This document shows, in pieces, positions 1 to 64,000 of a DNA stretch of 64,000 nucleotides. A program made the translations under genes and the position numbers. The notes beneath the pieces were generated by a model, which was not told the origin of the DNA, did not search any database, and was given only the letters and a program-made list of their open reading frames with translations. How positions within the stretch are numbered: the first letter of the stretch is position 1; each line of letters opens with the position of its first letter. This stretch comes from Anaerolineales bacterium (GTDB lineage: Bacteria; Chloroflexota; Anaerolineae; 4572-78; NAK82): the NCBI GenBank assembly GCA_020343875.1, contig CP070811.1:925114-989113 (forward strand), read 5' to 3'.

Positions 1-591
1 ATTCGGAAGCTTTTCAATGACGTGCTGGCTGGCCCTGGCTGCCTCCGCATAACGTCCAGCTCTCCACAAGGCTTCTGCCAGCGCGGCCCGCACATCCATT
101 CGATCCGGATCTTGTGTCAGAGCGGCCTTGTACTCTTGAATGGCCTTGGCATACAGCCCGCTGCGGGTATGGATGCGTCCCAGCGCTACCCGCGTGATTT
201 CGATCCGCTCCGGTGCGTCGCCTCCCTGGCGGGCATTGATCAGCTGGCCGAGCTGCGCACGCAGGCCAGTGTCACCAGGCGATAGCTCGACCGCGCGTTG
301 CATGTACCAGATGGCTTTGTCTGGATCACCTGCGGCTTCATGAACCTCGGCCAATCCAGCCCGCGATGTTGCATCCTCTGGATCGACGCTCAACACGCGC
401 CGAAATTGCTTGGCTGCTTCCGGGTAATTGCCTTTTGCCAGGAGCGCCTGACCCAGCAACCGGTAGCTTTCCACATGGCGGGGATAATGGCTCAGGATGC
501 GGCGTGTGAAATGAATAGCCTTGTCAGGTTGCCCGGACTGAATGAGTGACCTGGCCTCCTCACAATAGTCACGCAAACTGATTTGCTCCAT
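1..591 (-). CDS. TPR-repeat protein, 3' end outside the window
   Basis: About 197 residues of a reading frame that enters from beyond base 1 and starts at ATG 591. The visible part is tandem tetratricopeptide-like helical pairs: repeats of the type ALLAKGNYPEAAKQFRRVL, GDPDKAIWYMQRAVELSP and GLYAKAIQEYKAAL each show the small/aromatic spacing of a TPR. TPR arrays are protein-interaction scaffolds, so no reaction can be named. The start is supported by GGGAG about 9 nt upstream and by a good promoter 60-90 nt further up. No signal peptide or membrane segment is seen in the visible part. The C-terminal domain, which would define the role, is missing. Confident as a TPR gene, not as to function. 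Confidence 0.85.
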   Translation of the reverse strand, partial: MEQISLRDYCEEARSLIQSGQPDKAIHFTRRILSHYPRHVESYRLLGQALLAKGNYPEAAKQFRRVLSVDPEDATSRAGLAEVHEAAGDPDKAIWYMQRAVELSPGDTGLRAQLGQLINARQGGDAPERIEITRVALGRIHTRSGLYAKAIQEYKAALTQDPDRMDVRAALAEALWRAGRYAEAARASQHVIEKLPN

Positions 592-651
592 ACACCATTG
601 CTCCCGGATGCCTTCAGGTAGCCAAGTTATTATGTATGGCTCACCATAACT

Positions 652-680
652 ATTATGCACTCTTTTGCATAAATTGTCAA
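652..680 (-). promoter_or_regulatory. Sigma-70-type promoter of the TPR gene
   Basis: On the minus strand TTGACA (680-675) is followed after exactly 17 nt by CATAAT (657-652). The match to the consensus is 6/6 and 5/6, and it lies about 60 nt before the ATG at 591. The rest of 592-798 shows no gene. Confidence 0.7.
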
Positions 681-798
681 TGCAGATTGTTTGGGCTTCT
701 GGGGTGAGACGAAGGGTATCGCTTCCTACGGGATTGCGGTCATTGGACTGCTTATGCGCCGGGCAGCAGGTCAATATGGATGCACCTTTTGGCCAATC

Positions 799-1836
799 CT
801 AAGTCGCGCTGGTCGCAAGGCTGCGGCGTACCACGCCCAGGCCTGAAGCCTGCGAAAGATAGAGACGGCCACCTTCCACCTTAACGCCTACGTACGGGTC
901 GCTGGCCAGGTGCAAGGTGCTGTCCAGGTCGGCGAAGTCTGCCAGGGGGGCCAGATGAGCTGCAGCGGTGATGCCGACTGAGCTTTCGATCATACAGCCC
1001 AGCATTACTTGCATATCCAGTGTCCGGGCCAAGGCGATCATGCGGCGCGCCTCACGCAGGCCGCCGGCCTTGGTCAGCTTTATGTTGATGCCATCGGCGG
1101 CGCCGGCCAGGGCCAGGATGTCGGCAGGCAGGCGAACACTCTCATCGGCCAGAAGCGGGGGCAGGTCATGTGGGAGCCGGCGGCGCAGGCGGTGCCAGTC
1201 CTCAATGTCGTCTCGCGGGATGGGTTGCTCGATAAATAGCAGGCGGTAATCCGCCAGCCGGGGAATAATGGAGGCGGCTTCGCTCACACTCCACGCGCTG
1301 TTGGCGTCTATGCCTAGCTGGGCGTCTGTTTCCTGGCGGACCAGACGCACGATGGCCTCGTCGGCGCCCAAGTCGCCGGTGCCTAGCTTCAGCTTCAGAA
1401 TGGGGAAGCCCTCAGCTGCCTGCACTCGCCGCCGCAGTTCGTCCTCGTCCCTGGTAATGCTCAGAGTGAAGCAGCTGAGAGGAGCGTGCAACGGATTCAG
1501 TCCCCACAGTCGATACAGGGGCTGGCCAAGTTGCCTGGCCCAATGATCGTGCAGAGCGATGTCTATGGCCGCCCGGGCTGGAGCGGGTCCGGGGGGCAAT
1601 CGATCCAGGGATTCTTCCAGTGCCAAGGGGTCGTCACCCAGTAGCGCGTGGGGGTCCAGGCTTTGTAGATAGGCCACTGCCTCTGCCTGGCTGTAGCCGT
1701 AGTAAGGCACAGGCGCGCCTTCGCCTACGCTATCAGCCAGATGCACCAGCACGTTTTGGCGGGTGGTGCTGGTGCCGTGGGCGATACGGAACGGAGTCCT
1801 GAGGTGCAGCGTGATGGGCTCTACAGTCAGTTGCAT
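799..1836 (-). CDS. L-Ala-D/L-Glu-type dipeptide epimerase (enolase superfamily)
   Basis: Probable dipeptide epimerase of the muconate-lactonizing-enzyme subgroup; known relatives interconvert L-Ala-L-Glu and L-Ala-D-Glu during murein peptide recycling. The capping domain is N-terminal. The barrel carries the KxK catalytic lysine (LKLKLGTG), the metal ligands DANSAW, FIEQP and ADES, and the second catalytic lysine in NIKLTKAGG, followed by GCMIESS, typical of the Ala-Glu epimerases. Two ATGs lie two codons apart. AGGAG (1847-1843) directly abuts the first but is 6 nt from the second, so 1836 is the better start (345 aa). It is divergent from dtd. Substrate specificity within this promiscuous family cannot be read from sequence: other dipeptides or N-succinyl amino acids are possible. 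Confidence 0.88.
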   Translation of the reverse strand: MQLTVEPITLHLRTPFRIAHGTSTTRQNVLVHLADSVGEGAPVPYYGYSQAEAVAYLQSLDPHALLGDDPLALEESLDRLPPGPAPARAAIDIALHDHWARQLGQPLYRLWGLNPLHAPLSCFTLSITRDEDELRRRVQAAEGFPILKLKLGTGDLGADEAIVRLVRQETDAQLGIDANSAWSVSEAASIIPRLADYRLLFIEQPIPRDDIEDWHRLRRRLPHDLPPLLADESVRLPADILALAGAADGINIKLTKAGGLREARRMIALARTLDMQVMLGCMIESSVGITAAAHLAPLADFADLDSTLHLASDPYVGVKVEGGRLYLSQASGLGVVRRSLATSAT

Positions 1837-1872
1837 ATGCATCTCCTGGCTGGTGCTATTCGCGGGGTCTTA

Positions 1873-1901
1873 TTGCTCGGCACACTATGTTATGGTATCC
1901 T
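1873..1901 (+). promoter_or_regulatory. Possible promoter of dtd
   Basis: TTGCTC (1873-1878), a 17-nt spacer with an extended TGG, then TATCCT (1896-1901), 55 nt before dtd. Each hexamer matches consensus only partly. Confidence 0.45.
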
Positions 1902-1955
1902 AATGCCGCCGGATGCAACCAGGCGTGAAGAGGCGGAGAGGAGATACCAACCTTT

Positions 1956-2405
1956 ATGCGTGCCATTCTGCAACGCGTGAAACGAGGCGCAGTGTCGGTA
2001 GATGGTCATGTTTTGGGAAGCATCGGGGCTGGACTGGTGATCCTGGTGGGCACCACTCATGAAGATAGCTCCGTGCAGGCCGAGGCCCTGGCAGCCAAGA
2101 CGGCTAACTTGCGGATCTTTGAGGACGAGGCGGGCAAGATGAACCTGTCAGCCTTGGATGTGGGTGCTGATGCGCTTGTCATCTCGCAGTTTACCTTGTT
2201 TGCCGACTGTCGGCGTGGGCGGCGACCCAGTTTCATCAAGGCCGCCCGCCCTGAAGTCGCGCAGCCGCTGATCGAGCATTTCATCCGGGCCTTACGTGCC
2301 GAAGGGGTCTCCCGCGTGGTCAGCGGCGTGTTTGGCGCTCACATGCTGGTTGAAATCCACAACGATGGGCCGGTAACGATTTCCCTGGATACCGACGATC
2401 TCTAA
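1956..2405 (+). CDS. dtd: D-aminoacyl-tRNA deacylase
   Basis: Removes D-amino acids (and mischarged glycine) from tRNA, a cytosolic proofreading step. The 149 residues match the usual length. Family hallmarks are the N-terminal MRAILQRVKRG with a Ser/Val strand, SQFTLFADCRRGRRPSF around residues 78-95, and the C-terminal NDGPVTISLDT carrying the Gly-Pro (cross-subunit) motif. The start gives the canonical N-terminus; the best Shine-Dalgarno (AGGAG) is rather far, about 12 nt upstream. It is convergent with the hydrolase gene downstream: the stop codons are only 2 nt apart, leaving no room for a terminator. Identification is secure. Confidence 0.96.
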   Translation: MRAILQRVKRGAVSVDGHVLGSIGAGLVILVGTTHEDSSVQAEALAAKTANLRIFEDEAGKMNLSALDVGADALVISQFTLFADCRRGRRPSFIKAARPEVAQPLIEHFIRALRAEGVSRVVSGVFGAHMLVEIHNDGPVTISLDTDDL

Positions 2406-2407
2406 GC

Positions 2408-3718
2408 CTAATCCTTCGGCATGGCTTTCAGCTGCATGTAGGCGGGCCGCATGCGCAGGTCAGGGTAGCCAGGATAGATGATGCTCCAATAGGTTTGCTC
2501 ATCCCCTTTGCCCCACTGCGAATCGGGCATGTAGATAAGGCTCATCACCGCGATCCAGGGTTGCCAGTGCTCTTGGGCGTATTTGTAAGCGCGGACCAGA
2601 TATTCGGCTTGTTCTTGATCCCCCACCGCATGCCAGGCATAAGGGGAATCCGGCCTATGATCAGTCGTCCAGCCAAATTCCAGCAATACGACACGCTTTT
2701 GGGCATCCCCGTTGGCCACCATCACCTCTCGTACGTCTTCGACGTGGCGAAAGCAATAGATGCGCTTTAGCTCGGGTGGATTGGGGTCGTAGTTGTTCAG
2801 AATCGGATCGTTGGCAACCACATCTGGATCCGTTTCGGGAGCGGCCTTGTAGCCGGCGCCATGGGCGCCCATCAAATCGAAGTAGGGTGCTGCCCCGGCA
2901 TCATACATAGCCTGAAGGAAGACGGTATCGGGTACGGCTACATCGTCCCAGCGGGTGGTGGGTGCCAATCCGGCACTGATGATGTGAGCGCTGGGATCGA
3001 TTGCCTTGATGGCCTGGTAGGCAACCTTAAGCATTTCGCTGTATTCAGCCGGGTTAGGTGGGCGGTTTCCCCACTCGCGGGCCAGATTAGGCTCGTTCCA
3101 GATTTGATACGCATCAATGCGGCCCCGGTAGCGGGTTGCCAGAGCGCCCAGAAAGTTGGCAAAGTCCTGGTAGTTGTCGGGCGGTCCGACTTCCGGGTAG
3201 ACGTCACTGGCCCACTGGGGCTGGACCCCCACCCGGGCGATTACGTTCAGCCCATAGCTATCAATCTGGTCCATCACCCGGTCGGTATTGGCCCAGTTGA
3301 AAATGCCTGGCTGTGCGCCTTCTATCTCGCGCCAGGCGAACTCCTGCTTCACCCACCGAAAGCCAGCTTCGTCTATCAGTTTCAGGTCCCGGTCGGCGAC
3401 TTCTTCTCGCCAGAAAAGGAAAGCCTGCATGCCGTAGTCAGGCGACGACATTGCGGCTGGGGTAGGCTGGCCACTGCCTGTGGGTGTCTCGCCTACCGGC
3501 GGATCGCTGGTCGGGGATGGCCAGGCAGTGGGCTCCGGGGTGGGCGAGGGCACCAGCGAGGCGGGTGAATTCGTGGCTGGGGCGATGGAAGCGTCAGGTG
3601 GGGGCTGTTCGGTAGCGCAGGCGGCCGCGCCCAGGGTCAACAGCAGCATCGCCCCCAGGCGCAATCCAGGACGCAGAACGTAGTTGGTAAACGTTGATGA
3701 TGCCACTAAGTACGCCAC
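2408..3718 (-). CDS. Secreted clan GH-A-like glycoside hydrolase, paralogue 1
   Basis: A 436-residue exported protein. A hydrophobic stretch at about 22-36 ends at a cysteine (LGAAACAT), so a lipoprotein anchor is possible although the lipobox is imperfect. A Pro/Ser/Thr linker follows (about 37-95), then a TIM-barrel hydrolase domain. The probable acid/base Glu is in YQIWNEPN and the probable nucleophile in VLLEFGWT, arranged as in clan GH-A families such as GH39 and GH5. The start is GTG with GAGGG just upstream, 25 nt after the previous gene's stop. It is the most diverged of three tandem paralogues and lacks their NCP...WCFRG cysteine region. The substrate is unknown; a plant or microbial polysaccharide is the usual expectation. 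Confidence 0.82.
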   Translation of the reverse strand: MAYLVASSTFTNYVLRPGLRLGAMLLLTLGAAACATEQPPPDASIAPATNSPASLVPSPTPEPTAWPSPTSDPPVGETPTGSGQPTPAAMSSPDYGMQAFLFWREEVADRDLKLIDEAGFRWVKQEFAWREIEGAQPGIFNWANTDRVMDQIDSYGLNVIARVGVQPQWASDVYPEVGPPDNYQDFANFLGALATRYRGRIDAYQIWNEPNLAREWGNRPPNPAEYSEMLKVAYQAIKAIDPSAHIISAGLAPTTRWDDVAVPDTVFLQAMYDAGAAPYFDLMGAHGAGYKAAPETDPDVVANDPILNNYDPNPPELKRIYCFRHVEDVREVMVANGDAQKRVVLLEFGWTTDHRPDSPYAWHAVGDQEQAEYLVRAYKYAQEHWQPWIAVMSLIYMPDSQWGKGDEQTYWSIIYPGYPDLRMRPAYMQLKAMPKD

Positions 3719-3743
3719 CGCCCTCGCGCTTTACGCCTGCGTC

Positions 3744-5192
3744 CTACTTGGCAATCCCGCCCAGAGCCTGGTAGGCTGGCGTAGGCCCTTCGGGGGTGAG
3801 GATGCTGAAGGCGGCCTGCTCAGAACCCGGGCGGGTGACTCCGTAGTTCAGATTCCAAAGAAACATCGGGCCGACCCAGCCCCAAGCCTTGGCTTGCTGG
3901 AAGGCTTCCACAATCCACTGTGCCTGCTCGGCACGGGTGTTGTCGGCGGCATACTCGTAATTGGTCTGGGGCGTACTCGACACCGCCCACCCAAATTCAG
4001 TCGGCCAGAGAAGTTTGTTGGAGTCCCCATTTGCCGCCATCGCGTTGTGATAACCTTCCATGGTCCCCCGGAAGCACCAGCTATGGTGGCGATTGTCGAA
4101 AGGCCCTCGGAAGCCAGCCGCCGGATCGGTGACACTCTGCCAATCGGCCGTAGCTGGGCAGTTGTACCCGCTGGGGTGAACACCGATGGCATCCGACACG
4201 TTCTTCAGGCCGGCGGCGTACATGGCGTTCAGATAGGTGATGTCGTCAATGGCGGCGCCAGGTACATCGCCAGCCGGAGTCGGTGCGCCGCTGACCACGA
4301 TGATGGAGGGATCAGCAGTCTTGATGGCCTTGTAAGCGACCGACAGCAGGGCTACATAGTCTGCTGGCGGCATAGGCGCGCCCCCTCCCTCGCGAGCCAA
4401 GTTTTGCTCGTTCCATACTTCGATCGCTTGCACGCCACCTCTGTAACGCTTGGCCAGTTCACCCACGAAAAGTGCGTACGTGCCCGGGTCGGCAGGTGGA
4501 CCTTCCTGACTCAGGTCGGTATTAGCTGGGCGAGCCCAGTCAGGGGCTTTGACGATGCTGAGCAAGATATTGAATCCGGCGTTGTGATACGTCAGAATCA
4601 ATCGATCCCACTCGCCCCAGTTGCGGATACCTTGCTGTGGCTCTGTCTCTTCCCAGGAGAGCTGAAACTTCACCCATTTGATGCCCAAGCTGTTGAGATG
4701 GTTGATGATCTCTTCTGGTTCGCTGCTGGGGTCTACCTGGATACCGTACCCGAACGGAGCCTGGGCTGAGCCGGCCGGTGGCGGTGGTGGAATGGGCGTG
4801 GCGGTGGGCTCCGGAGCGTCAGGTGTCTCCTCCTCTGGCGGCGAGGTAGGACGCTCCTCGACAACAACCGGGGTATCAGTTGCCTGTTCTACGACGGCTT
4901 GCTCGACCGTGGCCGTTGGGGTGTTCTCAGACGCTGGGGGGAGTGGGTCAGCTGTCGGCGGCGCGCCCCCCTCTGGCGTAGGGGTGGCTGTCGAAAAGCT
5001 GACCACCACGCCACCCGGCGTGGTGGTCGTATCATTCTTGGGTACGTCGGGCTGCCAGAAGAAGGCGAACAAAGCAAAAGCAGCAGCACAGACCACGATC
5101 AGAGCTAGCCCGCCCCCCACGATGATGGGCAGCCAGTTTCGGCCCTTGGTGGGGCGTGAGTTAATCGGCTTGAAACTGGGTTCGCGTTGCAT
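3744..5192 (-). CDS. Membrane-anchored clan GH-A-like glycoside hydrolase, paralogue 2
   Basis: 482 residues: a short basic cytoplasmic tail, one transmembrane helix (about 22-48), a Thr/Pro/Glu-rich spacer (about 55-145), then a TIM-barrel hydrolase domain. Catalytic candidates are the Glu in IEVWNEQN and the Glu in WPTEFGW. Two cysteines (YNCPAT and SWCFRG) may form a disulfide, in keeping with an extracellular location. The catalytic domain is by eye roughly 80% identical to the C-terminal third of the next upstream gene, so the pair arose by recent duplication. It lies 72 nt after that gene and 25 nt before paralogue 1, so the three are probably one operon. Family assignment within clan GH-A (GH39-like or GH5-like) is uncertain. 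Confidence 0.82.
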   Translation of the reverse strand: MQREPSFKPINSRPTKGRNWLPIIVGGGLALIVVCAAAFALFAFFWQPDVPKNDTTTTPGGVVVSFSTATPTPEGGAPPTADPLPPASENTPTATVEQAVVEQATDTPVVVEERPTSPPEEETPDAPEPTATPIPPPPPAGSAQAPFGYGIQVDPSSEPEEIINHLNSLGIKWVKFQLSWEETEPQQGIRNWGEWDRLILTYHNAGFNILLSIVKAPDWARPANTDLSQEGPPADPGTYALFVGELAKRYRGGVQAIEVWNEQNLAREGGGAPMPPADYVALLSVAYKAIKTADPSIIVVSGAPTPAGDVPGAAIDDITYLNAMYAAGLKNVSDAIGVHPSGYNCPATADWQSVTDPAAGFRGPFDNRHHSWCFRGTMEGYHNAMAANGDSNKLLWPTEFGWAVSSTPQTNYEYAADNTRAEQAQWIVEAFQQAKAWGWVGPMFLWNLNYGVTRPGSEQAAFSILTPEGPTPAYQALGGIAK

Positions 5193-5264
5193 TCAGTGCA
5201 CCTTTTATCAGGGTTTAGAGACAGCCGCTCAAGAAGCCAACTGTCTTCCTGCCAGGTAGCCGGC

Positions 5265-8231
5265 CTACTTGGGCATACCGGCCAGGGCGCTATAGGCAGG
5301 CACAGGGCCGGCTGGCGTCAGCAGCGCGAAGTTAGCCAATTCGGTGCCGGCAGCGGTGACGCCGTAGTCCAGGTTCCACAGGAAGGCAGTGCCTACCCAT
5401 CCCCAGCTCTTGGCTTGCTGGTAGGCCTCTACGATCCACTGTGCTTGCTCCTGTTGGGTGTTGTCACGGGCGTATTCGTAACCCGCCTGTGGATTGCTGG
5501 ATACGGCCCAGCCGAACTCGGTGGGCCAGATGGTCTTGGCGCTGTCGCCGTTGGCGACCATCACGTTGCGGTAGCCTTCCATAGTACCTCGGAAGCACCA
5601 GCTATGGTGACGATTGTCGAAGGGGCCCCGGAAACCGGCCGCCGGGTCGGTCACAGTTTGCCAATCACCCGTGGCCGGACAGTTGTAGCCGCTGGGGTGA
5701 GCCCCGATGGCGTCGGACACGTTCTTCAGACCGGCGGCATACATAGCATTCAGATAGGTGATGTCATCAATGGCGGCGCCGCCCACATCGCCGGCCGGGG
5801 TGGGCGCCCCGCTGACCACGATCATGTTCGGATCGGCGGCTTTGATGGATTGATAGGCAGCCGATAGCATGGCCACGTACTGTTCGGGTGGCATGGGGGA
5901 TCCTCCCCCTTCATACCACAGGTTTTGTTCGTTCCACACTTCGATGGCCTGTACCCGGCCCTGATACCGCTGAGCCACTTCGCCTAAGAAGCGGGCAAAA
6001 GCGCCGTAATCGGCAGGTGGTCCTTCCACGCTACGGTCATCGCCGGCTGGGCGGGCCCAGTCGGGAGCCTTCGGAATGCTGAGCAAGATCTTGATGCCTG
6101 CTCCACTGTAGGCGCCGATCACGTCATCCCACATGCCCCACTGGTAGTTGCCCGGGCTGGGTTCCACGTCTTTCCAGGGCATTTGGATTTTCATCCAGCG
6201 GAAGCCCAAGGCCTGGATGTGACCGATATTGGATGCCTTGTTGCCACGCGGGTCTACCTGGATGCCATAGTCGAAGGGTAGGTTACCCACTGCTGAGGCC
6301 ACAGCCGGCTGCGGAGCCGCGGTAGGCGCAGCAGCAGGTGGGGCAGGCTCTGGCGTTGGCGTGGGCGCAGGTGTAGGCGTGGGAGGCGCCGGCGTCGGGG
6401 TGGCAGTCGGCAGTGGCGTGGGGGTGGGGATAGGCGTGGGTGTGGCCACCAGCACAGATACACTGCTTCTGGCGGCACCAGTGGTGCTCCCATCGGACGA
6501 GATGGCAGCCGCGATGATGTATTCACCACCCTCTTCGGGTGCGGTCCAGGCATAGCGAGGATTGGTCAACTCAGTGTTACCTTGAGCCAACACATCTCCC
6601 GCTGCGCTTTCTACCTGCCATACCACAGCAAAGCGGCTCTCGACCGGCGGGATAATAAGGTTCAGGAATTTTCGGATGACTTCCCAAATCTGACCGTCAT
6701 TCTCTTCACCCAGCAGGTTTTGCACGGCCACACCCCGCAAATTGTATTCGGCCACGTACTGTAATTTGCGGGCGATGCTGGCCGCGTTTTCCAGCCACAC
6801 CGTGTGTTGCTGGCCGTTGGGGTCCACGTAGGCAAACCAGTAGGTCCCGCTGGCTGGGTCAAACTGGATGCCGGTGGACTGTTGCAGCCCGGCCAGGGTA
6901 AAGGTCACTTGTTGCCCTGGATTGACGATAGTGCTATCGCCTTCGATGCTGACCTGGCTAAAGGGGGCCAAAGCCTCGGTATAAGATACGGCCTTTTGGT
7001 TTCCGTTGGTCCGCTCAGTGCTGCGCGTCGAGACAAGTAGCTGCAGCTTGTAGCGGTTGACTTCCCCGACTGCCCACTTGAGCATGGTGTCCATCTCACC
7101 ACCCGGGGTGTAGGCGCGTGGGTCGCTGGGGACGGGGATTTTGACGGTGTCGGCTACAGCGCCAATGGCCCGCCAGTCATACACGCCCGTCTCCCACTGG
7201 TCAAGGGCGATTTGGACGGGCAGCTCGAGTCGAACTGAAAGCTGTTTTCCTTGCTCGTGCAGGGCATCAGCCAGTTCGGTGATGAAGCCGGTATATTCAA
7301 TTCTCAGGTCGGGGTTGATGCCTCGGTAGTCGATGTCGATGCCAGGGTAGGCATTGCGTACCACCGCCTCGACAATGCGTTGGATGTGCTCGTCACGTGC
7401 GGATTCATCAATGAGCATGTTGTCAATCAGGTCGCTACGCACCGCACTGTCATCTTCCCAGTTGCGTAGAGTCGGGATCACAATATAGGTCGTAGTTTGA
7501 TCCGGCTGAGGCAACGCACCCAGGTCGCCGCGGATGGCTCCGTCGGCGTCCAGGTACAGGCCCTGCGGGTTGACCTCTACCACCGTGTCCCGTGCCTGAT
7601 CAGGCACATCAGCCGACAGCGCCAGGTCAGCGGAGACCGATGGCTGTAGCGGCTTAGTCTGCATGACGACGATCGACTGGGGCAAGTAGTCAAGTTGCGC
7701 TTCGATGAAGTCATCCCCAGGCGGGACGAAGTGGGGCAACCAATCCCAGGCTTCGCCATCCCACGAGTAGAGGTCCAAGGTGCTCAGGGGGTCGACGTCG
7801 CCAGGCATAGGGATGCGGACCACTACTTTGGTAGGAGCTTCTTGCCCGCGGAACTGGATCCGATAGTAGGGCCCCTTCACAATGAGCCACAAAGGTATGT
7901 TTTCGGCGGCTTCCAGCAGGGCATTGCCGGCCGATCCTTCCAGGAAGCTGCTCCGGGGAATGGCAGTGAATTTGATCCTGGTCTTGCTTTGGATCCCCTC
8001 CGGCAGGATCATTAATTGGGCGCCGTCATCGGTGCTTACGAAGCCACCTTCCTGGGTGGGGATTTTGGCATAGCCGTAGCTGAGGATTCGCTCGGCCGCA
8101 GAAACTGGAGGTAGCAAAATGATGGCTACCAGCAGAACGACGATCAATCCGTAGATGATCAGGCCGCCCAAGGTGCTCTCAATCACATTTTCGAATGGAC
8201 TCGACCAAGTATTGTTCGCGTTACTGTGCAT
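5265..8231 (-). CDS. Large surface protein: GH18-like domain plus clan GH-A-like hydrolase, paralogue 3
   Basis: 988 residues in modules. There is a transmembrane helix at about 21-44; a beta-rich region at 55-190 resembling ZU5-type domains; and a GH18-like barrel at about 245-530, whose DxxDxDxE motif reads PGIDIDYR (296-303), with Arg where the catalytic Glu belongs. A predicted beta-sandwich, a Thr/Pro-rich linker at about 600-645, and a clan GH-A-like barrel from 655 follow. The C-terminal barrel keeps its Glu candidates (VWNEQN, WPTEFGW). The GH18 unit resembles spore-type YaaH domains and may bind glycan without cleaving it. It is the first gene of the tandem set. The nearest upstream GGAG is about 14 nt from the ATG, so the start is only moderately certain. 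Confidence 0.85.
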   Translation of the reverse strand: MHSNANNTWSSPFENVIESTLGGLIIYGLIVVLLVAIILLPPVSAAERILSYGYAKIPTQEGGFVSTDDGAQLMILPEGIQSKTRIKFTAIPRSSFLEGSAGNALLEAAENIPLWLIVKGPYYRIQFRGQEAPTKVVVRIPMPGDVDPLSTLDLYSWDGEAWDWLPHFVPPGDDFIEAQLDYLPQSIVVMQTKPLQPSVSADLALSADVPDQARDTVVEVNPQGLYLDADGAIRGDLGALPQPDQTTTYIVIPTLRNWEDDSAVRSDLIDNMLIDESARDEHIQRIVEAVVRNAYPGIDIDYRGINPDLRIEYTGFITELADALHEQGKQLSVRLELPVQIALDQWETGVYDWRAIGAVADTVKIPVPSDPRAYTPGGEMDTMLKWAVGEVNRYKLQLLVSTRSTERTNGNQKAVSYTEALAPFSQVSIEGDSTIVNPGQQVTFTLAGLQQSTGIQFDPASGTYWFAYVDPNGQQHTVWLENAASIARKLQYVAEYNLRGVAVQNLLGEENDGQIWEVIRKFLNLIIPPVESRFAVVWQVESAAGDVLAQGNTELTNPRYAWTAPEEGGEYIIAAAISSDGSTTGAARSSVSVLVATPTPIPTPTPLPTATPTPAPPTPTPAPTPTPEPAPPAAAPTAAPQPAVASAVGNLPFDYGIQVDPRGNKASNIGHIQALGFRWMKIQMPWKDVEPSPGNYQWGMWDDVIGAYSGAGIKILLSIPKAPDWARPAGDDRSVEGPPADYGAFARFLGEVAQRYQGRVQAIEVWNEQNLWYEGGGSPMPPEQYVAMLSAAYQSIKAADPNMIVVSGAPTPAGDVGGAAIDDITYLNAMYAAGLKNVSDAIGAHPSGYNCPATGDWQTVTDPAAGFRGPFDNRHHSWCFRGTMEGYRNVMVANGDSAKTIWPTEFGWAVSSNPQAGYEYARDNTQQEQAQWIVEAYQQAKSWGWVGTAFLWNLDYGVTAAGTELANFALLTPAGPVPAYSALAGMPK

Positions 8232-8543
8232 ACGAGTCTCGCTGTCTCCTTTCCCGTCGAAATAAGCTTAGACGGCAGATAGTAGAATGGGATCTAGGAA
8301 TCAAACTTTCAGGAAACCAGATACCTGGTTTCCCCATCCCCCGGCTTGCGACCACACCCCCCCTGGTCCTGCCATCCCGGTATCCGCAGGGCGCGGAAGC
8401 CAGGACGCTTGACACAGGGCATGGGCCAGGGGAGTCGGGGGGCTGATCCCTGATCCCTACCTCTACCGTTCCCTGTCTGCCGTCAATCGTTCAACTGGGT
8501 ACATGCGGGCGGTATTCTATCACAGGGAAAGGGCTTTGGCAAG
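8232..8543. other. Intergenic region with palindrome and possible promoter of the hydrolase genes
   Basis: No gene seen in 312 nt. On the minus strand TTGATT (8304-8299), 17 nt, TATCTG (8281-8276) is a weak candidate promoter for the hydrolase operon. Immediately upstream lies a perfect inverted repeat with 9-bp arms GGAAACCAG (8312-8320) and CTGGTTTCC (8325-8333) around ATAC, a plausible regulator site. A tandem TGATCCC doublet is at 8444-8457. Confidence 0.4.
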
Positions 8544-9416
8544 TTATTGCGCGTGGCGGACGAATAGCAACCGGTCGCGATTGGCATAGTCTTGGGCAAT
8601 CTCGACGCTCGCCCGAGGGAATAAGCCGCGGGCCAATGTGAGAACTCTGGCACCCTGGCTGGCGCCGATTTCTACCAGCAAGACACCGCCGGGGAGCAGC
8701 CGGTCTGAAGCCATTGGCAGCAAGTGACGCATGATGGCCAATCCATCAGGCCCGCCATCAAGGGCCGCGCGAGGCTCCCAGCGGGCTACTTCGGGTGGCG
8801 CCGTGGCCAGCTCGGCTTGGCTGAGGTAAGGTGGGTTGGCGACGATTAGGTGCAAGGTTCTGGCCAGCGGGGCCATTAGGTGACCTTGGAGAACATGAAC
8901 ACGATCGGCCACGCCGTGCCGCCGGGCGTTGCGTTGAGCGGTGGCCAGAGCAGCAGGCGAGTTATCGATGGCCATCACCCGCACTTGGGGCAAGTGTACC
9001 GCCAGCGCCACGGCAATCGCCCCGCTGCCGGTCCCCACGTCAGCGATGGTTCGTAGAGACGGTGAGGTGGCCGCCCACTGGAGAGCCAGTTCGATCAGCC
9101 GCTCCGTTTCCGGGCGGGGGATGAGCACATCGGGTGTGACCATGAACTCCAGGCCAAAGAATTCTTTATGCCCGATGAGGTAAGCGACGGGCTCCCGCTC
9201 GCTACGGCGAGAAAGCAGGGACTGGTAGGTGCTCAGTTGGGATGAAGAAGGGACGTGTTCCGGATGGGCGTACAGCCAAGCCCGGGTTTGACCCAATACA
9301 TGGGCCAACAGCACTTCGGCATCCAGCCGGGGAGTGTCGCATCCGGCTGCCAACAGAGTTTGGGAGGCGTGTTTCAGGATTTGAAGTACAGGGCTGCGTG
9401 ATGCGGATTCGATCAC
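8544..9416 (-). CDS. prmC: Release-factor glutamine N5-methyltransferase
   Basis: Methylates the glutamine of the GGQ motif in peptide chain release factors. The 290 residues fit the family: an N-terminal helical domain (about 1-75, with LAHVLGQTRAWLYAHP), the conserved linker VAYLIGHKEFFGLEF, a Rossmann SAM-binding loop ADVGTGSGAIAVALA (about 125), and the catalytic NPPY in IVANPPYLS (about 190). The GTG start overlaps the stop of prfA by 4 nt (GTGA), so the enzyme is translationally coupled to its own substrate, the usual prfA-prmC order. No terminator is obvious after the stop. Confidence 0.96.
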   Translation of the reverse strand: MIESASRSPVLQILKHASQTLLAAGCDTPRLDAEVLLAHVLGQTRAWLYAHPEHVPSSSQLSTYQSLLSRRSEREPVAYLIGHKEFFGLEFMVTPDVLIPRPETERLIELALQWAATSPSLRTIADVGTGSGAIAVALAVHLPQVRVMAIDNSPAALATAQRNARRHGVADRVHVLQGHLMAPLARTLHLIVANPPYLSQAELATAPPEVARWEPRAALDGGPDGLAIMRHLLPMASDRLLPGGVLLVEIGASQGARVLTLARGLFPRASVEIAQDYANRDRLLFVRHAQ

Positions 9417-10486
9417 GCGCTCGCCATCTCCCTCAGCTTGGCCGCCTGGTCTGCTTCGGTGAGAGCCTGGACAAGTTCCTCCAAATCACCGCCCAGGGTG
9501 GTTTCAAGGCGGTGACTGGTGAAGCCGATGCGATGATCCGTGATCCGGTTCTGGGGGAAATTGTAGGTGCGTATCTTTTCGCTGCGTTCGCCGCTGCCGA
9601 CCTGGGAACGACGGGTCTCGCCTTGCTCTTCCACGAGGCGTTCCTGTTCCATCTCATACAGGCGAGAGCGCAGAATGGCCATAGCTCGCAGCTTGTTCTG
9701 GAGTTGTGAGCGCTCGTCCTGGCAGGCGACGACCATGCCCGTGGGCAAATGCGTGATTCGTACGGCCGAGTCGGTGGTGTTGACTGATTGACCACCCGCC
9801 CCTTGCGAGCGGTAGACGTCTACCCGAATCTGGTTGGGGTCAATCTCTACCTCTATCTCTTCCATCTCAGGCAACACGGCCACGGTGGCGGTGGACGTGT
9901 GAATGCGCCCGCTAGCCTCTGTCTCGGGCACGCGTTGCACGCGATGGACGCCGCTTTCGTATTTGAGGTGTGAGTAAGCACCCCGTCCTTGTACCTCGAA
10001 AATGATTTCTTTGAATCCCCCAATGCCTGTGGGATGACTGCTCAAGACCTGGGTTTGCCAGTTTTGTACTTCAGCGTAGCGAGCGTACATGCGATATAGA
10101 TCAGCAGCAAACAAGCCTGCCTCGTCACCACCGGTGCCAGCTCGAATCTCGACGATGACATTCTTCTCGTCGTTGGGGTCCCTGGGTATCAACAGCACCT
10201 CAAGCTGATCCGTCAGCTCGGCTTCTTGCTGCTCCAGAGTGTCGATCTCGTCTTGCACCAATCCCAGCATATCATCATCCAGGCCATCATCGAGCATGGC
10301 ACGGGTTTCGTCTAGCTGGTCTTTCACCTTTCGAAAGCGACGGTAGGTTTGAACCAATTCCTCCAGCTCGGCGGCTTCTTGGCCATACTGGCGTAGCAGG
10401 TTGGGGTTGGTGGCGACTTTCAGGTCGGCCATCAAGCGATTCAGTTCTTCGTAACGGGCCTCCACAGCGGCCAGCTTGTCCAACAT
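9413..10486 (-). CDS. prfA: Peptide chain release factor 1
   Basis: Reads UAA and UAG stop codons and triggers peptide release. The length (357 aa) is typical. The tripeptide anticodon region reads RVPETEASGRIHTS, giving the RF1-type PxT (here PET), and the catalytic loop is QGAGGQSVNTTDSAVR. The C-terminal QNRITDHRIG is also conserved. The start has AGAGGT about 7 nt upstream. It is the first gene of prfA-prmC, with a clear promoter and a hairpin in the leader. It is divergent from the small-protein genes to its right. Confidence 0.97.
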   Translation of the reverse strand: MLDKLAAVEARYEELNRLMADLKVATNPNLLRQYGQEAAELEELVQTYRRFRKVKDQLDETRAMLDDGLDDDMLGLVQDEIDTLEQQEAELTDQLEVLLIPRDPNDEKNVIVEIRAGTGGDEAGLFAADLYRMYARYAEVQNWQTQVLSSHPTGIGGFKEIIFEVQGRGAYSHLKYESGVHRVQRVPETEASGRIHTSTATVAVLPEMEEIEVEIDPNQIRVDVYRSQGAGGQSVNTTDSAVRITHLPTGMVVACQDERSQLQNKLRAMAILRSRLYEMEQERLVEEQGETRRSQVGSGERSEKIRTYNFPQNRITDHRIGFTSHRLETTLGGDLEELVQALTEADQAAKLREMASA

Positions 10487-10514
10487 AGATATACCTCTGA
10501 ATTGTGTCTTGCCA

Positions 10515-10545
10515 AAGCCCGCCGGTCCTGGGACGAGGCGGGCTT
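10515..10545 (-). promoter_or_regulatory. Leader hairpin of prfA
   Basis: Inverted repeat with 9-bp perfect arms AAGCCCGCC (10515-10523) and GGCGGGCTT (10537-10545) and a 13-nt loop, lying between the prfA promoter and its start codon, within about 5 nt of the expected transcript start. It could stabilise the 5' end or attenuate; no long U-tract follows. Confidence 0.55.
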
Positions 10546-10555
10546 CAATAGAGAC

Positions 10556-10584
10556 ATGATATACGAGGTTATGGAAGTCGTCAA
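10556..10584 (-). promoter_or_regulatory. Promoter of prfA-prmC
   Basis: Minus strand TTGACG (10584-10579), 17-nt spacer, TATCAT (10561-10556); each hexamer is 5/6 to consensus. Its -35 box lies 5 nt from the -35 box of the opposite promoter. Confidence 0.7.
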
Positions 10585-10589
10585 ATGGA

Positions 10590-10618
10590 TGGACATTTTC
10601 TTCTAACCAGCGTATAAT
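10590..10618 (+). promoter_or_regulatory. Promoter of the 10.8-12.6 kb small-gene operon
   Basis: TGGACA (10590-10595), 17-nt spacer, TATAAT (10613-10618). It is back-to-back with the prfA promoter. Because the -10 box covers an ATG at 10617, that upstream start cannot be the real one. Confidence 0.72.
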
Positions 10619-10757
10619 GATTGCCCTGTGCTCTTGCCCTGGTTGGCCTCTCGCTCACCGCTTCGAGCCAAGCCAAGTACCTACTTGTGTCGACAGACAT
10701 ACTGGTGGGTGCGGCTGCCGCCGTCCGGGCATTTCTCCATATTCTGGCGCGAAGGTT

Positions 10758-11294
10758 ATGACACCGGATTGGGACGTCTACCCTCTGGAAACAACTGATT
10801 TGGTGCGTGCACTGCCTGGGCTGTTACTGGCCTGGGATGGCCAATGGTTTCTCAAGGTCTACGATGAGTTCGACTGGGGGACGGCAGCCCGCCTGAACGC
10901 GCGCGTGCGTGCGGCTTTTGGGCGCATCGAGATGCGGACCATGCTGGGGGTATTGGGCAAACGTTACGCCGATGACCTGCCCGACGCGGTGCGAGTTTTG
11001 CGCACGTATATACACAGCGTGTTCGCAGCCGGGTTTGTAAGTGATTTTCATGTGGTAGGGGATAGGTTAGATGCTTTCGTCAGCGTCTGCGCCGCTTGCG
11101 AAGGCGCCAGGCGGGCTGGCCTGGAACGAACCGACCAGGCGTGTGTGGCGTGTGAAACACTTTGGATCGCCTGGTTTAAGACCTTGCTGCCAAACCGGCA
11201 CATCACCTTCGACATTCAGGGGCGTATGGGCTATGGTGATCAGCGTTGCCACTTTGTGCTTCAATTCGAGAGAATGTTCGACGCAGAGTCCTGA
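10758..11294 (+). CDS. Hypothetical cytosolic protein with paired CxxC motifs (DUF6125-like)
   Basis: 178 residues from ATG 10758, preceded by GAAGG; a longer frame from 10617 is excluded by the promoter. No signal or membrane segment. The middle holds SVCAACEGARR and, 13 residues on, ACVACETLW. The end has MGYGDQRCHFVLQFE, a Gly-rich plus Cys-His pattern like that of the L-2-amino-thiazoline-4-carboxylate hydrolase/DUF6125 group. The cysteines suggest metal binding or a thiol-based activity, but no reaction is claimed. It is the first of three + genes separated by about 30 nt each. Family resemblance is from memory and moderate. Confidence 0.65.
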   Translation: MTPDWDVYPLETTDLVRALPGLLLAWDGQWFLKVYDEFDWGTAARLNARVRAAFGRIEMRTMLGVLGKRYADDLPDAVRVLRTYIHSVFAAGFVSDFHVVGDRLDAFVSVCAACEGARRAGLERTDQACVACETLWIAWFKTLLPNRHITFDIQGRMGYGDQRCHFVLQFERMFDAES

Positions 11295-11325
11295 ACACCG
11301 CGCAGATGGGAAAGGGTGAAGCAGG

Positions 11326-11781
11326 ATGCCTCCAGCAATTATCAGTGCCCAGAGGGTGGTTTACGTCCCAATGGATCAGGCTCGAGACTGGTTCTTGTCA
11401 CTTGAAGACCATCCAGAACGCTACCGCTTCGCCACCCATGATGGGATCCAGTTTGTCCATGGTAGCTTTGGTGAGGTAGGATCTCGCTTCAAAACCCGGG
11501 AGAGTTTCTATTTCCTGAAACTGGCGCTGCTTTTTGAACTTTTCGAGGTCGGTGAGACCTGGTTCAGTTTTCGATTGGTCAGCCCCTCGTGGGCGCAGGT
11601 TTGGGGTGCGTTTAGAATGCAGGCGCTGAGCTCGGAGTCAATTTCGTTGTATCTTGAGATTGGCTCTTTCAATCAGTGGGGGCAGTTCTGGCTCAGATTC
11701 TTCCCTGTGGCAGCTGCCATCCGTCGGCAAATTACACGCGAAGTGGTTCATGTCAAGACCTCTATGGAATCAGGTATATAA
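11326..11781 (+). CDS. SRPBCC/START-like domain protein
   Basis: 151 residues with the pattern of the SRPBCC helix-grip fold: an N-terminal strand (ISAQRVVYVPMDQARDWFLSLEDHPERY, given here as positions 6-33), a short helix, a series of amphipathic beta strands, and a long C-terminal helix (about 120-145). Such proteins bind hydrophobic ligands or act as cyclases; the ligand cannot be inferred. Phe and Trp are frequent in the middle. It sits 31 nt after the DUF6125-like gene and 35 nt before the DUF2085 gene, so it is likely co-transcribed with both. Confidence 0.65.
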   Translation: MPPAIISAQRVVYVPMDQARDWFLSLEDHPERYRFATHDGIQFVHGSFGEVGSRFKTRESFYFLKLALLFELFEVGETWFSFRLVSPSWAQVWGAFRMQALSSESISLYLEIGSFNQWGQFWLRFFPVAAAIRRQITREVVHVKTSMESGI

Positions 11782-11816
11782 GCTGAGGCGACCGGTAACG
11801 GGCAGGCCGCAAGGGG

Positions 11817-12653
11817 ATGAAGGTAGCCATGGGGCATAGTCCTATTCGTGATCAGGCGCGAGTGATTGCTCGGGGGCGCCTGGCCTGGCTATTCCTGATT
11901 GTGTCGTTGCTGATCATCGGAACCTTCTTGCTGTCACCGCCGTGGACGGTGTTGGGCAAGACGCGATTGGTGGGGTACGCGATTTGCCACCAAATACCGG
12001 AGAGGTCGTTCCACATGGCTGGGCACCAATTGCCCCTGTGTGCTCGCTGTACCGGTATCTACATGGGGGCATTAGCTGGCTTCGTGCTGATGATGTTGTG
12101 GGGGCGACAACGATCGGTCAGCCTGCCTCCAGTCTCAATTACCCTGGCGCTGATTGGATTCATTGTCATGATGGGGGTGGATGGGGTCAACTCGTACCTT
12201 ACGTTCTTTCCCAATATGCCCCACCTGTACGAACCGCAAAACTGGCTGCGGCTGACCACGGGCACGCTGGAGGGTCTGGCGTTGAGTGCTTTCGTCTACC
12301 CTGTGCTAAACTACAGCCTGTGGCGTGATGTGGACGAAACGCCCTCAGTTCGGAATTTCAAGGAACTGGCACTCCTGGTCTTGGCTGGTGGGGTGATCAT
12401 TGTCCTGACGTGGCTGGAGCTGCCCTTCCTACTCTACCCCCTGGCCGTTTTGAGCACGCTGGGGGTGCTGATCATGCTTGGATCGGTTAATACAATAATT
12501 GTGGTGGCATTGACCCGCCGTGAAGGTATGGCCTTGACCTGGCAACAGGTCGCCCTGCCAGCGACGATCGGGCTGGCGTTGGCCTTCCTTGAAATTGGCG
12601 GCATGAACGTTGTGCGAGCTATGGTCACCCGCGCTCTTGGCCTCCCCTTTTAA
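11817..12653 (+). CDS. DUF2085 integral membrane protein
   Basis: 278 residues with about seven hydrophobic helices. The diagnostic DUF2085 segment is near residue 55: ICHQIPERSF, then HQLPLCARCTGIY with a CxxC pair just before a transmembrane helix. The function of the family is unknown; the conserved Cys/His cluster at a membrane face could bind metal. Two in-frame ATGs compete: 11817 with GGGG close by, and 11829 with AAGG 5 nt upstream; the choice changes only four residues. It is the last gene of the small + operon and is followed by a possible terminator. Confidence 0.8.
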   Translation: MKVAMGHSPIRDQARVIARGRLAWLFLIVSLLIIGTFLLSPPWTVLGKTRLVGYAICHQIPERSFHMAGHQLPLCARCTGIYMGALAGFVLMMLWGRQRSVSLPPVSITLALIGFIVMMGVDGVNSYLTFFPNMPHLYEPQNWLRLTTGTLEGLALSAFVYPVLNYSLWRDVDETPSVRNFKELALLVLAGGVIIVLTWLELPFLLYPLAVLSTLGVLIMLGSVNTIIVVALTRREGMALTWQQVALPATIGLALAFLEIGGMNVVRAMVTRALGLPF

Positions 12654-12703
12654 AAGTCGGCGTGAAACCCTTCTGGTAAGTTACCACTTTGGCTAGGCTC
12701 GGG

Positions 12704-12728
12704 GAGGGTTTGTACCCCCTCTGTTTTT
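12704..12728 (+). terminator. Possible terminator after the DUF2085 gene
   Basis: GAGGG (12704-12708) pairs with CCCTC (12717-12721) across an 8-nt loop, and a run of five T (12724-12728) follows. The stem is short; the gene on the other strand ends at 12836. Confidence 0.4.
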
Positions 12729-12835
12729 GCCACGCAGAGCCTGGCTCTGGCCCAAGATGGCACTGACAAACCGCCTTGGAGCACTCCCAGAGCGGCAACC
12801 CTGGTAACCTATTCTCTTTGGCTGTTGAACGTGGT

Positions 12836-13465
12836 TTACCCGACTGTAGCCTCTCCAGGATGGCTTTCCTCAACGGCCTGCAACAAGTAGCCCAGGGCCT
12901 GCTGATAGAGGGCGCTGTTCTCGACTTGCAGGCCGACGAAGCTTGCGTCCAGGTTGCCCACTATGTAGGAAAGAGCCCCCAGATGAGTGCGCCATTGGGT
13001 GTAGCTTCCCTTGAGTACACCGTGCGAGTCATACAGCAGAAAGGGATGAGTCGGGCTGGCAATGACGAAGTAGCCAGGCAGGTCGAAAGTGACCACGCCA
13101 AAGTAATGCGTCAGCCATTCGGCGTCGTCATGCGGGTTTGAAAGGAGCGGGGTGATGTCGAAGTCGATGTCGTTGAGGATTTCGGGATAGCAGCCAAAGC
13201 CCCAGCGTCGTACGCTGCGCACGCAGCCGTTTTGCCCGACCCGCACCGGCACGCAGGGCGCACCAAAGCCATGCGGAAGCTGCAGGGTCACCTGTCGCTG
13301 CTCCAGGTCTCCCTGGAAGGTGACATTCCAATAACGAGCGATCCAGTCTTCGGTGGGGAACTGGCCCGGATAGTTGTTAACGCTGGTGGTATCCTCAGGG
13401 GCCGCGCTGCGGCGTAAGGTGTTGGGGCCTGAAGTCAGGTTTCTTGGTTCACGTCTGTCAGACAT
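12836..13465 (-). CDS. Hypothetical protein coupled to the SDR epimerase
   Basis: 209 residues from ATG 13465, which overlaps the stop of the upstream epimerase by 8 nt (ATGTCTGA); a longer frame to 13528 would bury 60 nt more of that gene. No signal peptide or membrane helix. The first 40 residues are polar; the rest alternates strands and loops rich in Tyr, Phe and Trp (for example EDWIARYWNVTF and WLTHYFGVVTF). I do not recognise the family. Tight coupling after an epimerase and an aldehyde oxidoreductase suggests a shared pathway but gives no reaction. Confidence 0.6.
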   Translation of the reverse strand: MSDRREPRNLTSGPNTLRRSAAPEDTTSVNNYPGQFPTEDWIARYWNVTFQGDLEQRQVTLQLPHGFGAPCVPVRVGQNGCVRSVRRWGFGCYPEILNDIDFDITPLLSNPHDDAEWLTHYFGVVTFDLPGYFVIASPTHPFLLYDSHGVLKGSYTQWRTHLGALSYIVGNLDASFVGLQVENSALYQQALGYLLQAVEESHPGEATVG

Positions 13466-14438
13466 AGCCAGTTGACCGATACCATTCCAATGTTCGACGT
13501 GCGCCCTCCTCGAAGGAGGTCGGCTCAAAGCCTAGTTCGCACTTCGCCTTCTTGCTGCTGACGACCCAGTCCTTGAACACGTACGGAACCAGGTTAAGAG
13601 GGTAGAAGGGCTCACGTCGAGTGAATAGAGCAATAAATTCCAACAAGCGGGCGAAATTGATCATAACACCTGCCGGAACATTGACGCGCCAGCTTCTTTT
13701 GCCCGCTAAGCGGCTGACCGTCTGATTCGCCTCCCTGTGGGTGATGCTCTTGCCGGACACATTATACACCTGGCCGATTCTTCCATGCGTCAGCGCGGTT
13801 TCGATGGCCTGCGCCGCATCACCTACGTAGCAGGGGAAGATGAGGTGCCGCCCCCAGTGAACCTGGACTCGCCAGCCGCGCAAGAACTCTTCGAAGAAGA
13901 GGCGGTTGAAGGCGTAATGCCCCCATGGACCGTAAAGCGCCCCCGGACGGAGCACGATAACTGGCAAACCCACCTCAGCATAGGAGAGAGCCAATCGCTC
14001 GCCTCCCATTTTAGCGCGGGCGTAATTGTCGCCTGGATAAGGGCCATACGGGGTGCTTTCGGTGATGATGCTGCCAGTCGGTTGTGGCCCGACGACGATG
14101 ATGGTGCTGACGTGGATGAGTCGATTGACATTCAGTGCATAGGCAGTTGCCAGCACGTTGCGCGTGCCCCATAGGTTGGTCTCTTCAAAGACATCAGGTG
14201 GTCCCCATAGGCGAAAACAGGCGGCGGCATGGATCACCCTGTCGCAGCCGGCCATGGCCTGGCGCACCGTGTCCAGGTCGCGCACGTCGCCAGCAGCGAT
14301 TTCCATGCCCAGTGCTTCCAGAAAAGATGTGTCAGAGGTGGCGCGGGCCAGGACGCGCACCCGATGGCCTCGCTGCACCAAGTACTCACACAGGTTGCGC
14401 CCCAGAAAACCGGTAGCTCCGGTGACCAGGATCAACAC
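13458..14438 (-). CDS. NAD-dependent epimerase/dehydratase (extended SDR)
   Basis: 326 residues. The N-terminus has the Rossmann glycine motif VTGATGFLGRNL (about 5-16), then AGDVRDLD, a Ser/Thr in HVSTIIVVG, and the catalytic YARAK (about 158-162). The closest looking groups are HpnA-like sugar epimerases and dihydroflavonol-4-reductase-type enzymes, which reduce or epimerise sugar or carbonyl substrates using NAD(P). The start is GTG, overlapping the oxidoreductase stop by 7 nt with GAAGG upstream. It is third in an apparent ADH-AOR-epimerase-unknown operon; the substrate is unknown. Confidence 0.85.
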   Translation of the reverse strand: MLILVTGATGFLGRNLCEYLVQRGHRVRVLARATSDTSFLEALGMEIAAGDVRDLDTVRQAMAGCDRVIHAAACFRLWGPPDVFEETNLWGTRNVLATAYALNVNRLIHVSTIIVVGPQPTGSIITESTPYGPYPGDNYARAKMGGERLALSYAEVGLPVIVLRPGALYGPWGHYAFNRLFFEEFLRGWRVQVHWGRHLIFPCYVGDAAQAIETALTHGRIGQVYNVSGKSITHREANQTVSRLAGKRSWRVNVPAGVMINFARLLEFIALFTRREPFYPLNLVPYVFKDWVVSSKKAKCELGFEPTSFEEGARRTLEWYRSTGYV

Positions 14439-16300
14439 CCTTCACCTTCATGATCGCTCCACAATTCATCAGCCATGTCCCCCAGGCCCAGCGTCACCAG
14501 CTTTTCGGGCCTGGGCCGACCGGTCTCCCAATCCCACTGGCGATACTCATAATATTCGCGCAGCATCAGTTGCCAGTCGGGGACGAAGCCTTGCGTGCCT
14601 CCCTCAGAGAGTGGTCGGGTCCACAACTCGGGGAAGATTTCGCTCTGGCGCGGATTCAGGCCCAACTTCAGGTTGAGAACGCGTTTCAGGTTGAAAATGC
14701 GCTCGCCGGCCGTGTAGAGATCATCCAGCGATACCTCTTCTCCCCAGGCAGCGCTGAACAATTCCGGCAGTTCCCTGAAAGGCATGTTAACGAATTGGCA
14801 GCAGCCGCTCGAATCGACCATCGCACGGTAGTTCTGATGCCGGGCGACGGTGGGGGCTTTGCCTGATTCTTGATGATGATCGCCGGACTCGATATTGAAT
14901 TCGGGGAAGTCATGCCCTGCCTCGACTTGGTAAAAATCACCCTTGTTATGGCAGGCACCGCGCGGCGAAGTGAGATAAACCACTGCCATACCGCTCATAC
15001 CGCGTGGGTCGTGCATGCCAGGGTCCAGGCCGTTGATCTGTACGGCCATACCGGAAGCTTGGTATCGCTTCTCCATCGCCAGGCTACCATCGGCCAACAC
15101 GTCACCAAAGCCGTCGCGGATGGCGATCTTGCCAATGAGTTCGATGACAGGGGCTGGGTCGCCCCAAGTCAGCCTCAAGCCATCCGTGTCGTCCGGAGTA
15201 ATCAAGCCGTTGTTGTACAGCCAGAAGGCAAAGCCGATAGCTCCGCCGGTACTGATGGTGTCCAGCCCCAGGCGGTCGCACAGCAGGTCAAAGGTGGAGA
15301 CGGCCCCCAGGTCGTCAATCAGCAATTGATTGCCCAGGGCGCACAAGGTTTCGTATTCCGGGCCATCGGTTTGGGGGACGGGATAGGGGCCTTGAGGCAC
15401 TTCGATCTCAAAGCCGCACTGAACGGCACAGCCCCAGCAACCCGTGTGGCCGGTGGCGATGGTCTCTGCGATGAGTCCACCGTTGAGATTGTCTACGCCT
15501 TCGAATCTGCCTTGAGTCCAATAGCGGAAGGGGACGTTGCCCACCATGTCAAAGTAGTCCATGCCACCACTGGTGCCCGTCTCCTTGAGAACTTGCACTG
15601 AGAAGTCGCCCTGAGTGCGAATCAGGGCCCGGCGGGCAGCTTGCTTGAATCGCTCTTTGTCCGATAGGGGGACCTCGCCTCGGCCCCGGATGGCAATGGC
15701 TTTGAGCCGTTTGCTGCCCATCACCGTCCCCATGCCGGTGCGACCAGCGGCGCGGGCGTCAGCGTTGAGGATGGCAGCGTAGCGGACCAGGTTCTCGCCA
15801 GCCGGCCCGATGCAGGCTACCCGGGCGCGTGGCTGGCCTAATTCTTCGACGATACGAGCCTGGGTGTTGTAGGTATCCAGGCCCCACAGGTGGCTCGCGT
15901 CACGCAATTCCGGCGGTCGATCATCCGACAGCCATAGGTAAACAGGCACCGGTGATTGGCCGGTGACGATGATGCCGTCATAACCGACCCGCCGTAATTC
16001 ACGTCCGGTGAATCCGCCCACGTTGGCTTCGCCCAAGATGCCGGTCAGCGGGCTGCGGGCCACAAAAGCGTGACGGCTGGAGGCAGGGGTCCGGGTGCCA
16101 GTTAAGGCCCCGGTCATCATGATCAGCGGGTTGTAGGGGCCAAGGGGATCGGTGTCGGCATCGACCAGGTCGTACAGGTAGCGGGCAGCCAGTCCGCTGT
16201 TGCCGATGAACTGGCGGGCATAGGTCTCATTCAGGGGTTCGTCGCGCAGCTCGCCAGTGGTAGCATCAACGACCAGGATTTTGCCTAGGTAGCCTCTCAT
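14432..16300 (-). CDS. Tungsten-dependent aldehyde:ferredoxin oxidoreductase
   Basis: 622 residues, the usual AOR length. AORs interconvert aldehydes and carboxylates with ferredoxin as electron carrier, using a bis-pyranopterin tungsten centre and one [4Fe-4S] cluster in the cytosol. The start MRGYLGKILVVDATTGEL is classical. EANVGGFTGRELRRVGYDG and GRTGMGTVMGSKRLKAI are in the pterin-binding domain. The cluster ligands are GCWGCAVQC and the Cys in LCDRLGLD, and HDPRGMSGMAVVY carries the second pterin motif. It is followed by an SDR gene (7-nt overlap) and preceded 96 nt upstream by an alcohol dehydrogenase. No ferredoxin or maturation gene is nearby. Aldehyde specificity is unknown. Confidence 0.94.
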   Translation of the reverse strand: MRGYLGKILVVDATTGELRDEPLNETYARQFIGNSGLAARYLYDLVDADTDPLGPYNPLIMMTGALTGTRTPASSRHAFVARSPLTGILGEANVGGFTGRELRRVGYDGIIVTGQSPVPVYLWLSDDRPPELRDASHLWGLDTYNTQARIVEELGQPRARVACIGPAGENLVRYAAILNADARAAGRTGMGTVMGSKRLKAIAIRGRGEVPLSDKERFKQAARRALIRTQGDFSVQVLKETGTSGGMDYFDMVGNVPFRYWTQGRFEGVDNLNGGLIAETIATGHTGCWGCAVQCGFEIEVPQGPYPVPQTDGPEYETLCALGNQLLIDDLGAVSTFDLLCDRLGLDTISTGGAIGFAFWLYNNGLITPDDTDGLRLTWGDPAPVIELIGKIAIRDGFGDVLADGSLAMEKRYQASGMAVQINGLDPGMHDPRGMSGMAVVYLTSPRGACHNKGDFYQVEAGHDFPEFNIESGDHHQESGKAPTVARHQNYRAMVDSSGCCQFVNMPFRELPELFSAAWGEEVSLDDLYTAGERIFNLKRVLNLKLGLNPRQSEIFPELWTRPLSEGGTQGFVPDWQLMLREYYEYRQWDWETGRPRPEKLVTLGLGDMADELWSDHEGEGC

Positions 16301-16396
16301 ACGTACTTATCTCTCCCAAATGTTGTCATACAACCGGTTATGCCCTGCGGCCTGGAGGGGAGATACCTCAGGGGTGAGGTTCGATCCTCTGGCATT

Positions 16397-17569
16397 TCAA
16401 AAGTCCACGTCCTTACCTTCATAGGCGTATTCAAATAACCTGCGCGTGTCATCGGTGCTGAGGTCTCGAGGGCTGGCGACGATGGTGGCATCCATCTCGG
16501 CGTTGTCTACCAGCTTGTCAAGGTGGGCCGCAAACTCGTCGGGGGCAACATCTGGTAGTGCCTCTCGGATGCTAAGCGGTTGCCCGACTTGCCGCTCCAG
16601 GTCACAGATGGCCGACACCAGGCTGTTGGCGCCTTCCTGATCATCGGCAGCCGACATGTTCAGCAGGCGGGCGATGTCGACATAGCGGGTTGGCTGAACA
16701 CCCCGGGCATTGAACTGGATGGTGTAGGGCAATAAGAGGGATACTGCCCGCCCGTGGGGAATGTGGAAGACAGCTCCCAGGCTATGGCCTAGCGCGTGAG
16801 CGGCCGCCGCCAGCGAATTGATGAAGCCCAGCCCGGCCAGGGCGGCTGCGTTGTGCATCTTCTCTCGCGCTTCCGTATCTTCACCGTCTGCGTAGGCCCG
16901 AGGTAAGTAGGCAAAGATAATCTGAACAGCTTTGAGGCAAAGACCATCGGCGAAGTCATTATGCCAGGAAGAAGTATAACCTTCGATGGCGTGAGTCAGG
17001 GCATCCAGGCCGGTGTCGGCGGTGAGGCGAGGGGGCATGTGGGCAGCGAAGGCTGGATCCACAATGGCAATATCAGGCATGCATTCAGGGGCGCCGGTAG
17101 ATATTTTGCGTTGCTCTTGCCTATCGGTGAGGACGATAGCCCACGTCGTCTCGGAGCCGGTCCCGCTGGTGGTGGAGATGGCGACCATTCGCGCTTTCTG
17201 GTGCAGGCCGAGATCATCGATGGGATTGATTTCCTCGGGAGCCAGGTCGGGCCGCTCGTAGAGAATCCACATAGCCTTGGCTGCATCCAGCGCCGAACCG
17301 CCCCCCAACCCTACAATCCAGTCCGGCTTCTTCTCAAGCATGAACGCCGCGCCGCGCCGTACCGTTTCCAGCGATGGCTCCGGCTCTACCTGGTCGAACA
17401 CGTCGCAGTCGAGGTCAGCTTGGACCAGCTTGGCTTTGACCATCTCTACAAAGCCCATGCGGGCCATCGCCTCGTCGGTCACAATGAGGGCTCGCTGGCC
17501 TTTCAAATAGGCCAGGTGATCCAACGCGTCCTCGCCAAAGACTATCTCAGGGCTGCGGAAGTACCACAT
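16397..17569 (-). CDS. Iron-containing (group III) alcohol dehydrogenase
   Basis: 390 residues of the Fe-ADH family, NAD(P)-linked interconversion of alcohols and aldehydes. Seen: the nucleotide motif GLGGGSALDAAKA (about 93-105), STTSGTGSETT (about 135), the metal-site region AAAHALGHSLGAVFHIPHGR with three His (about 260-280), and PPRLTADTGLDALTHAIE. The start has GGAGG 4 nt upstream. Lying just before the aldehyde:ferredoxin oxidoreductase, it could pass aldehyde to or take it from that enzyme, linking alcohol, aldehyde and acid with NAD(H) and ferredoxin. That link is inferred from position only. Confidence 0.93.
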   Translation of the reverse strand: MWYFRSPEIVFGEDALDHLAYLKGQRALIVTDEAMARMGFVEMVKAKLVQADLDCDVFDQVEPEPSLETVRRGAAFMLEKKPDWIVGLGGGSALDAAKAMWILYERPDLAPEEINPIDDLGLHQKARMVAISTTSGTGSETTWAIVLTDRQEQRKISTGAPECMPDIAIVDPAFAAHMPPRLTADTGLDALTHAIEGYTSSWHNDFADGLCLKAVQIIFAYLPRAYADGEDTEAREKMHNAAALAGLGFINSLAAAAHALGHSLGAVFHIPHGRAVSLLLPYTIQFNARGVQPTRYVDIARLLNMSAADDQEGANSLVSAICDLERQVGQPLSIREALPDVAPDEFAAHLDKLVDNAEMDATIVASPRDLSTDDTRRLFEYAYEGKDVDF

Positions 17570-17663
17570 AGCCTCCTCCAGTAGCCGGTAACCAGATGCA
17601 AGTATTTAGCCGACAGACGTCAAGTGCTGGATGTCGATTGCCAGTAACTAATTTTCTGACTAT

Positions 17664-18083
17664 TTATAGCGGGAAGTCGGTGGGCACGCGGGTGGTGCAG
17701 CGGACTAATTCGTTAGCGGCTTTGACAGCCCGCATGATCTTGGCCATGTTGCCTTTAAGCTTCAGCTTCTTGGTCAACAGGCCCTTTATGGGGTCCAGCC
17801 GCAACTCGATCACCTCTTTCCATGTGCTGACCGGCGCACTGATGACGAACTCCGGGCTTCTTGCAGATGGGTCCTGGGCAATAAAAGCACCACGGCTTTC
17901 CCCGTGCCATAAATCCATGTACATGTAGACAGGTTCAGTCAAGGCACCTTCTGCTTCGATGATGAAGTAGAAATCACCTTCCCAGGTCTTGGCTGCCTGC
18001 CGATAGGCCTCACTCTTGTTGATCTCAGCGTGGAACTGTTCGATCCAGGCCTGGGTAGCAAATGTGACTTTCTCTTCACTCAT
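17664..18083 (-). CDS. SCP2-type sterol/lipid-carrier domain protein
   Basis: 139 residues with the pattern of an SCP2 fold: an amphipathic N-terminal helix, a five-strand sheet with FIIEAEGALTEPVYMYMDLW, the acceptor-binding region SPEFVISAPVSTWKEVI, and the ending KLKLKGNMAKIMRAVKAANEL, typical of SCP2 domains. Such domains bind acyl lipids or act as co-chaperone-like partners; the ligand is unknown. The start has GGAAGGG about 8 nt upstream. It is 94 nt upstream of the alcohol dehydrogenase on the same strand, so it may head that operon. An 8-bp inverted repeat sits just upstream. Confidence 0.8.
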   Translation of the reverse strand: MSEEKVTFATQAWIEQFHAEINKSEAYRQAAKTWEGDFYFIIEAEGALTEPVYMYMDLWHGESRGAFIAQDPSARSPEFVISAPVSTWKEVIELRLDPIKGLLTKKLKLKGNMAKIMRAVKAANELVRCTTRVPTDFPL

Positions 18084-18391
18084 AGGGGTTTCCCTTCCTT
18101 AATAGAAAAGATAATGAGCCCTGACACGCGGGCAAGGCTCATTTGTCGGGCGGATACGACCATGCTACTGCTAGAGAACAGACGGCAGTCTCCGCATTCA
18201 ATTGGCTCCTGCCATATAGGTCTGGTGGTCGGCGTAGGGGCATTATACACTGATTTTAGTCTCTCACCAAACTTGGTTTTGGATACAATGGTTCAATACC
18301 CCTTGACATGGCCTTTTGATTGTGATATGCTGACCGATGTAGTGATCACCTCTTTGAAACAGAACACATACCTAGGAGTCGCTAAAACCAT
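18084..18391. other. Divergent intergenic region with palindrome and promoter
   Basis: 308 nt without a gene. A + strand promoter TTGACA (18303-18308), 17 nt, TATGCT (18326-18331) precedes the MBL-fold gene. Near the SCP2 start an inverted repeat has arms AATGAGCC (18113-18120) and GGCTCATT (18136-18143), 15 nt apart, a possible operator for the minus-strand genes. Confidence 0.5.
18303..18331 (+). promoter_or_regulatory. Promoter of the MBL-fold gene and malQ
   Basis: TTGACA (6/6) at 18303-18308, a 17-nt spacer and TATGCT at 18326-18331, about 60 nt before the start codon. Confidence 0.68.
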
Positions 18392-19234
18392 ATGCGTCGC
18401 GAACGAGTGTCTGATGACATATATGTCTTCACTAGTGATCTATATGCCCAGGTGACTGCCTCGGCTGTGGCAACCGAGGCAGGCATCATCGTGATTGACA
18501 CCTTGCCTTTTCCCGAGGAGACGCGCTTGATGAAAGATTTCCTTGAGGGGTTGGGGCGGGGGAAGATTCGATATCTGATCAACACCCACTGGCACGGCGA
18601 CCATACGCATGGATCCTTCCTGTTTGAAGGCGTGCAACTGGTAGGGCATCAGAAATGCGCAGAGGCTTTGCTTGAGTTAGGGGCTGTAACCTTGCAGGAA
18701 AGCAAAGAGTCCTCTCCAGAGCTAGAAGACGTGGAGCTCAAGGTACCTGACATTACCTTCGATGAGGGTGATATGCTTCTCCATCTGGGTGGGAAATCAT
18801 TGCAGATGGTGCTTACTCCCGGCCACACGCCCGACTCGACGGTGGTTTACGTGCAAGAGGACAAGGTGTTCCTGGCGGCTGACACCGTGATGCCCTTGCC
18901 CTATTTCGTATGGGGCAATCGTGAAGACTTCATCACTTCACTGCAAAGCATTCTGGAGTTTGATAGTGTGGAGAGTGTCGTGCAAGGCCACGGCGAGGTT
19001 CTCTTGCGCGGTGAAATCCAAGAGGTCATTCAGAGCAGCATCAATTACCTGGAAGTGATCTACGAACGGGTGAAGCGGGTTGTAGATGCGGGCCAGGGCC
19101 TGGCGGCCTTAGGTCGTATTGACATCGAATCATGTGGTATGTCACGCATTCCCCTCAACGGGCTGGTCCAGGATCTGCACCAAGCTAACCTTTACGCTCT
19201 TTACCAAGACATGACCAATAGCAGCCAGGGTTAA
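18392..19234 (+). CDS. Metallo-beta-lactamase-fold hydrolase
   Basis: 280 residues. The zinc signature is NTHWHGDHTHG (about 67-77), with further ligands in LTPGHTPDSTVVY (His near 147), AADTV (Asp near 165) and GHGEVL (His near 205), as in glyoxalase II-like and quinoprotein-relay MBL hydrolases. No signal peptide is seen, so it is probably cytosolic. The substrate cannot be told. The ATG follows a promoter; malQ starts 10 nt after the stop, so the two are co-transcribed, though no metabolic link is evident. Confidence 0.88.
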   Translation: MRRERVSDDIYVFTSDLYAQVTASAVATEAGIIVIDTLPFPEETRLMKDFLEGLGRGKIRYLINTHWHGDHTHGSFLFEGVQLVGHQKCAEALLELGAVTLQESKESSPELEDVELKVPDITFDEGDMLLHLGGKSLQMVLTPGHTPDSTVVYVQEDKVFLAADTVMPLPYFVWGNREDFITSLQSILEFDSVESVVQGHGEVLLRGEIQEVIQSSINYLEVIYERVKRVVDAGQGLAALGRIDIESCGMSRIPLNGLVQDLHQANLYALYQDMTNSSQG

Positions 19235-19244
19235 GAGGCATAGC

Positions 19245-20756
19245 ATGAGATTTCCACGTTGCAGCGGCATTTTGCTGCATCCTACTTCCCTCAGCGGCCA
19301 GTTCGGCATCGGCGACCTGGGTGACTCAGCATACAAGTTTGTGGATTTTCTGGCCGCGGCTGGCCAGTCCTACTGGCAGGTGCTCCCCCTCAGTCCCACC
19401 GGCTACGGTGATTCTCCGTACCAGGGCCTTTCTGCATTCGCTGGCAACCCGATGCTTATCAGTCTCGAAAAGCTGGTAGAGGCTGGACATCTCTCGAGAG
19501 GGGATCTGGAGGACGTACCTGGTTTCCCTGAGGAGCGGGTAGATTTCGGGCCGGTCATCGACTACAAAAAGGGCTTGCTCGACCAAGCCTTTGCCAATTT
19601 CCGGGCCCAGGCACCGCCCGAACAGCGAGTGGCCTTTGTTCGCTTTTGTGAGGAGCAGGCTAACTGGTTAGATGACTTTAGCCTGTTCATGGCCCTGAAA
19701 GAGGCTTACCACCTTCGTCCCTGGCACGAATGGGGGGCGGGTGTGGCCACCCGCCAGCAGCCGGCACTGGCCCGTCAGCGTGAGGCGTTGGCAGGCGAAA
19801 TTGAAAGCCAGAAATACCAACAGTGGCAGTTCTTCGAACAGTGGCTGGCTGTTAAACGCTACGCCAATGAGCGGGGCATCCGCATCGTTGGTGATATCCC
19901 TATCTTTGTTGCTTTGGACAGCGTTGACGTTTGGGCTAATCCTCAGCTTTTTTATCTTGACCAGAACCTGCAGCCGACGGGCGTCTCGGGGGTGCCCCCT
20001 GACTATTTCAGCCAGACAGGACAACTTTGGGGCCATCCCCTCTATCGCTGGCAGGCCATGGCTCAGAACGGCTATGCCTGGTGGATTGCCCGTTTCCGTA
20101 TGGCTTTCACCCAAGCCGACGTGGCGCGGATTGACCACTTTCGAGGCTTTTACAACTATTGGGAAGTTCCGGCAGGGGAAAAGACGGCGGTCAAGGGACG
20201 TTGGCTGTATGGCCCCGGTGCTGACCTGTTCCACGCTGTGACGGCTGCTCTGGGGGCGGTGGCTATCATCGCAGAGGATTTGGGCGATTTCGACGCTGAA
20301 TCGCGGGCTGGTCTGGATGCTCTTCAGTCTGAGTTCGGCTATCCTGGCATGAAAGTGCTTCAGTTTGCTTTCGGCGCGGACTCATCCAATCCTTTCCTGC
20401 CACACAACTTCACCAACGACTTCGTGGTTTACACCGGTACCCACGATAACGACACGAGTGTGGGTTGGTACCAGGTTACCTCCACGGAAGCGGAGCGGAA
20501 CTATGCCCGCCGGTATTTGGGCAGTGATGGCTCAGACATCGCCTGGGACCTGATCCGGCTGGCGTGGGCCTCGATAGCCAACACAGCCATCACAACCGTG
20601 CAGGACCTGCTGAGCTTGGGCCACGAGTCTCGGATGAATACTCCCAGCACCGTCGGCCCGCCCAATTGGTGGTGGCGTCTCTTGCCCGGGGCGTTGACTG
20701 ACGAGATTGCTGCCCGGTTACGGGAACTGACTGAGGTTTATGGGCGGATTCCCTGA
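19245..20756 (+). CDS. malQ: 4-alpha-glucanotransferase (amylomaltase, GH77)
   Basis: Transfers maltosyl and longer units between alpha-1,4-glucans in glycogen and maltodextrin metabolism. The 503 residues match the standard GH77 length. N-terminal RCSGILLHPTSLSGQFGIGDLG, here positions 5-26, is typical. Catalytic-core motifs are RIVGDIPIFVALDSVDVWANP, ARIDHFRGF with the nucleophile Asp, AEDLG with the acid/base Glu, and YTGTHDNDT. The C-terminus RMNTPSTVG is conserved. GAGG lies 6 nt before the ATG. It is the second gene after the MBL hydrolase, and its end is followed by the T-box leader of the next operon. Confidence 0.96.
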   Translation: MRFPRCSGILLHPTSLSGQFGIGDLGDSAYKFVDFLAAAGQSYWQVLPLSPTGYGDSPYQGLSAFAGNPMLISLEKLVEAGHLSRGDLEDVPGFPEERVDFGPVIDYKKGLLDQAFANFRAQAPPEQRVAFVRFCEEQANWLDDFSLFMALKEAYHLRPWHEWGAGVATRQQPALARQREALAGEIESQKYQQWQFFEQWLAVKRYANERGIRIVGDIPIFVALDSVDVWANPQLFYLDQNLQPTGVSGVPPDYFSQTGQLWGHPLYRWQAMAQNGYAWWIARFRMAFTQADVARIDHFRGFYNYWEVPAGEKTAVKGRWLYGPGADLFHAVTAALGAVAIIAEDLGDFDAESRAGLDALQSEFGYPGMKVLQFAFGADSSNPFLPHNFTNDFVVYTGTHDNDTSVGWYQVTSTEAERNYARRYLGSDGSDIAWDLIRLAWASIANTAITTVQDLLSLGHESRMNTPSTVGPPNWWWRLLPGALTDEIAARLRELTEVYGRIP

Positions 20757-20787
20757 GCGATGGGTAAGACCGAGGCGGCACTTTGGC

Positions 20788-20816
20788 TTGCACATGTGCG
20801 GATTTTGGCATATAAT
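20788..20816 (+). promoter_or_regulatory. Promoter of the T-box operon
   Basis: TTGCAC (20788-20793), a 17-nt spacer and a perfect TATAAT (20811-20816). Transcription is expected to start near 20823, at the base of the T-box leader. Confidence 0.8.
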
Positions 20817-20822
20817 CCGCTA

Positions 20823-21133
20823 CATCGATAAACTCAGAGCCGCATCGGCTGTGATGGAAACGAGTAGGCGAGAGGTAGCGCTCAGCGAGCCCGGAATGGT
20901 GTGAGCCGGGTACGTGAAACTCGTCGAAAATCCTTCTGGAGCTGGCAACCGAATGGCCTATGCCTAGTAGACTTGCCCGGCCTCGTCCCTCGTTATCGGG
21001 ACGCGCTTATCGGAATCGCATAGTGGCTAATTCCCGTAGGCGATTGAGCGGGCGGACACGTCAAGTGGGGTGGTACCGCGGGAGATTGGTGCATGAGCTC
21101 TCGTCCCTTTTGGGATGGGAGTTTTTGATTTTG
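20823..21133 (+). promoter_or_regulatory. T-box riboswitch, isoleucine-specific (specifier AUC)
   Basis: A transcriptional T-box leader that senses uncharged tRNA. Stem I has the AGTA loop-E element (20863-20866), a GGCGAG/CTCGTC helix above it, and an apical CCCGG/CCGGG hairpin. On the 3' side the specifier loop reads CGAAA-ATC-CTTC; aligned with the well-known glyQS leader (CGAAA-GGC-ATTC) this puts ATC (20930-20932) as specifier, i.e. tRNA-Ile. The antiterminator holds the T-box AAGTGGGGTGGTACCGCGG (21063-21081); its UGGU (21071-21074) pairs with ACCA, matching the A73 expected of tRNA-Ile. An intrinsic terminator overlaps it. When Ile-tRNA is uncharged, read-through into the downstream editing-protein, RNase H-like and ileS genes is expected. 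Confidence 0.93.
21098..21126 (+). terminator. T-box terminator
   Basis: Stem CTCTCGTCCC (21098-21107) with GGGATGGGAG (21112-21121), two G-U pairs, a TTTT loop and five T at 21122-21126 followed by GATTTT. The 5' arm is shared with the antiterminator region. Confidence 0.9.
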
Positions 21134-21179
21134 GTTGACCACGCCCCTTCGCGGCGCGAATGGAACGAAGGAGAAGCGG

Positions 21180-21896
21180 ATGACGGAACAGCTATTCCAG
21201 ACAGACAGCTATTTGAAGGAGTTTGAAGCACAGGTGCTGGCATCCGACCTCGACCAGAAAGCCGTTGCTCTTGACAGAACAGCTTTCTACCCTGGTGGCG
21301 GAGGCCAGCCCAATGACGTGGGCTGGCTGCAGGTAGGAGATCGCTGGCTGGCAGTAACCAAAGTCAAGCGTCAGGGCGACCATGTGTGGCATTGGCTGGA
21401 TGGCGAACCGCCACAGCCTGGTGCAGCGCTTGCCGGGCGTATCGACTGGGACTACCGATATAAGCTAATGCGCACGCATAGCGCGCTCCATGTTCTGTGT
21501 GGGGTCGTCTGGCGTGATTACGGTGCGCTGGTGACGGGTGGTAACATGTTACCCCTGGAAGGGCGCATGGATTTTGAGTTCGAAACCTTGCAGGGCGAAC
21601 TGGTGCGAGAGATCGAGGAAAAGGTGAATGCCGAAATCGAGAAAGGGCGGGAGGTGCGCGTGAGAATTTTGCCCCGCGCGGATGCTTTCCAAATCCCCGA
21701 TCTGATCCGAACCAAAATAAACTTGCTGCCGGAGAGCATCACCCAGGTGCGCACTGTTGAAATTGTGGGTCTTGATTTGCAGGCCGATGGCGGCACCCAT
21801 GTGGCCAACACCCGCGAGGTGGGGTATGTGCAAGTGGTTGACTACAAGAGCAAAGGCCGGATCAATAAGCGGATTCGCATCCGGCTGGACGAGTGA
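21180..21896 (+). CDS. AlaX-type alanyl-tRNA-editing-domain protein
   Basis: 238 residues from ATG 21180, with AAGGAG 6 nt upstream; an earlier TTG at 21135 lies almost in the terminator tail. Freestanding AlaX proteins hydrolyse Ser- or Gly-tRNA(Ala) using a zinc site HxxxH plus CxxxH. Here RTHSALHVL gives His100 and His104, but the second half is QADGGTHVANT: Asp203 replaces the usual Cys and His207 remains. The N-terminal glycine-rich AFYPGGGGQPND and the end TREVGYVQVVDYKSKG are typical of AlaX-M forms. It is first in an Ile T-box operon with ileS. The position suggests a tRNA-Ile-linked editing job instead of, or besides, tRNA-Ala, but the family alone predicts Ala. Confidence 0.85.
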   Translation: MTEQLFQTDSYLKEFEAQVLASDLDQKAVALDRTAFYPGGGGQPNDVGWLQVGDRWLAVTKVKRQGDHVWHWLDGEPPQPGAALAGRIDWDYRYKLMRTHSALHVLCGVVWRDYGALVTGGNMLPLEGRMDFEFETLQGELVREIEEKVNAEIEKGREVRVRILPRADAFQIPDLIRTKINLLPESITQVRTVEIVGLDLQADGGTHVANTREVGYVQVVDYKSKGRINKRIRIRLDE

Positions 21897-21962
21897 TGCA
21901 GAACGCAACGTGATACGTAAGATACATGGGCACTTTAGTTTCATTCTAGGGGCGTTGAGGAT

Positions 21963-22547
21963 ATGACCCGAAAATGGGATCTCATTTCTAAGGCCGAAGA
22001 GGTCCTGGAAGTGATTATGGCCTTGCCTAAGGTAGAACGCGCGCGACTCTTTGACTTGATGGCCAGGGAGCCGCTGCTGGCACGTTATATGATGCCGCCC
22101 CCACCCAGGCAAATTGATCTTAATCTGTCAGATGAGTTCGAAGGGGCACCCGATTACGTGGTCATCTTTGATGGCGGCAGCGAGGGGAACCCCGGTTTTG
22201 GCTATGGCAGCTATGCCGTAATTACCAGCGACGGGCGTCAACGATTGCGCCGCTTGGACTTTGAAGACGACATGACCAACAACGAAGCGGAGTACGATAC
22301 GCTTATTGCGGCTCTGGTGGATGTATCTGAGCGGGTAGGGGCAGCCGGAAAACGTCTGGCTGATTTCACCATCGAGGTTCGGGGGGATTCCAACTTGGTA
22401 TTGCGTCAGGTGGGTGGCGAGTGGAAATCCAAAAACGAGCGCATGCGTCGTCGGCGCGACATTGTGCGCAGTCTATTATCTCGCTTCGGCGGCCATCGGC
22501 TGGTGGAACAGCCGCGTGAAGAGTCGGTCAGGGTGCTCGGGCACTAG
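21963..22547 (+). CDS. RNase H-fold protein lacking the fourth catalytic acid
   Basis: 194 residues. After an N-terminal helical extension (1-60) comes an RNase HI-like domain: YVVIFDGGSEGNPG with Asp70, NNEAEY with Glu108, and RGDSNLVLRQV with Asp142 are the first three catalytic acids. The normal final motif (PREEN..ADAL) is replaced by PREESVRVLGH, so Leu192 stands where the last Asp belongs and the protein ends two residues later. Three-acid RNase H homologues can be inactive, or bind RNA/DNA hybrids. It lies 66 nt after the AlaX-like gene and 57 nt before ileS, all downstream of one T-box. A role in RNA handling or in tRNA-Ile quality control is only a suggestion. Confidence 0.8.
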   Translation: MTRKWDLISKAEEVLEVIMALPKVERARLFDLMAREPLLARYMMPPPPRQIDLNLSDEFEGAPDYVVIFDGGSEGNPGFGYGSYAVITSDGRQRLRRLDFEDDMTNNEAEYDTLIAALVDVSERVGAAGKRLADFTIEVRGDSNLVLRQVGGEWKSKNERMRRRRDIVRSLLSRFGGHRLVEQPREESVRVLGH

Positions 22548-22604
22548 CCAAGTCATAATATCTATAATCATTCGTTTGTGTAAGGAGGAACCAGGAGGAG
22601 ATAC

Positions 22605-25600
22605 ATGCCGTTTGAAGAGGTACCTGCCAAAGTAGACTTCCCAGCTCAGGAGCTGGAGGTTCTGAAATTCTGGAAGGAGAGCCAGGCCTTCCAAAGAATG
22701 CGCGAGCTGCACGAGGGGCAGCCTCATTGGTCGTTCATTGATGGCCCAATTACTGCCAATAACCCCATGGGTGTCCACCACGGTTGGGGGCGCGCCTACA
22801 AAGATCTCTATAATCGCTTCTGGACCATGCGGGGCCGTGAATTACGCTACCAGAATGGGTTCGATTGCCAGGGACTGTGGGTGGAGGTAGAGGTAGAGAA
22901 GGAACTGGGCTTCAAGTCGAAAAAGGACATCGAGAATTATGGCCTGGATCGGTTTGTGCGCAAGTGCAAAGAACGGGTACTGCGCTACGCGGCTGTTCAA
23001 ACTGAACAATCCATCCGGCTTGGCTATTGGATGGCCTGGGACGACCCTGATCGACTGCGTTGGTTGGCTGAGGAGCTTATGGAGGACCCATCGCAGGTCG
23101 TTACGGTGGAGGGGACGAGAGGCCCTGTCACCGATTCGGTAGAGCAAATCGTTGGGCGACTTGGCATGCCCGAGCTGGAGTACAGCTATTTCACCTTCTC
23201 TAACGAGAACAATTATGTGATTTGGACTTTCCTCAAAAGGTGCTGGGAGAGGGGCTGGCTGTATCGGGGCGCCGACGTCATGCCATGGTGTCCTCGCTGC
23301 GCCACTGGCATAAGCCAGCACGAGATCGTCACCGATGGCTACGTGGAGACAACGCACCCCGGTGTTACCTTGCGCTTCCCGTTGCGTGGCAGACAGAAGG
23401 AGTCGCTCCTGGTGTGGACTACCACCCCCTGGACGCTGACCAGCAACGTGGCAGCTGCGGTGGGCCCTGATTTGACCTACGTCAAAGTGAGAACTCGTGC
23501 CGCCCCTGCCCGGGAAGCAGGTACAGGTGGGCGAGACACAGAAGACAGCCACGAGGTGCTCTATCTATCAAAGGGTACGCTGCATATGCTACAGGGTGAC
23601 TACCAGGTTCTGGAGGAGATGCCCGGCACTGCCTTGGAAGGCTGGACCTACGACGGCCCCTTTGACGACTTGGAGGCAGCTCATCAGCCAGGTGGCCGCA
23701 CTGATTTGAAGAAGCTCATTCGAGACGTTCAAGGCAGTGCTGCTGAGGTACACCGTGTCATCCTGTGGGACGAGGTAGGTGAGACGGAAGGCACCGGCAT
23801 TGTGCACATCGCGCCTGGCTGTGGCGCCGAGGACTTTGAGCTGGGTATGCAGCACCATTTTCCTTTACTCGCGCCACTTGATGATGAGGGTTACTTTGTC
23901 CACAAATTTGGCTGGCTGACCGGTAGACATGTCTCCGAGATAGTCGAGCCCATCTTCGAGGATCTGAAGAAGAAGGGCCTCTTGTATCGGCTTGAGGACT
24001 ACACCCACCGGTACCCGGCTTGCTGGCGCTGCAAAACAGACCTGGTCTTCCGGCTGGTGGACGAGTGGTTTATCAGCATGGGCCCCGTCTACGATAAGTC
24101 ACGTGAGCAGTTGACCCCGGAAGAAAAGGAGCGCAGCCTTCGCTACCAGATCATGGACGTGGTAGACCAGATCCGCTGGATCCCCGAGTTTGGGTATGCC
24201 CGGGAGATGGACTGGCTGCGCAATATGCACGACTGGATGATCAGCAAGAAACGCTACTGGGGCCTGGCCCTCCCCTTCTGGGAATGCCCCGACTGTAATC
24301 ACTATGAAGTTATCGGCGACGAAGTTGAACTTAAGGCCCGCACCGTCGAGGGCTGGGAGGAATTTGAAGGACATACGCCTCATCGGCCATATATTGACGC
24401 AATCAAGATCCAGTGCTCTCAGTGTGGGGGGACCATGAGCCGGATCCTTGATGTGGGCAACCCCTGGCTTGATGCCGGTATCGTCAGCTTTAGTACGCTG
24501 CGCTATCGAACGGACCAAGACTATTGGAGTAAGTGGTACCCGGCTCATTGGATCAGCGAGTCTTTCCCAGGCCAGTTCCGGAATTGGTTCTACAGCCTGC
24601 TGGCTATGGCCACCGTCCTGGACAGCAGCCCCCCGTTCCTGGAGAACTTTGGGTACGCCACCCTGCTAGCCGAAGACGGGCGGGCAATGCACAAAAGCTG
24701 GGGGAACGCCATCGAGTTCAACGACGCCGCCGGCAAGATGGGCGTGGATGTGATGCGCTGGCTCTACTGCGCCCACAGGCCGGAGAACAACTTGCTCTTT
24801 GGCTACCATCGCGCGGATGAGGTGCGCCGGCAATTCCTGATCCCATTGTGGAACGTCTACAATTTTCTTGTCACCTACGCCAACCTGGACGGTTGGGAGC
24901 CATCGCAGGAAGGTTTCGTGCCCGGCATGCCCGAGGGGGCTAGCCCGGTTAGCGACAACCCCCTTGACCGATGGATCCTGGCCCGGATTAACCAGGTGAC
25001 TGCTCGCTGTACGGAGACATTGGAAAACTCGGACGCTTACAGCGCCACGGTCGCTGTCGAGGCATTCCTGGATGACTTGACCAACTGGTACGTGCGTCGT
25101 AGCCGCCGTCGTTTCTGGAAGAGCGAGCAAGACGCTGACAAGCGGACGGCCTATGCTACTCTATACCACGTCTTGGTCAAGCTGAGTAAACTCTTGGCTC
25201 CGCTGACCCCTTTTGTCACTGAAGTGATGTATCAAAATCTGGTGCGCTTGGTTCAGCCCGAGGCTTATGAGAGCATCCATCATTGCGATTGGCCTCAGGC
25301 TGACGAGGCGGCCATTGAGCCGGAGTTGCTTGACCAGATGGCGCTGGCGCGACGCGTTGCCAGTCTGGGACTAGGTGCGCGTGGCAGTGCCAATATCAAA
25401 CTACGCCAGCCGCTCGCCAAAGCCATGGCTTACGCTGGTGATGTCAAGGCGGAGTTGAACGCTGAGTTAATGGCCATTGTGGCTGATGAGCTGAATGTGA
25501 AACAGTTTGAGTTTGTTGAAGAAGAGGGGACACTGGTCACTTATCGCTTGCTGCCGGACAATAAAATCCTGGGCCCGAAGTTCGGGCCGAAGTTCCCCAA

Positions 25601-26072
25601 GGTGCGGGCTGCATTGAGCGCCGCCGACCCGACCATGGTTGTGAAGAAGGTGCGAGCCGGGCTGCCGGTGCCCCTGGGAGTTGGCGCCGAGAGTGTGGAA
25701 TTAAGCCCGGAGGAGGTGTTGATCCAGACTCAGCCGGTTGAGGGGTTGGCTGTTGCGGCCGATAAGGGTGTCACGGTCGCCGTGGATGCAGTTGTTACGC
25801 CGGAGTTACGGGCGGAAGGGCTGGCGCGTGAGGTCGTGCGTCGGGTGCAAACCATGCGCAAGGAGGCTGGCTTCAATATCGAAGACCGTATCACTACTTG
25901 GTATGTTGCTGAAGGCGAATTGAGTGACGTGGTGATTGTCTGGGGCGACTACATTCGAGCGGAAACCCTGTCCAGTGAATTGGTGGCGGATTCTCCCGCG
26001 GGCGGCGCGTATGTTGAGCCTCACCAGATCGAGGGAATACCGATCACCCTGGGCGTGAGGCGGGACGTCTAA
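22605..26072 (+). CDS. ileS: Isoleucine--tRNA ligase (divergent subfamily)
   Basis: 1155 residues. Class I IleRS with the editing domain inserted in the Rossmann fold (about 200-450), an anticodon-binding helical domain from about 790, and a long C-terminal tail. It charges tRNA-Ile and hydrolyses misactivated valine. The signature motifs are unusual: HIGH reads HHGW (58-61, in NNPMGVHHGWGRAYKD), and KMSKS reads AMHKS (around 694-698, in MHKSWGN). I recall the same variants in actinobacterial IleRS, so this is a subfamily trait, not damage. A Cys-rich pair (CPRCATGI, CWRCKTD) is present. SD GGAGGAG lies 5 nt before ATG. The Ile T-box upstream supports the substrate. Confidence 0.95.
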   Translation: MPFEEVPAKVDFPAQELEVLKFWKESQAFQRMRELHEGQPHWSFIDGPITANNPMGVHHGWGRAYKDLYNRFWTMRGRELRYQNGFDCQGLWVEVEVEKELGFKSKKDIENYGLDRFVRKCKERVLRYAAVQTEQSIRLGYWMAWDDPDRLRWLAEELMEDPSQVVTVEGTRGPVTDSVEQIVGRLGMPELEYSYFTFSNENNYVIWTFLKRCWERGWLYRGADVMPWCPRCATGISQHEIVTDGYVETTHPGVTLRFPLRGRQKESLLVWTTTPWTLTSNVAAAVGPDLTYVKVRTRAAPAREAGTGGRDTEDSHEVLYLSKGTLHMLQGDYQVLEEMPGTALEGWTYDGPFDDLEAAHQPGGRTDLKKLIRDVQGSAAEVHRVILWDEVGETEGTGIVHIAPGCGAEDFELGMQHHFPLLAPLDDEGYFVHKFGWLTGRHVSEIVEPIFEDLKKKGLLYRLEDYTHRYPACWRCKTDLVFRLVDEWFISMGPVYDKSREQLTPEEKERSLRYQIMDVVDQIRWIPEFGYAREMDWLRNMHDWMISKKRYWGLALPFWECPDCNHYEVIGDEVELKARTVEGWEEFEGHTPHRPYIDAIKIQCSQCGGTMSRILDVGNPWLDAGIVSFSTLRYRTDQDYWSKWYPAHWISESFPGQFRNWFYSLLAMATVLDSSPPFLENFGYATLLAEDGRAMHKSWGNAIEFNDAAGKMGVDVMRWLYCAHRPENNLLFGYHRADEVRRQFLIPLWNVYNFLVTYANLDGWEPSQEGFVPGMPEGASPVSDNPLDRWILARINQVTARCTETLENSDAYSATVAVEAFLDDLTNWYVRRSRRRFWKSEQDADKRTAYATLYHVLVKLSKLLAPLTPFVTEVMYQNLVRLVQPEAYESIHHCDWPQADEAAIEPELLDQMALARRVASLGLGARGSANIKLRQPLAKAMAYAGDVKAELNAELMAIVADELNVKQFEFVEEEGTLVTYRLLPDNKILGPKFGPKFPKVRAALSAADPTMVVKKVRAGLPVPLGVGAESVELSPEEVLIQTQPVEGLAVAADKGVTVAVDAVVTPELRAEGLAREVVRRVQTMRKEAGFNIEDRITTWYVAEGELSDVVIVWGDYIRAETLSSELVADSPAGGAYVEPHQIEGIPITLGVRRDV

Positions 26073-26130
26073 CGTATCTATGCGTTCTGGCGTGCATAAT
26101 GAGGGGCGTCAGGGCACGGGCGAGATCTAA

Positions 26131-26160
26131 AGCAGGGGCGAGCATTTGCTCGCCCCTGCT
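26131..26160. terminator. Convergent hairpin after ileS
   Basis: A perfect 14-bp inverted repeat AGCAGGGGCGAGCA (26131-26144) and TGCTCGCCCCTGCT (26147-26160) with a 2-nt centre, between the ends of ileS (+) and the thioredoxin gene (-). No T-run follows on either strand, so termination may be by the strong stem alone; a repeat of other function is possible. Confidence 0.55.
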
Positions 26161-26199
26161 GGGTAGATGGGTCAAGACAGCTTCGCCGCAACAGGCACT

Positions 26200-26889
26200 C
26201 TAGGAGCTACCAGACTCCTCAATTAACTCTTTTACCAGCTCTTCCATCTTACTCTTGGTCAGGAGACCAGTCCATTTCTGGGTGATCTTCCCGTCAGGGG
26301 TGATGAATATCGTGGTCGGCATACCAATTACCTGGTAGGCTCTCATCACTTCTGCGTCGGGGGTTGTGCCAGCTGGATAGGTAGCCCCTACTTCCTCGAG
26401 CAAGGCCCGGCCCTCTGCTTCGCTTCCCAATCCGACAAAGACACCAACGTCTACCCCGACCAGGAAAATCCTGTCTTGGTATTCCCCATATACTTCTTCA
26501 AAGTCTGGCATCTCAAGACGGCAGGGTGGGCAAAGTCCGGCCCAGAAATTGAGAACTATGGGCTTATCCTGCCCCAACAATTCTGAGAATTGCACCTCTT
26601 GCCCGCCTAACAAACCTTGGCCTTGGTAAACAGCAATCTGGAAGTCAAGTGGGAGCTGGTTGCGGTTGCCGGGAGCCAGGAGGGCCACGGCGGATCCTGC
26701 CCCTTCGGATTGGGATCCTATAGACGATGTGCCAACGCCAGACTGACCAGGCGTAGTACAAGCTGCCCGCGCAAACAGGGTGACCACCACCATACCGACC
26801 AATTTCGAGGCACGCTTGGCGATTTGATCTGCAGCTGGGTGGCCTGGCACGCCTCTTGGATGAGTTCTATCTATGTTCTTTATGTTCAT
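26200..26889 (-). CDS. TlpA/ResA-like thioredoxin-fold protein, exported
   Basis: 229 residues from ATG 26889, with GGAGG 5 nt upstream; a longer frame to 26922 has no such site. An N-terminal hydrophobic segment (about 32-45, ending RAACTTPG) suggests export, possibly as a lipoprotein. The thioredoxin-like domain has the active site FWAGLCPPCRLEMPDF with CPPC (about residue 118) and the cis-Pro loop VIGMPTTIFITPDG. TlpA/ResA proteins reduce disulfides outside the membrane, often for cytochrome c or copper-site assembly. It follows the DUF3179 gene by 82 nt on the same strand. A partner is not identifiable here. Confidence 0.88.
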   Translation of the reverse strand: MNIKNIDRTHPRGVPGHPAADQIAKRASKLVGMVVVTLFARAACTTPGQSGVGTSSIGSQSEGAGSAVALLAPGNRNQLPLDFQIAVYQGQGLLGGQEVQFSELLGQDKPIVLNFWAGLCPPCRLEMPDFEEVYGEYQDRIFLVGVDVGVFVGLGSEAEGRALLEEVGATYPAGTTPDAEVMRAYQVIGMPTTIFITPDGKITQKWTGLLTKSKMEELVKELIEESGSS

Positions 26890-26971
26890 CTTTACCTCCG
26901 GTATGGAATGGATCAACCTCAATGTCGGATCCAGAGTTCACCACGGTTGTGGCTGACTGACTGTTGCTGAT

Positions 26972-28261
26972 TCACGATGATTGGTAGATCCTTGTCTCGG
27001 GCTTGAAGGCGGCCCACGAGAACCAGAAGTGATTGATGCCCACGACAGGCGTCAGTTGGCTGCCCGCCAGTGGACCACTTGTGGCATAGCCCAATACATT
27101 CCACTCGCTGCCTGTCTCTTCGTCGGTGATTTTGTCATCGTCGAAGCTGAAATGCAGACTTTGCCCGTTAAGGTCGCGGGAGAAGGCGTTGACTGTGCCA
27201 ACATCGCGGCCTTCCCAAACGGTGTTTGCGTCCAGGGCAGAGGCGGTACCGGCATCCCAGAATACAGCCAGCAGCACGCCTCCTACGGTATCGTTGACCA
27301 CGTGGGCCTCTTGTAGGACGTGGTAGGGATAAGCCACGGCTTCTCCGTTCAGGTCAATGGTCAGCACGCGGGCCATAGGGGGTAGCGCACCTGGCGTTTC
27401 TGGGCCGCGATACAGGAACGGCGGCCGGTTGATGTCGTCATAGCCAGCATAAGGGTTGTGCCCATAATTGCGAGTATAGCCTGTCTGGCGTGAGAGGACC
27501 TGGCCATCCGGGTACGTTTCTTTGAAATCTGCCCAGGCAATGACGGAGGCCGGCAGGAACTTCAGTTGACGGCCGGTAAACTCGCCGGCGATGGCATCAC
27601 CGCCAGCTTGCTGCCACCAAGATTCGGTCTGCCGGTCGTACATCACCAGGTTGCTGAAGCGCAGTCGGCCTGTGGTGCCAAAGTCTAGCACTTGCCCGTC
27701 CAGGGTTCGCTCAAAGGCGATAGCTGTGTTACACAGAGGGCAGAAGGTGATTGTGACGGGAACATCGTTCACTATGTCGTTGGCAATCTCGTGCCACATG
27801 AGAATCTGGAGCGGATAGGCGCGCACGTCGCTGCCCAGCTGAAACAGAATCACTGGCTCCTGCGGCTTGAGCCAGGCATCAGCTTCGTCAACACTGATGA
27901 AATGGGGCTCATCAATCGCCGGAATACCGTCTTTGGTCGGCCCTCCCGAAAGAATCTCGCTATACGGCACACTGTGCTTGCTGAAGTCGGTCTTGAACTG
28001 AGCAGCCCCAGGCGGCAGCGGCTCTTCGGGCAGCAGGGCCGGGGTTGCGGTAGCTACCGGCGATGGCGATGGGGTGGCTGAAGGCTCGGTTACTGGCTGG
28101 GATGCCTGCGGTTGTACTGGTAAGTCCGTCGGTGTGGCTGCCGGGGTAGCGGTCAGAGTGTCGTCCGCGGTCACCTGCGCCGACGGGGTGCCCACTAACT
28201 GGCTGCAGGCGGTCAGAGCCAAAGCCGTCAGACCTATTGAAAACAAGACGATCAAACGCAT
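26972..28261 (-). CDS. DUF3179 lipoprotein
   Basis: 429 residues. A signal sequence with lipobox LTAC (Cys19) marks a lipoprotein; a Thr/Pro/Ser-rich stretch (about 25-75) follows. The remainder is a DUF3179 domain: GGPTKDGIPAIDEPHF, RAYPLQILMWHEIAND, ITFCPLCNTAIAFER and GTTGRLRFSNLVMYD are its typical blocks, with CxxC in CPLC. The DUF3179 reaction is unknown; the conserved Cys pair and the thioredoxin-like gene right downstream suggest thiol or metal chemistry at the cell surface. GGAGG lies 7 nt before the ATG. A short palindrome lies 30-50 nt upstream of the start. Confidence 0.9.
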   Translation of the reverse strand: MRLIVLFSIGLTALALTACSQLVGTPSAQVTADDTLTATPAATPTDLPVQPQASQPVTEPSATPSPSPVATATPALLPEEPLPPGAAQFKTDFSKHSVPYSEILSGGPTKDGIPAIDEPHFISVDEADAWLKPQEPVILFQLGSDVRAYPLQILMWHEIANDIVNDVPVTITFCPLCNTAIAFERTLDGQVLDFGTTGRLRFSNLVMYDRQTESWWQQAGGDAIAGEFTGRQLKFLPASVIAWADFKETYPDGQVLSRQTGYTRNYGHNPYAGYDDINRPPFLYRGPETPGALPPMARVLTIDLNGEAVAYPYHVLQEAHVVNDTVGGVLLAVFWDAGTASALDANTVWEGRDVGTVNAFSRDLNGQSLHFSFDDDKITDEETGSEWNVLGYATSGPLAGSQLTPVVGINHFWFSWAAFKPETRIYQSS

Positions 28262-28292
28262 CCTGTAACCTCCTCATGCAATACATTGCTCA

Positions 28293-28312
28293 AAGTAAAT
28301 CCGTCTTTACTT
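28293..28312. repeat. Inverted repeat upstream of the DUF3179 gene
   Basis: Arms AAGTAAA (28293-28299) and TTTACTT (28306-28312) around TCCGTC, 30-50 nt upstream of the DUF3179 start: a candidate operator. Confidence 0.4.
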
Positions 28313-28405
28313 ACATGGATGGAATAAGTGGGTAATATCTTACGGCCACACCATGGCGGGCAGAACTTGCCCTTGTCTGTATGGCATGAGCTGTTTTGGA
28401 CAGAA

Positions 28406-28434
28406 TTGCTTCATCACCTGTCCTGTGGTAGACT
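28406..28434 (+). promoter_or_regulatory. Possible promoter of the radical SAM gene
   Basis: TTGCTT (28406-28411), 17 nt ending in TGG, then TAGACT (28429-28434): an extended -10 with weak hexamers, 65 nt before the TTG start. Confidence 0.35.
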
Positions 28435-28499
28435 AATCCGCGTTTACCAGTCCGATTTATTGTGTTTGTTGGCTATCTGACAAGTTAAGGAGAACAGGA

Positions 28500-29882
28500 T
28501 TGGAGATTAGGAAGGTTGTATTGATCCACCCGGGGCGTGAGGGCCGTATCTGGGGCCGGGCGACAGGGGCTCCTTATACGCTCATGAGACTGGCCTCTCT
28601 GGTGCCCGCCGGGATCCCGGTGGAGATATGGGATGAGAACCTGGAGCCTTTAGACAAGAAGCTACGCCAGCTAGGATCTCATGACCTGGTAGGTATCACC
28701 AGCAAAACGTTGGCTATCGAATCGGCGGAACGCTTTGCGCGTATCGCGCACGAGGCAGGTGTGCAGACCGTGGTGGTCGGCGGGGCCCACGCCACGTTGA
28801 TGCCAGAAGACGTGGCCCGTTGGGCAGACGTGGTCGTCACCGGTGAGGCCTATCGCACCTGGCCCCAAATCATCCAGGATTTTGTGGATGACGACCTGAA
28901 GCCTCACTATCACGATAGCGAGTGGGCTGACCTGGCCGGCGTGGCACCCATCACCGATCGCGTCATCGAAATGATGGGCGAGAATCGGGACTACTGGACG
29001 CCGATGATGGAGATCACCCGTGGCTGCCCGCGCAATTGCACCTTCTGCACTGCAATTCGGGTCAGCGGGCAGCGCATGAGGCTTCTCCCCATAGAGGAGA
29101 TCGTGGACGAGATTCAGCGCCGGCGTATCAAGCGCTTCTTTCTGACCGACGATAATTTTGGGCTGGCTTTTCGTACCAATCCAGACTACATCGAGGCCTT
29201 GTTCAAGGCACTTGAACCACTGCCACTGCATGGTTGGACTGCTCAGGCTGAGATGCTGGTAAGCACCCATCCTGATCTGCTCAAACTCGCCCGGCGCGCT
29301 CACTTTGACAAGTTCTTCATCGGCTTCGAGTCTGTGAACCCGGCCAATCGCCGCGAGCTGGGTGGCAAAAGCAAAGGACTCGTCGCCCAATACAAAGAAG
29401 CCATCAAGACTATCCAGTCACACGGCATCGGTGTGGTGGGGTTGTTCGTCTTCGGGTTCGACCACGACACACCCCAAACCCTGATTGATACCTGGGACTT
29501 TGTACGAGAGAGTGAGCTGGATAGCGTCAGCATGACTGTTCTGACACCTTACCCCGGCACCCCCTTCCGCACCCAGCTGATTGCCGAGGAGCGGCTGATG
29601 GATAAGCCCTGGCGCTACTACGACACGGCTCATGTCACCTATTATCCCAAACGGATGTCAGTGGAAGAACTGGAGAAGACTTACGACTGGTTCTGCCGCC
29701 AGGTTTATAGTCCCGTGAGCATGGCCCGGCGTGGCAGGCGTACATTGCGTCGCCACCCGGTATCGCGCATGCCGACCAAGGTGTTTGGCAGTTTTAGCAC
29801 CGACTATGGCTACCGCCGGACGTTCAATTGGCGCCACGTGGATGGCAACCGATTGCTGAATGCATGGGGAGCCACTGGCTGA
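28500..29882 (+). CDS. B12-binding-domain radical SAM protein
   Basis: 460 residues. The N-terminal Rossmann-like domain (about 1-145) matches a cobalamin-binding module (VGITSKTLAIESAERFA, VVVGGAHATLMPEDV) but lacks a clear DxHxxG, so base-off cobalamin binding is uncertain. The radical SAM core begins at ITRGCPRNCTFCTAIR (about 175-190) with CxxxCxxC for the [4Fe-4S] cluster; FFLTDDNFGL and FIGFESVNP follow. Homologues include methyltransferases and anaerobic cyclases acting on lipids or cofactors; the substrate is unknown. The start is TTG with AAGGAG 8 nt upstream. Monocistronic, with a strong terminator. Confidence 0.88.
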   Translation: MEIRKVVLIHPGREGRIWGRATGAPYTLMRLASLVPAGIPVEIWDENLEPLDKKLRQLGSHDLVGITSKTLAIESAERFARIAHEAGVQTVVVGGAHATLMPEDVARWADVVVTGEAYRTWPQIIQDFVDDDLKPHYHDSEWADLAGVAPITDRVIEMMGENRDYWTPMMEITRGCPRNCTFCTAIRVSGQRMRLLPIEEIVDEIQRRRIKRFFLTDDNFGLAFRTNPDYIEALFKALEPLPLHGWTAQAEMLVSTHPDLLKLARRAHFDKFFIGFESVNPANRRELGGKSKGLVAQYKEAIKTIQSHGIGVVGLFVFGFDHDTPQTLIDTWDFVRESELDSVSMTVLTPYPGTPFRTQLIAEERLMDKPWRYYDTAHVTYYPKRMSVEELEKTYDWFCRQVYSPVSMARRGRRTLRRHPVSRMPTKVFGSFSTDYGYRRTFNWRHVDGNRLLNAWGATG

Positions 29883-29906
29883 GCGCGGACCGCTTGCCGT
29901 TACCCC

Positions 29907-29945
29907 AAAAGACTCATCCCGTAACTTGAGGGATGAGTCTTTTTT
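29907..29945 (+). terminator. Rho-independent terminator after the radical SAM gene
   Basis: Stem AAAAGACTCATCCC (29907-29920) and GGGATGAGTCTTTT (29930-29943), a 9-nt loop, T-run to 29945. The A-run on the left makes it usable in both directions, serving also the minus-strand gene to the right. Confidence 0.9.
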
Positions 29946-30042
29946 GACAGTTTGGGGCTGCCCGCTCTGGGCCTCTTGTGAATGTGTGGCTCCATAGGTG
30001 CGGGCAGGATCAGGTATGTGCCGAACCCGGCCTTATCGTGGA

Positions 30043-31401
30043 TTAGCGAGAGGCAGTGCGAATGAAACCACCTGGCTGCCACAAGGTCCGCCGATAGGTG
30101 GCGTTGGCTTCCCACACCCGGTCGCCCAGTTCGGTATTGATGACGTCGTTGGTGATCAGGTAATAGTCAATCACGCGATCGGAGTGATTGAAGACACGCA
30201 CATAATATAGACTGCCATCTATTACGTGTCCTGCCCATACCCGTTCACCTGTCACCGGATCATTGTCGCGCGATACCCACTGACCAGCCCCCATAGGCAC
30301 CATATCTTCGGGTGTGCCACGTTTCCATACTTGCATTTGGCTGCCGTCAAATATCTGGAAGTTAACGTGATGCGAGCTGTTGCCATCAGTGGGCGTAGAG
30401 AAGAGAGTCATAGGCAAGTATTCAAGCCACTCACTGTCTCGGTCCTCCCGGATGAAGCTGAACCAGTGTTCTCCACCGGGTGCCAGCTTGCCCGTATTGG
30501 CACCGTCCTGCAGAGCTAAGGGGGCGGTGGGGTAGACGTTTGGATAGATATCAAGCAATGTGGAAGAAGCTACGCTGGGAGCTGCTTCAGCCTCCGAATA
30601 CGGCATCTCGATCGTCTCGATGAGCGCTGCACGCTCAGGCGAAGCGAGGCCTGGCTGCCCGGAGTAGGTAGCAGGCAGCACAGCCCCGGCAGTTGTGGCA
30701 TTGCCCATCTCCAGAGCATTTGGGGGCAGCCAGCCGAACTGGTTGGCCATAGCCAGCCAGGCTGCAGCATCTTCAGTAGACATCCCCTGTATAGCTGCTG
30801 CCACTAGCAACCATTGTGTCTCTTCCGAGGTTGCGCCTGGCCCCAGGTTGCTTTCGAGGGATGCGGCAGGCGTTACGTTTGAGGCTTGCCTGGCAAGACT
30901 GTTTGGCTGCAGCGCATTTACTTCCGGTTGGCCGAGCGCGGTGAGGTGGTACTCCACGCTTTGAGTTGAATTGTTGAAGACGTGCACGTAGTACGTTTCA
31001 TCTGGCAGCAGGCTGCCCGACCAGAGCCGCTCGGCTGTCTCCTGATCAAAGTCAGTGGTGGTAAAAGTCCCCATACCAATATACTGATCAGCATAACCCT
31101 GCAACCAGCGATCAATCTGCTGGCCGGCGAAGACTTGGAAGTTGACATAAGCCGCCACTTCGTGCCCACCCGGCTTGTAGACCAAATTGAGCACCACAGT
31201 CCGAGCGGGTGGATCGTTCAGTTCGGTACTGCTGAAAGCGTACCAGAAATCCTCGCCTGCCGCCAGCGTTCCAACATTGAGCCCACTGCTTAGCGCTTGG
31301 GCGGCGTAGGGGCTACTGCCCAGATCAGGGTTGGCAGCTGCCGGCACAGCCGTGATCACCAGCAGCGCCAGAAACATCAGAAGGCGAATACTTGATTTCA
31401 T
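30043..31401 (-). CDS. Secreted protein with a duplicated beta-domain
   Basis: 452 residues. The N-terminus MKSSIRLLMFLALLVITA is a signal peptide (cleavage near AAA-NP, residue 24). The mature part holds two copies of one domain, about 27-160 and 305-440. Each runs from a GxLAxGxxxWxxF start (NVGTLAAGEDFWYAF; NTGKLAPGGEHWFSF) through VNFQVF/VNFQIF and WSGxLLPDETYYVHVFN/WAGHVIDGSLYYVRVFN, ending near EYHLT/DYYLI. A linker of about 150 residues with an Ala-rich stretch separates them. The fold pattern is reminiscent of pre-peptidase C-terminal (PPC) domains, which may bind ligands or neighbouring domains. No catalytic motif is seen and the family is not recognised. Confidence 0.75.
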   Translation of the reverse strand: MKSSIRLLMFLALLVITAVPAAANPDLGSSPYAAQALSSGLNVGTLAAGEDFWYAFSSTELNDPPARTVVLNLVYKPGGHEVAAYVNFQVFAGQQIDRWLQGYADQYIGMGTFTTTDFDQETAERLWSGSLLPDETYYVHVFNNSTQSVEYHLTALGQPEVNALQPNSLARQASNVTPAASLESNLGPGATSEETQWLLVAAAIQGMSTEDAAAWLAMANQFGWLPPNALEMGNATTAGAVLPATYSGQPGLASPERAALIETIEMPYSEAEAAPSVASSTLLDIYPNVYPTAPLALQDGANTGKLAPGGEHWFSFIREDRDSEWLEYLPMTLFSTPTDGNSSHHVNFQIFDGSQMQVWKRGTPEDMVPMGAGQWVSRDNDPVTGERVWAGHVIDGSLYYVRVFNHSDRVIDYYLITNDVINTELGDRVWEANATYRRTLWQPGGFIRTASR

Positions 31402-31803
31402 AATGCAATTGTCCCCTGTTTCTTAGAGTAGGTACCAGGTCTCTGGTCGGGAAAAACAAAAATACACCTGGCAAACGTCACTGACTGAGCACCGGCAGGT
31501 GTGGACGAGTTTCAGGTGATTGAGGAAAGCGGTGACGTTCCCAGAGAGGAGGCTAATGCGCGTCTCCATAAACATTGTACTACGAAAGGAATGGCCTCGC
31601 AACTTATGGTAACGAGGGGGGTGCCTTTTTCTTGTTGCATCAATGCGTGCCGACCGGGTACGTTGAGGTATGGGGTCAGCTGTGTTATAATGTGCTTGGC
31701 ACAGGGTGTGTGTCCATTTCCGCCCGGGCTGGCCACCAGAGTGAAAATTCCGCGCCGGCACGTATGGGCGGGGTGGCTCGTTTTGCCTTGCGGAAGGTGC
31801 CCA
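31402..31803. other. Divergent intergenic region with archease promoter
   Basis: 402 nt without a convincing long gene. An extended -10 promoter (TGT then TATAAT, 31681-31689, with TTGAGG 15 nt earlier) points to archease-rtcB and implies a leader of about 105 nt. A short 18-codon frame with GAGAGGAGG upstream starts at 31556 (MRVSINIVLRKEWPRNLW), but nothing shows it is expressed. Confidence 0.45.
31681..31689 (+). promoter_or_regulatory. Extended -10 promoter of archease-rtcB
   Basis: TGT-TATAAT with TATAAT at 31684-31689; a weak TTGAGG -35 lies at 31663-31668. Confidence 0.5.
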
Positions 31804-32208
31804 ATGGAATTTGAAGAAGTGGAACATACTGCCGACTGGGCGCTGCGCGTATACGGGCGGGATTTGCGCGAGTTACTGGTGAATGCTGCCCGGGGCATGA
31901 GTTACCTGCTTGTCTCTGACCTGGTGACTATCTCACCAGCAGTGGAACGACGCTTCGAGTTGGATGCCTATGACGCCGAGAGCCTGCTGGTGGCATGGTT
32001 GAGCGAGCTGGCTTACTGGACCGAAGCAGAGATGCTGGTATTTTGCGAGTTTGACTTGTGCCAGGTGACACCAGTTCATCTTGAGGCGGTGGTCAAGGGT
32101 GACCGTGTCCCCAGCCTACACAAGCACATCAAAGCGGTCACATACCACAATCTACACATCATCGAGACCAACGACGGGCTGGAGACGACGGTCGTGTTCG
32201 ACGTGTAG
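31804..32208 (+). CDS. Archease, RtcB activator
   Basis: 134 residues, standard archease size. Archease accelerates guanylylation of RtcB and broadens its nucleotide use. It begins [18 protein letters not shown], the family signature (EHTAD), with the metal-site Asp in [14 protein letters not shown] and the C-terminal [10 protein letters not shown] carrying the conserved Tyr-His. Several longer upstream in-frame starts exist, but only ATG 31804 gives the canonical N-terminus, with AAGGTG about 6 nt upstream. RtcB follows 11 nt later, its known partner. Confidence 0.95.
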
Positions 32209-32219
32209 GAGGTAGCGCG

Positions 32220-33671
32220 ATGGTAAGTAACCGTGATTTCAAGCGGATTGACAAGTACCTGTATGAAGTTCCTCAATCATTTCGAGAGGACATGCTGGTG
32301 CCGGCCCGCTTCTATGCCGATCCCGAGTTGCTAGAAGGAGCCTTGGGCGACAAGAGCCTGGAGCAACTGGTCAACACAGCCACGCTCCCGGGGATTGTGA
32401 AACATGCGCTGGCTATGCCTGATATTCACCAGGGGTATGGCTTCCCCATCGGGGGCGTGGCGGCTACCGAATTGCCCGATGGCGTGATCTCACCAGGCGG
32501 AGTCGGGTACGACATCAACTGTGGCGTGCGCCTGTTGGCCACACACCTGCATCAGGAAGAGGTGACTCCACACTTGGAGGACCTGGCTTCGGCCCTCTAC
32601 GCTAACTGTCCCAGCGGTGTGGGCAAGGGAGGCAACATCAGACTCAAGCGGGGCGAATTGGAGCGGCTGGTGGAGGGAGGCGCGCGCTGGGCACGAGATC
32701 GGGGCTATGCCACCCAGGCCGACCTGGAGCGCACCGAGGAGGGCGGTTGCTTGGAGGGCGCTGACGCTGGCAAGTTGAGCCAGCGAGCCAGAGACAGGGG
32801 CCAGGGTCAGGTGGGCACGCTAGGTGCGGGCAATCACTTCATTGAGGTGGACGTGGTGACCGAGGTCTTTGATGAAGTGGCGGCAGAACGCATGGGCCTC
32901 TTCCGTGACCAGGTTGCGGTCCAGATTCATTGTGGCTCACGTGGTTTGGGGCATCAGGTCTGTGGAGATTACGTGAATCGTTTCCAAGGGGCGATTCATA
33001 AGTATGGTATCAGACTGCCTGACCGGGAGCTGGTATGTGCGCCCCTCAGTAGCCCTGAGGGAAGGGACTACCTGGCAGCTATGAAGGCGGCTGCCAACTA
33101 TGCTTTCGCCAACCGCCAGGTGCTTGCCTATCACGTCCGGCGCAGCTTCGAGGGAGTATTGGCCGGCAAGGTTAAGAACTATCACGTTTACCAGATCTAC
33201 GATATCGCGCACAACATGGCCAAGGTTGAAGAGCACCAGGTGGACGGTCGCCGGGTGAAGGTTTGCGTTCACCGCAAGGGGGCAACCCGCGCCTTTGGCC
33301 CAGGCTCGCCCGTTCTTCCAGATGTCTACCGGGACATCGGCCAGCCGGTTTTGGTGCCTGGCTCGATGGGTACCGCCAGTTGGGTGTTGGTGGGCACCGA
33401 ACGTTCTATGGCGCAGACTTTCGGCTCTACCTGTCACGGGGCCGGGCGAACCATGAGCCGCTCCAAGGCCAAGAAGACGGTGTGGGGCGCCGATTTGCGT
33501 GAGAAACTAGAGGCTGATGGCATCCACATCCGGGCGGGCAGCATGGCCGGGCTGGCTGAAGAAGCGCCGGTTGCCTACAAAGACGTGGATCGGGTGGTGG
33601 AGGTGGTTCACGGCGCGGGTATCGCCCGAAAAGTGGCCCAGCTGCGGCCCTTGGCGGTCATAAAGGGCTAG
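32220..33671 (+). CDS. rtcB: RNA-splicing ligase RtcB
   Basis: GTP- and Mn-dependent ligase that joins 2',3'-cyclic phosphate and 5'-OH RNA ends, used in tRNA splicing in archaea and RNA repair in bacteria. The 483 residues match the long (archaeal-like) form. Active-site motifs are [16 protein letters not shown] (Asp98, Cys101), [22 protein letters not shown], and [16 protein letters not shown] with the guanylylated His near residue 406. The start has GAGGT 6 nt before ATG. It is the second gene of archease-rtcB; the window shows no other RNA-repair factor beside it. Confidence 0.96.
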
Positions 33672-33741
33672 ACAGGATGCATCAGCTTGCTTGGACTAGG
33701 GAGCCTGCGGCGGAGAAGGGCGAGTAAGAGGTTGCCAGCTG

Positions 33742-34869
33742 CTATTTGCTGCCGGTCACCCGCGTGTAGACGGCTAATGTTTCGTCGGCAGCTCGCTTCC
33801 AAGAGAACTGGGCGGCGCGGGCCAGACCTTGCTGGCGCATTGTCTCTCGCAGCGACTCGTCGCGCCAGATGGCGAGAATCTGATCTGCCATAGCCGCCAC
33901 GTCCGTTGGATCAAAGTAGCGTGCTGCCTGGCCACCCACTTCAGGCAGGCTTGAGGCGTCACTGCAAGCCACCGGCGTGCCGCAGGCCATTCCTTCCAGG
34001 ACCGGTAGGCCAAATCCCTCATGGTGTGACGGAACGACCACCAGCCTCGCCCCGCTGTATAAGGCTGGCAAGTCGGTGTCAGGCACAAAGCCGGGCATAA
34101 CCACGGTGTCGCCCAGAGCCAGTTCCTCCAGTTGCCGGAAGAAGTCCTCGTAAAGCCACCCTTTGCTACCCACTATCACCACTCGTATATCCTCGCCCGC
34201 TCGTCGCAGCCGATAGACCACCTTCAGCAACCGATTCAAGTTCTTGCGTGGCTCGATGGTGCCAACGTGGAGCAGGTAACAGTCTGGTAGCCGGTAACGA
34301 GCCTGAACTTGGGCAACCTGGTCGGGTGGGGCGGGTGCGAAGTGGGGCGCGGCCGCCTCGTGAACTACGCTGATTTTGGCCGGGTCCAGGCCGTAGAAGT
34401 TTACCAGATCTCGCTTCGTTGCCTGGGAGACGGCGATAATGGCTGAGGCACGGCGGCAGAAAAGGGGCATGGCTGCGTTGAGATACCAGTAGTTAAGCCG
34501 CTTGTGGTGTTGGGGGAATAGCCGAAAAATGAGGTCGTGGACGGTCAGGACTGTCGGCACGTGGCGCAGGGGCATCAGCAGATGCTCCGTGGCGTGGTAG
34601 AGCTCGGCGCCGGGCAGCAGGCGGTCGAATCCTAATCCCGCCAGTTGTCCCAGCCAGATGGCCATGCGCCAGGGCTTGTAGCCAGCGCGTACGCTACGAC
34701 TTGGAATTTCTTGCAGCCGGGTGGGGAGGCGTACCTGGCCGCTTCGGTTGAAAAACAAGGCAAAGCGAGCTGGATCTTTGACCACCAGTGCCCCGGCCAG
34801 GCTTTCGGCATACCGCCCCAAGCCGGCCCGGCCGTGCACGGCGGCAGCCACATCGATGTAGATTGGCAT
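33742..34869 (-). CDS. Glycosyltransferase, GT4 family
   Basis: 375 residues, GT-B fold. The acceptor half begins MPIYIDVAAAVHGRAGLGRYAESLAGAL; the donor half has HVGTIEPRKNLNRLL (about 195-210) and the E-x7-E motif PSHHEGFGLPVLEGMACGTP (about 285-305), then SSLPEVGGQAARYFDP. Retaining transfer from a nucleotide sugar in the cytosol is expected; the donor and acceptor are unknown. The start has AGGAG 5 nt upstream. It follows the two ABC-2 permease genes by 8 nt, so it may act on material that they help to move or place. The opposite-strand rtcB ends 70 nt away. Confidence 0.9.
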   Translation of the reverse strand: MPIYIDVAAAVHGRAGLGRYAESLAGALVVKDPARFALFFNRSGQVRLPTRLQEIPSRSVRAGYKPWRMAIWLGQLAGLGFDRLLPGAELYHATEHLLMPLRHVPTVLTVHDLIFRLFPQHHKRLNYWYLNAAMPLFCRRASAIIAVSQATKRDLVNFYGLDPAKISVVHEAAAPHFAPAPPDQVAQVQARYRLPDCYLLHVGTIEPRKNLNRLLKVVYRLRRAGEDIRVVIVGSKGWLYEDFFRQLEELALGDTVVMPGFVPDTDLPALYSGARLVVVPSHHEGFGLPVLEGMACGTPVACSDASSLPEVGGQAARYFDPTDVAAMADQILAIWRDESLRETMRQQGLARAAQFSWKRAADETLAVYTRVTGSK

Positions 34870-34877
34870 ATGCGCTC

Positions 34878-35987
34878 CTACTCAAATGCTCGCGCTACCC
34901 GACGCATGCTCAAATAAGCCATTCCCAGACCCAGGGCTGGCAGTGCCAGTGCTTCGGGCCACAGGGTCATCAAGTTTGCTCCCTTCAGCATAATAGACCG
35001 CAAGATAATCATAAAGTGGCGCATAGGGGAGAAGATGGACACGATTTTTAACCCAATCGGCAGACTCTCGACGGGCACCAGGTAGCCGGATAGCATAATC
35101 TCGGTTATGGCCAGCATGAATACAAATAGGACAGCCTGCTGTTGTGTGCGTGAGATAGCAGAGATCATCAGCCCCCAACTGACCTCGGCCGCAATGAACA
35201 GGGCTGAAAGCAAGAATAGAAGCTCCCAAGCGCCCTGCATCGGTACGTTGTATATACCTACGACGATGAAAAACATGATCACGAAGTTGGCCAGGCCAAT
35301 CATGGCCGAGGGAAGGGCCTTGCCAGCCAGCAATTCGAAGCGTCGTAGCGGGGTGACACTGAGCTGCTCAAGGGTACCCAGTTCGCGCTCGCGGGCTAGC
35401 ACCAACGAGGCGATCGCCAAGGTGACCTGATACGTGATGAAGGCAAGCTGGGCCGGGATGGCATAATTGCGGCCGTCCAGTGATTGGTTGAAGCGAACCG
35501 TCATTCGCAAATCCACAGGGCCAGATATGCCAGCCGTGGTGAGCAGGTGGGCCAAGTAGCTATTGATCGCACCTTCGGCGGTCCGCAGTCCGGTACTTCC
35601 GGCCATGCTGTTGGAGCCGTCGGCAATAACTTGCACCTGCGGAGAGGTATCCGGGTCAAACAGGTCCCGCTCGAAGTTGGGCGGGATGACGACCGCCAGA
35701 CCAGCCCGGCCACTGTCAATCAGGCGCTGCACCTCCTTCTTGCGGGTGGGAAAGTAATACAGGCCCAGTTCTTCGGTATTGTCAAGAGCCTGTGCCATGC
35801 CCCGACTGGTGCGGCTGTTATCCTGGTCCAGGACTGCTGTGCGCAGATTACTCACCCCGGTGCCTGTGGCCTGGGCTATTAATACCAGCTGCATGACCGG
35901 GAAGGTGAATAGAAAGACTGTCAACAGCCGGTCGCGGCTGAACTGGATGAACTCTTTGATGACGATGTGCCAGATACGAGTCAGCAC
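34878..35987 (-). CDS. ABC-2-type permease, second of a pair
   Basis: 369 residues: an N-terminal helix (about 21-42), a large extracellular domain (about 45-180, with LDQDNSRTSRGMAQALDN), and five C-terminal helices with the conserved ERELGTLEQLSVTP loop (about 195-208) typical of YhaP/YhhJ-type ABC-2 permeases. Such pairs export drugs or other hydrophobic compounds with an ATPase. The start is GTG 5 nt after the previous stop, without an obvious Shine-Dalgarno, so coupling is likely. No ATPase gene lies on either side. Confidence 0.88.
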   Translation of the reverse strand: MLTRIWHIVIKEFIQFSRDRLLTVFLFTFPVMQLVLIAQATGTGVSNLRTAVLDQDNSRTSRGMAQALDNTEELGLYYFPTRKKEVQRLIDSGRAGLAVVIPPNFERDLFDPDTSPQVQVIADGSNSMAGSTGLRTAEGAINSYLAHLLTTAGISGPVDLRMTVRFNQSLDGRNYAIPAQLAFITYQVTLAIASLVLARERELGTLEQLSVTPLRRFELLAGKALPSAMIGLANFVIMFFIVVGIYNVPMQGAWELLFLLSALFIAAEVSWGLMISAISRTQQQAVLFVFMLAITEIMLSGYLVPVESLPIGLKIVSIFSPMRHFMIILRSIMLKGANLMTLWPEALALPALGLGMAYLSMRRVARAFE

Positions 35988-35992
35988 GGGAA

Positions 35993-37102
35993 TTATAGTT
36001 TCTTTTTAAAGAGTGCCAGGCTAGTGACCAGAGCCGCCACTCCCATCCCCAGCAAGGTTACACTGGGTGCCACCAGATACGAAAGCCCCACCCCTTTCAA
36101 AAATATTGCCCGCGAAATGGTGATGAAATGGGTAGTAGGCAGGATTGAGGAAGACAGCACCGAGCGCCACGAGGCTTGGTTGATGGGATCAACCAGGCCC
36201 GATAGAAAGAAGCTTGGAACAAAGAAGGCCATCAGCACAATGAACGTCGCCGTCTGCTGACTGGCAACCCAATTGGAGATAACCAGGCTAAGCCCCATAC
36301 TAGCCACGAAGTAGTCGGCCGTCAACAGGATCAAGAGTAGCATGTTCCCCCGAAAGGGGACCTGAAACCACAAGACTGCCACCAGCCAGGCTAGAAAAAC
36401 GCTGCTGATCCCCGTCAACACATAGGCGCTGACTTTGCCCAACAGGTATTCTATTCCCTGAATCGGGGTGGCAAACAGTCTCTCAAGCGTACCGAGTTCT
36501 CTCTCGCGGGTCAGACCCAGGCTCAATGCCAGCGCCGGCAGTGCCAGAACCACCCCTATCAGGCCAGGAACCATGCTGATAAGCGACCTCAGGGTGACAT
36601 TGTACCAGGCCCGAGCCCGCAAATCAAAGGGGACGGAGAGCTCATGTGGCAGCGGCTGAATCTCGGTGGCCACAGCTTGAGATGCGGCTGCGATCATGCC
36701 AATCGTCTGATTAGCGGCGATCGTGTCGCTACCATCAATCACAACCTGAACTTGGGCCACGTGCCGGCCATCGACCGACTCGCTAAAGCCGGGTGGGATG
36801 ACCAGGGCTGCGTCCACTGTCCCAGCCACTAGCAGCTGGTCGAGGGTGTCGTAGTCATCTGCCAGGGCCACCATCGAGAGCGCGTCGCCGCTGAATATGC
36901 CTGCTATGTAGTCTCGTGCTGGTTGACTCTTGTCCAGGTCCATAACCGCCAAGTTGGCGTGATCTACGTCAAAAGAAAAGACATAGGCGAATGTAAACAA
37001 CATAAAAGCCGGGGACGCCGTCACCAGAAAAAGGGTGCGGAGATCTCGGGTGATGTGGCGCAATTCTTTCAGGGCAACAGCCAAGGTTCTGCGCAGTGAC
37101 AT
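35993..37102 (-). CDS. ABC-2-type permease, first of a pair
   Basis: Permease paralogous to the next gene: helix at about 25-47, extracellular domain with FDVDHANLAVMDLDKSQPARD, ERELGTLERLFATPIQGIEYLLGK loop (about 218-240), and terminal helices. Starting at the internal Met at 37102 gives exactly 369 residues, the same length as its partner, and begins at the basic SLRRTLAVALKELRHI. A longer frame to 37207 would add 35 residues that look non-coding, so 37102 is preferred although no clear Shine-Dalgarno is seen. The missing ATPase is notable. Divergent from a small membrane-anchored protein. Confidence 0.86.
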   Translation of the reverse strand: MSLRRTLAVALKELRHITRDLRTLFLVTASPAFMLFTFAYVFSFDVDHANLAVMDLDKSQPARDYIAGIFSGDALSMVALADDYDTLDQLLVAGTVDAALVIPPGFSESVDGRHVAQVQVVIDGSDTIAANQTIGMIAAASQAVATEIQPLPHELSVPFDLRARAWYNVTLRSLISMVPGLIGVVLALPALALSLGLTRERELGTLERLFATPIQGIEYLLGKVSAYVLTGISSVFLAWLVAVLWFQVPFRGNMLLLILLTADYFVASMGLSLVISNWVASQQTATFIVLMAFFVPSFFLSGLVDPINQASWRSVLSSSILPTTHFITISRAIFLKGVGLSYLVAPSVTLLGMGVAALVTSLALFKKKL

Positions 37103-37245
37103 ACTGAGAACCAATTTGTGCTTCAGGGTGATGGGAATTGTAACACAAGGCGCAATCGGTGCCAAAAGCGGTTTGTTTGGGGTGCGTCCCAAGAATCTGG
37201 GGTGCACCCTTTGTTTGGGACTCAGGGGGGTACGCGTGAGAAATG

Positions 37246-37254
37246 TGGTATAAT
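37246..37254 (+). promoter_or_regulatory. Extended -10 promoter
   Basis: TGG-TATAAT (TATAAT at 37249-37254), about 85 nt before the next + gene; no good -35 box. Confidence 0.5.
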
Positions 37255-37339
37255 TGTCACAATATGGTGCGTTGCTTCACCCAATGGCCCAGCATTCCTT
37301 GCCGTTTAAGGACGGGCACAGTTTAGAGGTGATGATGAG

Positions 37340-37924
37340 ATGAAAACTAAAACCAGGGTGAGCGACCCTTATGGAGACAATGCAAACCTGACCATATTGT
37401 GGATTGCCACCCTTCTGTTATGCCTGGCTGTACTCCTTTTGCTGTTTAGCAGGGTCAGCCGCCAGACAACTCCAACCTCGCCTGCCCTGCTGGCTGTGAC
37501 AGTGGCCCCCAACCCGACACGGGCCCCAAGCTCAGCACCAAGTTCTACACGCATCAGCTCCACATCATCAACTTTTGCAATTGCCAGGGAGCCGTTCACC
37601 GCTGTCTTGGAGACTGATGCAGATGTACTGTTGGGACCAGACGGTATGCAAAAGGATGCTGAACGCAACAGGATAAAGCAGCAGATTCGCGACATGTTTA
37701 GATCTTACAGCTCGCAGCAAGCTGGCATCGTCTTGGCTTTTGGTGTATCCCCTGAGCCTTCTGAGGGGAACAAGCTGGCGGCTGAAGTGAACCAGCTGTT
37801 GCTTGAAGAGTCTCCGGAGGTGTTTGGCTTGGCGGCTCTCAGGAATTTTCATACGATAAATGCGGATCGTTCTGAAAGAGGGAAGGTCGAGATAGAGGTC
37901 CACTTCTTGTTAAGAACCCCCTAA
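37340..37924 (+). CDS. Hypothetical membrane-anchored protein
   Basis: 194 residues with one transmembrane helix (about 18-38), a Ser/Thr/Pro-rich linker (about 42-80), and a polar C-terminal domain of about 110 residues with alternating strands and a helix (IVLAFGVSPEPSEGNKLAAE and KVEIEVHFLL). The topology is cytoplasmic N-terminus, domain outside. No family is recognised. A GAGGTGATG stretch lies upstream of the ATG, and an extended -10 promoter precedes it. It stands alone between the ABC permeases and ftsZ. Confidence 0.6.
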   Translation: MKTKTRVSDPYGDNANLTILWIATLLLCLAVLLLLFSRVSRQTTPTSPALLAVTVAPNPTRAPSSAPSSTRISSTSSTFAIAREPFTAVLETDADVLLGPDGMQKDAERNRIKQQIRDMFRSYSSQQAGIVLAFGVSPEPSEGNKLAAEVNQLLLEESPEVFGLAALRNFHTINADRSERGKVEIEVHFLLRTP

Positions 37925-37944
37925 ACGTCTGTTGGGTAAAGGGT

Positions 37945-37973
37945 GCGCCCCTGGCCGGAATGACCAGGGGCGC
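37945..37973. terminator. Hairpin at the convergent end, left
   Basis: 10-bp arms GCGCCCCTGG (37945-37954) and CCAGGGGCGC (37964-37973), a 9-nt loop, no T-run. It may end transcription of the small membrane-protein gene. Confidence 0.45.
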
Positions 37974-38020
37974 GCGGGGATGCAGTTGCGGTTTTTAGCC
38001 CAACCGCGGGGCTGGCAGAA

Positions 38021-38061
38021 GGTACGCCGGAAGATAAGCGTCAGAAGAAACCCGGCGTACC
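38021..38061 (-). terminator. Hairpin downstream of ftsZ
   Basis: 10-bp arms GGTACGCCGG (38021-38030) and CCGGCGTACC (38052-38061) with a 21-nt loop, 40 nt past the ftsZ stop. On the minus strand only TTCT follows, so it is a weak terminator candidate for the division operon. Confidence 0.45.
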
Positions 38062-38102
38062 GAGTTTGGCTGGTTGCATTGTGGCCTTAACCCTTATACC
38101 GG

Positions 38103-39170
38103 CTATCGTCGCCGCAGGAAAGCTGGGATGTCCAGGTCATCTTGGTCGAAGCGTTGAACAGGAAAGTCGATGGTCTTCCTCTTGCCGGCCACATAAGGTT
38201 TGCGCTGGCTCATCGCGTCGAAGCCAGTGGCGATGACGGTGATACGAATATCATCGCCCATTCCCTCGTCAATGACAGCCCCGAAAATGATATTGGCGTC
38301 GGGATGGGCCTTGGCCCGGATAATTTCAGCCGCTTCGTTAACTTCAAACAGGCTCAGGTTGGAGCCACCTGTGACATTGAACAGGATGCCATGCGCGCCA
38401 TCGATGGTCACGTCAAGTAAGGCACTGGCAATAGCACTTTGCGCGGCATCGGCAGCCCGGGTCTCGCCGTTGGCTTTGCCTACGGCCATCAACGCAGCTC
38501 CACCTTCGTTCATGATCGAGCGTACGTCGGCGAAATCGAGGTTAATCAGCCCCGGCACGGTGATCAACTCGGAAATGCCCTGGATGCCCTGGCGCAACAC
38601 ATCATCCGCAACCACGAAGGCTTGAGTGATCGAGGTCTTCTTCTCCACGATCTCCAGCAGCCGGTCGTTGGGGATGATGATCAGGGTATCTACCTTTTCT
38701 TTGAGGCGTTCGATGCCCTCTTCGGCCAGGGCACGGCGGCGACTACCCTCGAAGGTGAAGGGCCTGGTGACCACGCCGATGGTCAGTGAGCCGCTTTTCT
38801 TGGCCAGTTCGGCGATGATGGGTGCGGCACCAGTGCCAGTGCCCCCTCCCATGCCGCAGGTGACAAAGACCATATCGGCACCGGTCAGGATGTCCTGGAT
38901 ATCCTCTGATGACTCTTCGGCTGCCTTTTCGCCGATCTCTGGATCGCCGCCAGCTCCCAGGCCCCGCGTCAACTTGTCGCCGATGCGAATGCGCTGGGCA
39001 GCGTTGCTCATCAGCAAAGCCTGGGCATCGGTGTTGACTGCCACAAAGTCAACACCTCGTAGGCCTTCGGCAATCATCCTATTGACGGCGTTGGAGCCGC
39101 CGCCACCCACTCCTACGACTTTGATCTGGGCAAAATGTTCAGGTTCTGTTAGTTGATTTCCGTACTGCAT
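38103..39170 (-). CDS. ftsZ: Cell division protein FtsZ
   Basis: Tubulin-like GTPase that forms the division ring. The 355 residues include [17 protein letters not shown], the tubulin signature [12 protein letters not shown] (about 107-118), the T7-loop region [10 protein letters not shown], and a short C-terminal tail ending [11 protein letters not shown], the docking peptide for FtsA and other partners. GGAG lies 8 nt before the ATG. It is last in the division/wall cluster, 76 nt after ftsA. The linker is short compared with many bacteria. Confidence 0.98.
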
Positions 39171-39246
39171 CTCCCGTTCTCCTTTGCTTTTTGGGGAACT
39201 GGGTGCTGGGAGCGAAAACCTACGATCAACTCCTAGACTCCGGTTC

Positions 39247-40479
39247 CTAATTTCTGATTTGTCTCTCCGGTAAAAATGCTCTCAGCCAGCCGGGTAATCT
39301 GAAGTGCCCGTTACGCCGGGCGCGATCTGGTTGAGGTGCATCGTGGCGCAAACCCCACTGCAACAATCCAACGCTGGTGGCGTAGGATGGACTACCCAAG
39401 ATATCTACCAGGCCTTGCAAGTCTTGCGGGGCGCCGATGCGGACTGGTAGGTTCAACGCATCCCGTGCCAGATCACGGATGCCAGCCAAGTCGGCGGTGC
39501 CACCACACAGAACCACCCCGGCCGGCAGCAGACCATCGTAGCCCGAGCGTTTGATCTCCTGGAGAATGAGGTCAAAGATTTCCTCTGTGCGGGCCTCGAC
39601 TATCTGAGATAGAAACTGGCGTGAAACCTGCTGCCGTTCTCCTTCACCGAATACGGCCACGTCGAAGGTCTCGTTAGGCCGGATGGACTGAGGGCGAGCA
39701 TGGCCGTGCTTGATCTTCAGTTCCTCGGCAGTGGTGAAGGGAGTTCGCAGCCCGATGGCAATATCGTTGGTGATGTGCTCTCCGCCGGTAGGCAGCACGG
39801 CGGTATGCCAGATGCTGCCTTCAATGAAAATGGCAATGTCAGCAGTGCCTCCACCAATGTCAGCCAAGACAACACCCATTTCACGCTCTACATCGGTCAA
39901 TACGGCTTCGCCTGAGGCCAGCGGCTCCAGTACCAAGGCATCAATGCCCATGCCGGTTGCTTGCACGCACTTGACCAAATTATGAATAGAGGAGGTTGCT
40001 CCGGTGATAATGTGCGATTCTACCTCGAGGCGGTAGGCCTGCATGCCGAGTGGATCACGCACGCCACCGTCGTCGTCCACGGTGTAGCCACGTGGGATGA
40101 CGTGTAGTATCTCGCGGTTATGAGGGATAACAACAGCGCGGGCGGCGTCCAGGGCGCGTTCGATGTCGGCCGGCTGGATGCCGCGTTCCCCTCGATTGAT
40201 TGCTACCACTCCCCGGCTGTTAATGGCAGAGACGTGAGCCCCAGCCAGCCCCACGTACGCGTTTTCGATCGTGTAGCCGGAGATGCGCTCAGCCTTTTCG
40301 ATCGAGGTGGCGATGGCGTCGGTAGCGTCTTGCACATTGACAACCACTCCCTTGCGGATGCCGCGGGACGGAGTAACCCCCACGCCTACAATGCGCAGGC
40401 CGCGCGTCTCGTCAACCTCGCCGACCAGGGTGCAAATCTTGGTGCTGCCGACATCTATGCCGACGATGGTGCGCTCCAC
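39247..40479 (-). CDS. ftsA: Cell division protein FtsA
   Basis: Actin-like membrane anchor of the Z-ring. 410 residues with [17 protein letters not shown] at the N-terminus, the 1C domain near residues 85-165, and the nucleotide-binding [16 protein letters not shown] (about 205-220) and [13 protein letters not shown] (about 335-347). The C-terminus [17 protein letters not shown] is a plausible amphipathic membrane helix (about 394-410). The start is GTG with GGAGG 6 nt upstream. It has its own candidate promoter, allowing ftsA-ftsZ to be made independently of the wall genes. Confidence 0.97.
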
Positions 40480-40510
40480 GCTTTACCTCCACCTGGTATT
40501 ATTTCGCAAG

Positions 40511-40546
40511 TGGTGGTTGCCATGATTATGGAATCTGTAACCACCA
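40511..40546. repeat. Inverted repeat in the ftsA leader
   Basis: 8-bp arms TGGTGGTT (40511-40518) and AACCACCA (40539-40546), beginning at the -10 box of the ftsA promoter and lying between it and the start codon; a possible operator or 5' hairpin. Confidence 0.4.
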
Positions 40547-40574
40547 GTGTACCACAATTTCTTGTGTTTGACAA
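40546..40574 (-). promoter_or_regulatory. Promoter of ftsA-ftsZ
   Basis: Minus strand TTGTCA (40574-40569), 17 nt, TACACT (40551-40546), about 65 nt before the ftsA start. Confidence 0.55.
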
Positions 40575-40613
40575 GGGGCCATACCACAACATATAGTATT
40601 CCGTTTCTCTGGT

Positions 40614-41402
40614 CTACTTGTAGAACGGTTTCTCCACAAATCTAATGTCAATGAATTCCGGCGCTGTGCCGTGTGCCAGCAAATCTTTGCGCAGGTTGAT
40701 CAAAATGGTGAGCTTGGCGTCCATATTCTGTCCATCTCCCAGGTGAACCGGCCAACCTTCTGGCGTATTGAAGCTGATGCCTGTAGCTCGTGAGTAGTGC
40801 ATTACCCGTAGGTCAGGTAGCAGCCGACGCAGTGAGTGAGCTGCCTCTATAATAGACGGATCCAGCGCCTGGCCGGGCGAGACTGGCTGAGCATCGATAT
40901 CAATGATTGTCAAGGTGTCGGATAGGACTGTGCGAGAGGGTATGACCGTCCCCTCGACGTCAACCCACCACTGGGCATCACCAATCTGCCAAACGAATTC
41001 GGGATTCCGTTCCTCGATGGTGATGAACACATGCGCCGGTAAGCGCACTTTTACCTGCGCCGATTTCACGCTGGGCAGTGCCTCAACCCGCGCCGCCGTT
41101 TGGTCCGAGTCCACCCAAAAAATGCTCACACCTTCCAACTCAGTCGCAGCGTATACCTCTTCTGCAGCCACCAACACATTGCCCTGCACCTCCACACCGT
41201 AGACGTAGAATCTAGGAGAGCTGAAGATATAGTAGGTGGTCCAGCCCAAAATCACCAGCAGCAAAGCCGCGATCAGCCTTGGCCCAACTGCCTGCCATCT
41301 TGGGGCTGCGGGCGCCAGCGAGAAGGGAGTGCGTGGGGCGGTGCTGTAATATTGGGTACCTAGCCGCCGTTGTGAGCGACGGCCCGCTCGTCTGCGCGTC
41401 AC
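40614..41402 (-). CDS. ftsQ: Cell division protein FtsQ/DivIB
   Basis: Bitopic divisome protein linking FtsL/FtsB-type partners. 262 residues: an Arg-rich cytoplasmic tail (1-38), one transmembrane helix (about 42-60), a POTRA domain (about 65-135: YVYGVEVQGNVLVAAEEVYA, LPSVKSAQVKVRLPAHVFITI), then the FtsQ beta domain (FVWQIGDAQWWVDVEGTVI). The start is GTG at 41402. It lies between ddl and ftsA as in most such clusters. Size and order make the call firm despite low general conservation of the family. Confidence 0.93.
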   Translation of the reverse strand: MTRRRAGRRSQRRLGTQYYSTAPRTPFSLAPAAPRWQAVGPRLIAALLLVILGWTTYYIFSSPRFYVYGVEVQGNVLVAAEEVYAATELEGVSIFWVDSDQTAARVEALPSVKSAQVKVRLPAHVFITIEERNPEFVWQIGDAQWWVDVEGTVIPSRTVLSDTLTIIDIDAQPVSPGQALDPSIIEAAHSLRRLLPDLRVMHYSRATGISFNTPEGWPVHLGDGQNMDAKLTILINLRKDLLAHGTAPEFIDIRFVEKPFYK

Positions 41403-41454
41403 GTTTCACTTCCTGGGTGAATCGAATACCTTGTACTCTCTATTCCATCTTTCT

Positions 41455-42594
41455 TCACGTCGCCATGGACGTGTCAAATGACGTTTCTGTGCGACTCTTA
41501 TCCGTGTGGCGCTCGAAGGCAAGTTGAATCAGCCGGTCTATTAGCTCTGTGTAGCTTATGCCAGTGGCTTCCCAAAGCTTGGGATACATGCTGATGGGGG
41601 TGAAACCGGGAATCGTATTCATCTCGTTCAGCCAGAGTTCTTGGGTCACTTTATCCATCAAAAAGTCGACTCGGGCCATACCGGCACAGTCCACGCATGT
41701 ATAAGCTTTGATGGCCAGTTGACGGACTTGCTCGGTCAGCTCTTCAGAGATAGGGGCCGGTATGAGCAAGTCCGAGGCATTATCAATGTACTTGGCGGCG
41801 TAACTGTAGAAGTCACGTGAGGGGATGATCTCCCCTGGCACAGAGGCGATAGGGTCCTCATTGCCCAATATGCTGACTTCGATTTCCCGCGCCTGGATGC
41901 CCTGTTCAACAATGAGCTTGCGGTCGAAGTGAGCCGCCTGATCCAGGCCGGCAACCAGTTCTTGCCGGTTCCGGGCCCTACTAACGCCAACACTGGAACC
42001 CAGGTTGGCTGGTTTGGTGAACATAGGGTAGCGCAATGCCGCTTCGCAATCGCTGATTACACTGGTTGGATCGGTCTCCCATCTCTTGCGCAAGACGACG
42101 CGATAGGGAAGGACTGGGAAGCCGTGAGAGCAGAAGATGTCTTTGGCGATGGCCTTGTCCATGGACACCGCGCTGGCCGTGACCCCAGCCCCCACGTAAG
42201 GCAGCCCTGTCAGCTCCAGGAGACCTTGCACCGTACCGTCTTCTCCGTAAGGGCCGTGGAGCACGGGGAAGATCACATCCAGTTCCAAGGGGGCATTCAC
42301 TGTAGTCAGCGGGCTTTGACCTGGCTCCAGCGGAACCAGCACAGTCTGGAGCGCTTCGGCCTCTTCCTCAGCCATGGCAGCTAAGGCTGGGGGTATTTCG
42401 GCGGCAGCCCGTAATGCCTTCATCGGATCGCCACCTACCAGCCAGTGCCCCTCCTGGGAGATACCAATGGGCACCACCTCGTATTTGTTCTTATCAATTG
42501 CTTTCATAATCCCCTGGGCAGAAGTCAGGCTTACCTCGTGTTCACCTGACTTCCCTCCAAAAAGGATAGCGACTCGAATCTTATCTTTGGCCAT
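41455..42594 (-). CDS. ddl: D-alanine--D-alanine ligase
   Basis: ATP-grasp ligase that makes the D-Ala-D-Ala terminus of the wall peptide. Using the Met at 42594 gives 379 residues beginning AKDKIRVAILFGGKSGEHEVSL, the canonical N-terminus with GAAGAG upstream; a frame to 42687 would add 31 unlikely residues. Catalytic blocks are LPYVGAGVTASAVSMDKAIAK, FTKPANLGSSVGVSRAR, RVDFLMDK and LNEMNTIPGFTPISMYPKLW. An insert at about 60-95 is Ala/Glu-rich. It is downstream of murB with a gap of about 200 nt that may hold a small membrane-protein gene. Confidence 0.96.
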   Translation of the reverse strand: MAKDKIRVAILFGGKSGEHEVSLTSAQGIMKAIDKNKYEVVPIGISQEGHWLVGGDPMKALRAAAEIPPALAAMAEEEAEALQTVLVPLEPGQSPLTTVNAPLELDVIFPVLHGPYGEDGTVQGLLELTGLPYVGAGVTASAVSMDKAIAKDIFCSHGFPVLPYRVVLRKRWETDPTSVISDCEAALRYPMFTKPANLGSSVGVSRARNRQELVAGLDQAAHFDRKLIVEQGIQAREIEVSILGNEDPIASVPGEIIPSRDFYSYAAKYIDNASDLLIPAPISEELTEQVRQLAIKAYTCVDCAGMARVDFLMDKVTQELWLNEMNTIPGFTPISMYPKLWEATGISYTELIDRLIQLAFERHTDKSRTETSFDTSMAT

Positions 42595-42608
42595 AGCGCT
42601 CTTCGTGA

Positions 42609-42776
42609 TTACCACGGATGTGGCAGTGTTGCTAACGCCAGCAACAGCGTCAGACTGACAATCAAGCAAAGGACCAGCTGTAGCCATACTGCCCCCCCGT
42701 CCTGTACCTGGCCGCTCCCCGAAGACTGCCCTGTTTCGTCCGGTGCAGTCTGACCTGATTGTGCTACGTGAGGCAT
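42609..42776 (-). CDS. Possible small membrane protein between murB and ddl
   Basis: A 55-residue frame from ATG 42776: a polar, Gln/Gly-rich first half followed by one strongly hydrophobic stretch (LQLVLCLIVSLTLLLALA) and a short tail. It fills most of the murB-ddl gap, where a septal regulator could sit. No Shine-Dalgarno is visible and the family is not recognised, so it may be chance. Confidence 0.3.
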   Translation of the reverse strand: MPHVAQSGQTAPDETGQSSGSGQVQDGGAVWLQLVLCLIVSLTLLLALATLPHPW

Positions 42777-42798
42777 AGTGGGGGACTGCCGGTTAGGC

Positions 42799-43887
42799 TT
42801 AGGTATGGGCAACTGGCTGTTCGTTTCCCCAATCTCCAATTCTCTCGATCTCCAGCTCCAGGTCAACGTCGAACCTCGCTTTCACTGTTTGGCGCGCCAG
42901 CTCTATGAGAGCCACAAAGTCGGAGGCGCTCGCCTGCGCCTGGTTGACAAAGAAGTTGGCGTGAACCGGAGAGATTTGCGCACCGCCGATCTGGACTCCT
43001 TTTAGGTCTGCTGCCTCGATCAGGCGACCGGCGTAATCTCCCGGCGGATTCTTAAACATACTGCCGATGCTTGCTCCTGGTGGCTGGGTAGCCCGGCGCC
43101 GCTGTGTGTAGGCCGCCATCCGATTTTCAATCTCCGCTGGCGACTTGCGACTCAGCGCTAGCTCGGCCTGCAATACTACAAATTGTTCTGCGCGCTCGCC
43201 GGCCTGCCTGGTTCCTGACTGCTTCAATCGGCTTGAACGATATCCGTACTCAAACCAGTTGACTGACCGCCATTCGCGTCGGCTGTGGCGCTGGGAATAG
43301 AGTTCGGCCCGAACCAGGCAGTCAGCGGTGTAGGAGCCATGGGCCCCTGCGTTGTTAACTACTGCCCCACCGACTGTGCCTGGCACGCCAACCGCCCATT
43401 CTAGGCCACTCAGTCCTTGGCGGGCCAGTCGGTGCGCCAACGAGGGCAAGATAACCCCCGATTCGACGACTGTCCGCGGTGGGTCGCTCGCCTCATCCGT
43501 AGGCTCTCCTTCAGGAAGTGTCACCCCCTGGCATCGGTTTTGCACTACAAGCCCTCTCACACCCAGATCACTGACCAGCAGATTGGCGCCGCTTCCCAAC
43601 ACGAAGGTGGCCACCTGGTGTTGCCATGCTATGCACATTGCTTCGATCAACTCATCGAGTGTAGCAGCGGTTAGCCATAAGTCAGCCGGACCTCCCACCC
43701 GGAGGGTAGTATGGGCTGCCAGGGGCTCGTCGAGCCGCAGGCGTTGGCCGAAGCGATCACCCAGGACCTCAGCCAGGGCATCAACGTCGGTTGAATGGCG
43801 AGCGTTCACAATCCTGGCTACTCCTCGAGTGGCTTGACATCTTGCTGGCACCTTGACGTTTTCGCTATACCGACCACTCCGAATCAC
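42799..43887 (-). CDS. murB: UDP-N-acetylenolpyruvoylglucosamine reductase
   Basis: FAD/NADPH enzyme making UDP-MurNAc. 362 residues: the FAD-binding domain with TTLRVGGPADLWLTAAT, LEWAVGVPGTVGGAVVNNAGAHG (about 150-172), and the C-terminal catalytic part PPGASIGSMFKNPPGDYAGRLI with the proton-donor Ser and HANFFVN. The Tyr loop reads YGYRSSRLK, followed by an extra, low-complexity QSGTRQAGERAEQ insertion. The C-terminal IERIGDWGNE tail is encoded by a simple GGAGATTGG-type sequence. GTG start 43887, 22 nt after the murC stop; an internal start is possible. Confidence 0.95.
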   Translation of the reverse strand: MIRSGRYSENVKVPARCQATRGVARIVNARHSTDVDALAEVLGDRFGQRLRLDEPLAAHTTLRVGGPADLWLTAATLDELIEAMCIAWQHQVATFVLGSGANLLVSDLGVRGLVVQNRCQGVTLPEGEPTDEASDPPRTVVESGVILPSLAHRLARQGLSGLEWAVGVPGTVGGAVVNNAGAHGSYTADCLVRAELYSQRHSRREWRSVNWFEYGYRSSRLKQSGTRQAGERAEQFVVLQAELALSRKSPAEIENRMAAYTQRRRATQPPGASIGSMFKNPPGDYAGRLIEAADLKGVQIGGAQISPVHANFFVNQAQASASDFVALIELARQTVKARFDVDLELEIERIGDWGNEQPVAHT

Positions 43888-43909
43888 CTTGGCCTGACCT
43901 GCACATTCT

Positions 43910-45280
43910 CTAATTCCTATTCTCTATAGCCCCGATCACTGTCTCTCCCACCCGGTAACCGTCGCCTGCACCCAAGGTAATGAGTACATCGCCGGGGCGC
44001 AATCGTTCGACGAGGAAGCCAGCGGCGTCATCCAGCGCCCCGATGTAGCGGCTGCTGGGATGCTTCATTCGCCCTACAATATCGCGACTGCTGATCGATC
44101 CATTGCCTACTTCGCGGGCCGGGAAGATGTCCACGATGATGACGTGGTTGGCATCCACAAAGGCTGATGCGAAGTCGTCCAGTAGGGCCCGGGTGCGTGA
44201 AAAGGTGTGCGGTTGGAAAACTGCCCAGATGGGACGATCAGGATAGCGTACTCGTGTTGCTGCCAACGTAGCTCGGATCTCGGTGGGGTGATGGGCATAG
44301 TCATCTACCACCAAAATACCTTTTGCCTGACCTTTTATCTGGAAACGACGACCTATGCCGGTGAAATTGGCCAGGGTATTTACCGCCTTGGCAAAGGGCA
44401 CCTCCAGCCGGTGAGCAACGACTAGTGCGGCCAGGGCGTTCTTCACATTGTGTATCCCTGGCACGCAGAGGGAAGCCTGAAAAGCCACAAGATCGGAAGC
44501 CACGCTGAAGTCAAAGCCGCCACGCTCATTGGGCTGCAGGTTGAGAGCCTGCCAGTCGTTGTCCCCCTCCAGGCCGTAAGTGGTCATAGGGGCCTCTGCA
44601 AACAGGCTTCGCACACCTGGCTCGTCGCCACAGCCGATCACTAAGCCATGCGGCGGCACCAGTGCCACAAACTCTTGGAAGGCCTCTTGCATGGACGCTG
44701 GCGTGGGATAGCAGTCGGGGTGATCCCACTCCAACACAGTGATGACGGCGATCTCCGGCCGCAGGCCCAGAAAAGTGCGATCGTATTCATCGGCTTCGAC
44801 CACGAATGCACTGCCCTGGCCGGCGTTGGCGTTGGTTCCCAACTGAAGGATGTCGCCGCCGACGATGAAAGTGGGATCCAGGCCGGCGTCGCGCAAAATG
44901 AGGGCGATCATAGCTGTGGTAGTTGTTTTACCATGGGTGCCGGCGACAGCCACGCCCCGTTTGCCTGCCATCATCTGTCCCAACCACTCCGCCCGCTTGG
45001 CCACAGGTACCCCTCGCCGATAGGCCTCTTTCAGCTCTGGATTCGTATCTGGCACGGCAGATGAGACCACGACCTGGTCGGCGTCGCCCACATTAGCCGC
45101 AGCGTGCCCTACGTGGACGGTGGCCCCCAGCCGGAACAACCGCTCTCGGGTCGGCGAGTCTTGCAAGTCGCTCCCGGAAACGGTATATCCTTGCCCCAGC
45201 AGCACAGTCGCGATGGCCGACAGGCCCGCGCCGCCAATGCCGATCAGATGGATGTGTTGAGGCCCTCTTGGAGATCCCAT
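43910..45280 (-). CDS. murC: UDP-N-acetylmuramate--L-alanine ligase
   Basis: Adds L-Ala to UDP-MurNAc. 456 residues with IHLIGIGGAGLSAIA at the N-terminus, the P-loop VAGTHGKTTTTAMIA (about 112-126), VEADEYDRTFLGL, and the C-terminal VDDYAHHPTEIRATL (about 313-327). The last residues IENRN are encoded inside an A/G-rich direct repeat (ATTCTCTA on the + strand at 43905 and 43919). It follows the CvpA-like gene by 9 nt. Identification is secure. Confidence 0.97.
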   Translation of the reverse strand: MGSPRGPQHIHLIGIGGAGLSAIATVLLGQGYTVSGSDLQDSPTRERLFRLGATVHVGHAAANVGDADQVVVSSAVPDTNPELKEAYRRGVPVAKRAEWLGQMMAGKRGVAVAGTHGKTTTTAMIALILRDAGLDPTFIVGGDILQLGTNANAGQGSAFVVEADEYDRTFLGLRPEIAVITVLEWDHPDCYPTPASMQEAFQEFVALVPPHGLVIGCGDEPGVRSLFAEAPMTTYGLEGDNDWQALNLQPNERGGFDFSVASDLVAFQASLCVPGIHNVKNALAALVVAHRLEVPFAKAVNTLANFTGIGRRFQIKGQAKGILVVDDYAHHPTEIRATLAATRVRYPDRPIWAVFQPHTFSRTRALLDDFASAFVDANHVIIVDIFPAREVGNGSISSRDIVGRMKHPSSRYIGALDDAAGFLVERLRPGDVLITLGAGDGYRVGETVIGAIENRN

Positions 45281-45289
45281 GGTCTTGCT

Positions 45290-46027
45290 CTAACTTGCAC
45301 TGGATAGTTTCTTGAGTAGTTCAGCTATCTCATCTTTCTTTTTGGGGGGCGGTGAGTATCCCCAGGGTGTTCTGCGTGACATCTTTAGATTCTTGCGGCT
45401 CCAGCCTCCTGCGAGCGCTGCAATCAGGAGCAGGAAACCAATCACAATCAATATGAAGCTGGCCGGCCCATCGGCGATGCTCGACGTAGGTAGATCCATT
45501 ACCTGAACAGTCACTGTGGAAGGCGGAGCGGCAGTTGCTGCAACTTCCGATGCGCCGGGCAAGAAGCGGCCAATCACAAATTCTCGTACGAGTGAGACGG
45601 CGACAAAACCGTTGTAGAAACCAAAGATTGCCCCTAAGAGGCGGGCCGCAGGACTGAGGCCGTACTGGGTCAGTCCAGACTTGCCGATTAGATAAGAGGC
45701 TATGACTAGCACAACCAGGGCGATGACGTACACCCAATATCGCTGCGGGTCCACATCGGGCGGCGGCCCGACTTCGACGGCCGAGGCGACAAAGTCTGAC
45801 GACTGGCTGAGTGATTGAATGAGATCCCAGACAGCGTTCACGACGCCATCAACCGTTTCAACGATGCGGGAGGCGACGTCGGGTACCTTGAGCATCAGCA
45901 ACAACAATGTTAACAGCCCGGTCGTGATAGCTTCTTTCCACCAGCCCCGAAAGAATCCAACCAGGCCAAATGCACCCACAATCATGAAGGTCAGTGCCTG
46001 GTAATCGATTTCAATCAAGTCGGTCAT
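45290..46027 (-). CDS. CvpA-like membrane protein of the wall cluster
   Basis: 245 residues with about five hydrophobic helices: 12-30 and 34-47 flanking FFRGWWKEAITTG, then about 95-113, 125-150 and 187-207. The first two helices and the charged turn resemble CvpA/colicin V production proteins, but the match is only topological. A cytoplasmic Lys-rich tail (PPPKKKDEIAELLKKL) ends it. The ATG overlaps the murG stop by 4 nt (ATGA), and murC starts 9 nt after, so it is embedded between two core wall genes. A role in wall synthesis is inferred from this position alone. Confidence 0.65.
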   Translation of the reverse strand: MTDLIEIDYQALTFMIVGAFGLVGFFRGWWKEAITTGLLTLLLLMLKVPDVASRIVETVDGVVNAVWDLIQSLSQSSDFVASAVEVGPPPDVDPQRYWVYVIALVVLVIASYLIGKSGLTQYGLSPAARLLGAIFGFYNGFVAVSLVREFVIGRFLPGASEVAATAAPPSTVTVQVMDLPTSSIADGPASFILIVIGFLLLIAALAGGWSRKNLKMSRRTPWGYSPPPKKKDEIAELLKKLSSAS

Positions 46028-47124
46028 TGAGCCAACTCCTTGAGTTCATGGACGATGCGCTGCGCCGCGTCCGGCCGCGCTAGTGCACGGGCCGCCCGCT
46101 GCATTTCGGCACGACGGTCACTGTCCCTCAACAGGTCCAACACCGTCGGCAGCAGGTCTGTTCCCAGGTCGGCGTCATCAATGGTGACGGCCGCGTTGGC
46201 CTGGACCAAGTATTGGGCGTTGTCCCATTGATGTGCTCCCGCGTATGGGTACGGTACAAGCACTGCCGGTAGGCCGGCGGCTGGAAATTCGCCCAGCGTA
46301 GATGCTCCTGCTCGCGAAACGACTAGGTCGGCGGCCAGCAGCGCGTCTACCATCTCTTCATGTAGGTAAGCGTGCAAATGAAAACGTGCCTTCAACGATT
46401 CGGGCAGCGATGCTCGGCCAGCCTGGGTCCAGTCAGCGTCACGCTGACCGCTAATGTGGATCACCTGCGCTATTGAAAGCAACGCTTCGATACCCCGGCT
46501 CACCGCTTGGTTTATGCTGCGCGCACCTTGGCTTCCCCCAAAGACCAACAGCACCGACTGCTTGTCCTCAGGACCAAGGCCCCAACGCGCCCGTGCCTCG
46601 GCTCGGTCCCGCTCGAACAACTTACGACGGACCGGGTAGCCGGTTACGACTGCCTGGCCGGGCCTGAAGTGGCGCATGGCCGGCCGGGCTGTTACCGCCA
46701 CCCGATCAGCGAAGCGGGCTAAGAATTTGATGGCCAGCCCTGGCTGCATATCGGGCAGATAGATAAGGGCAGGCACACCAGCCAGTCGCGCAGCCAAGGT
46801 CACTGGTGTACATACATAGCCACCGGTGACAAATAGGACGTCGGGCTGGAAGGATGCCACCAGCCGGCGCGCTTGCTGAATGCCTCGTCTTAAGGTCCAG
46901 AGTCCATCCAAGATTGCCAGGGGATTCTTTCCCCGTAGGCCCTTAGCCGAAATGCCCTCGAACGGGATGCCGGCACGGGCGACCAGTTTCTCTTCAGCGC
47001 CTCCGGTGCTCCCCACCCAGCAAATGGCTGGGGGCGGGAGGTTATCTATTGCCAGCCAGTCGGCGACGGTCAGGGCGGGATACACGTGACCGCCTGTCCC
47101 ACCGCCGGAGATCATTAGACGCAC
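46024..47124 (-). CDS. murG: UDP-GlcNAc:lipid I N-acetylglucosaminyltransferase
   Basis: Peripheral membrane GT-B enzyme making lipid II. From GTG 47124 it has 366 residues starting with the canonical VRLMISGGGTGGHVYPAL; an alternative ATG is at 47115, and a frame to 47199 adds a non-homologous extension. Further motifs are LFVTGGYVCTPVTLAA, VFGGSQGARSIN (about 190) and SRAGASTLGEFPAAGLPAVLVPYP. The start lies inside the end of ftsW, giving an 83-nt overlap. The stop overlaps the CvpA-like gene by 4 nt. Confidence 0.95.
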   Translation of the reverse strand: MRLMISGGGTGGHVYPALTVADWLAIDNLPPPAICWVGSTGGAEEKLVARAGIPFEGISAKGLRGKNPLAILDGLWTLRRGIQQARRLVASFQPDVLFVTGGYVCTPVTLAARLAGVPALIYLPDMQPGLAIKFLARFADRVAVTARPAMRHFRPGQAVVTGYPVRRKLFERDRAEARARWGLGPEDKQSVLLVFGGSQGARSINQAVSRGIEALLSIAQVIHISGQRDADWTQAGRASLPESLKARFHLHAYLHEEMVDALLAADLVVSRAGASTLGEFPAAGLPAVLVPYPYAGAHQWDNAQYLVQANAAVTIDDADLGTDLLPTVLDLLRDSDRRAEMQRAARALARPDAAQRIVHELKELAQ

Positions 47125-48283
47125 GGCCAACCATCTCTTCCTGATCCTCGGGGTACTCCACTTCTTCAGGGAGTGTGCCCCGCGAAACAGCCAGCACAAG
47201 ACCCACTCCTGTCATCGAGATCACCAGTGACGATCCCCCAAAACTGATGAAGGGCAGGGGGAGGCCAGTGAACGGTGCCGTAGCAGTGACGACGGCGATG
47301 TTAATTAGTGCCTGAAAAATCAGGCTACAAGTGATGCCAGCTGCTAACACGGTGCCGAAGGCGTCAGGAGCGACCATTGCCACCCGAAATCCGCGATAGG
47401 CTAGGAGTGCAAAAAGCGCAATGACTATTAAGCAGCCGATGAGGCCCAATTCTTCGCCCAATATGGCGAAGATACCATCCGTGTGCGAGGCGGGAATATA
47501 GCCGAACTTCTGGCGACTGGCCCCCAATCCCAATCCAGTAATGCCGCCCGACCCCAGCGCGATGAGTATCTGCCGTATCTGGTAGTTGCTGCCAAGCTGA
47601 TCACCCATTGGATTAAGAAATGAAGTAATGCGCGCCAAACGATAATCGGAGCGGGTGATGAGTAGGGTGAAGGTGGCACCTCCCAAGATGCCACTGGCGA
47701 TCATCTGCCACAAGTCACCACCAGCTATGAAGAACATGGCTATGGCCGTTATAAAGATCAGTGTCGCGGTACTAAAGTCGGGCTGGAGCATAATCAAGCC
47801 GGTCACAAAGCCAAGCAGAATAGCAAAGGGAATAAGTCCGTAAGTTACCTGTCGAATACGCGCCCCCTTGGACGAGAGCCAGTCAGCAATGTAAATGATA
47901 ACAGCCAGTTTCGCCAGTTCGCTGGGCTGCACCGAGCCATTGAGAAGCCAGCGCTGGCCGCCAAAGCGGTCGCTACCGACCGCCAGTACCAGGCCCAGCA
48001 GTAACAATGCGCTGGCCATAATGGGGATAGACCACTTACGCCAGGTATGATACTCGATGCGGGCGGCTACAACCATGGCTATCAAGCCCAATCCAGCCCA
48101 CAAGAGCTGGCGGACGAAGAAGTAGGTTGGCTGCCCGTAAAGTTGGTAGCCCAAGGCAAAGGTAGCACTGTAGACCATCATGAGGCCTACGATGAGAAGG
48201 GCGGCAATCGTGACGATGAGTAAATAATCGTATTTCGGCGTGGTTTCTGAGTTGTTAGTTCGTCGTGCCTTGGCTTGGCTCAT
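47042..48283 (-). CDS. ftsW: Peptidoglycan polymerase FtsW (SEDS)
   Basis: Lipid II polymerase of the divisome, paired with a class B PBP. 413 residues, about ten transmembrane helices. Conserved SEDS blocks: GGQRWLLNGSVQPSELAKLA (about 128-147) with the functional Glu/Asp loops, QPDFSTATL, and PFTGLPLPFISFGGSSLV (about 335-352). The C-terminal tail of about 45 residues is acidic then Arg-rich (RRWDRRSRVSRPDRRRLAGNR) and overlaps murG by 83 nt; this tail may be poorly conserved. Confidence 0.96.
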   Translation of the reverse strand: MSQAKARRTNNSETTPKYDYLLIVTIAALLIVGLMMVYSATFALGYQLYGQPTYFFVRQLLWAGLGLIAMVVAARIEYHTWRKWSIPIMASALLLLGLVLAVGSDRFGGQRWLLNGSVQPSELAKLAVIIYIADWLSSKGARIRQVTYGLIPFAILLGFVTGLIMLQPDFSTATLIFITAIAMFFIAGGDLWQMIASGILGGATFTLLITRSDYRLARITSFLNPMGDQLGSNYQIRQILIALGSGGITGLGLGASRQKFGYIPASHTDGIFAILGEELGLIGCLIVIALFALLAYRGFRVAMVAPDAFGTVLAAGITCSLIFQALINIAVVTATAPFTGLPLPFISFGGSSLVISMTGVGLVLAVSRGTLPEEVEYPEDQEEMVGRASNDLRRWDRRSRVSRPDRRRLAGNR

Positions 48284-48331
48284 AATTAGTATCTTTTCAT
48301 CAGCGTCTCGGCAGTGAGTGTCCTGTATTTG

Positions 48332-49945
48332 TTAGCGGTTGTTTGAACCTGCTCGGGTTGCTACCACATTAGAAAGCCCATCAACTAGCTCCCGAAATCG
48401 TTCGCCTCGCTCGGCGAAGTCCTTGAAGGCGTCGAAGCTGGTGCAACCGGGTGACAGAAGTACCACGTCGCCGGGATGGGCTACCTGACTTGCTACTGCC
48501 ACCGCATCCTCCAACGTGACGCAGCGGTGGAGCATCGGCTTTCTTAGACTCCCTGCCGCCTGGCTTTCTGCCAGCTTCTTGCTTTCCGCTTCGACTGCCC
48601 CGGCAATCAATTCGACTGCCTCGCCGAACAAGATCAGATGCCGTGTCCGTTTCAGCATCAGGCGAGCCGCTTCGTCCCAAGGCAGGTGTTTGTCGCGGCC
48701 GCCAGAGAGCAGCACAATTGGCTCATCGAATGACTTGAGGGCTGCCACTAATCGCTCTGGGCTGGTGGCGATGCTATCGTTATAGTAACGAACTTCACGC
48801 AGCTCGCCAACCAGTTCGAGCCTGTGCTCGACTCCAGTGAACGTGGTGATCACCTCTCGCATAGCTCCGGCGGATACATCGAGGGTATCCGCAATGGTGC
48901 AGGCAGCCAGTACGTTGCTCACGTTGTGATCGCCTCGCAGCCGAACCTCGTCTACGCGGCAAACGGGAAGTTCGGCGTCCTGCATAGGATTTCGTAACAC
49001 AATCTGGGCCTCACGATTCATACCTGTTAGATACGCCCCATCGCCCCCTGACGGGAGGTGGCGCTCGTAAGGCCCTGCGCTGAACCATCGCACTCGGCCG
49101 GCTGATGCTTGGCCTATGGCCTGCGTTATGGCGTTGTCTAAGCCCATCACGGCTGTGTCACCAGGCTTACGGTAGGCCACAATGGCTCGTTTGGCATGGG
49201 TGTAGGCTTCCATGGAGGGGTGGCGGTCCAGGTGATTGGGTGTGATGTTCAGGATAGCAGCCACGGGAGGACTCCAACCGCTCAGCAATGGCAACCACAT
49301 CGGATCGCAGTCAAGCACGTGCTCATTGGCCGAGGGATGAAAGTATTCGAGTTGAAAGCTAGATAGCTCCATCACGACGTTGTGGTCCGATCGAATCTGG
49401 TCCACGTGTTCGATGAGTGGCTGCCCAATGTTCCCGCCCACCCAGGTGGTGCGGCCGTGTGGCGCCCGCCCGGTATCAGCTTTTTCCTGCTGGCCCTTTT
49501 TGAGCATTTCGCCCACCAATGCGGTTGTCGTCGTTTTGCCGCTGGAGCCGGTGATGGCGGCAATGGGCGCCGGGCAAAGCTGGCAAAAGAGACGGCTTTC
49601 AGTACTCAACGGGATACCCCGGATTCGTGCTTCCTCCAGGAAAGGAGCGTCAAAGGACACGCCTGGGCTGACGAATATGAGCTCGCAGTCCTCCAGCAGG
49701 CGGGGCGCATGTTTGCCCAGGACCAACTCCACACCGGCATCGATCAGCGGCGTCAATGTATCGCCGAAGGCCTTGGGTGGCTTGAGATCGGTAGCCGCCA
49801 CGTAGGCGCCTTGCTGACTCAGGTAGCGTGCCAAGGCGGTGCCTTCACGTGCCAAACCGACGACCAGCAAGCGTCGGCCGTGCAGGTTGATTCTACCCCT
49901 GTCAAGGGGCTCTTTTCCCTCTTTGGGAAGCAAGTCTGACATCAT
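48332..49945 (-). CDS. murD: UDP-N-acetylmuramoylalanine--D-glutamate ligase
   Basis: Adds D-Glu to the wall precursor. 537 residues from ATG 49945, against about 450 in most bacteria. Seen: the N-terminal VVGLAREGTALARYL, the P-loop ITGSSGKTTTTALVGEML, NITPNHLDRHPSMEAY, EHRLELVGELREVRYYNDSIATSPE, and VVLLSPGCTSFDAFKDFAERGERF at the end. The extra length is in two low-complexity inserts: KKGQQEKADTGRAPHGRT after the P-loop and AESKKLAESQAAGSLRKPM near residue 465. Two adjacent ATGs (49945, 49942) and an upstream TTG leave the start uncertain by a few residues. Confidence 0.95.
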   Translation of the reverse strand: MMSDLLPKEGKEPLDRGRINLHGRRLLVVGLAREGTALARYLSQQGAYVAATDLKPPKAFGDTLTPLIDAGVELVLGKHAPRLLEDCELIFVSPGVSFDAPFLEEARIRGIPLSTESRLFCQLCPAPIAAITGSSGKTTTTALVGEMLKKGQQEKADTGRAPHGRTTWVGGNIGQPLIEHVDQIRSDHNVVMELSSFQLEYFHPSANEHVLDCDPMWLPLLSGWSPPVAAILNITPNHLDRHPSMEAYTHAKRAIVAYRKPGDTAVMGLDNAITQAIGQASAGRVRWFSAGPYERHLPSGGDGAYLTGMNREAQIVLRNPMQDAELPVCRVDEVRLRGDHNVSNVLAACTIADTLDVSAGAMREVITTFTGVEHRLELVGELREVRYYNDSIATSPERLVAALKSFDEPIVLLSGGRDKHLPWDEAARLMLKRTRHLILFGEAVELIAGAVEAESKKLAESQAAGSLRKPMLHRCVTLEDAVAVASQVAHPGDVVLLSPGCTSFDAFKDFAERGERFRELVDGLSNVVATRAGSNNR

Positions 49946-50018
49946 GTCGAATCTCAAATCGCAACAGTCAAATGGCGCGTTTGGATTTGGCGTTTGACAA
50001 GCCCAGGATACGGTTCGT

Positions 50019-50354
50019 TCAGAGTGACACTACGTTTTGGATACGTTCCATGTCAGCTATGATGTGTTCCATCGCATTGACGTGGCCGACCTCGACGTGG
50101 TCGCGTAGGCCCATGTAATCCAGACATGTGCGGCAGGCGACCATCTCAACGCCATTATCCTGAAGTTTTTTCAGCCTGAATAGGATCGGCGAGCCAGCAG
50201 CGACTAGCGATACGCCCTCGGTGGTGAAGTAGAGTTTCACCGGCGGCTTCTCAGTGCTCTCCAACATTGCCAATAGCTGAAAAATGTCGGTCTGGCCCTC
50301 CTCAATGCTAAGGCCATTCTTGCTGATAACAATTGCCCACGGTTGTTGTTTCAT
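50019..50354 (-). CDS. DsrE/YedF-C-like sulfur-relay protein
   Basis: 111 residues, one DsrE/DsrF-type domain: a beta-alpha-beta start WAIVISKNGLSIEEG, then YFTTEGVSL and GVEMVACRTCLDYMGLRD with Cys74 and Cys77, as in the C-terminal half of YedF-like proteins. DsrE-fold proteins pass sulfur or affect thiol chemistry; the substrate is unknown. It stands between the murD and mraY genes on the same strand, out of the usual content of such clusters. The ATG is supported by ACAGGAGAC upstream. Whether it serves the wall genes or is just co-transcribed is open. Confidence 0.75.
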   Translation of the reverse strand: MKQQPWAIVISKNGLSIEEGQTDIFQLLAMLESTEKPPVKLYFTTEGVSLVAAGSPILFRLKKLQDNGVEMVACRTCLDYMGLRDHVEVGHVNAMEHIIADMERIQNVVSL

Positions 50355-50515
50355 TACTTATAGTCTCCTGTGCTGGGTTGGCAAGCCGACAAGTCGACAG
50401 GCCTGAGACACTGTTTGTCACATTGCCTACGTGTCTGGTTGCCTGATTGTTCAGCTGTCAGGTCCAGTGTCCGTCAAGGCTGAGAGTAAGGAAAAACAAT
50501 GTAGACCTAAGCTTG

Positions 50516-50845
50516 TCAGGCCACCAACTCGCTGACCGATACCCACTGAACGCTCTCAGCGTCTTGTGGGTACTGGGTTGGTTTGCCCGGGGCAAGGCTA
50601 TCGGTCAGCATGGCATGGATCACTTCATCCAGACTGTTCAGGAGCTTGCCCTGGGTATCGTAGTAGTGCTGTGTGCCATTTCGCAAATTATGGTCAATGG
50701 CCTGCACCAGTTTCAGAGCTGCCGCGTAGCGGGCGTCGGCATCTTGGGAGTGGGGGCGAGATGCTGCTTGGCCCTTACCACTGCGACCGTTTCGACTAAC
50801 TCTTTGGCCGCCATTGGGGAACGTAATTGTCGGTGAGTGTCCCAT
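50516..50845 (-). CDS. Hypothetical small protein downstream of mraY
   Basis: 109 residues from ATG 50845, with AAGGAGG about 9 nt upstream (strong); a longer frame to 50965 overlaps mraY. The first 40 residues are basic and low in complexity (SRNGRSGKGQAASRPHSQD), followed by a helical part (ARYAAALKLVQAIDHNLRN, SLDEVIHAMLTDSL). No family is recognised. It starts 36 nt after the mraY stop and sits before the DsrE-like gene. Probably real, with a lineage-specific role. Confidence 0.6.
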   Translation of the reverse strand: MGHSPTITFPNGGQRVSRNGRSGKGQAASRPHSQDADARYAAALKLVQAIDHNLRNGTQHYYDTQGKLLNSLDEVIHAMLTDSLAPGKPTQYPQDAESVQWVSVSELVA

Positions 50846-50880
50846 TCTGTTTGTCCTCCTTAGGTTTAGTGAAGGGTTTG

Positions 50881-51858
50881 CTAAGCCAAGGCTAAGGCGA
50901 TGCCGAGCATCGCGGTTAGTATTCCAACCAGCCAGAAGCGTTGTGTCACCTGCGTTTCGGACCAACCCAACAGCTCAAAGTGATGGTGGAGTGGAGCCAT
51001 CTTGAACAGTCGTTTGCCGCCAGTGAGCTTGAAATACCCTACTTGCAGGATGTCCGACATAGCTTCGGCGACGAATGTAAAGCCAACCACGGGCAACAGC
51101 AGCCACTGGCCGGTCATCAACGCTACGATAGCCAGGGTGGCGCCCAGGGACAGGGAGCCGGTGTCACCCATGAACAATTCGGCAGGATAGGCGTTGTACC
51201 AAAGGAAGGCTAAGATGGCCCCCACCACGGTAAAGTCAAAGGCAACCAGCCATATTTGGCCCTGCAAGAAAGCAATGACGCCATAAGCTGCGAAGGCGAC
51301 GGCGGCCAGGCTGCCAGCTAGAGCATCCAGGCCATCAGTCAGGTTGACTGCGTTTGATGTGCCGACAATGATGAACATAGCAACCGGAACATACCATAGG
51401 CCGATGTCGATCTTTTCGGGCACCCCAGGCAAGGCCACGCTCCGCAGGTCTAGAATGAAGTGTAAGGCCAGCGCAGTGATGGCAGCGAAAATTGTCTGCC
51501 ATAGGAATTTGTAGCGGGCCAGCATGCCGGTGGGCATACGGCGCACGCCGGTTAAGTCATCAAGGGCACCCAAGACGCCGTAGGCCACCATGACTCCCAT
51601 CGGCACCAGAATCGAGCGGCCAATCAGGGTCAGGCCTAGTAAATTGGCCAAGTTCAAAACGCCAGTGATGATCAGTACTGGCGCCAGCATCATTAATCCT
51701 CCCATGGTGGGAGTACCTATCTTAGTCTGATGCGTGCTGGGCCCATCAATGCGAATCTGCTTGCCAATGCGAAGCCCTCGCAGCAGGTTGATAAGCGGCC
51801 TGCCCCAAATGACGGTCAGCAAGAATGAAATTGTCCCAAGTGTCAGAGAGTAAGCCAT
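50881..51858 (-). CDS. mraY: Phospho-N-acetylmuramoyl-pentapeptide-transferase
   Basis: Makes lipid I from UDP-MurNAc-pentapeptide and undecaprenyl phosphate. 325 residues from ATG 51858 (a TTG 6 nt upstream is an alternative). Polytopic, about ten helices. Conserved: GTPTMGGLMML, the catalytic LGALDDLTGVRR (double Asp), NAVNLTDGLDALAGS, FMGDTGSLSLGA and the cytoplasmic HHHFELLGWSE. It directly follows murF (9 nt). Confidence 0.96.
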   Translation of the reverse strand: MAYSLTLGTISFLLTVIWGRPLINLLRGLRIGKQIRIDGPSTHQTKIGTPTMGGLMMLAPVLIITGVLNLANLLGLTLIGRSILVPMGVMVAYGVLGALDDLTGVRRMPTGMLARYKFLWQTIFAAITALALHFILDLRSVALPGVPEKIDIGLWYVPVAMFIIVGTSNAVNLTDGLDALAGSLAAVAFAAYGVIAFLQGQIWLVAFDFTVVGAILAFLWYNAYPAELFMGDTGSLSLGATLAIVALMTGQWLLLPVVGFTFVAEAMSDILQVGYFKLTGGKRLFKMAPLHHHFELLGWSETQVTQRFWLVGILTAMLGIALALA

Positions 51859-51867
51859 TGTCAATAC

Positions 51868-53292
51868 TCAGCCTGCTGGTACCTGGAGAGCAGCCACAAT
51901 CTCCTCCATCGCCATCGAGCGCGAGCCTTTCACTAGGACAATGTCGCCGTGTAGCACAGTCTGGCGCAGGTAGGCAATTGCCTGGTCATTGGTCTCAACT
52001 TGAATGATGGCGTCGGATGGCAGGCCACAGGAGTGTGCCTCCTCGGCTATCAGACGCGCCTTGGAGCCGATGGTGACGAGTAAACTCACAGTATCAGCAG
52101 CGCGACAACCCACTTTTCGGTGCCCCTCTTCCTCGTAATCGCCCAGCTCGGCCATATCCCCTATGACTGCAATCTTGCGCCCGCTCAGGTCGTCCAGCAG
52201 GTTCAGCGCGGCAATCGTTGAAGCTGGGCTAGCATTATAAGTGTCGTCGAGCAGTATCGCGCCGTTAATGCCTGGTACGCTAACCAGCCGCAACTGGACA
52301 GCGTTGTCATGTAGACCGGTCATAATCTCATGCCAGGCCATCTCTTCGATGAGTCCCACGGCAGCTGCCCGAAGTGCGGTGTGGACGCTATGACGACCCA
52401 GCAACGGCACCCTGGCATGGATGGCTTCGGCTTGGTAGTGAAGCACAAAGCGAATCCCTTCCAATCCTTCGCTTACAATATCGCTGGCCCATAGATCGGC
52501 CTCTGAGGTCAGGCCGTACGTAAATACCCGGGCCTGCGTCCGCTGCGCCATTTGACGAACGAACGGGTCGTCATGATTCAAGATGGCTACACCGTCAGCT
52601 GGCAAAGCCTGCACCAACTCCGCTTTTGCCTGGGCAATGTGCTCGATCTTTCCCAGCCGCTCCAGGTGGCTTGGTCCAACGTTGGTGACTACACCAACAT
52701 CGGGCGCGGCAATGGCGCACAATTCGCTGATCTCACCCAGGTCGTACATGCCCATTTCGAGCACAACCCGTTCGTAGAGATCATCCAGGCGAAGCAATGT
52801 TAGCGGCAGGCCGATTTCGTTGTTGAGGTTACCGGGGCTTTTTAGGGTGTTGAAGCGCTGGCGCAAGACCGCCCATGCCAGTTCTTTGGTGCTGCTCTTG
52901 CCGACACTGCCCGTGATGCCTACCACACGTGGGTTGAATCTGGCCCGCCAATAGGTAGCCAATTGTTGCAGACCTTTGAGACTGTGGGTAACTTTGAAGC
53001 ATACGGGAAGGCTCAGGGAATCAGGCACCAGTGTGTGTGATCTCTGCTCTTCAACATCCAGAGTCCAGCCCCTGATGTCCAGCGTCCGGTGCACGATGGC
53101 GGCGATGGCGCCTCGGTCGAAGGCGTCAGCCACATAGTCGTGCCCGTCCTGATGCTCGCCGGGCAACGCCACGAACAGTGTGCCGGGAGTTGCCTGACGC
53201 GAGTCGATGACTACCTGACTGATGCGTTGACTTTCGGCGGTTGGCCACCGGTATCCAGTTAAGCCCTCGATTATGTCTGCAAGTGTTAGCAT
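51868..53292 (-). CDS. murF: UDP-N-acetylmuramoyl-tripeptide--D-Ala-D-Ala ligase
   Basis: Adds D-Ala-D-Ala to the tripeptide. 474 residues with DSRQATPGTLFVALPGEHQDGHDYV near the N-terminus, the P-loop VGITGSVGKSSTKELAWAV (about 125-142), MGMYDLGEISELC, NVGPSHLERLG, DDTYNASPAST and GDMAELGDYEEEGHRKVG. Between AIVHR and KGLQQLA there is an unusual stretch TLDIRGWTLDVEEQRSH encoded by a simple direct repeat (+ strand about 53055-53087). The ATG overlaps the PBP stop by 7 nt. murE, usually just upstream, is absent. Confidence 0.95.
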   Translation of the reverse strand: MLTLADIIEGLTGYRWPTAESQRISQVVIDSRQATPGTLFVALPGEHQDGHDYVADAFDRGAIAAIVHRTLDIRGWTLDVEEQRSHTLVPDSLSLPVCFKVTHSLKGLQQLATYWRARFNPRVVGITGSVGKSSTKELAWAVLRQRFNTLKSPGNLNNEIGLPLTLLRLDDLYERVVLEMGMYDLGEISELCAIAAPDVGVVTNVGPSHLERLGKIEHIAQAKAELVQALPADGVAILNHDDPFVRQMAQRTQARVFTYGLTSEADLWASDIVSEGLEGIRFVLHYQAEAIHARVPLLGRHSVHTALRAAAVGLIEEMAWHEIMTGLHDNAVQLRLVSVPGINGAILLDDTYNASPASTIAALNLLDDLSGRKIAVIGDMAELGDYEEEGHRKVGCRAADTVSLLVTIGSKARLIAEEAHSCGLPSDAIIQVETNDQAIAYLRQTVLHGDIVLVKGSRSMAMEEIVAALQVPAG

Positions 53293-55136
53293 ATTACTTC
53301 ATTCGTAGAGACAGATGGAATTAGTGACTCTGCAGCCACCCATCGCAAAATTGCGTTTTGGGTGCAGCACCGACCTGTGCCGACTGTAAGCCTTGTGGAC
53401 GACAGGGAGACAGGGCGGGTAGGTATTTGTTGGCCTGTCGATTGGTTAAGCCGTATCTCATCTGGCGGTATGTCAAACAGGGTCATCAGCTGTTGGGCGA
53501 TGCGGGCAAATACTGGCGCCGCGACCTGTCCCCCCCAGGGCGAGGTTTGAGGTTTGTGGATGACAACCAGGATCACGAAAGCCGGGTCGTCGGCTGGCAG
53601 GTAGCCAGCGAATGAGGCAACTGTAAAGGTAGGATGATAGCCCCCTGGGATGGGAATTTGAGCTGTGCCAGTTTTGCCTGCCACGCGGTAGCCAGGTACC
53701 TGTGCCAGTTCAGTTTCCTGGTTCACCGCTGCCACCAACATTTCAGTCATCGTTTGAGCTGTACGCCCTAGAATGACCCGACGCACCACGGTGGGTTGTA
53801 CGGATAGAGTTCGGTTGTCTTCGACGATCTTTTGTACGATATGGGGCTTCATCAACAAGCCGTCGTTGGCCAGGGCAGCCACTGCCGCGGTCATCTGCAA
53901 TGGAGTGACGGCGATGCCTTGCCCAAAGCTGTTGGTTCCCAGATCGCTTTCGTGCCAATTGGGATCCCCCGGTATCTTGAGGGTTCCAGGTCCCTCGCTG
54001 TCTAAATCCACTTCCGTGATGCGCCCAAAGCCAAAGCGCCGCACGTAAGTGTAGAATCGCTCCTTGCCTAACATGACTGCGACTTGTGCCGCCCCCACGT
54101 TAAGCGACTTGCCCAGTACAGTGGTCATGTCTACTGTGCCATGTGGCTGTCGATCCCAATTCAAGATGGTTCGACCACCTACCTCGATAGTGCCGCCATC
54201 ATAGATGGTTGTCTGGGGGGTGATGATGTCTGAGTCAAGGCCGGCCGCCAGAGTGATGACTTTGAACACGGAGCCTGGCTCGTACTGCTCGCTCACAGCA
54301 GGATCGGGAAAATGATTTTGATCCGCCTCAGCAAAGTCATTAGGGTTGTAGCTGGGCCAACTAGCCATAGCCACAACACCGCCTGTTTTTGGGTCAAGCA
54401 CCACCACGGTGCCACTGGCTGCCTGATACTCAACCATGGCGTCTGCCAGTTCGCGTTCCACGATATATTGTGCAGTGCGGTCTACGGTGAGCACCAGACT
54501 CTTACCATCGCGGGTAGGAATGTAGTGTCCGGGCCCAATCGGAATAGATGAGCCAAAGGGGTCTCGTTCGATTTGGCGTAGACCTGGGGTCCCGCTCAGC
54601 GTGGCGTCGTAGTAGCCCTCAACACCATAGAACCCGTTGTCATTGTCGTTGACGAAACCGGTCAGGTGCGCAGCTAGCGTGCCCATTGGATAGACTCGCT
54701 TGGGGTAGGTCTCCACTTGAATGCCCGTAATATCCCATTCGAGAATCGTCTCACCCATTGGCTGGGGCACTGCGCGTGAGAGGGGAACCCACGCAGCCTC
54801 ACTGGTCAGTGCCGTCAATGCCTCGTCTCGGCTCATTCCTAGCAGCGGGTGGAGTCGGTCAGCAGTGGTTTGAGGGTCGCTGATCATCGACGGTGAGGCA
54901 GATACTGTATATTGAAAAGTGTCGGCTGCAAACAGGAATCCATTGCGGTCGTAGATTGAGCCTCGACGTGGTCGGATGGTGACTTCTGACTGATGTTCTT
55001 CTTCGGCCAAAGCCAGGAGCGTGTTATGCTCAAGCACTTGCCAGCGAAAGAGCCGCGCGACGAGAATCAGAGCGCCAGCCGATAGAATGGCCATAAGGAC
55101 TATGATACGCCAGCGTGTGCCAGAATTGGCTGTCAT
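53286..55136 (-). CDS. Class B penicillin-binding protein (FtsI/PBP2-like transpeptidase)
   Basis: Crosslinks septal peptidoglycan with FtsW. 616 residues: transmembrane helix (about 10-27), a pedestal with IRPRRGSIYDRNGFLFA (about 53-68), and a transpeptidase domain with YEPGSVFKVITLAAG (nucleophile Ser near 300), GKSLNVG (SxN) and VAGKTGTAQIP (KTG). No PASTA repeats, unlike many Firmicutes spore or septal PBPs. The last 45 residues are irregular and Ser/Thr-rich, encoded close to the murF start. Downstream of ftsL, upstream of murF. Confidence 0.93.
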   Translation of the reverse strand: MTANSGTRWRIIVLMAILSAGALILVARLFRWQVLEHNTLLALAEEEHQSEVTIRPRRGSIYDRNGFLFAADTFQYTVSASPSMISDPQTTADRLHPLLGMSRDEALTALTSEAAWVPLSRAVPQPMGETILEWDITGIQVETYPKRVYPMGTLAAHLTGFVNDNDNGFYGVEGYYDATLSGTPGLRQIERDPFGSSIPIGPGHYIPTRDGKSLVLTVDRTAQYIVERELADAMVEYQAASGTVVVLDPKTGGVVAMASWPSYNPNDFAEADQNHFPDPAVSEQYEPGSVFKVITLAAGLDSDIITPQTTIYDGGTIEVGGRTILNWDRQPHGTVDMTTVLGKSLNVGAAQVAVMLGKERFYTYVRRFGFGRITEVDLDSEGPGTLKIPGDPNWHESDLGTNSFGQGIAVTPLQMTAAVAALANDGLLMKPHIVQKIVEDNRTLSVQPTVVRRVILGRTAQTMTEMLVAAVNQETELAQVPGYRVAGKTGTAQIPIPGGYHPTFTVASFAGYLPADDPAFVILVVIHKPQTSPWGGQVAAPVFARIAQQLMTLFDIPPDEIRLNQSTGQQIPTRPVSLSSTRLTVGTGRCCTQNAILRWVAAESLIPSVSTNEVIC

Positions 55137-55182
55137 CGTGAAAAACTTCTCTCCTGAGAAACTAGATAACGGTACGCCATGC

Positions 55183-55632
55183 TCATCTTACTGATTGGCT
55201 AACACTTGTGCATTCGCTACCGCTTGCGGAGCAAGCAGCAGGCGGTGGGTTTACATATGTCTGTTGATTTGCCTGATCTGCGACCGGATAATTAGGTACC
55301 GATAGATAAAGTATTTGGCTGGGTGGCCCGAAGCCAAGTTCGCGCGCTCGTTGTTCGATCCTGGGTAGAGCTTCCCACTCGGCTATCTCCAGTTCCAGCT
55401 GGGCGTTTTGCTGGTTCAACATAGAGAGTTCAGCTCTAAGCTTCTCAGTCTGAAAGCTAATGGTAGCCAAAGAACTTGCCTGCGTGAGATAAAGCCAACC
55501 GATGAGGCTGACGGTGATAAGGATCAGTAACATCCCCAGGGCTGCTTTGCGCTCGAGTCGCCAGGTGAAGCTCTGGGTTAGAGACCCGGGGCGAAACAGA
55601 GTCTGGACGGTGTGTATCGTTTGGCTAGACAT
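55183..55632 (-). CDS. ftsL: FtsL-like divisome protein
   Basis: 149 residues from ATG 55632, with GAGGGG 7 nt upstream that overlaps the rsmH end. One transmembrane helix (about 33-52, LGMLLILITVSLIGWLYL), then a coiled coil (about 60-95, EKLRAELSMLNQQNAQLELEI), and a C-terminal part with a Pro-rich end. This topology and place between rsmH and the PBP fit FtsL/DivIC; sequence similarity in this family is low. It stabilises the FtsQ-FtsL-FtsB complex. Confidence 0.82.
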   Translation of the reverse strand: MSSQTIHTVQTLFRPGSLTQSFTWRLERKAALGMLLILITVSLIGWLYLTQASSLATISFQTEKLRAELSMLNQQNAQLELEIAEWEALPRIEQRARELGFGPPSQILYLSVPNYPVADQANQQTYVNPPPAACSASGSECTSVSQSVR

Positions 55633-55636
55633 AATG

Positions 55637-56572
55637 CTACCCCTCAATGCGTTCAGCGACCCGCAGCTTCGCGCTGCGGGCCCTGGGATTGACGCTGATT
55701 TCTTGGCCGCTGGCGGTAATTGGCTTTCGTGTTATAATACGTAACGTAGCTCGATGATTGCAGGTACAAATGGGCTGCCCAGGTGGACATATACATTCTC
55801 TAGATTCTTGTACGAAGAAATTCTTGACGATCCGATCTTCCAAGGAATGGAAACTGATTACAGCCAGCCGTCCGCCGGCAGACAGCAGCGTCACCGCGTC
55901 TGGCAGGGTGCTACTTAGTGCTCCCAGCTCGTCGTTGACCGCAATGCGCAATGCTTGGAAGGTACGCGTGGCCGGGTGAATCCTTGCCTTTCGCCGCCCA
56001 CCTACCGCTCGGGTCACTACATCAGCCAGCTGGCGCGTGGAGCGCATCGGACGGGCGGCGACTACGGCGCGGGCAATGGCTCGGCTGCGCCTCTCTTCAC
56101 CGAAACGGTACAGCAGATCGGCCAATTCGCTTTGAGATAAGTTGTTGACTAAATCGGCGGCGGTCGTAGGGCCGCTCAGATCGTATCTCATATCCAGTGG
56201 ACCTTCGCATTGAAATGAGAATCCGCGCTCAGTGGCACTCAATTGCATCGATGACAGTCCCAGATCAAGTAAGATACCTTGCACTGAGACGAAATCGTAT
56301 CTATGGGCAATGGTAAGTAGTTGGGCAAAGTTGGCGTTGACGAGACGGGCGCGGTCATTGTAAGGTGCGAGCCGTTGGCGAGCGACATCTAGGGCAGTGG
56401 AATCAGCGTCTAGGGCTAATAACTGCCCATTGGGGGCGGTGGCTTTCAAAATGGCTGCGGCGTGCCCCCCAGCACCAACGGTGCCGTCAATGAAGCATTG
56501 GCCGGGGTGGGGGTTGAGTTCCTCTAATACCTTGTCGAGAAGAACAGGAATGTGTGACGCTGGTTCCTCCAC
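55637..56572 (-). CDS. rsmH: 16S rRNA (cytosine-1402-N4)-methyltransferase
   Basis: Methylates N4 of C1402 in 16S rRNA. 311 residues with [13 protein letters not shown] at the N-terminus, the SAM site [16 protein letters not shown] (about 28-43), [29 protein letters not shown], and [19 protein letters not shown]. Cys-rich [12 protein letters not shown] near the end is normal for the family. GTG start 2 nt after the mraZ stop. Confidence 0.97.
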
Positions 56573-56574
56573 CG

Positions 56575-57006
56575 CTAAATATCCAGTTCTTGTAACTGTT
56601 CGGCAATGGACTCAGGATTTTCCTCAACCTTCGCTTTCACATTGGTCCAATTTGCAGGATTCCAGATTTCTAACCTGTCGTATAGGCCAATAATGATCGC
56701 ATCACTGTTAAGTTCTGCATATTCACGCAGGCCTTGCGGGATCAACACACGACCTTGCCGATCTGGGATGAAGTCAGCAGCGCCCGAAAACATCAGGCGC
56801 CCAAAATTACGGGCGTTGCGCTGAGTGAGGGGGAGTTTGGCGATGCGCTCAGCCAGGTCGTCCCACACCACACGTGGATATACGGAGAGGCAACGATCTA
56901 TGCCCCGCGTAACTACCAAGCCACCAGCTAGCTCATCCCGAAACTTGGCTGGGACTGTTAGCCGTCCTTTGCTATCTAGGGTGTGCGAAAACTCTCCAAG
57001 AAACAT
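56575..57006 (-). CDS. mraZ: Transcriptional regulator MraZ
   Basis: DNA-binding repressor of the division/wall operon, a ring of AbrB-like folds. 143 residues from ATG 57006, the canonical [23 protein letters not shown]; the frame to 57090 runs into the operator. The two DxxxR repeats are DSKGR (about 12) and DRQGR (about 84), each followed by an (I/V)P turn. GGGGGAG lies about 11 nt upstream. First gene of a cluster of about 19 kb, preceded by three TGGGG boxes, so it probably represses itself and the operon. Confidence 0.97.
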
Positions 57007-57062
57007 CGTGGGTCGTTCTCCCCCACAGAGACTATATTGGGGGCCAGAACATATGTTCTTTC

Positions 57063-57087
57063 CCCCACTTTGCCCCATTATTCCCCA
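57063..57087 (-). promoter_or_regulatory. MraZ operator: three TGGGG boxes 10 bp apart
   Basis: On the minus strand TGGGG occurs at 57087-57083, 57077-57073 and 57067-57063, exactly one helical turn apart; a fourth is at 57025-57021. Known MraZ sites are TGGG-type repeats with 5-nt spacers. Placement just after the -10 box fits autorepression. Confidence 0.85.
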
Positions 57088-57098
57088 CAAGTAACCAC

Positions 57099-57127
57099 AT
57101 TATACACCACTTTGATCCACTTGTCTA
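57099..57127 (-). promoter_or_regulatory. Promoter of the division/wall operon
   Basis: Minus strand TAGACA (57127-57122), 17 nt, TATAAT (57104-57099). The MraZ boxes begin 12 nt downstream of the -10 box. Confidence 0.8.
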
Positions 57128-57199
57128 CCCCCTGTGGAAAATTTTAAAGTTGACGTAATATTGGGTGGTCAAGCTGAGGTATGCCCTTTGGTTCGCTCT

Positions 57200-57228
57200 T
57201 TGCGACTCAACTGGAAGTGCGGTATAAT
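57200..57228 (+). promoter_or_regulatory. Promoter of the polysaccharide cluster
   Basis: TTGCGA (57200-57205), 17 nt, TATAAT (57223-57228), about 65 nt before rmd. Divergent from the mraZ promoter. Confidence 0.55.
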
Positions 57229-57293
57229 GTTTTGCCTGCCTCTGGGCGCCTGTCTGCGCTACATGAGCTTAAAAACAAGAAGGAGCAGCGTGC

Positions 57294-60045
<2,752 letters not shown>

Positions 60046-60129
60046 TTGGCATTGACTTGATTACGAGGAGGTACACCGGCTGGCGGTGCGGGTGTGTAGA
60101 AACCGGGCTTTTTGCCTGGTAGTCAGTAT

Positions 60130-60165
60130 CGTCAGGCCACGCAGGGCCTGACGCAATCTGTTTTT
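60130..60165 (+). terminator. Terminator after tatD
   Basis: Stem CGTCAGGCC (60130-60138) and GGCCTGACG (60145-60153) around ACGCAG, then five T at 60161-60165 after a 7-nt gap. A second weaker hairpin lies just before it. Confidence 0.65.
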
Positions 60166-60184
60166 GGGCGTGCTGTGTAGCAAG

Positions 60185-61189
60185 GTGGATCTCTCAATTG
60201 TCATTGTAAACTGGAATGTAAAGGAGTTGTTGCAGCGCTGCCTTTTGTCACTGGGAGGGGTAGCTACGCGCGTCCCTTCTGCCCCGGCGACCGAGGTCGT
60301 GGTCGTGGATTGCGCCTCATCGGATGGTAGCGTCGAGATGGTGCGGCGTGAGTTTGCGTGGGTGCGGCTGATCGCCAGCGATGAGAATCTGGGCTACGCT
60401 GGGGGCAATAACTTGGGAATGGCCGAGGCCACCGGCCGCTACTTGTTGATTCTGAATCCGGACACCGAGGTCGTGGGCGACACTCTGGCGACAATGGTCC
60501 GTTATCTGGACGAGAATCCGCCGGTCGGTGCCCTAGGCCCGCAGCTTCAATATCCAGATGGGACTCTCCAATCATCCCGCCGGCGCTTTCCCACGCTGGC
60601 GACTGCTTTTTGGGAAAGCACCTTGTTGCACCAGTGGTTCCCCAGTAATCGTGTTGCCCGCCTCTATCACCTGGCCGACCGCCCGGCTGACGTACCGCAG
60701 CCCGTGGACTGGCTGGTGGGCGCAGCCTTGATGATTCGGCGGGAGGCGTGGCAGCAGGCCGGCCCTCTGGACGAGGGTTTCTTTATGTACTTTGAGGAAT
60801 TGGACTGGTGTCGACGCTGCCGAAAGGCCGGCTGGGAAATCCATTACTTGCCGGCGGCGAAGATCGTGCACTACGAAGGAAAAAGTAGCCAACAGGTGGT
60901 GACGGCAGCGGTCATCCGTTTTCAGCGCAGCAAGGTCCGATACTTTCAAAAGTATTACGGTCCAGGTTGGGCACTGGTCGTGCGCTTCTTCCTGCTGGGG
61001 ACCTTCGCCTTTCAGTTATGTGAGGAATGGCTTAAATGGCTGATCGGGCATAAGCGGGAGCTGCGCCGGGAGCGCGTGGCCTCCTATTGGCAAGTGCTCA
61101 GGTCGGGCCTGGCAGCCCAGGGTAAGCAGTTAGACAGCGGACATCTGTCCGCTGCAGGGGCGGCGCATCGATTGGACGAGCGAAGATGA
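60185..61189 (+). CDS. Glycosyltransferase, GT2 family
   Basis: Inverting GT-A transferase. 334 residues from GTG 60185; a TTG at 60164 falls in the terminator's T-run and has no Shine-Dalgarno, so it is disfavoured, but neither start has a good site. N-terminal DLSIVIVNWNVKELLQRCL, DCASSDGS, NLGYAGGNNLGM, LILNPDTEV (DxD-like), LQYPDGTLQSS, and WLVGAALMIRREAW, FFMYFEELDWCRRCRKAG typical of rhamnosyl- and wall-glycan transferases. A hydrophobic segment near 265-285 suggests membrane association. Next gene overlaps by 4 nt. Confidence 0.87.
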   Translation: MDLSIVIVNWNVKELLQRCLLSLGGVATRVPSAPATEVVVVDCASSDGSVEMVRREFAWVRLIASDENLGYAGGNNLGMAEATGRYLLILNPDTEVVGDTLATMVRYLDENPPVGALGPQLQYPDGTLQSSRRRFPTLATAFWESTLLHQWFPSNRVARLYHLADRPADVPQPVDWLVGAALMIRREAWQQAGPLDEGFFMYFEELDWCRRCRKAGWEIHYLPAAKIVHYEGKSSQQVVTAAVIRFQRSKVRYFQKYYGPGWALVVRFFLLGTFAFQLCEEWLKWLIGHKRELRRERVASYWQVLRSGLAAQGKQLDSGHLSAAGAAHRLDERR

Positions 61190-62358
61190 AAGTTTGCTTC
61201 CTCACTGGCGAATATCCCCCTATGCAGGGGGGTATTGCGGATCACACAGCTCATCTGGGTCGCCGCCTTCTCGGGTTGGGAGTGGAGGTGAGTGTCCTTA
61301 CCACGCGCAAGGCTGCTTCTGTGCTTCGGTCTCCGGCCTCCGATCTGCACCTATCTCCTGTCATTAACGGTTGGGGCTTAAGTTGCTGGCGACAGATCTC
61401 TGGCTGGCTGAACGAGCATCGCCCCGATGTGCTTCACATTCAGTACCAGGCGGCGGCCTATGACCTGGGTGGCTGGGTCAATTGGTTTCCGTGGTACTTG
61501 CGGTGGTGGAAGGACCGGCCGCGTGTCGTCACCACCTTTCATGATTTGCGGGTGCCCTATCTCTTCCCCAAAGCAGGGCCGTTGCGCTGGCGCAGTATAC
61601 TGGCTCTGGCGCGCTATTCTGATGCGGTCATCGTCACCAACGTGGAGGATGAGCAGGCTTTACGGCAGGCTTTGGAGATTGGGCAGCTGGCTCGAATTCC
61701 GTTGGGCAGCAACGTAGACCTGAAGCTGCCTGCCGGCTACAACCGAGATCGCTGGCGGGCCGAGATGGGCCTGGGCGATCATAAGCTGCTGCTGGCCTAC
61801 TTTGGCTTTCTCAACGAGAGCAAGGGGGGCGAGGAGCTGGTCCTGACGTTGGAACGCCTGGTGCGCCAGGGACATGATGCGCACCTGTTAATGATCGGCG
61901 GGCAGCTGGGAGATGTGGACCCTACCAACCGCCCCTACGCCGATCGGGTTCGATTGCTCATCGAGGCGCAGGGGTTGGCAAAGCGAGTGCATTGGACTGG
62001 TTACACGTCACCAGAGGAGGTATCTGGTAACCTGCTGGCAGCCGATGTGGTGGTCATGCCTTACCGAGACGGGGTGTCCTTCCGGCGTACTACTTTCATT
62101 GCCGCCTTGCGCCACGAGCGGCCGGTGGTGACCACCCATCCGGCTATACCCCTGGCCGAGTTGCGTGATGGCGACAACGTGTTACTTGCCCCTCCGTGCG
62201 ATGTCGATGCTTTGGCTGGGGCCGTCGCCCGCCTGGCCCATGACGCCGACCTGTGTGCCCGTCTGACTGCAGGTGCCGGTGCTTTGGGGCACCTGTTCGA
62301 TTGGCCGGTCATCACCCAGGGTACCTTAGATCTCTACCGGAGGTTGGGGCTTGAGTGA
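61186..62358 (+). CDS. Glycosyltransferase, GT4 family
   Basis: 390 residues, GT-B. The N-terminus MKVCFLTGEYPPMQGGIADHTAHL has the glycine-rich acceptor loop; LHIQYQAAAYDLGG and the donor-side YFGFLNESKGGEELVLTLERL (about 200-220), VHWTGYTSPEEVSGNLLAADVVVMPYRDGVSFR (positions 268-300) follow. No signal peptide. Overlaps the GT2 stop by 4 nt and the next TTG start by 8 nt, so all three are in one message. Sugar and acceptor are unknown; the gmd/rmd pair upstream makes a GDP-6-deoxyhexose a candidate donor. Confidence 0.92.
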   Translation: MKVCFLTGEYPPMQGGIADHTAHLGRRLLGLGVEVSVLTTRKAASVLRSPASDLHLSPVINGWGLSCWRQISGWLNEHRPDVLHIQYQAAAYDLGGWVNWFPWYLRWWKDRPRVVTTFHDLRVPYLFPKAGPLRWRSILALARYSDAVIVTNVEDEQALRQALEIGQLARIPLGSNVDLKLPAGYNRDRWRAEMGLGDHKLLLAYFGFLNESKGGEELVLTLERLVRQGHDAHLLMIGGQLGDVDPTNRPYADRVRLLIEAQGLAKRVHWTGYTSPEEVSGNLLAADVVVMPYRDGVSFRRTTFIAALRHERPVVTTHPAIPLAELRDGDNVLLAPPCDVDALAGAVARLAHDADLCARLTAGAGALGHLFDWPVITQGTLDLYRRLGLE

Positions 62359-64000
62359 ACTTCTCTCAGAGAAGGTCAATCAGCTGCGCCGTATCAATAC
62401 TGGGACAGGGCTGGCCCTGGTTCTAACCTTGTTCGTGGCTATGGGCATCGCCTATGGCCTGGTCACGCCCATCTTCGAGGCATCGGATGAGTGGTGGCAC
62501 TACCCGGTTGTCAGGCACATCGCTAGCGGGAAGGGTCTTCCGGTGCAGGATCTGGACGCCTCCACCGCCTGGCATCAGGAGGGAAGCCAGCCGCCGCTTT
62601 ACTACCTGCTGGCGGCCGGCCTCACCTTTTGGATTGACACAAGCGATTTCTCTGATGTGCGACAACCGAACCCCCACGCCGTCGTCGGGCTACCGCTGGT
62701 TATAGGCAACAAGAACATGGTGATTCATTCGGGGCGCGAGCACTGGCCCTGGCGGGGAACTACGCTGGCAGTCAATCTGATTCGGCTGCTGTCGGTGGGC
62801 TTGGGTGCGACGACGGTCTGGTTGACGTGGCGCATCGCCCGCTGGCTCTGGGCTGCCGATGATCAGATTCCACTGCTAGCGGCTATGTTGACTGCATTCA
62901 ACCCCATGTTCCTTTTCATCAGTGCATCGGTGAACAACGACAACCTTGCGGCGCCGTTGGCGGCTGGGGTGATGCTGGTATTGCTGCGTGCCCTGCATCG
63001 GGGCCAAAGTGGTCGAGATGGGCTCTGGCTGGGGGCTCTGTTGGGGCTGGGGGCGCTGACCAAGCTAAGTGCGCTGGCTCTGGTGCCATTGGTGGCTGTA
63101 GGGCTGACCTGGGATGCCTGGCGCCGCCGGGCCTGGCGGGCGTGGTTGTTGAATGCGGTGCTTATCATCGTCTTTATGGCTCTCATTGCGGGCTGGTGGT
63201 ACTGGCGCAACTGGGTACTCTACGGTGACCCGACCGGATTGAGCCGCATGCTCGACATCGCCGGCCGGCGGGATGAACCACTCACGCTGGGCGGATTGTG
63301 GGCCGAGTTTCAGGGCTTTCGCATCTCGTATTGGGGACTCTTCGGCGGTGTCAACATCTTGATGGACGGCTGGATCTACCCGATTCTTGATGCGCTGATG
63401 CTGGCCGGCGGACTGGGCGTGGTGGTATGTGGGGTGTCATTGATCAAGCCAGCCAGTCGGCAGGTCAGCCAATTTGTCGGTCGATCCGTGCGTCCCATTT
63501 CCTACTTCCTATTGATGGCCTGGGTGACGCTGGCTTTCGCCTCTCTGATTCGCTGGACGTGGCAAACCTATGCCTCGCAGGGGCGCTTGATGTTCGTAGC
63601 GCTTGGGGGCATTTCGGCACTGCTGGCGGCTGGCCTGGGCAGGTTGGCCCCCGTGCGCTGGCGACCAGTGATGGTTGCTATTGCAGGAGGCGGATTGCTG
63701 TTGATAGCGGCCATCAGCCCATTTCGATACATTAAACCTGCCTATGCACGTCCCACTTTGCTGGCAGAGGCTGACCTGCCCAGTGACGTCCAACGTGTTA
63801 ACTGGGACATTGAAGGCGAGATGCGTCTGCTGGGCTACCGTTTAGAGCGGGGCACTGTGCATCCTGCTGAGGCCTTACCGGTGACGGTTTATTGGCAGGC
63901 ACTGGCGCCGATGACGACCGATTACAGTGTCTTTGTCCACCTGCTGGGGCGGGACCGGGCTGTGGTAGGACAGGTGAACACCTATCCTGGCCTGGGGGGA
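62351..64000 (+). CDS. Multi-pass GT39/DUF2142-like membrane protein, cut by the window end
   Basis: 550 codons open to base 64000 with no stop. The start is TTG 62351, with GGAGG at 62339-62343, 7 nt away, inside the end of the previous gene. About nine hydrophobic helices: first near 17-36, others near 135-150, 175-195, 210-225, 270-285, 340-375, 410-425 and 440-465. The first loop carries DEWWHYPVVRHIA and WHQEGSQPPLYYLLAA, as in lipid-linked-sugar (GT39-type) glycosyltransferases with their acidic first-loop residues and PPLYY motif. A beta-rich region begins near 480. Substrate unknown. Confidence 0.8.
   Translation, partial: MSELLSEKVNQLRRINTGTGLALVLTLFVAMGIAYGLVTPIFEASDEWWHYPVVRHIASGKGLPVQDLDASTAWHQEGSQPPLYYLLAAGLTFWIDTSDFSDVRQPNPHAVVGLPLVIGNKNMVIHSGREHWPWRGTTLAVNLIRLLSVGLGATTVWLTWRIARWLWAADDQIPLLAAMLTAFNPMFLFISASVNNDNLAAPLAAGVMLVLLRALHRGQSGRDGLWLGALLGLGALTKLSALALVPLVAVGLTWDAWRRRAWRAWLLNAVLIIVFMALIAGWWYWRNWVLYGDPTGLSRMLDIAGRRDEPLTLGGLWAEFQGFRISYWGLFGGVNILMDGWIYPILDALMLAGGLGVVVCGVSLIKPASRQVSQFVGRSVRPISYFLLMAWVTLAFASLIRWTWQTYASQGRLMFVALGGISALLAAGLGRLAPVRWRPVMVAIAGGGLLLIAAISPFRYIKPAYARPTLLAEADLPSDVQRVNWDIEGEMRLLGYRLERGTVHPAEALPVTVYWQALAPMTTDYSVFVHLLGRDRAVVGQVNTYPGLGG

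Follow-up and report, generated by a model that had tools for sequence, protein, structure and literature searches.

A probable composite MraZ–LexA operator with a phased distal MraZ box upstream of the division and cell-wall operon in an Anaerolineales bacterium

MraZ is among the most widely conserved bacterial regulators, and its signal is still unclear. That it binds direct repeats and represses its own operon is established in the accessible portions of PMC8475190, PMC5282649 and PMC5138195, the second of which quotes the site as (AAAGTGKN3)3. The operators of E. coli and the Mollicutes (Eraso 2014 and Fisunov 2016, as reported in PMC8475190 and PMC5282649) are similar to the one discussed here, in that 10-bp direct repeats lie at the promoter of the division and cell-wall (dcw) cluster and MraZ represses its own operon there. 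As far as those accounts go, the present locus differs from them in having four boxes after the -10 element plus two in the promoter spacer (in this bacterial order), and in having an isolated, phased box at +42 with an adjoining LexA box.

A LexA site at mraZ has been predicted for Gram-positive metagenomes of the human gut, where B. subtilis LexA binds in a gel-shift assay (Cornish 2014, PMC3998124). Control by LexA at mraZ, as reported in the accessible part of that paper, is thus not new in kind, since there too a LexA-type site precedes mraZ; the case differs in resting on a metagenome search in another phylum, and the same part of the paper gives no MraZ boxes, spacing rule or start-codon overlap. 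According to the accessible part of PMC3265435, LexA also represses the E. coli dcw cluster; a composite that includes a phased MraZ box is not described there. By title and abstract, no description of a composite operator or of a phased fourth box was found in the literature on MraZ sites, LexA at mraZ, the SOS response of Chloroflexi, or SOS control of dcw genes, most of the subscription papers lying outside our reach.

The window analysed is a stretch of 64,000 nucleotides of contig CP070811.1, in which mraZ heads a dcw run on the minus strand, followed by rsmH, a DivIC/FtsL-like gene, a penicillin-binding protein, a Mur ligase and an mraY-like gene:

56575 to 57006, minus strand: mraZ, 143 aa, with its ATG at 57006
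55637 to 56572, minus strand: rsmH (mraW), the second dcw gene
55183 to 55647, minus strand: DivIC/FtsL-like gene, start uncertain
53286 to 55136, minus strand: ftsI-like penicillin-binding protein that has transpeptidase and dimerisation domains
51868 to 53292, minus strand: Mur ligase, murF-like by gene order
50881 to 51864, minus strand: mraY-like glycosyltransferase of family 4

The 143-aa product matches the Pfam profile PF02381 in two stretches (E 9.7e-39, 131.6 bits) and scores 136.7 bits against TIGR00242, for which the cut-off is 98.35; MraZ chains in the PDB also matched it by sequence. The product of 56575 to 57006 therefore combines two MraZ domains and a score above the curated threshold with the first place in the dcw cluster, as is characteristic of the family.

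The leader of mraZ contains the following features:

57122 to 57127, minus strand: -35-like hexamer TAGACA, identical in all six leaders compared within the order
57115 to 57119, minus strand: MraZ-like box TGGAT within the promoter spacer, TGG being present here in 6/6 same-order leaders
57105 to 57109, minus strand: MraZ-like box TGGTG within the promoter spacer, TGG being present here in 4/6 same-order leaders
57099 to 57104, minus strand: -10 hexamer TATAAT, 17-bp spacer
57093 to 57097, minus strand: ladder box 1, immediately behind the -10, reading TGGTT here and TGGGT in the 85% relative
57083 to 57087, minus strand: ladder box 2, TGGGG (box 1 of the sequence-only reading)
57073 to 57077, minus strand: ladder box 3, TGGGG (box 2 of that reading)
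57063 to 57067, minus strand: ladder box 4, TGGGG (box 3 of that reading)
57046 to 57059: LexA/SOS-type box AGAACATATGTTCT, a perfect 14-bp palindrome separated by 3 bp from the last ladder box
57021 to 57025, minus strand: distal MraZ-like box TGGGG that stands alone, at a distance of 42 bp (four turns) to ladder box 4

The sigma-70-type promoter TAGACA-17-TATAAT (57127 to 57099, minus strand) scores 11/12. The sequence-only reading had proposed an MraZ operator of three TGGGG boxes spaced by 10 bp, and these are indeed located upstream of mraZ at 57087, 57077 and 57067 on the minus strand. Its statement that the boxes begin right after the -10 is correct for GTGG(TT) at 57098, and incorrect for the first TGGGG, which begins 11 nt beyond that point. 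Nor does the ladder stop at three boxes: TGG is found at 57119, 57109, 57097, 57087, 57077 and 57067, with a single 12-bp step across the -10. That reading had overlooked the LexA-type palindrome as well as the two spacer boxes, which place half a ladder within the promoter.

At least three (AAA)GTGG/TGGG repeats with a 10-bp period thus lie at the mraZ promoter, and TGGGGN5TGGGGN5TGGGG has one match in the whole 5.35-Mb genome (reversed control, 0). The position of this ladder upstream of an MraZ gene, and its fit to the binding site (AAAGTGKN3)3 as quoted in the accessible text of PMC5282649, lend support to the operator interpretation. The ladder is of the known MraZ operator type, which makes the core finding an ordinary one; binding and repression by MraZ are predicted from the sequence. 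Clostridia loci likewise have a three-box, AAAGTGG-type ladder after a -10, so that the ladder is old as well as known.

A search of 199 genomes of the class for mraZ was positive in 182, and 149 leaders, that of the genome under study included, were analysed; 33 of the 182 mraZ-bearing genomes and a second match in G057 were left out, and the start codon could not be placed in 21/149 rows. The named relatives put this genome within Chloroflexota, the nearest of them being a Chloroflexi metagenome-assembled genome (85% identical; L013), followed by Thermomicrobiales, Caldilineaceae and others. Kinship among the genomes means that counts of leaders are not independent. A lack of conservation upstream of orthologous mraZ genes had been named as grounds for abandoning the operator; in fact, three or more TGGs at period 10 are found in 134/149 leaders of the class, compared with 0 to 3 leaders for periods 5 to 9 and 11 to 19, and 14 for period 20. 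Mononucleotide shuffles of the same leaders give a mean of 0.24 period-10 ladders and a maximum of 2. Among six genomes of the same order (own included), both spacer boxes are kept in four and one in two, and TGGs are found at +1, +11, +21 and +31 after the -10 in 5/6.

The fourth TGGGG box, for which the sequence-only reading had suggested looping or extended binding, is present at 57025 to 57021 on the minus strand, and the distance from the last ladder box (57067 to 57025) is exactly 42. The proposal of a role for it gains support from the relatives: 52 of the 134 ladder-bearing leaders (13/41 families) have an isolated TGGG at 41 to 44 bp beyond the end of the ladder, locked to the array, and the 15/149 leaders without a ladder were excluded from these offset counts, one further distal-box analysis using 109. 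Among all pairs of tetramer and offset from +8 to +124, TGGG at +42 is the commonest (43 leaders), the next unrelated pair being GAAC at +53 (15 leaders). Isolated boxes at other distances favour a period of 10.5 bp, with a vector strength of 0.52 compared with 0.34 at 9 bp and 0.28 at 12 bp (n=64); part of the 10-bp scatter in these offsets is due to where the ladder run is taken to end.

Inspection by eye reveals a probable Shine-Dalgarno sequence, GGGGGAG (57024 to 57018), overlapping the fourth box and ending 11 nt before the ATG. The box might then be a ribosome-binding element and nothing else, as would be congruent with the isolated TGGG starting 15 to 21 nt before the start codon in 30/52 leaders. 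We regard this explanation as rather unlikely. Across the leaders the distance between the isolated TGGG (+41 to +44) and the start codon varies between 6 and 179 nt; in 21/52 it is 23 to 179 nt away, too far for most, and even in these the distance of 41 to 44 bp to the ladder is kept. Where the +42 point falls at least 25 nt from the start, 20/56 leaders still possess TGGG, and the consensus of the isolated boxes, AAGTGGGG, copies the ladder box. In these leaders the TGGG thus keeps a distance of about four turns to the ladder independently of the start codon. In the present genome the fourth box doubles as the likely Shine-Dalgarno sequence, and the case for a role in MraZ binding here is therefore drawn from the relatives.

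In the window the LexA-type palindrome follows the ladder and precedes the fourth box. The exact motif GAACN4GTTC occurs in 66/149 mraZ leaders (68 sites, 27/46 families), compared with 0 to 3 for any other spacer length between 0 and 12 and likewise 0 to 3 for permuted half-sites. It is absent from the other 83 leaders, including those of G015 and G080, which belong to the same family as the window, and 15 of these 83 contain a one-mismatch version at the start-codon register described below. In ladder-bearing leaders all 63 of 63 sites lie downstream of the ladder and none upstream, their offsets from the last ladder box clustering either at 7 to 9, as in the window's family and order, or at 50 to 59, the latter cluster holding with or without overlap of the start codon. 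The spacing to the distal box is similarly constrained: in leaders with both a +41 to +44 box and a LexA box, the latter lies 9 to 15 bp after the TGGG in 35/41, and in the other 6/41 it stands between the ladder and the isolated box, as in the window.

Thirty-two of the sites overlap the mraZ start codon, all in the one register GAACNN-ATG-TTC (for instance in G139, G004 and G017). At this register GAAC accompanies the Phe codon TTC in 32/70 leaders and its synonym TTT in 3/43 (Fisher p 8e-6); with one row per family, codon and state, the corresponding values are 15/33 and 1/17 (p 0.004). Such LexA boxes, which span both the start codon and the Phe codon after it, show selection on an operator inside coding sequence.

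A scan of 400 genomes of the phylum for two composite MraZ–LexA patterns gave matches in 11 and 14 genomes, with none for the reversed control of either. The matches in G033, G035 and G067 coincide with mraZ leaders already analysed; those in G552, G346 and G398, and the first in G567, look like chance. In the class of the Clostridia genome G570 the composite pattern was found in 0/196 at the two spacings tried (reversed controls, 0 and 1). In the matches of this phylum scan in G381, G351, G517, G164 and G567, a GC-rich inverted repeat of the type GCGCCGG...CCGGCGC lies between the ladder and the LexA box. The divergent gene at 57294 (plus strand) was considered as the target of the LexA box and rejected, as this gene has a promoter-like pair of its own at 57200 to 57228, about 140 bp away, and the box goes with mraZ in other genomes.

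The genome encodes two LexA proteins, each possessing DNA-binding and S24 peptidase domains and passing TIGR00498. Their genes (L036:1060-1710 and L007:803-1414, both on the minus strand) have LexA-type boxes in their leaders, the one at L007 having two that are 32 bp apart. AGAACATATGTTCT is found at three places in the genome: at mraZ, in one lexA leader (with the second such box 32 bp away) and at imuA. In the promoter of the other lexA, between the -35 and the -10, the sequence is AGAACACACGTTCG. At L003:1501-2780 the imuA site lies 50 bp before a RecA-fold/ImuA-like gene that is followed by a gene for a Y-family polymerase, probably an imuA-imuB SOS mutagenesis cassette. The palindrome at mraZ is thus of the GAACN4GTTC type found at the organism's own lexA. 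A box of this type is reportedly also used in Dehalococcoides, and the Gram-positive LexA box has the same core with R and Y at its inner positions, so that the motif is no different. The E. coli LexA motif, on the other hand, is of another type.

Fifty lexA leaders of the class were sampled, comprising the 30 best-scoring and 20 chosen ones (17 of the 20 from genomes with a box at mraZ), and 43/50 contain GAACN4GTTC, compared with 0 to 2 for other spacers; we therefore take this to be the SOS box of the class. Within the genome, exact GAACAYRYGTTC occurs at seven loci, two of which, inside a hypE-like gene (identified by eye) and before an ABC transporter gene, may be chance. One-mismatch matches to GAACAYRYGTTC are at background (39 and 51, compared with 47 and 42 for the reversed control), and the LexA regulon is therefore unreadable from the motif alone. 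Runs of about 100 N are present in loci L003, L004, L007, L012 and L038 of this genome, and were read as masked stretches.

The palindrome could instead be part of a hairpin in the leader RNA, acting through attenuation or occlusion of the ribosome site, with no role for LexA. The mraZ leader RNA (57004 to 57092, minus strand) does fold better than its shuffles (-34 kcal/mol, z -3.7), and GGGGG/CCCCC arms on either side of the palindrome lengthen the stem. However, the letters of the half-sites do not vary, permuted half-sites at the same spacing being found in 0 to 3 leaders where the true ones are found in 66; compensatory change would have the opposite effect. These letters recur in lexA leaders, and in both lexA genes of this genome they lie between the -35 and the -10. 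No intrinsic terminator was found in the mraZ leader. We consider a hairpin in place of a LexA site improbable.

There is also little likelihood that GAACN4GTTC at mraZ is read by a repressor other than LexA. The presence of two LexA paralogues in this genome leaves some room for it, as do three of the 66 box-bearing genomes in which LexA was not found (G104, G128 and G166, all incomplete or fragmented assemblies); set against this, the box precedes both lexA genes and the imuA-imuB cassette, and is the one found in the class lexA leaders sampled above. That the ladder alone has a function, with palindrome and fourth box both incidental, is very improbable: the ladder by itself constitutes a described MraZ site and some relatives lack one or other element, but neither the excess of exact LexA-type boxes over their controls nor the first rank of TGGG at +42 would be expected.

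We thus favour, with a probability of roughly three in four, a composite operator before the division and cell-wall operon, in which MraZ autorepression would be combined with a phased fourth MraZ contact and with control by LexA. MraZ bound to the 10-bp ladder would cover the promoter spacer and the start region and so repress its own operon. The MraZ ring has eight subunits. The fourth box, 42 bp on and on the same face of the helix, might serve as a further contact for the same ring and steady the complex; DNA wrapped round such a ring would be expected to show the pattern seen, with four consecutive boxes and a fifth near the eighth step of 10.5 bp. Four turns leave little length for DNA to loop freely, and wrapping on one ring is therefore favoured over the looping suggested earlier. 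The LexA box is centred about 40 bp past the expected transcription start, where LexA might act as a second repressor or as a roadblock, and its removal upon DNA damage would release the operon.

The phased fourth box offers a geometric rule for how the MraZ ring may hold DNA. Since the LexA box and an MraZ box lie no more than about one turn apart, a bolder reading can be proposed, in which release of LexA would lead to a burst of MraZ and division would be perturbed. MraZ is made first from the operon and its overproduction perturbs division elsewhere (according to the accessible text of PMC8475190, it causes filamentation in a mycoplasma), and a damage-induced burst might for these reasons delay division. 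The division operon of this Chloroflexota class would then be a standing SOS target, with the MraZ burst as a checkpoint that takes over the part of an inhibitor like SulA or YneA; we hold this to be doubtful. The occurrence of the MraZ–LexA combination in many relatives does suggest that division genes are wired directly to DNA damage there, and an MraZ operator with a LexA box at fixed spacing across many families makes damage control of division and wall synthesis now testable.
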